DNA from: Desulfotignum sp.
Lineage (GTDB): Bacteria > Desulfobacterota > Desulfobacteria > Desulfobacterales > Desulfobacteraceae
NCBI GenBank assembly: GCA_011390635.1
Contig: JAABSA010000013.1
Location: 1-35,629 of the forward strand
DNA length: 35,629 nt
Reading direction: 5' to 3'
The notes under the pieces are model-generated. The model saw only the letters and a program-made list of their open reading frames with translations. It was not told where the DNA came from and ran no database searches. The position numbers and the translations under genes are program-made. Shown here piece by piece: positions 1 through 35,629 of this stretch. Each line of letters begins with the position of its first letter. Within the stretch, counting starts at the first letter, position 1.

Positions 1-156
1 CAGAAATTCAGACAGCAAAAGCCCCCTGAACAAAGTACCCGGACGTCTGGCAAACCATTTGTGAACAGCGATAACAGGCCGGTAATTCTGCTGAATCTGT
101 TTTTCACGAAGCGCCAGATCAGCGATAAAAGCAATGTCAAAATTGTTTTCTATCAT
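1..156 (-). CDS. DNA methylase-like protein, N-terminal fragment (runs off left edge)
   Basis: The minus strand reads open from an ATG at 156 to the window edge (52 codons). Near residues 34-42 it carries HKWFARRPG followed by TLFRGLL. This resembles the N-terminal signature (W-[WF]-A-R-R-P) of DUF1156-type and related DNA methylases that open defence or modification loci. No catalytic methylase motif lies inside the window, so the assignment rests on this short N-terminus alone. The start ATG overlaps the stop of the preceding 35-residue ORF as ATGA, which suggests translational coupling. Codon third positions are more A/T-rich than in the genes to the right, consistent with an acquired accessory segment. 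Confidence 0.5.
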   Translation of the reverse strand, partial: MIENNFDIAFIADLALREKQIQQNYRPVIAVHKWFARRPGTLFRGLLLSEFL

Positions 157-260
157 AAAAAATCTTTCACCGCTGCCATCCGCTGAACCGGTGTAGGTGA
201 GAATTTGTTTGTCTTTCCGTTTTTTTCCACATATTTGCCAAAAGGGTTACCTCTTTCCAT
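153..260 (-). CDS. 35-residue ORF coupled to the methylase-like gene
   Basis: A short minus-strand ORF runs from ATG at 260 to TGA at 155-153 and shares ATGA with the next gene. An in-frame TAA lies about 27 bases upstream, so the ORF cannot be longer. The product is polar and basic, contains the segment KFSPTPVQRM and ends KDFL. I do not recognise the family. Support comes from the ATGA overlap, the matching strand, and a TATAAT hexamer just upstream. The ribosome binding site is weak. It could be a small partner or regulator of the methylase, the remnant N-terminus of a larger frameshifted protein, or a chance ORF. Confidence 0.4.
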   Translation of the reverse strand: MERGNPFGKYVEKNGKTNKFSPTPVQRMAAVKDFL

Positions 261-286
261 TCTGAATCTTTGTGATCGGATGCTGC

Positions 287-292
287 ATTATA
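287..292 (-). promoter_or_regulatory. candidate -10 element for the left-edge genes
   Basis: The minus strand has a perfect TATAAT here, about 27 bases upstream of the ATG at 260. The hexamer 17 bases further upstream (TACAAA) matches TTGACA poorly, so the promoter is only tentative. Confidence 0.35.
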
Positions 293-325
293 TGTCACAA
301 TCTGTCTGCTTTGTATACACATAAT

Positions 326-341
326 GGGGGGGTATCCCCCC
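326..341. repeat. short G/C inverted repeat
   Basis: Seven G, TAT and six C form a short perfect inverted repeat. A run of eight or more T begins about a dozen bases downstream on the plus strand, too far for a normal intrinsic terminator. It separates the methylase-like unit from the flavoprotein remnant. Function unknown. Confidence 0.4.
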
Positions 342-402
342 TCGTGGAAACGCTATTTTTTTTCTTTCAGAAACCGACCCTTGCTGAACCACCTGGATCT
401 CT

Positions 403-585
403 TTATTGGATTTTTACGCCCTGGCATTTCAGAGCGGGCTGGACCTTTTTGATATCCACCTTTCGGCAGGTGGTGCCGGTTTTGACGGCCAGGGCCGCAG
501 CCATGCCGGCACCCGCCACCACCACGTCTGTCTCGATCAATACCGGGGTTTTCCGGGCCGTTTCATAGATGAATGCGGTGTTCAT
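403..585 (-). pseudogene. remnant of an FAD-dependent oxidoreductase (N-terminus only)
   Basis: The first 30 residues match the usual opening of FAD-dependent oxidoreductases: YETARKTPVLIETDVVVAGAG leads into the Rossmann dinucleotide-binding strand and its GxGxxA glycine motif. Full-length relatives usually have several hundred residues, but this frame stops after 60, and the last 30 or so no longer look like the family. Neither the rest of the FAD domain nor a catalytic domain is found nearby. There is no convincing ribosome binding site. I read it as a deletion-truncated gene at the edge of the accessory segment. Confidence 0.55.
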
Positions 586-794
586 GCGGTCATATTCTTA
601 TAATTTATATGATGTGTGTCAATGGAAAGGTTCATCAGAAAAAACTATTCCTGGACATATGCAAAAAATGAATTCATCAAAGCAATAATCGCATAAAAAT
701 GCCAAAAGTGATATACACCTGAACCAATGCAGTTGAAGAATTTAAGATACTAATGATTTACCGTACCCATAAATATTGATACTGGAGTTCGAAC

Positions 795-2213
795 ATGACC
801 TTTACTATAGACGGAAAACAGGTTCTTGCGGCACTGGACCGTTACCTGGCAGAAAGCCGGCAGGCCGGAAAACCGGTCATCCATCAGGAAACCATAGAGA
901 CGATTCACGGGCAGCTGGATCTGGCATCAGTCTTCCGGGAAGGGGGATTGTCAGGCAGCCGGCTGGACCGGTTTTTGTCAGCCTACCTGGACAACACCAC
1001 CAGGCTGCACCACCCGGGATTCATGGCCCACCAGGTGGGATGTCCCCACCCGTCTGCCGCCCTTGGGTCCCTGATTGACGGTGCCACCAACAATGCCATG
1101 GCCATCTATGAAATGGGACCGGCGGCCGCAGCCATCGAATTTTTCATGATCAACCAGCTGCTGGAACGGATCGGATGGGACCTCATGCCCCTTGAAACCA
1201 CCCGGCGACTGACCTATGACCATGGGGCAGGAGTGTTGACCCACGGCGGGTCTCTGGCCAACATGACCGCCCTGATGGCTGCCAGAAACCACATGGATCC
1301 GGCCATCCGGGAAAACGGTTGCACCGGGGGGCTAACCATCATGGCACCGGACAGCTGCCACTATTCGGTTACCAAGACGGCCGGTATTCTGGGTATCGGC
1401 GAAAAAAATGTGTTTCTCCTTCCCACTGACCGACTGGGGCGGATCCGGCCGGACCAGGCCGTCCGGTCTATTGAAACGGCCAGAGAAAGGGGGCTTGTCA
1501 TTGCAGCTCTCATTGCCAATGCCTGCGCCACGGGCACCGGCCTGTTCGATCCCATTGATGCCATTGCCGATATCTGCCAGGCACACAAGATCTGGTTTCA
1601 TGTGGACGGGGCCCATGGCGGGAGCCTTTTGTTTTCAAAAAAATACCGGCATCTCCTCACAGGCATCAGTAAAGCGGATTCCATGATCCTGGATGCCCAT
1701 AAAATGCTCAGGACCCCCACGGTTTGCGCGGCCCTGCTCATGAAACAGGCATCCTGCCTGGATCACGCATTTGAGCATACCGCAGGATACCTGTTCCATG
1801 AAAAGCAGCAGCCCGGGTTTGATTTCATCGGCCAGACCCTGGAGTGCACCAAGGCAGGTCTGGGCCTGCGGTTTTTCATGGCCTTTGCCGCCTTAGGGGA
1901 AACCGGCATGGCCGGCTACATCGACACCTGCATTGACCTGACCCGGTCGGCCCATGCATTCCTCGCCTCTCAGACGGATTTTGACACCCCTTATCCGCCT
2001 GAAACCAATATTTTGTGTTTCCGCTACCAGGGCAGCGATCAGGACCAGCTGGCCATACGGGACCGGCTCATCCATCAGGGGGCGTTTTATCTGTCTTCCA
2101 CCACCATCGAAGGTCAGCGGTATCTGCGCATGGTCATCATGAGCCCGGCCACCAGCCTGAACGATATTGAAAATCTGGTTGCTGCCATCCGCAGGGTTGC
2201 AAATAATTTTTGA
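795..2213 (+). CDS. PLP-dependent group II decarboxylase
   Basis: This 472-residue protein belongs to the pyridoxal-phosphate-dependent group II amino-acid decarboxylases (glutamate, 2,4-diaminobutyrate, aromatic amino acid and related). Diagnostic pieces are the N-terminal GATNNAMAIYEMGPAAAAIE block (about 96-115), GGSLANMTAL (151-160), HYSVTKTAGILG (189-200), the cofactor aspartate in HVDGAHGG (about 269-276) and the Schiff-base lysine K303 in DAHKML. Length is normal for the family. Overall the sequence resembles the 2,4-diaminobutyrate/cysteine-sulfinate-like branch, but the substrate cannot be fixed from motifs. A GGAG site lies 7 bases before the ATG. It stands alone, with the next gene driven by its own promoter starting at the stop codon. 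It is probably cytosolic. Confidence 0.85.
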   Translation: MTFTIDGKQVLAALDRYLAESRQAGKPVIHQETIETIHGQLDLASVFREGGLSGSRLDRFLSAYLDNTTRLHHPGFMAHQVGCPHPSAALGSLIDGATNNAMAIYEMGPAAAAIEFFMINQLLERIGWDLMPLETTRRLTYDHGAGVLTHGGSLANMTALMAARNHMDPAIRENGCTGGLTIMAPDSCHYSVTKTAGILGIGEKNVFLLPTDRLGRIRPDQAVRSIETARERGLVIAALIANACATGTGLFDPIDAIADICQAHKIWFHVDGAHGGSLLFSKKYRHLLTGISKADSMILDAHKMLRTPTVCAALLMKQASCLDHAFEHTAGYLFHEKQQPGFDFIGQTLECTKAGLGLRFFMAFAALGETGMAGYIDTCIDLTRSAHAFLASQTDFDTPYPPETNILCFRYQGSDQDQLAIRDRLIHQGAFYLSSTTIEGQRYLRMVIMSPATSLNDIENLVAAIRRVANNF

Positions 2214-2238
2214 CCTGCCGGTTGCGGTTGTGTATACT
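2210..2238 (+). promoter_or_regulatory. sigma-70-type promoter for the SPFH-protease pair
   Basis: TTGACC (2210-2215) is followed after exactly 17 bases by TATACT (2233-2238). Transcription would start near 2245, leaving a leader of about 115 bases. The -35 element overlaps the stop codon of the decarboxylase, so the downstream genes have their own promoter. Confidence 0.6.
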
Positions 2239-2360
2239 GATCCATAACTTTGGGCCTCCACCACATGTTGTAAATTTTTCCGCGGAACCTGTACTGTTTT
2301 TATCTTAACTCTTTCAACGGTTTTTCAACACCGGTCAATATGTAAGGGAAAGGAGCAGGT

Positions 2361-3320
2361 ATGAAGGATCAGTCTTCCGAGGTTTTTCTTCAGAGATCCC
2401 GTGTTTTCAGCGCCATCAGAAAAATCGCCTTTGTGATATTCGCTTTGTTTTTGCTTTATGCACTGGCTGCTGTGGTGTATTCCACCCAGGTGATTTACAA
2501 GGTCAAGCTCAACCATGCCGTGATTCTGGAAAAATTCGGCGGCCAGCGGGATGCGGTCACCGATGTGGGCTGGCATTTCCGGCTGCCGTTTTTCACCCGG
2601 CTGGAATCCCAGGTCACCCTGATGAATCAGAAAATGTATCTGGGGGGATCATCCGGTCCCATCAAAATCATTTCCCAGGAAAATGTGGCCTTGTGGGCCT
2701 CTGCCCTGATGACCTACAGAATAAAAGACCTCAAGGTATGGGGCATTGACAACCTGTCCCCTGAAATCCTGCTCCAGGGGGATTTTGACGGCATTGCAAA
2801 AGACATTCTCCAGGGCGAGCAGGTGAACAAATTGATCAGTGACAGAGAAACCATCAAGGAAGCCATTTTTCAGGCCCTGAAAAAAAGGCCTATCAACAAG
2901 AACGGTCCCACGCTGGAAGAAAAATACGGTATTTCCGTGATCAGTTTTGTGCTCAATGAAACCCGGTTCGGCGAGAAACTGGTGGAAGCCACAGAGGAAA
3001 AAAAGCGGCGACAGCTTATCGCGGAGGCGGAAAACTATGCTGCTGATCAGGAAGCAGACCGGATCCGAAAACTTTACAAAGCATACCTTGAAGGCATTCA
3101 ATCCCTCCACCTGGCCCTGGGCGGTGACAGATCCGCTGCGGTCAGCCCGGCGCTTTTGGACTTTTTATCCCAGCAGAAATGGGCGGATGCCTATGAAAAA
3201 AACCAGACCGACCAGAAAACCTTTGTACTCCACGGCAAAGGTGCGGCACCGGCCCTGACACTGCCGGAAGACAGGGATAACAAGTCTGACCCTGATCCGT
3301 CCGGCCAGTTAATACCATAA
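2361..3320 (+). CDS. membrane-anchored SPFH/band-7 protein (HflC-like)
   Basis: This 319-residue protein has one N-terminal membrane helix (about residues 22-42), then a band-7/SPFH domain (about 45-230) with the typical VILEKFGG and DVGWHFRLPF segments. A charged helical stretch follows (EEKKRRQLIAEAENYAADQEADR), and the C-terminal tail is low-complexity and acidic. This is the HflC/prohibitin plan: a short cytosolic or periplasmic N-terminus, one helix, an oligomerising SPFH domain and a coiled coil. No HflK partner is present. A good AAAGGAG site precedes the ATG. The next gene starts 29 bases later and encodes an AAA+/Lon protease, so the pair is probably co-transcribed. I infer that the SPFH ring scaffolds or gates that protease. 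Confidence 0.8.
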   Translation: MKDQSSEVFLQRSRVFSAIRKIAFVIFALFLLYALAAVVYSTQVIYKVKLNHAVILEKFGGQRDAVTDVGWHFRLPFFTRLESQVTLMNQKMYLGGSSGPIKIISQENVALWASALMTYRIKDLKVWGIDNLSPEILLQGDFDGIAKDILQGEQVNKLISDRETIKEAIFQALKKRPINKNGPTLEEKYGISVISFVLNETRFGEKLVEATEEKKRRQLIAEAENYAADQEADRIRKLYKAYLEGIQSLHLALGGDRSAAVSPALLDFLSQQKWADAYEKNQTDQKTFVLHGKGAAPALTLPEDRDNKSDPDPSGQLIP

Positions 3321-3349
3321 GCGGCACCAATTTTTGGGGAGAAACGGCC

Positions 3350-6300
3350 ATGGCCAAAAGAACCACCAAAGAAAAAATCTATATCACCCTGCCCGAAGAA
3401 ACCATCCAGCAGATCGAATCTTTGGTGACCACATGGACCTATGACACAAAGGTGTTTGTCAGGTCCCGGCTCAACCAGTATAAACCGCCCCATCCCATGA
3501 TTTCCAGCGCCAAAGAATGGTTTCACCTGGTATTTTTCATGCGGCGGAAAAAGAAAAAAATGGCGGTTCTCAATAACCCGAAAGTATTGACCGACTGGAA
3601 AAAGCGGTTTTTATATTCCGGTGAAACCAACCCGGGCGCATCCTGGAACCGGGTCATTGAAAAAGAATTGACAAAGCAGGAATACCATTACCTGATCGCT
3701 GTTCTGGACCGGGAACTCACCGATCTCCATGTGCCTGTGGAACTGGAAAAGACCTTTGAAAAAATTTACCGGGCCCATATCCGCAAGGAGTATATTGAGG
3801 ATCCGGATATTCCCAAGGCCCCCATCGTTATCGTCGAAGGTACTTCAGGCAGCGGCAAAAGCGCCACTGTAAGGGAAACCCTGGAAAAGGTGATATTCAG
3901 AAACGAGGTGATCCCCACCGTGGACTGGAAGCAGAAAAAAGAAGAAATTTTGGCCGGCCACAGCCTGTTCACCAACCTGGAAGATGTGGACCCGGACTTT
4001 GCTGTAAAAATCGCCATAAAGAAAAAACAGCATTTTTACCGCCGCCTGGCCGTGATCCCCGTTCTGCGGCGCATCTTCAAACGCAGGATAATGGAAAATC
4101 TCACCCGGTTTGAAGAGCGGGGCATTGAAGTGGATGCCTCGGTCATCACCCCCAATGATTACCAGACCGCTTTGTCAGGAGAACCCGGCAACTACTTCAA
4201 GCGGGCCATGGGAAGCCCCAAAGTAACCTGTATCCGCCATATCGAAGAAGCACATTCCGCTTTTGGCAAATCTGAAACCGGCCCGGGCATGGGCGGCGGG
4301 GCTGAAAAACAGCAGCGAACCCTGATTGATACCTCCAATATCGTCCTGGATGAAATCATTGACGGCCGGCGGGACTGTTTTGTCATTGCCACCACAGACC
4401 AGACCCATCGGTTTGATTCAGCCATATACCGGCGGTTTGTGGAAAAAGGGGTGATCATCGACATATCCAAATTCTGGATGAACCGGGAAAATTTAAAAAA
4501 AATCATTTTCCTGGAAATCAGGCGGCACCAGATTCCCACCCATTATGATGTCGATTCAGAAGGACTGGACAAAGCTGCAGACAAAATCTACAGCATATTC
4601 AAGGAAAGAAGCCTGAAAATAAGCCCGGCGTATGTGAGAAAACTCATTGAATCCATCATCCATATCCGGGGGGATTTTGTCGTTGATTTCTTACAGAACA
4701 GCATACTGGTCCGGTCGGCATTTGAGCTGGTGGCCAAAAATGTGTATGGAGAACTCTACGGCAAGGTTGTGGATCACATGGACAGAGATGTTCTCTGGGA
4801 CGAATATGTGGGAGATATCAAGGATAAATTCTCGGAGATGGCCAACAACTGCTTCCATTACGGGGTCAGCGAAGACAAGGGCGTGGTGCTCACCGGCCCC
4901 CCGGGCAGCGGTAAAAGCTTTCTGGCGAGAACCTGGCTTTCCTCCAATGCCAACGTCCATGATATCGCCACTTCCCCGTCTGCCCTCCAGGACCCCACCA
5001 GCCCTGTTCACGGTACTGTATCCAATCTGGAAAAGGTTTATGATATCGCGAAAATGATCGCTCCCACCGTGATCTTCTTTGATGAAGGTGATGCCCTGGC
5101 CCCCAAGCGGAGCGCCACCGGGGGACAGCCGTCGGATGTGCTCACCAATAAATTTCTCAACATTATTGACGGGGAAGTCCCTTTGAACAAAGTGTTCACA
5201 GTGCTGACCACAAACCGGCTGGACATTCTTGATCCGGCCCTGATCCGGTCCAAACGGCTTAAAACCCTTGAAATATCAGGTCATATGCGGCAAAAAGATA
5301 TTTTTGATATCATTTCAAAACAATTTGAAAACATGCCCCACCGCAGGGAAGTGGGTGTGGAAAAAATTATCGAAACCGCCCAGGGCCTTTGCAATACCCC
5401 GGCGGATTACACCTCTTTTACCCAAAAAGCCATTGCTTTATGCACCACGGAATTCAAGGTGCTGGTCAAACTGCGGCAGCTGGTCAGATCCACGGAAGGG
5501 GAAAAATATGAATTCATCAAATTGAATTTTAAAACCATCCTGGGTATCCTGGATACGGTAAAAGCCGCCCCTCTGATAAAATCCGCCATAAAAAATGATT
5601 TGAAAAATTTTGGAAGCCAGTATGAAAAAATTTTGGAAAATGTGGCCCATATCACCAGTGAAAAAGACTATCCCCTGGTGGAGACCCACCTGGAATCAGC
5701 CCGGCGGGAAATTTCCCAGAGCCCTGTGCGCAAAGGCTCTGTCCAGCTCAATGAATTCCTTGAAACCGAATTGAGCAAAGAACCCCAGGTAGGATTCATC
5801 ATCGGGGTCGGGGCCAATGACCTCACCGGTATGCTGCTGCCCATTGCCACCAGCCTCACCGGCCGGGTGGAAAATTCTCCCATTATTGTGACGGGCGCGG
5901 TGTCATCATCGGCCCCCAATGCGGCCCAGCTGGACATGGCGGTCCAGATGACCCGCCAGTCTGCCCAGGAAGCGTTGACCATGGTGAAGAACTATATCCA
6001 GGAGCTGTCCCCTGATATCAGTATCCCCTGGGTGTTCGGGGATTTTTTAAAACGGTATTCCCTGCACCACCAGCTGTTGTCCGCCTCCTACAGCGTGGGT
6101 GGTCCGTCTGCCGGATATGCACTGGCATTGAACACCTTGTCAGCCTTGTTGCGGATCCCTTTGTGTATTGATTTCGGGATCACCGGCGCCCCCTGGACCA
6201 AGGGTATCCGAAAAGATGAAGTGGGAGGATCCGTCATCATCGGCGGTCACCGGAAAAAAACGGAAAAAGTTCTTTTGTACCTGCGGCGCATGTATATGCC

Positions 6301-6673
6301 CCTGCAAAACTACAAGGACCTGGAACCTGAATTTCTCATGGGATACTGGCAGCGGCAAAAAGATATCATTGCCGTGACCCATTTTGCCGATCTCATGCCC
6401 GAGGTCCTGTTTTTAGACAAGGCCCACAATGATATGCGCGAAGAACTGATTGAAAAACGCATCGCATACAAAAAAGAAAAATACTATGCTGCCCGCAAGA
6501 CTTCCTCTTTGAAAAAAGAGATTATCCATACCAAATTGTTGATGCGCAGGCGGGCGGAAACAGAAATCCTGCAGCGGGTCGATGCCATCCGTCTGTACCT
6601 GGAAGATCCGGATCGCAAAAGATATATCTCCCATGAAAAGATCTTCACAACCTATATGACAGAATCAGATTGA
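3350..6673 (+). CDS. double-AAA+ ATPase with C-terminal Lon-type protease domain
   Basis: This 1107-residue protein has a basic N-terminal region (about 1-150), a first AAA+ module with Walker A GTSGSGKS (164-171), a Walker-B-like HIEEAH (297-302) and a sensor-like FVIATTD. The second AAA+ module has Walker A GPPGSGKS (516-523), Walker B VIFFDEGD (574-581) and sensor VLTTNR (about 618-623). The C-terminal domain resembles the Lon protease fold: S920 in GGPSAGY is the expected nucleophile, and K973 in TEKVLL sits where E. coli Lon K722 would be. Classical Lon has one AAA+ module and an N-terminal LAN domain, so this architecture is unusual. No membrane helix is obvious. It is preceded by GGGGAG and by the SPFH gene. 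Its 3' end overlaps the convergent gene by 22 bases. Confidence 0.75.
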   Translation: MAKRTTKEKIYITLPEETIQQIESLVTTWTYDTKVFVRSRLNQYKPPHPMISSAKEWFHLVFFMRRKKKKMAVLNNPKVLTDWKKRFLYSGETNPGASWNRVIEKELTKQEYHYLIAVLDRELTDLHVPVELEKTFEKIYRAHIRKEYIEDPDIPKAPIVIVEGTSGSGKSATVRETLEKVIFRNEVIPTVDWKQKKEEILAGHSLFTNLEDVDPDFAVKIAIKKKQHFYRRLAVIPVLRRIFKRRIMENLTRFEERGIEVDASVITPNDYQTALSGEPGNYFKRAMGSPKVTCIRHIEEAHSAFGKSETGPGMGGGAEKQQRTLIDTSNIVLDEIIDGRRDCFVIATTDQTHRFDSAIYRRFVEKGVIIDISKFWMNRENLKKIIFLEIRRHQIPTHYDVDSEGLDKAADKIYSIFKERSLKISPAYVRKLIESIIHIRGDFVVDFLQNSILVRSAFELVAKNVYGELYGKVVDHMDRDVLWDEYVGDIKDKFSEMANNCFHYGVSEDKGVVLTGPPGSGKSFLARTWLSSNANVHDIATSPSALQDPTSPVHGTVSNLEKVYDIAKMIAPTVIFFDEGDALAPKRSATGGQPSDVLTNKFLNIIDGEVPLNKVFTVLTTNRLDILDPALIRSKRLKTLEISGHMRQKDIFDIISKQFENMPHRREVGVEKIIETAQGLCNTPADYTSFTQKAIALCTTEFKVLVKLRQLVRSTEGEKYEFIKLNFKTILGILDTVKAAPLIKSAIKNDLKNFGSQYEKILENVAHITSEKDYPLVETHLESARREISQSPVRKGSVQLNEFLETELSKEPQVGFIIGVGANDLTGMLLPIATSLTGRVENSPIIVTGAVSSSAPNAAQLDMAVQMTRQSAQEALTMVKNYIQELSPDISIPWVFGDFLKRYSLHHQLLSASYSVGGPSAGYALALNTLSALLRIPLCIDFGITGAPWTKGIRKDEVGGSVIIGGHRKKTEKVLLYLRRMYMPLQNYKDLEPEFLMGYWQRQKDIIAVTHFADLMPEVLFLDKAHNDMREELIEKRIAYKKEKYYAARKTSSLKKEIIHTKLLMRRRAETEILQRVDAIRLYLEDPDRKRYISHEKIFTTYMTESD

Positions 6674-7182
6674 TCCTTGCGCAGGGCAACGGGTTTACCG
6701 ATAATTTCCGACCAGACCACAGCCTGGCGAAGGCTGGGCCGTCTGCCATAGGGATGAATGGTTGGCGGGGGCACCTCCTGCTTTTGGCTCGCTTTTTCCG
6801 ATGCCGCAATGGTATCGGGCTGCTTCCGGGGAATGCTTTTGGCAACGGTTTCAGATGATATGGTATCCTGCTCCATCGGAGAGGATGGTTCCTGGTCTGT
6901 CAGGCCCTCTTCTGCCAGTTCATCCCAGAAGCTTGGATCATCTGCATCGTCATTGTCTGTCTGCTGCCTGGTCTGCTGCTGTCTGGCCTGTCTTTCCAGC
7001 TCCTGTAAAGATTCCTGTATCTGATCCCTGATTTTTTGGAAAAAGGAAAACAACGGGTTTCGGGACTGTTTTTTCTGAATCCCGGGCTTTTTTTTCGTTT
7101 TCGATTTCAAGACTCTGACAAGGATGGTAATCAAAAGGAAAAAAAAGACCAGAACAATATTAATGAGGGTTTCCAGATCCAT
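6652..7182 (-). CDS. small membrane-anchored protein linked to floA (unknown function)
   Basis: This 176-residue protein has one N-terminal membrane helix (about 6-24), a basic stop-transfer patch, a Q/E/R-rich probable coiled coil (about 48-75), a long acidic and proline-rich linker, and a conserved-looking C-terminal motif LRQAVVWSEIIGKPVALR at residues 150-167. Short bacterial proteins with an N-terminal helix and a C-terminal LRxAVxWSEIxGxPxALR-like tail occur widely as hypothetical proteins. The tail is probably a docking peptide (inference). AAGGAG lies 4 bases before the ATG. It is last in the nfeD-nfeD-floA operon, separated from floA by a strong hairpin. Its end overlaps the Lon-like gene on the other strand. 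Confidence 0.65.
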   Translation of the reverse strand: MDLETLINIVLVFFFLLITILVRVLKSKTKKKPGIQKKQSRNPLFSFFQKIRDQIQESLQELERQARQQQTRQQTDNDDADDPSFWDELAEEGLTDQEPSSPMEQDTISSETVAKSIPRKQPDTIAASEKASQKQEVPPPTIHPYGRRPSLRQAVVWSEIIGKPVALRKDQSDSVI

Positions 7183-7197
7183 AGCGCTCCTTGTGGT

Positions 7198-7244
7198 GCC
7201 GCAGGTTCCCGTAAAAGGAATGCATCCTTTCGGGAGCCTGCGGC
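7198..7244 (-). repeat. long hairpin between floA and the 176-residue gene
   Basis: GCCGCAGG (7198-7205) pairs with CCTGCGGC (7237-7244), then TCCCG with CGGGA and AAAGGA with TCCTTT. This gives about 19 pairs plus one wobble, a small bulge and a 5-6 base loop. There is no T-tract on either strand, so it is not a standard terminator. It lies just before the ribosome binding site of the last gene and could stabilise or process the upstream mRNA. Confidence 0.6.
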
Positions 7245-7252
7245 CTTACAAA

Positions 7253-8242
7253 TTAAGTGTTCTGATCCTGCTGGCCGGATTCTGTTTCACCCTTGGAGAT
7301 CTGATCCCGCATCCGGGTGTCGGCTGCCACATTTTTCATTCTATAATAGTCCATGATCCCGAGATTACCACTTCTGAACGCTTCCGCCATGGCCAGGGGC
7401 ACCTGGGCTTCGGCCTCCACCACCTTGGCCTGCATCTCCTGGACCCGGGCCCGCATTTCCTGTTCCGTGGCAAAGGCCATGGCCCGTTTTTCTTCGGCCT
7501 TGGCCTGGGCAATTTTCTTGTCTGCCTCAGCCCGGTCGGTTTCCAGTTCCGCTCCGATGTTTTTGCCCACATCCACATCCGCAATATCAATAGACAAAAT
7601 TTCATAGGCGGTGCCGGCATCCAGGCCTTTTTTCAATACGGTCTTGGAAATCATATCCGGGTTTTCCAACACTTTTTTATGGGTCTCAGCCGACCCGATA
7701 GTGGTGACAATGCCCTCTCCCACCCTTGCCAGGATGGTTTCCGCTCCGGCCCCGCCCACCAAGCGGTCAATATTGGCCCGAACCGTGACCCGTGAAATCG
7801 CCTTGAGCTGAATCCCGTCCTTGGCCATGGCCGCAACCAGCGGGGTCTCGATGACCTTGGGATTCACCGACATCTGCACCGCCTCCAGGACATCCCGGCC
7901 GGCCAGATCAATGGCCGCAGCCCGGTTGAAGGTCAGATCAATATTGGCCTTGTCCGCGGCGATAAGGGCCTGGATCACCCGGGAGACATTTCCGCCGGCC
8001 AGAAAATGGGATTCCAGGCTGTCCGTGGGAATTTCCATGCCGGCTTTCACAGCCATGATCTTGGATTCCACGATCAATTTCGGGGGTACTTTTCGAAACC
8101 GCATGAAAATGATATTGATCAGCCCCACTTTGGCACCTGATACCAGGGCCTGCACCCAGAGGGCAATATAGGAAAAAATAAAATAAAACAGGGCCAGGCC
8201 GATAATCCCGGCGATAACTAATAAAATGTACATAAAGTCCAT
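7253..8242 (-). CDS. floA: flotillin-like protein FloA
   Basis: This 329-residue protein is a bacterial flotillin of the FloA/YqfA type, which organises membrane microdomains. An N-terminal hydrophobic hairpin (about 4-35) is followed by the SPFH domain with the FloA-typical segments [38 protein letters not shown] and [23 protein letters not shown]. An A/E/K/Q-rich coiled coil (about 235-290) and a short polar tail complete it. The length matches Bacillus FloA. GGAG precedes the ATG. It follows nfeD-short by 13 bases, the classical NfeD-flotillin arrangement, so it is probably expressed from the promoter upstream of the long nfeD. Confidence 0.93.
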
Positions 8243-8255
8243 AACAGATTTCTCC

Positions 8256-8732
8256 TCATTGGATTTTGTCTACCACAATTCTGTTGCCCGAAACAAGGGT
8301 TACCACAACCCGTGTGCCGGCTTCCACATATTCTCCGTCGGTCACCGCATCCAGGCGTTTTCCATCTATCATGACCATGCCTGAAGGCCGCAGATCCGTT
8401 ATCGCATCGCCTTGCTTTCCCTGCCAGAGTGTCATTTCAGGGGATTGGGAGGCAACCCCTTCCGTGCTGGACAATTTTTTGTGCAGGGACCAGGAAGAAG
8501 CCCCCAGGGCCTTGAATCCCAGGATCAAAACAACGGGTATCAAGACAATATCTCCTCCGAGAAACACCATCCCCATGCCAAAGGAAATGGTGGTGAATAC
8601 CAGATAAAGAGAATACAGCAACATGCCGGCAGCCAAAACCGACAGCAGCCCCAGAGAAGGGATAAAAATTTCCGCCGCAATGACCACCAGCCCCAGCAGT
8701 TGCAGTGCGATGGGCAGTATATAGGCTTTCAT
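8256..8732 (-). CDS. short NfeD-family membrane protein
   Basis: This 158-residue protein has about three hydrophobic segments in residues 5-75, with a pattern typical of NfeD short forms ([21 protein letters not shown]). The C-terminal OB-fold domain runs over about 100-158, with [31 protein letters not shown]. NfeD proteins partner with flotillin-like SPFH proteins in the membrane. Its start overlaps the stop of the long NfeD gene by 4 bases (ATGA), and floA follows closely. Having both long and short NfeD in one operon with FloA is a known arrangement. Confidence 0.85.
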
Positions 8733-10249
8733 GACGGCTCCTTTTCTGATGTCACCATATCCGCAGCCCTTACCAGCACACGGTTTTGCTCAAGGGCATC
8801 CACTGTCACCCGGGTGCCGGGATCCAGAAATTCCCCCCGGGTGATGGCATCAATTTTCCTGGGTCCGATCTTTATTTTTCCCGAAGGCCGCAGAGTGGTC
8901 ACTGCTATCCCCATTTGCCCAACGGTCACATCCCGGGACTCGTTTGATCCCACAACCGCCTCTCCAAGGGTGGCATCCAGATACGGGCCTTTTATCACCC
9001 TTGATATCCCGGGCAACACAAACCGTACCATGAATAAAGAGATCGCCAGTGCCCCCACAAAGGAACCCAGGACCATGGCCAGGTTCCGGATCATCAACCG
9101 TCCCTCCCAGGGCATTTTGGGGTCCGGCACCACAAATCCCTGGAAAGACAGCACCAGGCCTGCAGCCAGCACCAGGATACCGGCAATCCCGGCCACCCCG
9201 AATCCGGGGAGCACAAGGACCTCCACAGCTATAAGCAGGGTGCCGATGAGCAGCAGCAGCAATTCCGTGTAATTGGCCAGGCCCACCAGGTGCTGATTTA
9301 AAAAAACCAGGCCCAGACACAGTATGCCGATAACCCCGAAAACCCCGAATCCCGGGGCTTTGATCTCAGTGTACAGTGCCCCCAGTCCCACCAGCATCAA
9401 AATGGGCAGAATCGGCTGGAGAAACCTTACAAAACTCTCTGACCAGGATTCTGTCATGGACTTGAGTGTGTAGTTTTCATATCCCAGATGGGCAAGGGCC
9501 TGGTCCAGATCTGTTACACTCGCCTTTGAAAACCCCAGATTCAGCGCCTCGGTATCGTCCATGGTCAACAGTTCCCCTTCCGCCACCACGGTCCTTTTTC
9601 TGGTGATCTGATCTTTTTCTTCTTTGGTAAGATCATCAAACCGGACCTTGTCCATATACAGGGTTTCCTCGTTAAAGGTAACCTGATAGACCTCCATGCT
9701 TTTGGTAACCATGGATTCAGCCAGGACTTCAGGATAATTGTTTTTTTTGGCAAGGGCCCGGAACTGTGCCCTCAGAACGGTCTGGGTCTTTTCCCCCATC
9801 TCTTTTTGCCCTTCGCTGGTCTGGATAATTGGGGCGCAGTCCCCGATCAGGGTGTTTTGCTTCATGACCAGGACATTGCCGGCAAGAGCAATGAGGGCAC
9901 CTGCTGAAATGGCTCTCTTTTCCACAAATGAAATGGTTTTTCCCTGGGGAATACCCGAAAGAATATCCACGATATCCAGGGCAGCATCCACCCGTCCGCC
10001 AAATGTGTCCATCTTGAATACAATGGTTGCATCGGCATCTTCTTTATGGATCTCCTCCAGACTTCTTTTGATGAAAGCGGCCATGCCGGGCTCCACTGTG
10101 CCGGTCACCGGGATGACATAGATGGTATTATCATCAGCCGTTACAGGCCGGTTCCCGAAAAAAACAGACAGGGCTCCTGATGCCAGAGCCAGAAACAGAA
10201 CCAACCAGAATCTGCCGGTTTTGCATCTGCTGTTGAAATGTTTTTCCAT
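8729..10249 (-). CDS. long NfeD protein: ClpP-class serine protease with membrane and OB-fold domains
   Basis: This 506-residue protein has a signal peptide or N-terminal helix (about 13-31), a ClpP/crotonase-fold serine protease domain with the aspartate/glycine segment FKMDTFGGRVDAALDIVDIL and the nucleophile S115 in AISAGALIAL, a membrane region of several helices (about 275-415), and a C-terminal NfeD OB fold. This is the membrane-bound NfeD/1510-type protease known to pair with stomatin-like proteins. An ATG 20 codons further upstream exists. I prefer 10249 because the extra residues do not look like a signal peptide, GAGG precedes this ATG, and a good -10 hexamer lies between the two. 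It overlaps nfeD-short by 4 bases. Confidence 0.87.
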   Translation of the reverse strand: MEKHFNSRCKTGRFWLVLFLALASGALSVFFGNRPVTADDNTIYVIPVTGTVEPGMAAFIKRSLEEIHKEDADATIVFKMDTFGGRVDAALDIVDILSGIPQGKTISFVEKRAISAGALIALAGNVLVMKQNTLIGDCAPIIQTSEGQKEMGEKTQTVLRAQFRALAKKNNYPEVLAESMVTKSMEVYQVTFNEETLYMDKVRFDDLTKEEKDQITRKRTVVAEGELLTMDDTEALNLGFSKASVTDLDQALAHLGYENYTLKSMTESWSESFVRFLQPILPILMLVGLGALYTEIKAPGFGVFGVIGILCLGLVFLNQHLVGLANYTELLLLLIGTLLIAVEVLVLPGFGVAGIAGILVLAAGLVLSFQGFVVPDPKMPWEGRLMIRNLAMVLGSFVGALAISLFMVRFVLPGISRVIKGPYLDATLGEAVVGSNESRDVTVGQMGIAVTTLRPSGKIKIGPRKIDAITRGEFLDPGTRVTVDALEQNRVLVRAADMVTSEKEPS

Positions 10250-10292
10250 ACAATGGTTTTCCTCTATGGTGTCATGCCGGTATTGAAGGATC

Positions 10293-10321
10293 AGTATACC
10301 ATGAAACACCGGGTTTTAAAA
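10293..10321 (-). promoter_or_regulatory. candidate promoter of the nfeD-floA operon
   Basis: On the minus strand TATACT (10298-10293) is a strong -10 element. An A/T-rich hexamer, TTTAAA or TTTTAA, lies 16-17 bases upstream. The start would be near 10286, about 37 bases before the ATG at 10249 and downstream of the alternative start at 10309. Confidence 0.5.
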
Positions 10322-10647
10322 AAACAATCGAACACGCTTCTATAAAATAAGCAATATTTTTCAAAAGGCAATTTCAGCCTGCTGCATTTCACTTATAACC
10401 GGGCTCATTTGCGCTTTATGGCAAAAACAAAAACCCGAACACAGTACATCACCAGGTGCCCGGAACAGAGTGCTGCAGAGAACGGACGAATACCCGGCAT
10501 GCTTATGCAAATATTCAGACAAGTGATTCTGTGATTGCCAAATCACAGAATTTTTCTTATACATCAAGGTGGCCTTATGGCCAAAGGATTCAAAACAGTT
10601 GCACAACTTTTGTCTTACTATATCATTAGCGTAAAAGGAAACCACAC
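10310..10647. other. gene-poor interval between nfeD and the HNH gene
   Basis: It holds the nfeD promoter at its left end and an intrinsic-terminator-like hairpin at 10526-10555. No convincing gene was seen. The open frame on the minus strand (10361-10726) overlaps the HNH gene and has a Cys/His/Phe-rich, non-protein-like composition. Confidence 0.6.
10526..10555 (+). terminator. intrinsic terminator-like hairpin without an obvious upstream gene
   Basis: An 11-bp perfect stem, ATTCTGTGATT (10526-10536) and AATCACAGAAT (10541-10551), has the loop GCCA and ends in a T5 run. No plus-strand gene precedes it within this interval, so it may end a small RNA or act in the leader of the HNH gene 92 bases downstream. 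Confidence 0.6.
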
Positions 10648-11022
10648 ATGGCTTCAACAGATGATAAAAATGCAAATCCCGTTCTTTCCGAAGTGTATAA
10701 AAACCGTCAGGCGCGTGAAAAAACATACCGGGAAAAGGCCCTCAGGCTCTTTCCCTGGATCTGCGGCCACTGCGGCCGGGAGTTTGAAGGCAAACGTCTG
10801 AAGGAACTGACGGTGCACCACAAGGACCACAACCATGACAACAATCCGCCGGATGGCAGCAATTGGGAGTTGCTGTGTATTTACTGCCATGATAATGTGC
10901 ATTCCCGGGACCAGGTGGCCGATGCCTATGCAGATGATCCCGGCGACAAATACACGGACAAAGGAGGCACCACCAATCCCTTTGCCGGACTGGGGGATTT
11001 ACTGAAAGGCGGGTCTGACTGA
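10648..11022 (+). CDS. yajD: YajD-like HNH nuclease
   Basis: This 124-residue protein is an HNH endonuclease-type small protein. The zinc cysteines are in CGHCGREF (about residues 40-47) and CIYCHD (about 76-81). The HNH core is TVHHKDHNHDNNPPDGSNWELLCIYCH, with paired histidines followed by the asparagine. Layout and length resemble E. coli YajD. The C-terminal tail is acidic then glycine-rich and probably disordered. AAAGGA lies 8 bases before the ATG. The next gene starts 70 bases later with its own strong ribosome binding site, so co-transcription is possible but not shown. A nuclease role is inferred from the fold only. Confidence 0.8.
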   Translation: MASTDDKNANPVLSEVYKNRQAREKTYREKALRLFPWICGHCGREFEGKRLKELTVHHKDHNHDNNPPDGSNWELLCIYCHDNVHSRDQVADAYADDPGDKYTDKGGTTNPFAGLGDLLKGGSD

Positions 11023-11092
11023 AAAAATCTTTGTTTTAATATGGACAAATGTATACCAATGTGACGATTCAACCAGTGACTGAGGAGGAAAC

Positions 11093-12676
11093 ATGAATTT
11101 ACAACAGCCCAATGCCAATGATGCGTTGCAGACAAAAAACCGATCCAGGGACGTCGCCCCCCAATCGGGGATCTGCAGCCGGTGCATCGATGGATGCAAA
11201 GGCAACTGCGACCTGTTCCACGCTACTTTCAGGGGACGGGAGCTGCTCTACCCCGAACCTTTCGGCAGCATCACTGCTGGTGCGGACAAGGACTATCCCG
11301 TGGATTATTCCCATTTGAACATCATGGGATACGCTTTAGGGGCCAAAGGTATGGACCCGGACCCGGACAAGGCCACATTTCCGGCGGTGAACACCCAAAC
11401 CGAATACGGGGTAAAAGACAAGGTAAAAATGAAGGTGCCCATATTCACCGGTGCCCTGGGCAGCACGGACATTGCCCGGAAAAACTGGGAACATTTTGCC
11501 ATAGGGGCCGCCATCTCCGGCATTACCCTGGTGTGCGGGGAGAATGTCTGCGGCATCGATCCTGAACTGGAGCTGGACAAAAACGGCCGGGTGACCAAAT
11601 CACCGGAAATGGACCGGCGGGTTACTGAGTACAGGCGGTTCCACGAAGGCTACGGAGACATTCTGGTGCAGATGAATGTGGAAGACACCCGCAACGGCGT
11701 GGCGGAATATGTCATTGAAAAACTGGGGGTGGAAACCATTGAGCTCAAATGGGGGCAGGGGGCCAAATGTATAGGCGGGGAGATCAAGGTCAACTCCCTG
11801 AAACGGGCCATTGAATTAAAAAAACGGGGCTATATCGTCACCCCGGATCCGGAATTGCCTGCATTTCAGGCAGCCTTCAAAGCCGGCCCGTTAAAGCAGT
11901 TTGAACGCCATTCCCGTCTCGGGTTCATTGACCAGGAAAGCTTTATGAAAGAAGTGGACCGCCTCAGGGGTCTGGGTGCCAAACGGATCACCCTTAAAAC
12001 AGGGGCCTATCCCATGCGGGAACTGGCCATGGCCATCCGGTGGTCCAGTGATGCCGGCATCGACCTGCTCACCATTGACGGGGCGCCCGGAGGCACCGGC
12101 ATGAGTCCCTGGCGGATGATGACCGAATGGGGAATCCCTTCCATCTATCTGCATTCCATGGCCTATGAATTATGCCGGCGCCTGGAAGGGCGGGGCCTTC
12201 CTGTGCCTGACATCGCCTTTGCCGGTGGATTTTCATCCGAAGACCATGTGTTCAAGGCTCTGGCTTTGGGTGCTCCCTATTGCAAGGCGGTCTGTATGGG
12301 ACGGGCGTTGATGATCCCGGGTATGGTGGGCAAAAACGCGGAACGCTGGCTCAGGAACGAAGACGGGGGGCTGCCGTCCACCGTATCCAGGTACGGCACC
12401 ACCAAAGATGAAATTTTTATGAACTATGAGGTGCTCAAGGAAAAATATGGCGATGATGCTGAAAAACTGCCTTTGGGCGCCATCGGTATTTACAGTGCCG
12501 TGGACAAGATCAAAGTCGGGCTTCAGCAGATCATGGCCGGCGCCAGAAATTGGAGCGTCCCCCATATCAGCCGTCAGGATATTTTTGCCCTAACCGAAGA
12601 ATGCGCAAAAATCACAAAGATTCCCTATGTCATGGATGCCTATCGGGATGAGGCCATGCAGATCATTGACGCGTGA
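11093..12676 (+). CDS. FMN-binding glutamate synthase-like protein with N-terminal cysteine cluster
   Basis: This 527-residue protein belongs to the glutamate-synthase central/FMN-binding family (TIM barrel). Visible marks are IDGAPGGTGMSPWRMMTEWG (about 326-345) and the phosphate-binding FAGGFSSEDHVFKALALGA (about 378-396). It lacks the GltB amidotransferase domain and the GltB 3Fe-4S cysteine pattern after the barrel. Instead it has C28-x2-C31-x3-C35-x3-C39 at the N-terminus, which could hold an Fe-S cluster or zinc (inference). Relatives are often annotated as glutamate synthase without proof of activity. GAGGAGGA precedes the ATG. It opens a tight run of six genes with a GDH homologue and a TRAP transporter. 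Confidence 0.82.
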   Translation: MNLQQPNANDALQTKNRSRDVAPQSGICSRCIDGCKGNCDLFHATFRGRELLYPEPFGSITAGADKDYPVDYSHLNIMGYALGAKGMDPDPDKATFPAVNTQTEYGVKDKVKMKVPIFTGALGSTDIARKNWEHFAIGAAISGITLVCGENVCGIDPELELDKNGRVTKSPEMDRRVTEYRRFHEGYGDILVQMNVEDTRNGVAEYVIEKLGVETIELKWGQGAKCIGGEIKVNSLKRAIELKKRGYIVTPDPELPAFQAAFKAGPLKQFERHSRLGFIDQESFMKEVDRLRGLGAKRITLKTGAYPMRELAMAIRWSSDAGIDLLTIDGAPGGTGMSPWRMMTEWGIPSIYLHSMAYELCRRLEGRGLPVPDIAFAGGFSSEDHVFKALALGAPYCKAVCMGRALMIPGMVGKNAERWLRNEDGGLPSTVSRYGTTKDEIFMNYEVLKEKYGDDAEKLPLGAIGIYSAVDKIKVGLQQIMAGARNWSVPHISRQDIFALTEECAKITKIPYVMDAYRDEAMQIIDA

Positions 12677-12693
12677 AAAAACAGGAGGGTACC

Positions 12694-14043
12694 ATGTCTG
12701 AAATATTGTCTTTTATCAAGACAAAAAATCCGGGGGAACATGAATTTCACCAGGCGGTGGAAAACGTCATCCACTCGGTCAAACCATTGATTGACAGAAA
12801 TCCGGAATACCGGCAGGAAGCCATTCTCAAACGGATCACCGAACCGGAAAAGGTGTTCATGTTCTGTATCCCCTGGGTGGATGACCAGGGACAGGTGCAG
12901 ATGAACCGGGGATTCCGGGTGGGCATGAACAGCGCCATCGGACCCTATGTGGGGGGGCTTCGGTTCCACCCCTCCGTCACCCTGAGCATCATCAAATTCC
13001 TGGCTTTTGAACAGGTGTTTAAAAATGCATTGACTACCATGAACATGGGCGGTGCCAGCGGCGGATCCGATTTTGATCCCAAAGGCAGATCCGATCGCGA
13101 GATCATGCGGTTCTGCCAGAGCTTCATGGCGGAACTGCACCGTCATATCGGTCCGAACAAGGATATCCTCACCGCGGACATCGGTGTGGGGGCCAGAGAG
13201 ATCGGTTTTCTGTTCGGCATGTATAAAAAAATCAACAGCGAGTTTTCCGGTATTCTCACCGGAAAAAGCCTGACCCTGGGGGGCAGTCTGATCCGGCCCG
13301 AGGCCACCGGGTACGGCATGGTCTATTTTGCCTCAGAGATGCTGTCTACCCGCAACCAGACCCTGGCAGGCAAAACATGCTTGATCTCAGGCTCGGGCAA
13401 CGTGGCCCAGCACGCTGCAGAAAAACTCATTGAAATGGGTGCAAAAGTGCTCACCATGTCAGATTCAGCCGGATATATTTATGATGAAGAGGGTATTGAT
13501 GCCGGAAAACTCGATTATATCAAGCGGTTGAAAAATTTTCGGCGGGGCCGGATCAAGGCTTATCTCGACAAATATTCAGATGCACTGTATGTGGAAACCG
13601 ATGCGACCCTGGATCATCAGCCCATGTGGGATATTGCCGCGGACTGCGCCTTTCCCTGCGCCAGCCACAATGAAATCAATGCCGCAGATGCCGGCCATCT
13701 GGTAAAAAACAAGGTGCGCCTGGTCTGTGAAGGGGCGGATATGCCCTGTGATGCCGATGCGGTGGGGGTGTTTCTGGAAAGCAATCTGCTCTATGGACCG
13801 GGAAAAGCCGCCAATGCGGGCGGTGTGGCTGTATCCGGCCTGGAAATGGCCCAGAACAGCATGCGGTTGAGCTGGCCCAGAGAAGAGGTGGACCAGCGCC
13901 TGAAAACCATCATGAAGCGCATCCACAAAAGCTGCCTGGAAGCCGCCGAAGCATACGGTTTTTCCGGCAACTATCTGGCCGGCGCCAATATTGCCGGGTT
14001 TGACAAAGTGGTGAATGCCATGCTGGATCAGGGTGTGATTTAA
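12694..14043 (+). CDS. NADP-type glutamate dehydrogenase homologue lacking two active-site lysines
   Basis: This 449-residue protein aligns end to end with hexameric bacterial GDH such as E. coli GdhA. It has GGLRFHPSV, GGSDFDPKGRSD, DIGVGAREIG, a Rossmann SGSGNVAQ and NAGGVAVSGLEMAQNS. Two key positions differ. The GPYKGG lysine (C. symbiosum K89, which contacts the glutamate side-chain carboxylate) is V86, and the catalytic lysine of GGAKGG (K125) is S122. The third lysine (K113 equivalent, K110) and the catalytic aspartate (D165 equivalent, D162) are kept. I therefore do not give it the name gdhA. The start is set by AGGAGG at 12683-12688. It sits 17 bases after the FMN protein and 1 base before tatT. 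Confidence 0.85.
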   Translation: MSEILSFIKTKNPGEHEFHQAVENVIHSVKPLIDRNPEYRQEAILKRITEPEKVFMFCIPWVDDQGQVQMNRGFRVGMNSAIGPYVGGLRFHPSVTLSIIKFLAFEQVFKNALTTMNMGGASGGSDFDPKGRSDREIMRFCQSFMAELHRHIGPNKDILTADIGVGAREIGFLFGMYKKINSEFSGILTGKSLTLGGSLIRPEATGYGMVYFASEMLSTRNQTLAGKTCLISGSGNVAQHAAEKLIEMGAKVLTMSDSAGYIYDEEGIDAGKLDYIKRLKNFRRGRIKAYLDKYSDALYVETDATLDHQPMWDIAADCAFPCASHNEINAADAGHLVKNKVRLVCEGADMPCDADAVGVFLESNLLYGPGKAANAGGVAVSGLEMAQNSMRLSWPREEVDQRLKTIMKRIHKSCLEAAEAYGFSGNYLAGANIAGFDKVVNAMLDQGVI

Positions 14044-14044
14044 C

Positions 14045-14929
14045 ATGGGTTTTTTCATGATATGTCCGGGTTCAGGGCTACGGGTACGATCATGGCCGGC
14101 CGGCCTGGCAGCCATATTTGCGGTCATCATCCTGGCGGCCGGATGTTCGGTTTCCTCAAAGATGATGACCCATATGTCCGATACCATTGTGAACAATGAT
14201 GATCTGGCCATGGTGGAAGCCGGTGCCCCGGCATATCTGCTAATGATCGACAGCCTCATCAGCCAGGAGCCGGATTCACAAAAAATGCTTGCCACAGCCG
14301 CACTTTTGTACACATCGTATGCCGATGTGTTTGTCACAGATACAACCCGGTCCAGAAAACTGGCTGCCAAGGCCCTGAACTATGCGGACCAGGCCATCTG
14401 CCTGTCGGACACACAGGCCTGCGGCCTCACGGAAAAACCTTATGATGACTTTATATCAGCCATTGACCGCCTGGACAAAGACAGCCTGCCGGCCCTGTTT
14501 TCTTTAGGTGCCGCCTGGTCCGGGTGGATCATGGCCAATAAAAACGATTTCAATGCCCTGGCGGATATTTCCCGAATAGAAGAGATCATGAAAAAAGTGA
14601 CCCAACTGGATGAGTCTTTTCGGGAAGGAGCTGCGTTTCTCTATCTTGGCACCCTGGCCACATTTTTACCCCCGGCCCTGGGGGGAAAACCGGAACAGGG
14701 AAAAGCCCTGTTTGAAAAAGCCATTACCCTTTCCAAAGGGAAAAACCTCATGGCCAAGGTCATGTATGCAAAACTTTACGCCAGAATGATGTTTGACCGG
14801 GACCTGCATGACCGGCTGCTCAACGAGGTGCTGGCTGCCGACCCGATAACGGATGGCTACACCTTGATGAACACCCATGCCCGGAACCAGGCCAGGCTCC
14901 TGCTGGATTCGGCAGACGATTATTTTTAA
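14045..14929 (+). CDS. TRAP transporter-associated lipoprotein TatT
   Basis: This 294-residue protein has a signal peptide with lipobox LAAGC, giving lipidated Cys34. A helical repeat domain of the TRAP-associated T component (TatT family, TPR-like) follows. Typical pieces are the central YTSYADVF, AAWSGWIMANK, FREGAAFLYLGTLATFLPPALGG and a final NTHARNQARLLLDSADDYF. In Treponema the homologue forms a trimer that binds the TRAP substrate protein in the periplasm. Here it directly precedes dctP and follows the GDH homologue by one base, so it is translated in the same operon. Its presence marks this as a TatT-dependent TRAP system. Confidence 0.85.
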   Translation: MGFFMICPGSGLRVRSWPAGLAAIFAVIILAAGCSVSSKMMTHMSDTIVNNDDLAMVEAGAPAYLLMIDSLISQEPDSQKMLATAALLYTSYADVFVTDTTRSRKLAAKALNYADQAICLSDTQACGLTEKPYDDFISAIDRLDKDSLPALFSLGAAWSGWIMANKNDFNALADISRIEEIMKKVTQLDESFREGAAFLYLGTLATFLPPALGGKPEQGKALFEKAITLSKGKNLMAKVMYAKLYARMMFDRDLHDRLLNEVLAADPITDGYTLMNTHARNQARLLLDSADDYF

Positions 14930-14941
14930 CCGGAGAATTTT

Positions 14942-15940
14942 ATGAAACAGGCTGTGTGTTATACCATTGCCCTGGTGATTCTGATGGGCACAACCTTTTC
15001 CCATGCCAAAGACATCACCCTGAAAATTGCTACCCTGTCCCCGGAAGGATCCATGTGGATGGAAAAAATGCGGGCCGGCGCCGGTGAAGTGACCCGGAAA
15101 ACCCAAGGCAGGGTGACCTTCAAGTTCTATCCCGGCGGTGTCATGGGCAATGACAATACCGTGCTCCGTAAAATCCGGGTGGGCCAGCTCCACGGCGGTG
15201 CCGTGGTCGGAGGGGCATTGGCCGATTATTTTCCGGCCAACCAGATCTATGCCCAGCCCATGAAGTTTTCCTCCCTGGCCCATATGGACCATGTGCGCCG
15301 CCACATGGACCCGTTCATCCAGGACGGATTGTATGAGGCCGGATTCGTCACCTTCGGTCTTTCCGGCGGGGGTTTTGCCTATATTATGTCAAAGCATCCT
15401 GTTGAAACCGTGGCAGACTTGAGAAAGCAAAAAGTCTGGATACCGGACAATGACAACATCAGCCGGGAAATTATGGCAGTGTTCGGCATCTCCCCCATTC
15501 CTCTGCCACTGGCGGATGTACGAACCGCCCTGCAGTCAGGGCTCATTGATACCGTAGCCACCTCTGCTGTTGCAGCCGTAATCCTCCAGTGGCACACCCA
15601 GATCAATTATGTGACCGATATCCCCCTTATCTATATTTACGGAGTTCTGGCCGTGGATCGCAAATGGTTTGAAAAGATCGCCGAACCTGACCGGGCAATG
15701 GTGACCGAGATCATGACCCGGACATTTGAACAAATTGATACCCAAAACCGTGAAGATGACAACCAGGCCATAGCCGCCTTGAAGAATCAGGGAATTGCAT
15801 TCATTACCCCGTCCGGACCGGTGCTGGACGAATGGCGGACCACTGCTGACAGGGCCACGGAGAAAATGGTGGCAACAGGCATGCTGCCGGCGGATGTGGT
15901 GGCAAAAATCGACGAACTGCTCAAAGCGTTTCATGAATAA
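14942..15940 (+). CDS. dctP: TRAP transporter substrate-binding protein (DctP family)
   Basis: This 332-residue protein has a signal peptide (cleavage after about HAKA-like residue 22) and a periplasmic DctP/TAXI-type fold: LKIATLSPEGSMWMEKM, VTFKFYPGGVMGND and LRKIRVGQLHGG. In many DctP proteins the ligand carboxylate is held by an arginine in the LKGLKIRVP-like strand. Here that strand reads RKQKVWIPDND, with W166 in that place. This fits the subfamily that travels with TatT and argues against a simple C4-dicarboxylate ligand. The substrate is unknown. It lies 12 bases after tatT and overlaps dctQ by 8 bases. Confidence 0.88.
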   Translation: MKQAVCYTIALVILMGTTFSHAKDITLKIATLSPEGSMWMEKMRAGAGEVTRKTQGRVTFKFYPGGVMGNDNTVLRKIRVGQLHGGAVVGGALADYFPANQIYAQPMKFSSLAHMDHVRRHMDPFIQDGLYEAGFVTFGLSGGGFAYIMSKHPVETVADLRKQKVWIPDNDNISREIMAVFGISPIPLPLADVRTALQSGLIDTVATSAVAAVILQWHTQINYVTDIPLIYIYGVLAVDRKWFEKIAEPDRAMVTEIMTRTFEQIDTQNREDDNQAIAALKNQGIAFITPSGPVLDEWRTTADRATEKMVATGMLPADVVAKIDELLKAFHE

Positions 15941-16421
15941 TTCAATCATCCGTATTTTGCATAAAATTGAAGACAGCATCCTGGTGGGACTGCTGCTGGT
16001 CATGATCGGCCTGGCCGTAACCCAGATCGGTCTGCGCAATTTTTTTGGTACCGGTATTATCTGGGGGGATGGCCTGGTCCGGGTGCTGGTGCTCTGGACC
16101 GGACTTTTAGGGGCCATGGCCGCCAGCCGGGCAGATAACCATATCCGCATTGATGTGATTTTCAGGTACCTGCCCCCTGCAGCCAAACGCATCACCAAAT
16201 GCATCATCCATGGATTCACCGCCGTGGTCTGCCTGGTCATGACCTGGCACAGTGCCCGGTTCGTCTATATGGAAATGAATGACAACATGATGGCCTTTGC
16301 TCAGGTTCCCACCTGGGTGTGTGAAATGATCATACCGGTGGCGTTTGGTGTCATGGGCATCCGGTATCTGATCTTTTTTCTCTGTAATTCCCGGAACGTC
16401 TTCCCCGGGAGCCGGACATGA
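15933..16421 (+). CDS. dctQ: TRAP transporter small membrane subunit (DctQ family)
   Basis: This 162-residue protein has four predicted membrane helices (about 12-35, 45-62, 85-105 and 125-150). It has the DctQ-typical IEDSILVGLLLVMIGLAVTQ opening and GIIWGDGLVRVLVLWTGLLGA, followed by ASRADNHIRIDV. The ATG at 15933 overlaps the end of dctP. Longer in-frame readings lie inside dctP and are not credible. Its end overlaps dctM by 4 bases. DctQ pairs with DctM in the inner membrane to form the sodium-driven TRAP permease. Confidence 0.88.
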   Translation: MNNSIIRILHKIEDSILVGLLLVMIGLAVTQIGLRNFFGTGIIWGDGLVRVLVLWTGLLGAMAASRADNHIRIDVIFRYLPPAAKRITKCIIHGFTAVVCLVMTWHSARFVYMEMNDNMMAFAQVPTWVCEMIIPVAFGVMGIRYLIFFLCNSRNVFPGSRT

Positions 16422-17698
16422 CGCTGGTGATCACAGGCACCCTTATCCTGATCACCCTGCTGGGGGCTCCTTTGTTCACGGTGCTCATTGCCGGTGCCAT
16501 GGCCGGTTTTCGGTTGAGCGGCATCGACTTGTCAGTGGTGGCCATCGAGCTGTACCGCATTGCCGACACCCCTATCCTGGTGGCCCTTCCTTTATTTACC
16601 TTTACCGGATACCTGCTGGCCGAAAGCCAGGCCTCTTCCAGGCTCGTGAACCTGACCCGGGCCTTTCTCGGCTGGATGCCCGGGGGCCTGGCTATAGTGG
16701 CGTTTGTGGTATGCGCCTTGTTTACCGCCTTTACCGGAGCATCCGGGGTGACCATTGTGGCCATGGGGGCACTGCTCTACCCGGCGTTGAAACAGGACGG
16801 GTACGGGGAAAATTTCAGCCTGGGCCTGGTCACCACCTCAGGCAGTTTAGGACTGCTGCTGCCGCCTTCCCTTCCTTTGATTCTTTACGGCATCATTGCC
16901 CAGCAGATGGATGCCGGTGCAGACGTGAGCATTGAAAAGCTGTTTGCCGCCGGGCTCCTGCCGGCCCTGCTCATGATCATCTTGTTGTCGGCCTGGAGTA
17001 TCCGGGTAAACCGCCAAAACCCGCTTCCCTTGACCCGGTTTTCGGTGAAAAACTGCCTGTCCGCCCTCCGGGCAGCTGCCTGGGAGATCCCGCTGCCCAT
17101 CTGTGTGCTTGCCGGCATCTATTCCGGGTATTTTGCCGTATCAGAGGCGGCGGCCGTGGCCGCCATGTATGTGCTGGTAGTGGAAATGCTGATATACCGG
17201 GAAATCAAATGGGCTCTTCTGCCGTCCATCATCCGGGAATCCATGGTCATGGTGGGAGGCATTCTGCTGATTCTGGGGGCCTCTCTGGCATTCACCAATT
17301 TTCTGATTGATGCACAGGTCCCCATGAAACTGTTTGCTCTTTGTCAGCAGTTCATTGCCAACAAATGGGTGTTTTTGATCCTGCTGAATCTGTTTCTGCT
17401 GATCCTGGGCACCATGCTGGATATTTTCAGCGCCATCGTTATCATGGTGCCGCTGATGCTGCCCGTGGCCATGGCATACGGGATTCATCCGGTGCACCTG
17501 GGCATTATTTTTTTAGCCAATATGCAGATCGGGTATTTCACCCCGCCGGTGGGCATGAACCTGTTCATTGCCGGGTACCGGTTCAACAAACCCATCATGA
17601 CGATCTACCGGGCCACCATCCCGTTCATGCTGGTGCTTTTGCTGGCGGTGCTCATCATCACCTACTGGCCGGGGTTGAGCCTGTTTCTCATCTCCTGA
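16418..17698 (+). CDS. dctM: TRAP transporter large permease subunit (DctM family)
   Basis: This 426-residue, very hydrophobic protein has about a dozen membrane helices. DctM marks include LVALPLFTFTGYLLAES, FTGASGVTIVAMGALLYPAL, GSLGLLLPPSLPLILYGIIAQ and, near the end, GIIFLANMQIGYFTPPVGMNLFIA. The length is standard. It provides the sodium-coupled transport path with DctQ and receives ligand from DctP. Its start overlaps dctQ by 4 bases, and it closes the operon before recQ, which has its own strong ribosome binding site 38 bases later. Confidence 0.92.
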   Translation: MTLVITGTLILITLLGAPLFTVLIAGAMAGFRLSGIDLSVVAIELYRIADTPILVALPLFTFTGYLLAESQASSRLVNLTRAFLGWMPGGLAIVAFVVCALFTAFTGASGVTIVAMGALLYPALKQDGYGENFSLGLVTTSGSLGLLLPPSLPLILYGIIAQQMDAGADVSIEKLFAAGLLPALLMIILLSAWSIRVNRQNPLPLTRFSVKNCLSALRAAAWEIPLPICVLAGIYSGYFAVSEAAAVAAMYVLVVEMLIYREIKWALLPSIIRESMVMVGGILLILGASLAFTNFLIDAQVPMKLFALCQQFIANKWVFLILLNLFLLILGTMLDIFSAIVIMVPLMLPVAMAYGIHPVHLGIIFLANMQIGYFTPPVGMNLFIAGYRFNKPIMTIYRATIPFMLVLLLAVLIITYWPGLSLFLIS

Positions 17699-17736
17699 GG
17701 TTCCCGGGTAAACAGAACAAGAAGGAGGAACCCGTC

Positions 17737-19935
17737 ATGGAAATCTTGAAAACAGTCTTTGGATATGATGCTTTCCGCCCCCTGCAGAAAGAAATCATTG
17801 ACCACATCCTGGAAAAAAAGGACGCCCTGGTGGTCCTTCCCACCGGGGGCGGTAAATCCCTGTGCTTTCAGCTGCCGGCCCTGTTGTTTGACGGGCTCAC
17901 CATTGTGGTGTCTCCCTTGATCTCTTTGATGAAGGACCAGGTGGATCAACTCGGAGAAATGGGTGTTTCTGCGGTATGCCTCAACTCAAGTCTGTCAGCG
18001 GAACAGTACCGGCACCATGTGTCTCTGATTCGCCAGAACCGGGTCAGACTGCTGTATATCGCCCCGGAGTCCCTGGTCCGCCCCAATCTTATGGAACTGT
18101 TGCATACCGTGACCGTGGACTGCCTGGCCATTGACGAGGCCCACTGCATTTCCGCCTGGGGCCATGATTTCAGGCCGGAATACCGGCAGCTGGCACAGAT
18201 TCGGCAGCAGTTTCCCAAAGCGGTCTGCACTGCCTTCACCGCCACGGCCACCCCGACGGTACAAAAAGATATCCAAACCAGTCTGGGATTTTCACAGGAT
18301 GATGGATTCAGGGCCTTCATCGGCAGCTTTGACCGGAAAAATCTGGTGATCCGGGTGATGTTCAAGGATGACCCGCTGCAGCAGACCCTGGATTTTCTTG
18401 CATCCCATAAAGATGACTCCGGCATCATCTACTGTTTATCCAGAAAACAGGTGGAGAACCTGTCCGGTCAACTGTCAGCCCGGGGATTTTCCGTGCGGCC
18501 CTATCATGCCGGTCTGGATGACACCGCACGCAATCGCTTCCAGACCGAATTCATCAAAGATGATGTAAGGATCATGGTGGCAACCATCGCCTTTGGCATG
18601 GGCATTGACAAACCCAATGTCCGGTTCGTGCTCCATTATGACCTGCCCAAAAGCGTTGAAAGTTATTACCAGGAGATCGGCCGGGCTGGACGGGACGGCC
18701 TGGACGCCGAATGCCTGCTGCTGTTCTCCCATGCCGATGTCCCCCGGTTGAAATCCCTTGTCACCAGCCAGGATGAACAGCGGAACCGGGCCGCCTGGTT
18801 TCATCTGGAGGACATGGTGCGGTTTGCCGAGGCCGAAGACTGCCGCAAAAAAAGGCTGCTGTCCTATTTCGGGGAAACCGCGGCCCAAGATGACTGCGGC
18901 ATGTGCGACAACTGCGTTGCGCCGCAGGAGCAGGTCCAGGATATTTCCATTGCAGCCCAGAAGTTTCTGTCCTGTGTGAAACGCACCGGCGAGCGGTTCG
19001 GGGCCGGCCATATCATCGATGTGCTCCGGGGCGCGGAAACCAAAAAAATCTTCCAGTTCAGACACCACCTGCTGTCCACATACGGCATTGGAAAAGACCT
19101 GTCAAAAAAGCAGTGGTTCTACCTTTCCCGGCAGTTCCAGAGCAAAGGGTTTGTCCAGCGTGAGGAGAACTACGGGGGACTGACCCTCACCCCGGAGGCC
19201 TGGGGGGTGTTGAAAGGAGAAACAAAAGTGTCGGGATGGCAGGATCCCCGTCACAAACTTTCCCAGCCTGTGGCGGAAGCAACCAATGCAGAATCTGCTG
19301 AATCACCGGCCCATCACCCGGATCTGTTTGAACAGCTTCGCCAAAAGCGAAAAGAGCTGGCGGATGAGGCGGGTGTGCCGCCCTACGCCGTATTTCCCGA
19401 TAAAGCCCTGATGGAGATGGCCACTTTTTTCCCGAGAACAGACACCGATTTTCTGAACACCTTCGGCGTAGGCCAAACCAAGCTGGAAAAATACGGCCCG
19501 GCATTCATGGCGCTCATCCGGGAATTCTGCACCACCCATGGCATATCTGATGTACCGGAAAGAAAAACGCCTGCGTTTGCCTTCAAGGAAAGTTCTCCAA
19601 AAGAAAAACGCCATTTTCAGGTAGGACAGCTCTACCATGAAGGTGCTTCCGTCACAGACATCGCCGACCGGTTCCATGTCAAACCCGCCACCGTCATCAA
19701 CCATCTGTTCCGGTATTTTCAGGAAGGAAACCGGATCGCATCCGGACACGTAATCGATGAATGCACCCTGTCGCCCGATGTCCGGGAAAAAGCGCTCCAG
19801 GCCTTTGACACGCATGGATATCAGCTGCTGAAACCGGTCTTCGAGGCGATGGACCGGGAAATACCCTATGAGGCCCTTCATGTGTTGCGGATCTATTACT
19901 TGTATGTGAATGAGATCGACGGTCCGTCAGAATAA
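17737..19935 (+). CDS. recQ: ATP-dependent DNA helicase RecQ
   Basis: This 732-residue 3'-5' DNA helicase has Walker A in LVVLPTGGGKS (31-41), DEAH box IDEAHCISAWGHDFRPEY (from about 132), helicase motif V/VI VATIAFGMGIDKPNVR and QEIGRAGRDG. The RQC zinc site is C369, C387, C390 and C393. After the winged helix there is an HRDC-like domain (about 530-600) and a C-terminal helix-turn-helix stretch (VGQLYHEGASVTDIADRF and on, about 628-665), as in the long RecQ forms. AGGAGG at 17723-17728 fixes the start at 17737. The open frame upstream runs through dctM in another frame and is not part of the gene. It acts in recombination and fork repair. Confidence 0.95.
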   Translation: MEILKTVFGYDAFRPLQKEIIDHILEKKDALVVLPTGGGKSLCFQLPALLFDGLTIVVSPLISLMKDQVDQLGEMGVSAVCLNSSLSAEQYRHHVSLIRQNRVRLLYIAPESLVRPNLMELLHTVTVDCLAIDEAHCISAWGHDFRPEYRQLAQIRQQFPKAVCTAFTATATPTVQKDIQTSLGFSQDDGFRAFIGSFDRKNLVIRVMFKDDPLQQTLDFLASHKDDSGIIYCLSRKQVENLSGQLSARGFSVRPYHAGLDDTARNRFQTEFIKDDVRIMVATIAFGMGIDKPNVRFVLHYDLPKSVESYYQEIGRAGRDGLDAECLLLFSHADVPRLKSLVTSQDEQRNRAAWFHLEDMVRFAEAEDCRKKRLLSYFGETAAQDDCGMCDNCVAPQEQVQDISIAAQKFLSCVKRTGERFGAGHIIDVLRGAETKKIFQFRHHLLSTYGIGKDLSKKQWFYLSRQFQSKGFVQREENYGGLTLTPEAWGVLKGETKVSGWQDPRHKLSQPVAEATNAESAESPAHHPDLFEQLRQKRKELADEAGVPPYAVFPDKALMEMATFFPRTDTDFLNTFGVGQTKLEKYGPAFMALIREFCTTHGISDVPERKTPAFAFKESSPKEKRHFQVGQLYHEGASVTDIADRFHVKPATVINHLFRYFQEGNRIASGHVIDECTLSPDVREKALQAFDTHGYQLLKPVFEAMDREIPYEALHVLRIYYLYVNEIDGPSE

Positions 19936-19971
19936 AAAATTTTGCTGCAAACTGGTTGCAGGACTTATGAA

Positions 19972-20742
19972 ATGAAAACAATTTATACCATCGGCCACTC
20001 CACCCACACTACGGAAGAATTTCTCCACCTTTTGAACCTGTATGCCATAACTGCTGTGGGAGATGTCAGGTCCAGTCCATACAGCCGATTCAATCCCCAG
20101 TTCAACCGGGAAACCCTGCAAAAAGAGCTGAAGGCTTGCCGGATCGCCTATGTCTATCTGGGAGATTGCCTGGGCCCCAGGATCGATGATCCGGCATGTT
20201 ATATCAATGGAAAGGCTGAATATAACCTGATTGCAGAAACCGATCAGTTTGCGCAGGGCATCAGCCGATTCAACCGATTCAGAATAAAAGGAATGTCAGA
20301 CATGGATACCTTGTTTACCATTGGATTTACCAAAAAATCCGCCCGGCAGTTCTTCACCCTGTTACAAACCGCGGGGGTCCGGCGGCTGGTGGATGTCAGA
20401 CTGCACAATGCCTCCCAGCTGGCCGGATTCGCCAAAAAAAACGATCTGGCATATTTTTTGGAAAAGATCTGCGGCATCGACTATATCCATTTGCCCCAGT
20501 GGGCACCTGACCAGGCACTTCTGGATCTGTACAAAAAAAAGAAAGCCGATTTTGCCTGGTATGCAAAAACATACCAGGCACTTTTAAAGCAAAGAGACAT
20601 GGACAAAACTGAAGTTCCCCGGATCAAGGACAAAGACTGCCTGTTATGCAGCGAACATGAGCCTGAATTCTGCCACCGGCGTTTGGCGGCCGAATATATC
20701 CTGTCTATCCGGCCGGACATGGCCATTGTTCACCTGCAATGA
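19972..20742 (+). CDS. partly duplicated DUF488 protein (truncated copy fused to a full copy)
   Basis: This 256-residue protein contains two DUF488 units in one frame. Unit 1 (about 1-108) starts TIYTIGHSTHTTEEF and has VGDVRSSPYSRFNPQFN and LGPRIDDPACY, but breaks off at ISRFNRFRIKG, just where relatives continue to the MCAEKEPLxCHR motif. Unit 2 starts at once with MSDMDTLFTIGFTKKSARQFF and is complete, ending with LLCSEHEPEFCHRRLAAEYI. The in-frame ATG at 20302 is preceded by AAAGGA, so unit 2 may also be made alone. DUF488 proteins are widespread, with no settled biochemical role. The chosen ATG has AGGA 9 bases upstream; it follows recQ by 36 bases. Confidence 0.8.
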   Translation: MKTIYTIGHSTHTTEEFLHLLNLYAITAVGDVRSSPYSRFNPQFNRETLQKELKACRIAYVYLGDCLGPRIDDPACYINGKAEYNLIAETDQFAQGISRFNRFRIKGMSDMDTLFTIGFTKKSARQFFTLLQTAGVRRLVDVRLHNASQLAGFAKKNDLAYFLEKICGIDYIHLPQWAPDQALLDLYKKKKADFAWYAKTYQALLKQRDMDKTEVPRIKDKDCLLCSEHEPEFCHRRLAAEYILSIRPDMAIVHLQ

Positions 20743-20785
20743 CCGGTGCCAAAATTTAAATGGTGCCGGCTGGGCCACAGACCCA

Positions 20786-20815
20786 TTGACAATCCACTCC
20801 ATTTGTGTTTGAGAT
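20786..20815 (+). promoter_or_regulatory. candidate promoter for the acyl-CoA carboxylase genes
   Basis: A perfect TTGACA (20786-20791) is followed after 17-18 bases by a poor -10 (TTGAGA/TGAGAT). It could need an activator. It is placed upstream of two leader hairpins. Confidence 0.35.
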
Positions 20816-20842
20816 GACAGGTACCGGGACTGTGAAGGTATA

Positions 20843-20900
20843 CGGATCAGCCAGGGATGGGTGATCCGATTCCTGATATCCGGGGTGGTACCCGGATTTT
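20843..20900 (+). promoter_or_regulatory. leader with two hairpins, possible attenuator
   Basis: CGGATCA (20843-20849) pairs with TGATCCG (20862-20868). A second hairpin, ATCCGGG (20878-20884) with CCCGGAT (20891-20897), ends in T4. The left arm of the first could alternatively pair near TGATATCCG, giving competing structures before the gene starting at 20927. Confidence 0.35.
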
Positions 20901-20926
20901 CAACAAACGATACAACAGGTGATATG

Positions 20927-22477
20927 ATGGAACAATACAACCGGACTATCCAGACCCTGGAGCGGCTTCGGGCCGAATCCACGGCCGCAGGCGGCCCCGA
21001 CAAAATCAACCGCCAGCACGCCCAGGGCAAGCTGACGGCCCGGGAGCGGATCCACCTGCTTCTGGACGCGGGGAGTTTCGAGGAATTTGATGTGCTCAAG
21101 ACGGGCCGTGGCAGCTCTCTTAGAGATGACCGCATCTATCTGGGCGACGGTGTGATTACCGGACACGGGAACATCGACGGTCGGGAAGTGTTTGTGTTCA
21201 GCCAGGATTTCACAGTGATCGGCGGCTCCCTGGGTGAGGCCCATTCCCAGAAAATCTGTAAGGTCATGGATATGGCCGTGAAGGTGGGTGCTCCGATCAT
21301 CGGGCTGAATGATTCAGGTGGCGCCCGGATCCAGGAAGGCGTGGACGCACTGGCTGCCTACGGTGAGATTTTCCACCGTAATGTCAGGGCAAGCGGCGTG
21401 GTTCCCCAGATATCCTGCATCATGGGACCTTGTGCCGGCGGGGCGGTATACAGTCCATCCATCACCGACTTTGTTTTCATGGTGCAGGAATCTTCCTATA
21501 TGTTTGTCACAGGACCCAACGTGGTGAAAACGGTCACGCACCAAAAAATCACCTCCGAAGAGCTGGGCGGTGCAATGATCCATGCGCAAAAAAGCGGGGT
21601 GGCGCACTTTACCGCCCCCAACGATATCCTGTGCCTGCGGGAAATACGCAGGTTGATCAGCTATCTGCCATCCAACAACCGCCAGCCGCCGCCCATTTTG
21701 GACCTGCGTGATCCGGCGGACCGCATCGACCCGGCCCTGGATTATCTGATTCCGGAGAATCCCAGCCAGGCTTATGACATGAACGTGCTGATCCACAGCA
21801 TTCTGGACGGGGCCGAGTTCATGGAGGTCCACCCGGACTTTGCCCGCAATATCATCTGCGGGTTCGGCCGCATGGGGGGCCAGACCGTAGGCCTGGTCGC
21901 TAACCAGCCCGCTGTGCTGGCAGGGGTTCTGGACACGGAAGCATCCTTCAAGGCTGGGCGGTTCGTGCGTTTCTGCGATGCCTTCAACATCCCTTTGATC
22001 GCTTTGGTGGATGTTCCGGGCTTCATGCCCGGACCGGACCAGGAACACGGCGGTATCATCCGTCACGGGGCCAAACTGCTCTACGCCTTTACCGAGGCCA
22101 CGGTGCCGCGGATCTCCGTCATTGTCCGAAAGGCATACGGTGGTGCCTATCTGGTGATGAATTCCAAGCATATCCACTGCGATGTAAACTATGCCTGGCC
22201 CACCGCCGAAATTGCGGTGATGGGTCCCAAAGGGGCGGTGGAAGTGATCCATCGCAGAGAAATCCAGACATCTCCAGACCCGGAAACACTGCTTAATGAA
22301 AAAATGGAACAATACCGGCACACCTTTGCCAATCCGTTTCTGGCGGCCCAGCGGGGCTATATCGATGACGTGATTTTTCCCAGAGATACCCGTCACCGGC
22401 TGATACGAACCCTTCAGGTGCTTGAAGGCAAAGCGGCTGAAGGACCTGACCGCAAACACGGAAACATCCCTTTGTGA
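20927..22477 (+). CDS. acyl-CoA carboxylase, carboxyltransferase (beta) chain, propionyl-CoA type
   Basis: This 516-residue protein is a biotin-dependent carboxyltransferase (PccB/MmdA family). It moves CO2 between carboxybiotin and an acyl-CoA. Marks are RERIHLLLDAGSFEEFD, SGGARIQEGVDALAAYGEIF, GPCAGGAVYSPSITDFVFMV, VDVPGFMPGPDQEHGGIIRHGAKLLYAF and YAWPTAEIAVMGPKGAVEV. Length is typical. The ATG at 20927 lies 5 bases after AGGTG; the ATG just before it is also possible. The biotin-carrying alpha chain follows after 8 bases, so the pair makes a carboxylase rather than a sodium pump. Propionyl-CoA is the likeliest substrate; acetyl- or other acyl-CoA cannot be excluded. Confidence 0.88.
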   Translation: MEQYNRTIQTLERLRAESTAAGGPDKINRQHAQGKLTARERIHLLLDAGSFEEFDVLKTGRGSSLRDDRIYLGDGVITGHGNIDGREVFVFSQDFTVIGGSLGEAHSQKICKVMDMAVKVGAPIIGLNDSGGARIQEGVDALAAYGEIFHRNVRASGVVPQISCIMGPCAGGAVYSPSITDFVFMVQESSYMFVTGPNVVKTVTHQKITSEELGGAMIHAQKSGVAHFTAPNDILCLREIRRLISYLPSNNRQPPPILDLRDPADRIDPALDYLIPENPSQAYDMNVLIHSILDGAEFMEVHPDFARNIICGFGRMGGQTVGLVANQPAVLAGVLDTEASFKAGRFVRFCDAFNIPLIALVDVPGFMPGPDQEHGGIIRHGAKLLYAFTEATVPRISVIVRKAYGGAYLVMNSKHIHCDVNYAWPTAEIAVMGPKGAVEVIHRREIQTSPDPETLLNEKMEQYRHTFANPFLAAQRGYIDDVIFPRDTRHRLIRTLQVLEGKAAEGPDRKHGNIPL

Positions 22478-22485
22478 GGTATCCC

Positions 22486-24525
22486 ATGTTCGATAAAATT
22501 TTGATCGCCAACCGTGGTGAGATCGCAGTGCGCATTATCCGCACCTGCAAACGCCTGGGAATACAAACCACGGCTGTTTATTCAGATGCAGACAGCCGCA
22601 GCCTGCACCGGCAGATGGCCGATGACGCCATATATATTGGCGAAGCCTCTGCCACGGCATCTTATCTGAACGAAGAAAAAATCTTATCTGCCGCCCTGAC
22701 CTCCGGCTGCCAGGCCGTTCATCCCGGATATGGGTTCCTGTCTGAAAATACCCGGTTTGCTGAATCAGCCAGAGCCTCTGGCCTGGTGTTCATAGGTCCC
22801 CCGTCCGAGGCCATTGCCCTGATGGGTGACAAGATCGCTTCCAAAGAACTGGCTGAAAAGGCCGGCGTCCCGGTCATACCGGGTCATGGGCAGGCGCTCA
22901 AAGACGTGGACGAAGCCCTGGCCATGGCCCGGCGCATTGGCTATCCAATGCTGCTCAAGCCGGCGGCCGGCGGCGGGGGAAAGGGCATGCGTATCGTGAA
23001 CAATCCGGATCAGATGGCGGATGCCCTGGCAGCCAGCCGCCAGGAAACCCGCAAGGCGTTCGGCGACAGCCGGATTTTCATGGAGAAATATATTGAACAG
23101 CCCCGGCATGTGGAAATTCAGGTACTGGCCGACGGCTTTGGCAATATTGTTTTTCTGGGAGAAAGAGAGTGTTCAATCCAGCGGCGCTACCAGAAAATAA
23201 TTGAGGAGTCACCATCTCCGGGTGTCAGTCCCGAGCTGCGGCAGCGCATGGGAAAATCAGCCTGCGATCTGGCCCGCAAGGCAGGGTATGTCAATGCGGG
23301 TACGGTCGAGTTTGTAATGGATCCTGAAGGCAAGTTTTATTTTCTGGAAATGAACACACGGCTGCAGGTGGAGCATCCGGTTACGGAACTGGTAACCGGC
23401 CTGGATCTGGTGGAACTCCAGCTGCGGATCGCTGCCGGAGACCACCTGCCCTTTGATCAGGCCGGGGTGCGGTTCACCGGCTGGGCCATGGAAGCCCGCA
23501 TCTGCGCAGAGGATCCCGCCAGGGGTTTCACACCGGCAACCGGCATGATCACCCGCTATGCAGAACCCCGGGGAGATGCGGTGCGGGTGGACAGCGGCGT
23601 GGATACGGGCAGTAAAATCGGGGTCCACTATGATTCCATGCTGGCCAAAGTCATCTGCCACGGTAAAGACAGGGAAGCGGCCCGCACCGGCCTGATTGAA
23701 GCACTCAACGGCTACCACATTGAAGGGGTGGTGACCAACATCGACTTTGTCAACAGTGTGCTGTGCCAGCCGGCATTTGCCGCAGGGGACCTGGACACCG
23801 GGTTTATCGACCGCTATTTTGACGGTCATCTTCCCCTGTCCCCTCCGGATGAACGACACCTGAAGCTGTCGGCCCTGGCAGCAGCCCTGGTGTATCATGT
23901 CCGCACCATCGTTGTGCGTGAATCGGTGAAAACCATGGTCTCCCGCATCGGTGCGGGAAAAAGCACAGCCGGTGTACATCACTATGTGGTCAGGTCTAAA
24001 GAGGATGTGTATGAGATACAGCTGGAAAAAGGGCCTGAAAGAAGCCTGTGGAATATCCGCGTAAACCAGGACCAGATGGTGGTCGAATCCCCTGACTTCG
24101 AATTTTACCGCCGCCGTCTCAAGCTGAAAATAGATGGCCGGTATCACCGCTTTCGCCTGCGCATCGAACGGTCTTTTTTCTGGATCGCCTTTTGTGGTCT
24201 TACCCGATTGTTTGAAGTCTACCGCCCCGGAGAATGGGATTTGATCCCGCACATGCCCACAAGGGTTGAGAGCCCGCCATCCAATGAACTGCAGTGTCCG
24301 ATGCCCGGCCTGGTGGTGGACGTGTCTGTAAAAAAAGGTGACCGCGTCATCCGGGGGCAGAATCTGGTAACCCTGGAGTCCATGAAAATGGAAAGCGGTG
24401 TGGCCTCACCCGTGGATGGCATGATTGCCGAAGTTCTGGCGGCAGTAGGGGATGCAGTTGAGGCAGGTGATGTGCTGGTGCGATTCATGAAACACGAGAC
24501 CGGCAGCGTCAACTCGGAGCAGTAG
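22486..24525 (+). CDS. acyl-CoA carboxylase alpha chain (biotin carboxylase plus biotin carrier)
   Basis: This 679-residue protein has the biotin carboxylase domain at 1-450 with FDKILIANRGEIAVRII, the ATP-grasp loop KPAAGGGGKGMRIV, and EMNTRLQVEHPVTE. A linking region resembling the PccA BT domain follows (about 470-590), then a C-terminal biotinyl domain with the target lysine K634 in ESMKMES (commonly EAMKM). GAGG before the ATG at 22486 decides the start; the GTG four codons upstream lies in the beta gene's end. With the beta chain it forms an acyl-CoA carboxylase, likely for the methylmalonyl-CoA route. Its last 17 bases overlap glnE on the other strand. Confidence 0.92.
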   Translation: MFDKILIANRGEIAVRIIRTCKRLGIQTTAVYSDADSRSLHRQMADDAIYIGEASATASYLNEEKILSAALTSGCQAVHPGYGFLSENTRFAESARASGLVFIGPPSEAIALMGDKIASKELAEKAGVPVIPGHGQALKDVDEALAMARRIGYPMLLKPAAGGGGKGMRIVNNPDQMADALAASRQETRKAFGDSRIFMEKYIEQPRHVEIQVLADGFGNIVFLGERECSIQRRYQKIIEESPSPGVSPELRQRMGKSACDLARKAGYVNAGTVEFVMDPEGKFYFLEMNTRLQVEHPVTELVTGLDLVELQLRIAAGDHLPFDQAGVRFTGWAMEARICAEDPARGFTPATGMITRYAEPRGDAVRVDSGVDTGSKIGVHYDSMLAKVICHGKDREAARTGLIEALNGYHIEGVVTNIDFVNSVLCQPAFAAGDLDTGFIDRYFDGHLPLSPPDERHLKLSALAAALVYHVRTIVVRESVKTMVSRIGAGKSTAGVHHYVVRSKEDVYEIQLEKGPERSLWNIRVNQDQMVVESPDFEFYRRRLKLKIDGRYHRFRLRIERSFFWIAFCGLTRLFEVYRPGEWDLIPHMPTRVESPPSNELQCPMPGLVVDVSVKKGDRVIRGQNLVTLESMKMESGVASPVDGMIAEVLAAVGDAVEAGDVLVRFMKHETGSVNSEQ

Positions 24526-27427
24526 GGAAGCCCAGACGTCGGTCATAGATTTTTTTCACCGCATCCGTTATCTTTTTGAATCTGTCGGCTGCCACCCATA
24601 ATTTTTTTTCCTGCAGGGTCAGCCGGTGAACCACCTGGCGTAAGGTGATATAGGCCTTTTGCAGGGCTTCACTTTCCTGTCCGGAAATCAGGCCTTCACA
24701 GCTCAATCCTTCCAGGAGCCGGACATTGTCGGTCCACACCGTGACATCCGGGTAGTGGGAGCCGTGTCTAAGGGTCAGGTACTGTACCAGAAATTCGATG
24801 TCCACAATCCCGCCGTGGCCCTGTTTGAGGTCAAACATGCCGGGTGGTGATTCAAGCCGCTGGGTGCGCATGCGCTCGCGCATCTGTCTGACCGCCTCTT
24901 TCAATTCATCTTCCGGCCGGGGCCTGCACAATATATTCTGCCGGACGGCACTGAACCGGTTGAGCAGCGATGTGTCTCCGGTGATGGGCCGGGCCCGGAT
25001 CAGGGCCTGGTGCTCCCAGGTCCAGGCCTGGTTTTCCAGATAATCTTCAAACGCCTCGATGTGGGACGCGATCATGCCGGATTCCCCGCCCGGCCGCAGG
25101 CGCATGTCCGCACCGTACAGGGTACCGGCCGGAGTATGCATGGTCAGGGCGTGAATGATGCGCTGGCCCAGGTTGGCATAAAACCGGACCGTTTCAATGG
25201 ACCGGTCCCCGCCTTCTGTATAACCGGGCTCTCCGTGGTACAAAAACACCAGGTCCAGGTCGGACTTGTACCCCATTTCCAGCCCCCCCACCTTGCCGTA
25301 GGCCACAATGGCAAACCCGCAATGGTCTATCCCGTCCCCTGCCAGATTCGGGGGAACCCCGTATTTTGTGGAGACAATCTGCCAGGATATGCGCAGCACA
25401 CGGGAAAGAACGGTTTCCGCAATATAGGTGAGGTGATCACTGACTTTCATCAGCGGATAATCGCCACTCACATCCGCTGCCGCCACCCGCAGGGTATTGA
25501 CCTGGCGGAAGATATTCAATTCTTCCAGCAGAAATTCCAGGTCATGGTCATCAATCTTGGCCATCCTGGCAGCCATATCCCTTTCCAATGCAGTTTTTTT
25601 CGGCGGCGCATACAGGGTGGCCGGGTGCATGAGTTCATCCAGCAGCACCGGATGGCTGGACAGAAAGGAGATGATCCAGGGGCTTCTGGTGGCCAGGGTG
25701 ATCAGGGTATCCAGGGCCGGTGTGCTTTCAATGAGCAAAGACAGATAGGTTGTTCGGCGCTCGATAGTGATGATCAAATCCACCAGCCGCACCAGCACGG
25801 CCTCGCTGTCTTTGGCCTGTCCCACTTTTTTCAGCAGCACCGGCACCAGCCTGGCCAGTTTTTTTCGGCCGGCCGGGGTGAGGCGCTGGGTATTCGGGTG
25901 ACCGGCCAGGGAACGGAGTATTGACAGCACCCGGCCGGAATCCGCATATCCGGCCACTTCAATGGCTTCCGGAGAAAACTGGGGATCGTTGATGTTCATC
26001 CACATCTCTTTGAGTTCTCTGGCACCCGCATCTTTGCGGTCATCTGTCTCCGTGACCAGCAGCTGGGAGAAATGGCCGTGGACAGTGGCAAGAACCAGGT
26101 CGAGTCTTTCTTTGAAAAGGCCGAAAGTGTCAAATCCCATGGAAAGAGCCAGAATCTGCTGAAGATCCGGATGCTCCGGAATATCATGGGTCTGGAGATC
26201 CTGGTATTCCTGGAGCCGGTTTTCCACGGTGCGCAAAAATGTATACGCCCCCCTGAGATCATCCCGGGTGGGGGTATCGATACAATCATGGATCACCAGC
26301 TGGTCCAGGACCTGCAAAATCCCCGGAGCCTGGAGAGAAGGTTCCACCCCTCCCCGGATGAGCTGAAACAGCTGACCGAAAAATTCGATCTCCCGGATCC
26401 CGCCGGCCCCCAGTTTGATGTTGTTTTTTAACCGTGCGTTTTTCACCTGCAGCGTGATGCGCTGCTTCATGTCCCGGAAAGAATCAAACGATCCATAATC
26501 AAAATACCGGCGGAAGATGAACCCGTTGAGATTATGGAGCAGCAGACGGCCGGTGGCCAGATCTCCTGCCACGGGGGCGGCCTTGATCATGGCGTACCGT
26601 TCCCATTCCCGGCCCTGGGTCTGGTAATATTCCTCAAACGCATCTGTGCTCATGACCAGCGGGCCGCTGTCCCCAAAGGGCCGCAACCGGGTATCCACCC
26701 GGTAAAAATGGCTGCCGCCGGAGCCGGCAAAAAATGACAGAAACTGCTTGCACAGCCGGATGAAAAAATCCTGGTTCGAGGTCTTGATCCGGCCTTCCAG
26801 GCTGGTGTCTCCCTCTTTGGGATACACAAAAACCAGATCGATGTCTGAAGAAAAATTCAACTCCCCGGCCCCCAGTTTTCCCATGCCCAGCACCACCATA
26901 TGCTGGGCATGGCCGTGCCTGTTCATGGGGGTGCCGTGGGTGGTACACATTTTTTCATAAAGGAGATCAAGGGCCCGGGAGATACAGGCCATGGCCAGGT
27001 GTGACAGATCGGACAGGGTTTCGGACAGACTCGCTTTGCCGGTCAAATCCCGCCAGGCAATGCGGATAATCTCCCGGCGTTTGAAATCCATCAGCAGGTT
27101 TTGTGCCTGGTCTGCATCGGCTTCTGCAGTTACCTGTGCGACCCGGTCCGGGTACCATCCCGGCTTGCGGACGGCGGAAAAATCTTTTGTGGCGGACAGA
27201 TCATGGAGTATGTCCGGATCCCTTGCAAGACAGTCCGCCACAAAGTCACTGAACAGAAACACACGGACCAGGTCCGCAGGGTCCACACCTCCGGTATCCA
27301 GCCCCTGCCCGGTTGCTTCAAGGTGGTCATAAAACCGGTCCAGCCGGGTCATCAAAAGGGTTTTCAAAGAAGGGGACAGGCCGGGAAATACGGTATCGAT
27401 CATCCGGGCATCGGGTTTGTCATACAT
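24509..27427 (-). CDS. glnE: glutamine synthetase adenylyltransferase/deadenylylase GlnE
   Basis: This 972-residue bifunctional enzyme adenylylates and deadenylylates glutamine synthetase in response to PII. Two nucleotidyltransferase domains are visible: GMGKLGAGELNFSSDIDLVF at 181-200 (deadenylylation side) and GKVGGLEMGYKSDLDLVFLY near 705-727 (adenylylation side). The GlnE-specific LRLRPGG-type loops (RLRPFGDSGPLV and DMRLRPGGESGMI) and C-terminal KQGHGGIVDIEFLVQYL also occur. Length is standard. It is convergent with the carboxylase alpha gene and divergent from the lytic transglycosylase. No glutamine synthetase gene is in the window. Confidence 0.95.
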   Translation of the reverse strand: MYDKPDARMIDTVFPGLSPSLKTLLMTRLDRFYDHLEATGQGLDTGGVDPADLVRVFLFSDFVADCLARDPDILHDLSATKDFSAVRKPGWYPDRVAQVTAEADADQAQNLLMDFKRREIIRIAWRDLTGKASLSETLSDLSHLAMACISRALDLLYEKMCTTHGTPMNRHGHAQHMVVLGMGKLGAGELNFSSDIDLVFVYPKEGDTSLEGRIKTSNQDFFIRLCKQFLSFFAGSGGSHFYRVDTRLRPFGDSGPLVMSTDAFEEYYQTQGREWERYAMIKAAPVAGDLATGRLLLHNLNGFIFRRYFDYGSFDSFRDMKQRITLQVKNARLKNNIKLGAGGIREIEFFGQLFQLIRGGVEPSLQAPGILQVLDQLVIHDCIDTPTRDDLRGAYTFLRTVENRLQEYQDLQTHDIPEHPDLQQILALSMGFDTFGLFKERLDLVLATVHGHFSQLLVTETDDRKDAGARELKEMWMNINDPQFSPEAIEVAGYADSGRVLSILRSLAGHPNTQRLTPAGRKKLARLVPVLLKKVGQAKDSEAVLVRLVDLIITIERRTTYLSLLIESTPALDTLITLATRSPWIISFLSSHPVLLDELMHPATLYAPPKKTALERDMAARMAKIDDHDLEFLLEELNIFRQVNTLRVAAADVSGDYPLMKVSDHLTYIAETVLSRVLRISWQIVSTKYGVPPNLAGDGIDHCGFAIVAYGKVGGLEMGYKSDLDLVFLYHGEPGYTEGGDRSIETVRFYANLGQRIIHALTMHTPAGTLYGADMRLRPGGESGMIASHIEAFEDYLENQAWTWEHQALIRARPITGDTSLLNRFSAVRQNILCRPRPEDELKEAVRQMRERMRTQRLESPPGMFDLKQGHGGIVDIEFLVQYLTLRHGSHYPDVTVWTDNVRLLEGLSCEGLISGQESEALQKAYITLRQVVHRLTLQEKKLWVAADRFKKITDAVKKIYDRRLGFPTAPS

Positions 27428-27572
27428 GGCACCGCCAGACAGTTACAGGTTGTCATTTTTCATACAGGGCGTTTTTCAGCCTTCATACATAATATCAACA
27501 GCATTTTTTATCAAGTCCTGAAGCAGCAAAGAGCCAGACCTGTGAATTTGGGGGAATAATCATTTTCTTTTC

Positions 27573-27591
27573 ATCCTGATCAGGATATGAT
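27573..27591 (+). promoter_or_regulatory. palindrome and -10 in the glnE/lytic transglycosylase divergent region
   Basis: The interval 27428-27689 is divergent. ATCCTGATCAGGAT (27573-27586) is a perfect 14-bp palindrome that runs into TATGAT (27586-27591), a good -10. The -35 is poor. The palindrome could be an operator. A weak glnE promoter may lie at 27514-27492 (TTGATA on the minus strand). Confidence 0.35.
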
Positions 27592-27689
27592 ACTGGAACC
27601 ATTGCATCTCCATGCAAAAACCCGGATGACACCGAACCACATATTGCAGGGACACAAAAAAAAGGAGGGGAAAAATCAGACTTTGTCGG

Positions 27690-29591
27690 TTGTTTGAAAA
27701 AAATACCATGTTCTGCATGCTTCAGGCAGCTGCCGTCATTTTTTTCCTGGTCATGGTGTCTTCTTTGCAGGGACAGGCAGCCACCCGGACCATCTCGGTG
27801 CCCATGGCCATGGATTATGACATGCTCGATTCCCTGGCGGCCAACGCCGCATTTACAGGTTCGGAAAAACAGGCAGTACTGGTGAAAGATGCAGACGGTT
27901 GCCAGACTATCCTTGTGTCCGATCCGAGCTTTCGCGAATCAGAGGGAACTCTGTTTCTGGACATGCGCATTCATGTCCGGTACGGTATTTCCGCGGGCAG
28001 TTTCTGCCTGTTTCCCACCTCTTTTGACGGATACCTGGTGACCAGCCAGCAGCCGGTACTGGATCCGGAAACCTGGCAGCTTCGGTTTACCACCCTGTCC
28101 TCCCGCCTGGAAACCCTGGACCGCAAACCGGCCCGGCTGGCGGATTATATCTGGCAGCGGGCCCAGGGGTATCTGCCGGGACTGCTGGACGGTATTGCCA
28201 TCGACCTGGGCATCCCCCGGACTGCGCTTGAAAAATTTCTGACAGCCGTCCTGCCCAAAGACAAACCCGAAGATGTCCTCAGGATTGTTGACAGCCTGCG
28301 GCCCGGCCCGGTTGAAATAGACAAAACCGGTTTATCGTTTCAGCAGCAGGTGGATATTCCGGATACCATTTTTCAGAAATCCGCGCCATCCGCCCCGTCT
28401 GTTTTTTCCCAGATCCATAAACGGGCATTCATCAATGCCTGGGAAACCTGGGATGCCTTCCTGGTTCACCTGATCACCACCTTGTCATCACGGCCTCTGA
28501 CTCCGGATGAACAGCAGATTCTGCTGGATGTCCTGCTGCGGCTGAGGTATGCTTTTTCCCAAGAACTGGACAATCCGGATCCAGGAACGGACGATTTTGT
28601 CCGCAAACAGTTTATCATGAGCTGGAAACTGATGTCCCCGATTTTCAGGCATCACCTCAAGGAATCCGGTACCGATTCCATGCTGGGGTATCTGGCCTTT
28701 TTTTCTGCTGCCGACTCCCTGGTGACCCTGGACCAGCTTGGCCCTTTGCTGGGGCTGGACATCAGCCGGCAGGGGCTGCACCACCTTGCAGCCCTTTTGG
28801 TCGAAGGCAAGGCCCCTTCATTGAACTATGATTCCGATATCTCTCCTGACTTGAAAAGCGCCCTGGGGATCGGGCAGGCCGGGTCAGGGCAGACCGGCTG
28901 GTATTTCAGGCTGAAACAGCTGCCGTGTCTGTATTGCCTGATTTCCGTTACAGCCAGTGCCTGGGCAGATGTTCCAGAAAAACACCTGATGCATGCCCGG
29001 CAATGGCTCCTGAACCAGGAATCACCGGATGTCTATCTTGAAAAAACCACCCGCCTGCTAAAAGAACAGACCCAAAAGAAACTGCAGGATACCCGGATTC
29101 CCGGGAACCGGCATGCCATGTTCCGCCGGACGGTTCTGGCCACTGCGTGGCAGGAAAGCTGTTTCCGGCAATTCATTGAAGCGCAGGGATCCATTATTTA
29201 CCTGCGCTCCTACAACCAGACATCGGTGGGCATCATGCAGATCAATGAACGGGTATGGCGAGGCATATATGATCAGGACAAACTCCGTTGGGATATCGCT
29301 TACAATGTCATGACCGGGTGTGACATCCTTGAACTCTATTTCACCCGGTATGCGGTGCGCTGGATGAAAAATCATCCGGATAGGGCAGTGGATGATGATT
29401 TTCTGGCCGGAATGATCTATGCCATGTACAATGGCGGCCCGAAACACCTGGAAAAATATGTTCAGCACAGCACCGGTTCAGACAACAGCTATCTGAGTGA
29501 CCGGCTTTTCCGGGAAAAATGGGCATGGGTCAAACAGGGGGATCTGAGTCAGATCGGCCGCTGTCTGGCAGGCCGGCCCATACCATTTTGA
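27690..29591 (+). CDS. exported lytic transglycosylase (SLT domain)
   Basis: This 633-residue protein has an N-terminal signal peptide (hydrophobic AAAVIFFLVMVSSLQG, then QAA). A long alpha-helical region of unknown family follows, and then a C-terminal SLT domain (about 470-600) with the catalytic glutamate E489 in AWQESCF, GIMQINERVW and MIYAMYNGGP. It should cleave peptidoglycan in the periplasm. The start is uncertain: the frame opens at TTG 27690, with an ATG at 27708, while the good AGGAGG site (27664-27669) is farther upstream than normal. It is divergent from glnE; DUF2294 follows after 77 bases. Confidence 0.82.
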   Translation: MFEKNTMFCMLQAAAVIFFLVMVSSLQGQAATRTISVPMAMDYDMLDSLAANAAFTGSEKQAVLVKDADGCQTILVSDPSFRESEGTLFLDMRIHVRYGISAGSFCLFPTSFDGYLVTSQQPVLDPETWQLRFTTLSSRLETLDRKPARLADYIWQRAQGYLPGLLDGIAIDLGIPRTALEKFLTAVLPKDKPEDVLRIVDSLRPGPVEIDKTGLSFQQQVDIPDTIFQKSAPSAPSVFSQIHKRAFINAWETWDAFLVHLITTLSSRPLTPDEQQILLDVLLRLRYAFSQELDNPDPGTDDFVRKQFIMSWKLMSPIFRHHLKESGTDSMLGYLAFFSAADSLVTLDQLGPLLGLDISRQGLHHLAALLVEGKAPSLNYDSDISPDLKSALGIGQAGSGQTGWYFRLKQLPCLYCLISVTASAWADVPEKHLMHARQWLLNQESPDVYLEKTTRLLKEQTQKKLQDTRIPGNRHAMFRRTVLATAWQESCFRQFIEAQGSIIYLRSYNQTSVGIMQINERVWRGIYDQDKLRWDIAYNVMTGCDILELYFTRYAVRWMKNHPDRAVDDDFLAGMIYAMYNGGPKHLEKYVQHSTGSDNSYLSDRLFREKWAWVKQGDLSQIGRCLAGRPIPF

Positions 29592-29668
29592 ACAGTGAAT
29601 ACCTTATCTCCGACAAAGAATGCCCCATGGGTTTACCTGTAACTTCCAAATGATTTGAACTGAAAATA

Positions 29669-30052
29669 ATGAAAAACAAAACCAAAGGCCAGATGGAGGC
29701 TGAAATCAGCGAAGCAGTGATAAGGTTTGAAAAAGAATTTATGGGTCGAGGTCCATTGGAAACCAAAACCTATATCATTGATGACATGGTGCTGGTAAGG
29801 CTCAAAAATGTGCTCACCCAGGCGGAATTGAAGCTGGCTGACATGCATGAACATAAGGATGGCAGGGAGCTGGTAAAACGGATCCGGATTGCACTGCTGG
29901 AACAGGGCAGGCCGCTGCTTGTTGAAGCGGTGGAAAAAATTCTGGGGGTCAAGGTTAGGAGTCTGCACACTGACATCAGCACCATCACCGGTGAAAGAGT
30001 GATCCTTTTCACCCTGGCCTCCGCCCCCATAATTGCATGGGACAGAAATTGA
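29669..30052 (+). CDS. DUF2294/MpsC-family protein
   Basis: This 127-residue protein matches the DUF2294 family along its whole length: KNKTKGQMEAEISEAVIRFE, MGRGPLETKTYIIDDMVLVRLK, and LHTDISTITGERVILFTL near the end. In Staphylococcus the family member MpsC is encoded with MpsAB, a system for membrane potential and bicarbonate uptake; the role of MpsC itself is unclear. No signal peptide or membrane helix is seen. The ribosome binding site is weak. The start is supported by the family's usual N-terminus. Downstream lie the structured intergenic region and a carbonic anhydrase gene. Confidence 0.8.
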   Translation: MKNKTKGQMEAEISEAVIRFEKEFMGRGPLETKTYIIDDMVLVRLKNVLTQAELKLADMHEHKDGRELVKRIRIALLEQGRPLLVEAVEKILGVKVRSLHTDISTITGERVILFTLASAPIIAWDRN

Positions 30053-30108
30053 GAACGATTTCTGGTGCATGGAGGGGGACAGCCCTCAGGTTGGTGGTGA
30101 AATTGGGG

Positions 30109-30139
30109 TTGACACCCTATAAAATATGTGTTTTAAGAT
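30109..30139 (+). promoter_or_regulatory. candidate promoter of the structured leader/small RNA
   Basis: A perfect TTGACA (30109-30114) is followed after 19 bases by TAAGAT (30134-30139). The spacing is long. The predicted start near 30147 falls just before the first hairpin. Confidence 0.4.
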
Positions 30140-30146
30140 AATGACA

Positions 30147-30303
30147 ATCTGCCGGAAAATGGTGTGCTGCACAATTTGTCCGGGGGGTGACTTTAAATGA
30201 TAAAGTCTTAGCGTTGGAGTGGGTTCTCTGTTTTTTTTCAGAGGGCGCAGGAAAAATATAAGGCCGTTGTCTGTTCTGCTGGAACAGACAACGGCCTTTT
30301 TTT
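30147..30303 (+). ncRNA. candidate small RNA or leader with serial hairpins and terminator
   Basis: About 157 bases carry consecutive stems. First, CCGGA/TCCGG with AAAT/ATTT and GTG/CAC inside (30152-30183). Second, GACTTTA/TAAAGTC with a 5-base loop (30189-30207). Third, CTCTG/CAGAG around a T8 loop (30226-30243). Last is a very strong terminator. No open frame of note covers it. I do not recognise a known RNA family. It may be a free small RNA, or an aptamer-terminator leader of the carbonic anhydrase gene. Confidence 0.45.
30260..30303 (+). terminator. strong intrinsic terminator
   Basis: A 17-bp perfect stem (30260-30276 with 30282-30298, starting AAGGCCGTTG) and a 5-base loop are followed by a run of T to 30303. 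It lies upstream of the carbonic anhydrase gene and would stop most read-through from the MpsC-family gene. Confidence 0.88.
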
Positions 30304-30305
30304 GT

Positions 30306-30353
30306 GGTCGCCATGAAGCAATAAAAATCAAGCAAATGCTTCATCGGCTGACC
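30306..30353 (+). repeat. imperfect hairpin in the carbonic anhydrase leader
   Basis: GGTC-GCC-ATGAAGCA (30306-30320) pairs with TGCTTCAT-GGC-GACC (30337-30353), with single-base bulges at 30345 and 30349 and a 16-base loop. It ends 35 bases before the start codon and just after the strong terminator. Confidence 0.5.
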
Positions 30354-30388
30354 GAAATTCAACATATTGAAAAATTGGAGGAAGAATA

Positions 30389-30928
30389 ATGATTTATCGA
30401 AATCACGCAGGTGACAAACCCGTTGTGCATGCAACAGCAACGATTCATCCATCGGCCGTGGTGATCGGCAATGTGCAGATCGGTGAGAAAGTGTTTGTAG
30501 GGCCCAATGCAGTCATCCGTGCAGACGAGCCCTGTCCGGAAGGAAAAGTGGAAGCCATTGTCATTGAATCCGAGGTCAATATTCAGGACGGTGTGATCAT
30601 TCATGCCCTGGGCGGTTCTCCGGTACACATCGGAAAAGGGGTGTCTTTGGCCCATGGCGCCGTCATCCACGGACCCTGCCATGTCGGAGACAACTGTTTT
30701 GTCGGTTTTAAAAGTGTTGTTTTCAAGGCCCGTCTCGGAAAAGGGGTTGTTATTCAGCACCAGGCCCTGGTGGAAGGGGTCGATATTCCCGATGGCATGC
30801 ATGTGGCATCCATGGCCGGCGTTCTGACAGAAGCGGATGTACATGCCCTCAAGCCGGTAACTCCCGAATTGACCGAATTTGCCGAAAAGGTTCGAAAAAC
30901 CAATGTTTTTCTGGCGGAGGTTGCATAG
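30389..30928 (+). CDS. gamma-class carbonic anhydrase (left-handed beta helix)
   Basis: This 179-residue protein is a left-handed beta-helix protein of the gamma-carbonic anhydrase family. Hexapeptide-repeat coils run over about 10-140. The expected zinc histidines are H72 (DGVIIHAL), H89 (SLAHG) and H94 (AVIHG). The active-site R44 and D46 of VIRADE and Q66 of NIQDG are present. The insertion after RADE (EPCPEGKVEA) resembles the acidic loop of Methanosarcina Cam, while the His spacing of 17 and 5 is as in CamH. No signal peptide is seen, so it is cytosolic. GGAGGA precedes the ATG. It would interconvert CO2 and bicarbonate, useful for carAB and the acyl-CoA carboxylase nearby. Confidence 0.85.
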   Translation: MIYRNHAGDKPVVHATATIHPSAVVIGNVQIGEKVFVGPNAVIRADEPCPEGKVEAIVIESEVNIQDGVIIHALGGSPVHIGKGVSLAHGAVIHGPCHVGDNCFVGFKSVVFKARLGKGVVIQHQALVEGVDIPDGMHVASMAGVLTEADVHALKPVTPELTEFAEKVRKTNVFLAEVA

Positions 30929-30983
30929 TTGGATGATTTGCAATAATTCCACCAGAAAGAAGAATAACACGCACATACTTGCG

Positions 30984-31019
30984 GGACAGGCCCGGTACAC
31001 TGATATGCCGGTCCTGTCC
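30984..31019 (+). repeat. hairpin before the HMG-CoA lyase-like gene
   Basis: GGACAGG and CCGG (30984-30995) pair with CCGG and CCTGTCC (31008-31019), with one mismatch and a 12-base loop. No T-run follows. It lies 37 bases before the start and next to a 10-codon ORF (31029-31061) that overlaps the gene's start as ATGA. Confidence 0.5.
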
Positions 31020-31056
31020 TGAAATCAATGGAAATGAAAAAAGTACAGAAAATCCT

Positions 31057-32058
31057 ATGAAAAAACTTGGCTTGCCCAGGCATATTACGATTCATGATAC
31101 CACTGTCAGGGAAGGGTTTCAGCGGGAGGAACGGCTGATTCCCACCGATGCCAAACTGTGGGTGATACAGCAGCTTGTCAAGGCGGGTTTCAAAAGGCTT
31201 GAAGTTACCAACTTTGCCAGTCCCAGCAGGCTGCCCCAGTTTTCCGATGCGGAAAATCTGCTGCGGCTGGTCAAGACCCACCGCTCACTGACCCACCATC
31301 TGGCGGATGTCGAGTTTTCAGCGGTTACCATCAACCAAACAGCGGTGGATCGGGCTCTGGCAGCGCACAGGGAAGGGGTCGGCCCTGACAGAATCCTTTT
31401 GGTCATCTCTGTCAGCGATGCCTATCAACAGGCAAATACCGGCATGGGTATCGATGAATACTGGAAGATGGCAGAAAATAGTATTCAAAAGGGCAAATCA
31501 TCGGGTATGAAGGTATGCGGCGTTATCAACGGTATCTGGGGATGCCCCAAAACCGGAAGAACAGATATGCAAAAGGCTGTTTCCTTTGCCCGTCGATGGC
31601 TGCAGATGGGTGCTGACGAGATTGAACATGCGGATCATGATGGGTCGGCTGCGCCGGATAGGATCTATTCCTATTTTTCCACCGTACTGGATGCGATGCC
31701 TGATCCGGAAAAACATGTTGCCCATTTCCATTCAACCCGGGGATGGGGAATGGCAAATGTGTTGGCCGCCATGCAGGCCGGTATCACCCATTTTGAATCG
31801 ACCCTGGGGGGTATCGGCGGGCAGCCTGCCAATTTTGTTGACGGTATCCCAGTTGCCGGTACCGGTGAATATTATCACAAAGATCCGGGACTCTCCGGAC
31901 TGGTATCCACTGAAGATCTGGCAGTGATGCTGGATGAAATGAACATTGAAACTGGGTTGGACGTGGATACGGTGATCTCTACCGGAGGAACGGTTGAAAG
32001 GATTGTCGGCCGGCGCCTTCGGTCTGAATGCCTTCATTCAGGCCGTATTGCAAAGTGA
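31057..32058 (+). CDS. HMG-CoA lyase-like DRE-TIM metalloenzyme lacking the usual cysteine
   Basis: This 333-residue TIM-barrel protein is of the HMG-CoA lyase/pyruvate carboxyltransferase superfamily. The metal/catalytic opening reads HDTTVREGFQ, with R18 followed by E19 where many members have RD. The metal histidines are in HFHSTRGWG. The loop that in HMG-CoA lyase holds the catalytic cysteine (GGCP) reads GIGGQPANF here, with Q256. It is thus a lyase-like relative with uncertain substrate. The ATG at 31057 has no clear ribosome binding site and overlaps the stop of a 10-codon ORF; a TTG start further upstream is unlikely. The next gene is carA after a 211-base gap. Confidence 0.78.
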   Translation: MKKLGLPRHITIHDTTVREGFQREERLIPTDAKLWVIQQLVKAGFKRLEVTNFASPSRLPQFSDAENLLRLVKTHRSLTHHLADVEFSAVTINQTAVDRALAAHREGVGPDRILLVISVSDAYQQANTGMGIDEYWKMAENSIQKGKSSGMKVCGVINGIWGCPKTGRTDMQKAVSFARRWLQMGADEIEHADHDGSAAPDRIYSYFSTVLDAMPDPEKHVAHFHSTRGWGMANVLAAMQAGITHFESTLGGIGGQPANFVDGIPVAGTGEYYHKDPGLSGLVSTEDLAVMLDEMNIETGLDVDTVISTGGTVERIVGRRLRSECLHSGRIAK

Positions 32059-32147
32059 AATAAAAGAAAAAACCCTGTCAAGACAGATTCTGAAACGCTA
32101 TATAGCTTTTCCAGCCAGAATATTGAAATTCGTCATTACTGCCTTGC

Positions 32148-32168
32148 TAAAACACGGTGTTTTATGAT
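32148..32168 (+). promoter_or_regulatory. 17-bp palindrome overlapping a -10 element before carA
   Basis: TAAAACAC-G-GTGTTTTA (32148-32164) is a perfect 8+8 palindrome around one base. It overlaps TATGAT (32163-32168), a good -10. The layout suits a repressor operator for carAB. A GATCCG/CGGATC hairpin follows at 32210-32231. Confidence 0.45.
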
Positions 32169-32269
32169 ATTTATTGGGGCTTCCATAGAGGAGCACGACT
32201 ATGAAATAAGATCCGGACAGGCCTTCGGATCCGTGATGTCAACATAAGGTGAAAAACAGGTAAACTAAG

Positions 32270-33412
32270 ATGAAAGCATTATTAGCCCTGGAAGACGGCA
32301 GGACCTTTGCCTGCAGAAGCTTTACAGGACCAGGAGAAGCCTGTGGTGAGGTGGTATTCAACACCAGCATGACCGGTTACCAGGAGATCCTTACCGACCC
32401 ATCCTATTACGGACAAATGGTGACCATGACCTATCCCCTCATCGGTAATTACGGGGTTACTCCTGAAGATGTGGAATCCAACCGAATTCAGGTACCTGCC
32501 TTTATCGTAAAGGAGTACCAGGATTATCCCAGCAATTTCAGGTCCAGGGGGACCCTGGCGGATTATCTGATCAAAAGCCATGTGCTGGGAGTCCAAGATC
32601 TGGATACCCGTGCGTTGACCCGGCATATCAGAAAATCCGGTGCCATGCGGGCGGTGATTTCCACTGCGGATCTGAATCCGGATTCCCTGGTGGCAAAAGC
32701 CTGCCGGGTGCCGTCCATGGCCGGCAGTGATCTGGTACAGTATGTGACCACCAAAAAACCCTATTTCTGGAAATACAACCAGCCGGATTATGTCCATACA
32801 GATTCTTTGTCCAACGCATTTGTCTGGCGCCATCGGGGGAAAAAGCACTCGGTGGTGGCCCTGGATTTCGGCATTAAGTACAATATCATCCGGTGCCTGG
32901 AACGGGCCGGATGCGAGGTGCTCACCGTACCAGCCAAAACATCTGCCGACACCATAAAGGCGATGCAGCCGGATGGCATTTTTTTGTCCAACGGACCGGG
33001 AGACCCGGAACCCTTGACCTATGCGGTGGCCACAATCAAACATTTGCTGGGATCGGTACCGGTTTTCGGAATCTGCCTGGGCATGCAGCTGCTGGGACTG
33101 GCTATGGGCGGCAAAACGTTGAAGATCAAATTCGGCCATCGGGGAGCCAACCAGCCGGTGAAAAACCTGGCCACCGGCAGGGTGGAAATCACCGCCCAGA
33201 ACCATGGATTTGCCGTGGACCTGAACAGCCTGAAGGACCATGCATCCGCCTTGACCCATATCAATCTGAATGAAGACTCCCTGGAAGGTATCCACGATGA
33301 GACCCTGAAAGCCTTTGCCGTGCAGTATCATCCCGAAGCGTCCCCCGGTCCCCATGACGCGGCCTATCTTTTTAACCAGTTTGCCAAAGTGATGACCCAT
33401 GCCAAAGCGTAA
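32270..33412 (+). CDS. carA: carbamoyl-phosphate synthase small subunit CarA
   Basis: This 380-residue glutaminase subunit provides ammonia from glutamine for carbamoyl-phosphate synthesis (pyrimidine and arginine pathways). The N-terminal CPSase small domain opens [11 protein letters not shown] and contains [20 protein letters not shown]. The class I amidotransferase domain has [10 protein letters not shown], the nucleophile C269 in [10 protein letters not shown], and the final [10 protein letters not shown] with the catalytic histidine and glutamate. It matches E. coli CarA in length and cysteine position. Ribosome binding is modest (AGGTAA). The end overlaps carB by 14 bases. Confidence 0.97.
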
Positions 33413-35629
33413 TGATATCAAAAAAATCCTGATCATCGGGGCCGGTCCCATTATTATCAGCCAGGCCTGCGAATTCGACTATTCCGGCACCCAGGCCTGC
33501 AAAGCCTTGAAGGAAGAGGGATTCGAGGTGATCCTCATCAACTCCAATCCGGCCACCATCATGACCGATCCGGAAACCGCGGACCGGATCTATATCGAAC
33601 CGGTCACACCGGACACCCTGTGCAAGGTGATCAGAGCGGAACGGCCGGATGCTGTGCTGCCCACTCTGGGAGGCCAGACCGCTTTGAACACCGCCATCGA
33701 AGCCGCCAAAACAGGGATATTTGAAGAGTACAACGTGGAACTGATCGGCGCCTCCATTGAAGCCATCAACAAGGCCGAAGACAGAGAGCTTTTCCGCAAC
33801 GCCATGAACAAGATCGGCCTGCGCATTCCCAAGAGCGGGTTTGCCCACAATTTTGCGGAGGTGGAGGCAGTCGCAAAAAAGATCGGATTCCCTTTGATTG
33901 TCCGGCCCAGCTTCACGCTGGGCGGCACCGGCGGCGGGGTGGCCTACAACATGGAAGAGCTGAACCGCGTGGCCAAGTCCGGTCTGGATGCATCTCTTAT
34001 CAGCCAGATCCAGCTGGAGGAATCGGTGTTGGGATGGAAGGAATATGAACTGGAGGTGATGCGGGACCATGCCGATAATGTGGTTATCATCTGCTCCATC
34101 GAGAATGTGGATGCCATGGGGGTTCACACTGGAGATTCCATCACCGTGGCGCCGATCCAGACCCTCTCGGACAAAGAATATCAGGTATTGCGTGATGCGT
34201 CCATTGCCATCATCCGGGAGATCGGTGTGGACACGGGGGGCTCCAATGTGCAGTTTGCCGTGAATCCGGAAAACGGGGATGTCATTGTGGTGGAAATGAA
34301 CCCCCGGGTGTCTCGAAGTTCGGCCCTGGCTTCCAAAGCCACCGGTTTTCCCATTGCCAAGATCGCGGCCAAACTGGCGGTGGGATATACCCTGGATGAA
34401 ATACCCAATGATATCACCGGCGAAACCATGGCCTGTTTTGAACCGTCCATTGATTACTGCGTGGTCAAAATTCCCAGGTGGACATTTGAAAAATTTCCCG
34501 AAACCCCGGATGTCCTCACCACTGCCATGAAATCGGTGGGCGAAACCATGGCCATCGGCCGGACCTTCAAGGAGGCCTTTCAAAAGGGTCTGCGGTCTTT
34601 GGAAATCGGCAGGGCCGGATTCGGTGCGGACGGAAAGGACCATTTACCAGACTCCCTGGCAGGAAACGACCTGGAATATAAACTGTCCACCCCCAACTCC
34701 CAGCGGCTTTTTTACATCAAATATGCACTAAAGCACAACATGCCCATTACCATGCTGTATGAGCTCACCCATATTGATCCCTGGTTTCTGCACCAGATGC
34801 GCCAGATCGTTGAAGTGGAAAACCAGATCAAGCTGGCCGGCAAAAACCTGCCCAGAGAACTGCTGGAAAAGGCCAAAAAATACGGATTTTCCGACAAACA
34901 GCTGGCCTATCTTACCAATCTCACTGAAAAACAGGTGGAACAGGAGCGAAAAAACTTAGGTATCGTGCCGGTGTACAAACTGGTGGACACCTGTGCCGCG
35001 GAATTCCGGGCTGTCACCCCTTATTATTATTCCACCTATGAAACCGAATGCGAAGCCCGGGTCAGTGACAAAAAAAAGGTGATCATCCTGGGAGGCGGTC
35101 CCAACCGCATCGGCCAGGGGATTGAATTTGACTACTGCTGCGTGCATGCCTCTTTTGCGTTGAAAGAGGAAGGGGTGGAATCCATCATGGTCAATTCCAA
35201 TCCGGAAACCGTGTCCACAGACTATGACACATCCGACAAACTCTACTTTGAACCCCTGACCCACGAAGATGTGATCCACATAGTGGAAAAGGAAAAACCC
35301 TTCGGGGTCATTGTCCAGTTCGGCGGCCAGACACCGTTGAACCTGGCCACCGGGCTGCACAAAGCCGGGGTCCCCATCATCGGTACTTCTCCTGAAAGCA
35401 TTGACCGGGCAGAAGACCGGGACCTGTTCCAGGCGATGATGGACAAGCTGGGGCTGCTTCAGCCGGAAAACGGCATTGCCCATTCCTATGGTGAAGCTTT
35501 GGCTGTTGCCAGAGATATCGGGTACCCGGTTATGGTCAGACCCTCTTTTGTACTGGGGGGGCGGGCCATGAAAATTGTGTATGATGAAAACGATCTGGAG
35601 GAATTTTTTGAACTTGCGGTGCAGGCATC
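33399..35629 (+). CDS. carB: carbamoyl-phosphate synthase large subunit CarB, 3' part beyond window
   Basis: The reading frame is open from ATG 33399 to the window edge (743 codons of a usual total near 1070). The protein begins [20 protein letters not shown] and has the first ATP-grasp half with [12 protein letters not shown] and [18 protein letters not shown]. The allosteric/oligomerisation region and the start of the second half ([30 protein letters not shown]) follow. The two internally repeated halves use ATP for bicarbonate and carbamate activation. It overlaps carA by 14 bases, so translation is coupled. The missing part should hold the end of the second ATP-grasp and the MGS-like regulatory domain. 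Confidence 0.97.

Follow-up and report, generated by a model that had tools for sequence, protein, structure and literature searches.

A co-inherited SPFH protein and AAA-AAA-Lon protease resemble a membrane-associated proteolytic system in some sulfate-reducing bacteria

What kind of protease accompanies the SPFH protein encoded at one locus of Desulfotignum sp., and could the two act as a single system? AAA+ proteases usually either fuse a one-ring motor to the protease (Lon, FtsH) or pair a separate protease with a motor of one or two rings (ClpAP; Cdc48 acting with the proteasome). SPFH proteins are described as going with FtsH or NfeD in the available part of PMC2636767, and HflKC–FtsH provides the precedent for an SPFH–protease complex in the available parts of PMC9020784 and PMC12624060. 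The window analysed here (the whole 35,629-nucleotide stretch of contig JAABSA010000013.1) carries, on the forward strand, an SPFH/Band_7 gene (2361–3320, 319 residues, Pfam PF01145) and a gene for an 1107-residue AAA-AAA-Lon protease (3350–6673). A sequence-only reading had delimited both frames and the 29 bases between them, and both are borne out. Its “good shared promoter” fares less well: a consensus scan returns one sigma-70-like candidate 5′ of the pair (TTGACC-17-TATACT, 2210–2238, forward strand, overlapping the stop codon of an upstream decarboxylase-like gene), and its quality is modest (10 of 12 consensus positions, one site found versus a mean of 0.3 in shuffled sequence). Shine–Dalgarno-like motifs can be read on the same strand ahead of the SPFH gene (AAGGAG, 2350–2355) and of the protease gene (GGGGAG, 3336–3341). 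Among 75 full-length references (a set in which the window is counted twice and 11 contigs are duplicated), 14 show a one-base overlap of the two genes when the conserved protease start is taken.

The sequence-only reading would have been undermined had this adjacency been confined to one genome; it is instead essentially complete in the phylum samples. Taking all searches together, each of the 64 distinct relative loci whose stretch is intact has the SPFH gene immediately 5′ of the protease gene and in the same orientation. A contig scan, relying on exact peptides of the window protease and hence blind to divergent members, found this arrangement at 55 of 63 relative loci; of the other eight, one (L064) is fragmentary and seven sit on contigs that start inside the protease gene. 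A genome search recovered 20 loci besides the window's own, 9 of them on new contigs, and all 20 show the same pairing. Co-occurrence (E ≤ 1e-30, counts taken irrespective of kinship) gives the same picture: the same 12 of 395 genomes carry both genes in the phylum sample, all 66 SPFH genomes fall within the 72 protease genomes of the class sample (291 genomes), and all 44 fall within the 48 of the family sample (86 genomes). The protease-only genomes (six in the class sample and four in the family sample, G415 appearing in both) have partial protease matches only. Three were inspected: G415 holds a decayed remnant from which the SPFH gene has gone, and in G626 and G694 a contig end truncates the locus; G418 likewise carries a decayed copy. 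The samples contain neither a full-length protease lacking its SPFH gene nor an SPFH gene lacking its protease. The pair is co-inherited, and conservation across these samples rules out chance adjacency. Its distribution is patchy, reaching 48 of 86 family genomes and 12 of the 395 phylum genomes, so the pair does not belong to core quality control.

No other neighbour comes near universality, the next gene cluster comprising 14 loci; this clustering of 60 loci placed the SPFH gene in 50, the other ten being five that start inside the protease gene and five artefacts of ORF choice. The decarboxylase-like gene and a FloA–NfeD cluster accompany the pair in some nearer relatives but in none of the 28 deeper clustered loci, and we therefore regard both as outside the system. 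In the window, this FloA–NfeD–NfeD1b cluster is separate and lies just downstream of the pair. The protease itself is single copy in the window's genome, which also encodes four LonA proteins above the family cut-off. A mobile or viral origin was rejected for lack of any full-length match in three collections: none of the 29 phage records with any match (50,697 searched) and none of the 352 such plasmid records (72,556 searched) covers 80% of the protein at one place, and a scan of viral contigs gave a single match, restricted to AAA sequence.

The first gene encodes a membrane SPFH protein, as had been proposed. Its Band_7 match is secure (PF01145, E 7.4e-16; 59.1 bits against a cut-off of 23.6) and is shared by all 36 members of the SPFH alignment, the domain spanning residues 47–232 (2499–3056, forward strand); hydropathy places a single N-terminal transmembrane helix at about residues 22–44 (2424–2492, same strand), with a cationic tail ahead of it. 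Of the two 15-residue flanks of this helix, the N-terminal one is the more positive in 35 of 36 members (equal in one), a bias that weakly suggests a periplasmic SPFH domain, opposite the protease; the call is weak because the following flank is itself positive (+2 to +4). The cytosolic tail keeps its charge while its sequence is weakly conserved (0.57, 5% invariant), a pattern that speaks little for docking at a specific site. Profile searches of the PDB returned stomatin and QmcA as weak matches (10 of 12 matches, E 0.002–0.04), and BLASTP matches to HflK and HflC are also weak (6e-4 and 2e-4). The tandem hflK–hflC arrangement is absent at this locus, which has one SPFH gene only; elsewhere in the genome, contig C39 holds two adjoining Band_7 genes resembling HflK/HflC. 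The FloA profile does not match the SPFH protein, its match being the neighbour at 7253–8242.

The protease chain (all features on the forward strand) opens with a variable stretch, residues 45–76 (3482–3577), that has the lowest conservation among the regions measured; it is amphipathic by hydrophobic moment in the 18 listed of the 53 alignment rows (48 distinct sequences), and residues 49–63 are helical in the model, so that a membrane-binding role is possible. There follows a divergent AAA+ module, D1 (residues 151–480, 3800–4789), with a helical insert at about residues 193–257 and the Walker A motif GTSGSGKS (residues 164–171, 3839–3862); residues 1–480 match PF00004 in 30 of 30 members, and K170, E299 and E300 are each present in all 53 rows. 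The second module, D2 (residues 481–740, 4790–5569), carries Walker A GPPGSGKS (residues 516–523, 4895–4918) and Walker B VIFFDE (residues 574–579, 5069–5086), with D578 and E579 again in 53 of 53 rows. Both Walker A lysines (K170 and K522) are invariant across the 53 rows, in keeping with the proposal of two complete Walker A motifs in an 1107-residue protein. D2 matches PF00004 (1.8e-26) and the CDC48 model TIGR01243 (5.6e-26), and p97 chains are the best PDB matches by sequence; the full-length model aligns in Foldseek with p97/Cdc48 across 576–768 columns, long enough for D1 and D2. The chain thus has the two AAA modules of the classical Cdc48/p97 type, while its score against the CDC48 subfamily, 91.1 bits, lies below the cut-off of 802.65. 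We accordingly assign D2, by these sequence matches, to the Cdc48/p97/FtsH type rather than the Lon type; of the two-ring, Lon-like partner first envisaged, the two modules and the Lon domain stand. The D2 pore loop lacks a conserved aromatic residue, and ordinary threading is therefore not assured. Neither a LON N-domain (among the three families matched by residues 1–480 of the window protein) nor a p97 N-domain (same region) was matched. Scanned for hydropathy in 19-residue windows, the protease peaks at 1.41–1.91 (53 rows), below the 1.95–2.74 of the SPFH helix (36 rows); lacking a transmembrane-like window, the protease looks cytosolic, in agreement with its earlier description as soluble.

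The Lon (S16) protease domain, residues 802–1000 (5753–6349), is supported by Lon_C, a PDB profile search, hhalign and Foldseek. Over the full window protein Lon_C barely clears its Pfam threshold (21.4 versus 21.1 bits), but it is the sole Pfam family for the C-terminal region, which matches it in 30 of 30 members (27 distinct), and Lon proteases occupy all of the best 50 Foldseek rows obtained with the predicted C-terminal fold. This domain is the most conserved region measured (mean 0.85, 40% invariant). The Lon Ser/Lys site had been read as S920 with K973: S920 (6107–6109, within GGPSAG) holds in 53 of 53 rows, whereas K973 (52 of 53) is rejected in favour of K970 (6257–6259, the fourth residue after GG, 53 of 53), which aligns with the dyad lysine of the same genome's four LonA proteins by hhalign and of M. 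jannaschii Lon by PDB profile search. The dyad is accordingly assigned, from sequence alignment, to S920 and K970; the models are of moderate quality overall (pLDDT 73.9 and 63.1) and of low confidence in the active-site loops that carry the two residues. Exactly 42 residues separate Ser and Lys in LonA and LonB according to the available part of PMC9569914, as they do in the genome's four LonA, versus 49 in all 53 rows here. A weakly conserved helical extension (residues 1001–1107, 6350–6670), with helices in the model, closes the chain. An FtsH-type (M41) metalloprotease is ruled out: HExxH occurs in none of the 53 protease rows, Lon_C is the only C-terminal family and no window is transmembrane-like.

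With HflK–HflC/FtsH and prohibitin/m-AAA the pair shares an ATP-dependent AAA protease linked to a one-helix SPFH protein whose SPFH domain is predicted to be periplasmic; unlike those complexes, it has a single SPFH gene and a protease combining tandem AAA modules with a Lon Ser–Lys site, free of HExxH and of a transmembrane-like window. With Lon (MEROPS S16; LonA, LonB, LonC, LonBA) it has in common the Ser–Lys domain, and with LonA a proline before the serine, yet it departs from these Lon proteases in its two AAA modules in place of one Lon-type module, its wider spacing and its want of a LON N-domain match, as well as in the Cdc48-type D2 and the C-terminal extension. Cdc48/p97 and other tandem AAA unfoldases share the two modules, D2 being nearest CDC48 by HMM, whereas here a protease domain is fused to them, no p97 N-domain is matched and the D2 pore loop has no conserved aromatic residue. 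In SPFH–NfeD operons (QmcA–YbbJ, FloA–NfeD1b) an SPFH gene is likewise strictly paired with a protease-type partner, which here is an ATP-dependent AAA-Lon protein and not NfeD. Among the matches listed from openly licensed PMC literature, no title concerns an SPFH–Lon pair or an AAA-AAA-Lon protein; PMC7159879 shares terms but mentions SPFH in its reference list only.

We consider it probable, with moderate confidence, that the pair constitutes one dedicated, membrane-associated, ATP-dependent proteolytic system akin to HflKC–FtsH, in which a Cdc48-type double motor is fused to a Lon peptidase. The 1107-residue chains would most likely assemble as a hexamer, whose two stacked AAA+ rings (D1, D2) would unfold and pull substrate and feed it to a Ser–Lys peptidase ring built from the same chains. 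The SPFH protein would oligomerise to a ring or dome in the inner membrane and may confine or gate the protease there, as HflKC does FtsH, possibly through contact between its cytosolic tail and the N-terminal region of the protease; selected membrane or membrane-bound proteins would be extracted and then degraded. A bolder version, which we offer tentatively, is a single-chain bacterial counterpart of Cdc48–proteasome: a tandem-ring unfoldase with its own Lon chamber, docked under an SPFH ring and destroying extracted membrane proteins within a fenced membrane patch.

The predicted topology places the main domains of the two proteins on opposite sides of the membrane and leaves their contact unexplained. 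This, if weakly, together with the poorly conserved SPFH tail, favours a rather unlikely alternative in which the genes are linked and co-transcribed and their products form no stable complex. The protease would then be a soluble regulator of the SPFH protein, itself a substrate, a membrane-stress sensor or a scaffold in its own right; a precedent is the long NfeD of Pyrococcus, which cleaves its operon SPFH partner (available part of PMC13086221). Strict pairing and joint loss, however, fit contact at least equally well.

Lon-like domains of the RadA type are a precedent for a structural or self-processing Lon module, and the chain could correspondingly act chiefly in the manner of p97, as a segregase extracting membrane proteins, with little proteolytic output. 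The long p97/Cdc48 alignment of the full-length model, the spacing of 49 instead of 42 and the extra C-terminal extension are compatible with this reading, which we nevertheless judge improbable given that S920 and K970 are invariant and that the protease domain is the best conserved region. Least credible, to the point of being very improbable, is a defence or conflict module pairing a membrane SPFH sensor with an AAA protease effector against phages or other elements. Patchy presence in the family, the decayed copies in G415 and G418 and PADLOC matches to IetA (5.6e-13), TRIP13 and mads_8 speak for it, but those matches involve the AAA modules only and score below the CDC48 match, and on this ground assignment to a defence system was rejected; the phage, plasmid and viral searches, the single copy in the window's genome and the presence of a FloA gene nearby at 14 of the 63 relative loci, within the stretch analysed, also speak against it.

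If the membrane-associated proteolytic system is as proposed, a chain that unites two motors and a Lon domain would add a new design to the AAA+ proteases, and SPFH-linked proteolysis would have a third kind beside FtsH and NfeD. Such a strictly co-inherited third partner would make the effect of an SPFH ring on its protease testable with an unrelated enzyme. For the organisms themselves, the pair looks like an uncharacterised control of protein breakdown at the membrane in some sulfate-reducing bacteria, and would represent a protein quality-control option, found here only among sulfate reducers and their relatives.

The SPFH/Band_7 protein identified by Pfam (319 residues; 2361-3320, forward strand) is followed after 29 bases by the AAA-AAA-Lon protease (1107 residues; 3350-6673, forward strand). 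Each gene is preceded by a Shine-Dalgarno-like sequence, and a single sigma-70-like site at 2210-2238 is a promoter candidate. For this assembly (4.09 Mb, 98 contigs), the named relatives that matched best in a contig collection search belong to Desulfotignum (90% identity; family Desulfobacteraceae, phylum Thermodesulfobacteriota). The genome has one copy of the protease gene, its only further match being a 35% one at the AAA domain of another ORF; some relatives carry two, as in G442, where two matches are full-length. Four LonA genes score above the family cut-off in the same genome, on contigs C12, C24, C28, and C39.

The SPFH-protease pair is real, conserved, and inherited as a unit. The sequence-only reading named an adjacency limited to this genome as grounds for its refutation, which we tested by scanning a contig collection; 91 stretches matched a pattern, 64 of them encoding a relative, at 63 distinct loci. 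At 55 of these 63 the protease has the SPFH gene immediately upstream in the same orientation; among the other eight, L064 is fragmentary and seven contigs start within the protease gene (L026, L052, L054, L055, L058, L059, and L060). A genome search gave 20 loci besides the window's (L066-L070 and L072-L086; nine new contigs, and 11 that by their length duplicate the contig collection), all 20 with SPFH upstream. In total, 64 distinct relative loci and the window carry the pair with no exception (L017 and L023 come from one MAG, and the protease frame is broken in L050), extending the adjacency well beyond this genome. Locus titles name Desulfobacterales genera, Desulfobacteraceae, Desulfobacterales, and one Desulfarculaceae, the remainder being Deltaproteobacteria, unplaced Proteobacteria, or bacterium. 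Divergent members of other families retain the pair (L074-L076, 49% identity), as does the similarly divergent L077, which lies outside our protease alignment. Spacing to the conserved protease start ranges from -71 to +148, and is -1 in 14 of 75 references (which count the window twice and include duplicates).

Co-occurrence (threshold E <= 1e-30) follows the same pattern. In the phylum sample both proteins occur in the same 12 of 395 genomes; in the class sample the protease occurs in 72 of 291 and SPFH in 66, all within the 72; very divergent members may be missed in these two samples, as the protease prescreen scored two candidates per genome. The family sample has the protease in 48 of 86 genomes and SPFH in 44. 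All nine protease-only genomes (class: G415, G514, G614, G626, G692, G694; family: G415, G427, G468, G471) have partial protease matches only. Three were inspected: a contig end cuts the locus in G626 and G694, and G415 holds a protease piece (residues 870-1103, in two segments) beside its own FloA-NfeD cluster, with SPFH absent. Decayed remnants of the protease were seen in G415 and G418 (L103, 6203-6915; L104, 4945-6346); the former lies on one contig from which the SPFH gene is gone, and the latter is a second, broken copy in a genome with a full-length copy elsewhere. Fisher p values for co-occurrence were 4e-23, 6e-59, and 3e-20, ignoring relatedness and drawn from overlapping phylum, class, and family samples. 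Pairwise SPFH and protease distances correlate at r = 0.91 (60 non-redundant of 74 loci), much of which would be obtainable from shared species history alone.

Among the Pfam matches listed (25 of 30 families), AAA covers protease residues 512-638 (1.8e-26); Lon_C covers 802-992 (2e-4; 21.4 bits against a cut-off of 21.1). The top NCBIfam model for residues 500-764 is CDC48 (5.6e-26), with PAN and FtsH next, and Lon models match the C-terminal part (LonB, 838-1030, 2.4e-9; lon, 753-992, 4.6e-9). p97/VCP chains are the best solved relatives by sequence search. Residues 770-1107 searched alone against the PDB recover Lon protease domains at the top (1xhk, 9.2e-6; 3k1j, 2.4e-5; 1z0b, 2.6e-5), unrelated chains beginning at E 0.17; this region matches Lon_C in 30/30 members and aligns by hhalign with the four LonA of the genome (probability 94.6, E 6.5e-8, 181 columns). 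Residues 1-480 match PF00004 AAA in 30/30 members (best 1.3e-7). We regard the first AAA+ module, D1 (residues 151-480), as divergent because PDB profile matches to this region are chiefly short P-loop ones (best UvrA, 0.0011), with Cdc48 weak at 0.09.

The AlphaFold2 model of the full-length protease (mean pLDDT 73.9, pTM 0.54) falls below pLDDT 50 at residues 791-867, 903-917, and 943-960. Its best 50 Foldseek rows against the PDB are p97/Cdc48, with one row of the tandem AAA Rix7; alignments span 576-768 columns and, since this exceeds one module's length, we take both AAA modules to be covered. By query, TM-scores run low, from 0.16 to 0.26 (rmsd 14.8-26.5 Å), which we read as a probable difference in module orientation. 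The C-terminal model (residues 770-1107; pLDDT 63.1, pTM 0.68) retrieves Lon proteases throughout its best 50 rows (best: E 1.2e-6, query TM 0.38, target TM 0.60, rmsd 8.5 Å); the predicted model thus supports the Lon fold class, and leaves active-site geometry unsupported, both catalytic residues lying in low-confidence segments.

The protease alignment comprises 53 rows (48 distinct sequences). Invariant residues are K170, E299, E300, R361, and R362 in D1, K522, D578, E579, N622, R633, and R636 in the second module, D2, and S920 and K970 in the protease domain. The sequence-only reading had placed the Ser/Lys site at S920/K973; the serine stands (53/53 rows), and by sequence alignment the lysine moves. 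K970, fourth residue after GG, aligns with the Lon lysine both in the PDB search and in hhalign to LonA, and the aligned residue of M. jannaschii Lon is one we take to be its catalytic lysine. K973 (52/53 rows, against 53/53 for K970) is thereby set aside as the dyad lysine; K969 is kept in 51/53. The LonA lysine aligned with K970 agrees with the rule, given in PMC9569914, that exactly 42 residues separate Ser and Lys in LonA and LonB. The four LonA of the genome have 42, whereas all 53 rows have 49; like LonA, the window protease carries a Pro before the catalytic Ser, an A-type feature (same paper). Of the regions measured, with duplicates included, the protease domain is best conserved (0.85, 40% invariant), ahead of D2 (0.78) and D1 (0.73), and residues 45-76 least (0.47). 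In D2, the near-invariant LQDPx[NS]PxxG (residues 544-556, window 4979-5017) stands where the aromatic-hydrophobic-Gly pore loop 1 would be; V or I occupies position 553 in 42/53 rows and W in 5/53, and this want of a conserved aromatic counts against assuming ordinary threading. The D1 counterpart is TPNDYQTAL[AS]GEPGN (L at 275 in 48/53 rows), and p97 D1 (KLAGES, aligned to the protease) likewise has no aromatic there.

Neighbourhood clustering gives no near-universal neighbour besides the pair, the next largest cluster having 14 loci. The gene just ahead of the pair (795-2213, forward) resembles PLP-dependent decarboxylases; it and FloA each occur in the stretch covered for 14 of 63 relative loci, and neither in any of the 28 deeper loci of the clustering. 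FloA (Pfam 9.3e-159), NfeD, and a long NfeD1b (526 residues) occupy 7253-10309 on the reverse strand, so that two SPFH-protease systems adjoin convergently in the window. Between them, a 176-residue protein (6652-7182, reverse) has an N-terminal hydrophobic stretch and no Pfam family over the cut-off; its gene end overlaps that of the protease by 22 bases, and it clusters in 14 loci (seven by direct BLAST). Elsewhere, a 633-residue ORF with a TTG start (27690-29591, forward), between GlnE and hexapeptide-transferase genes, had zero Pfam matches at 1e-5.

The SPFH protein has a single strong hydrophobic helix (about residues 22-44). In 35 of 36 members, positive charge is greater over the 15 residues preceding this helix than over the 15 that follow, and in the remaining member the two are equal; the following stretch is positive as well (+2 to +4). 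A positively charged flank of a membrane helix marks the cytosolic side, and the pre-helix excess therefore suggests, with modest certainty and from sequence, a cytosolic SPFH tail and a periplasmic SPFH domain, as in HflK/C. The tail keeps its charge and not its sequence (mean conservation 0.57), slightly lowering our confidence in the best explanation. The protease has no hydrophobic stretch comparable to the SPFH helix, its N-terminal stretch being amphipathic in character. In the most economical model, whose steps we infer, SPFH tails would tether a cytosolic double-ring protease at the membrane; alternatively, the protease's own amphipathic stretch might hold it within an SPFH ring. FtsH is described as enclosed and restrained by HflKC in PMC9020784 and PMC12624060.

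The 2009 prokaryotic SPFH survey (12 subfamilies, 497 genomes) gives NfeD and FtsH as partners, and the main text available lacks both the whole word "Lon" and "Desulf" (PMC2636767). Lon_C architectures in the available text of a 2008 serine protease survey include LON-AAA-Lon_C and Sigma54_activat-AAA-Lon_C but no AAA-AAA-Lon_C in tandem; that survey drew on just two genomes of Deltaproteobacteria (PMC2605481). The accessible text of a 2026 P. aeruginosa SPFH study lacks "Lon" as a whole word (PMC13086221). Our literature search, partial in coverage, found no account of an SPFH-Lon pair; the domains are known, and their combination is without description in the literature covered. On balance we lean towards SPFH and AAA-AAA-Lon constituting a dedicated membrane-associated proteolytic system, in which the two proteins would form a hypothetical physical machine.
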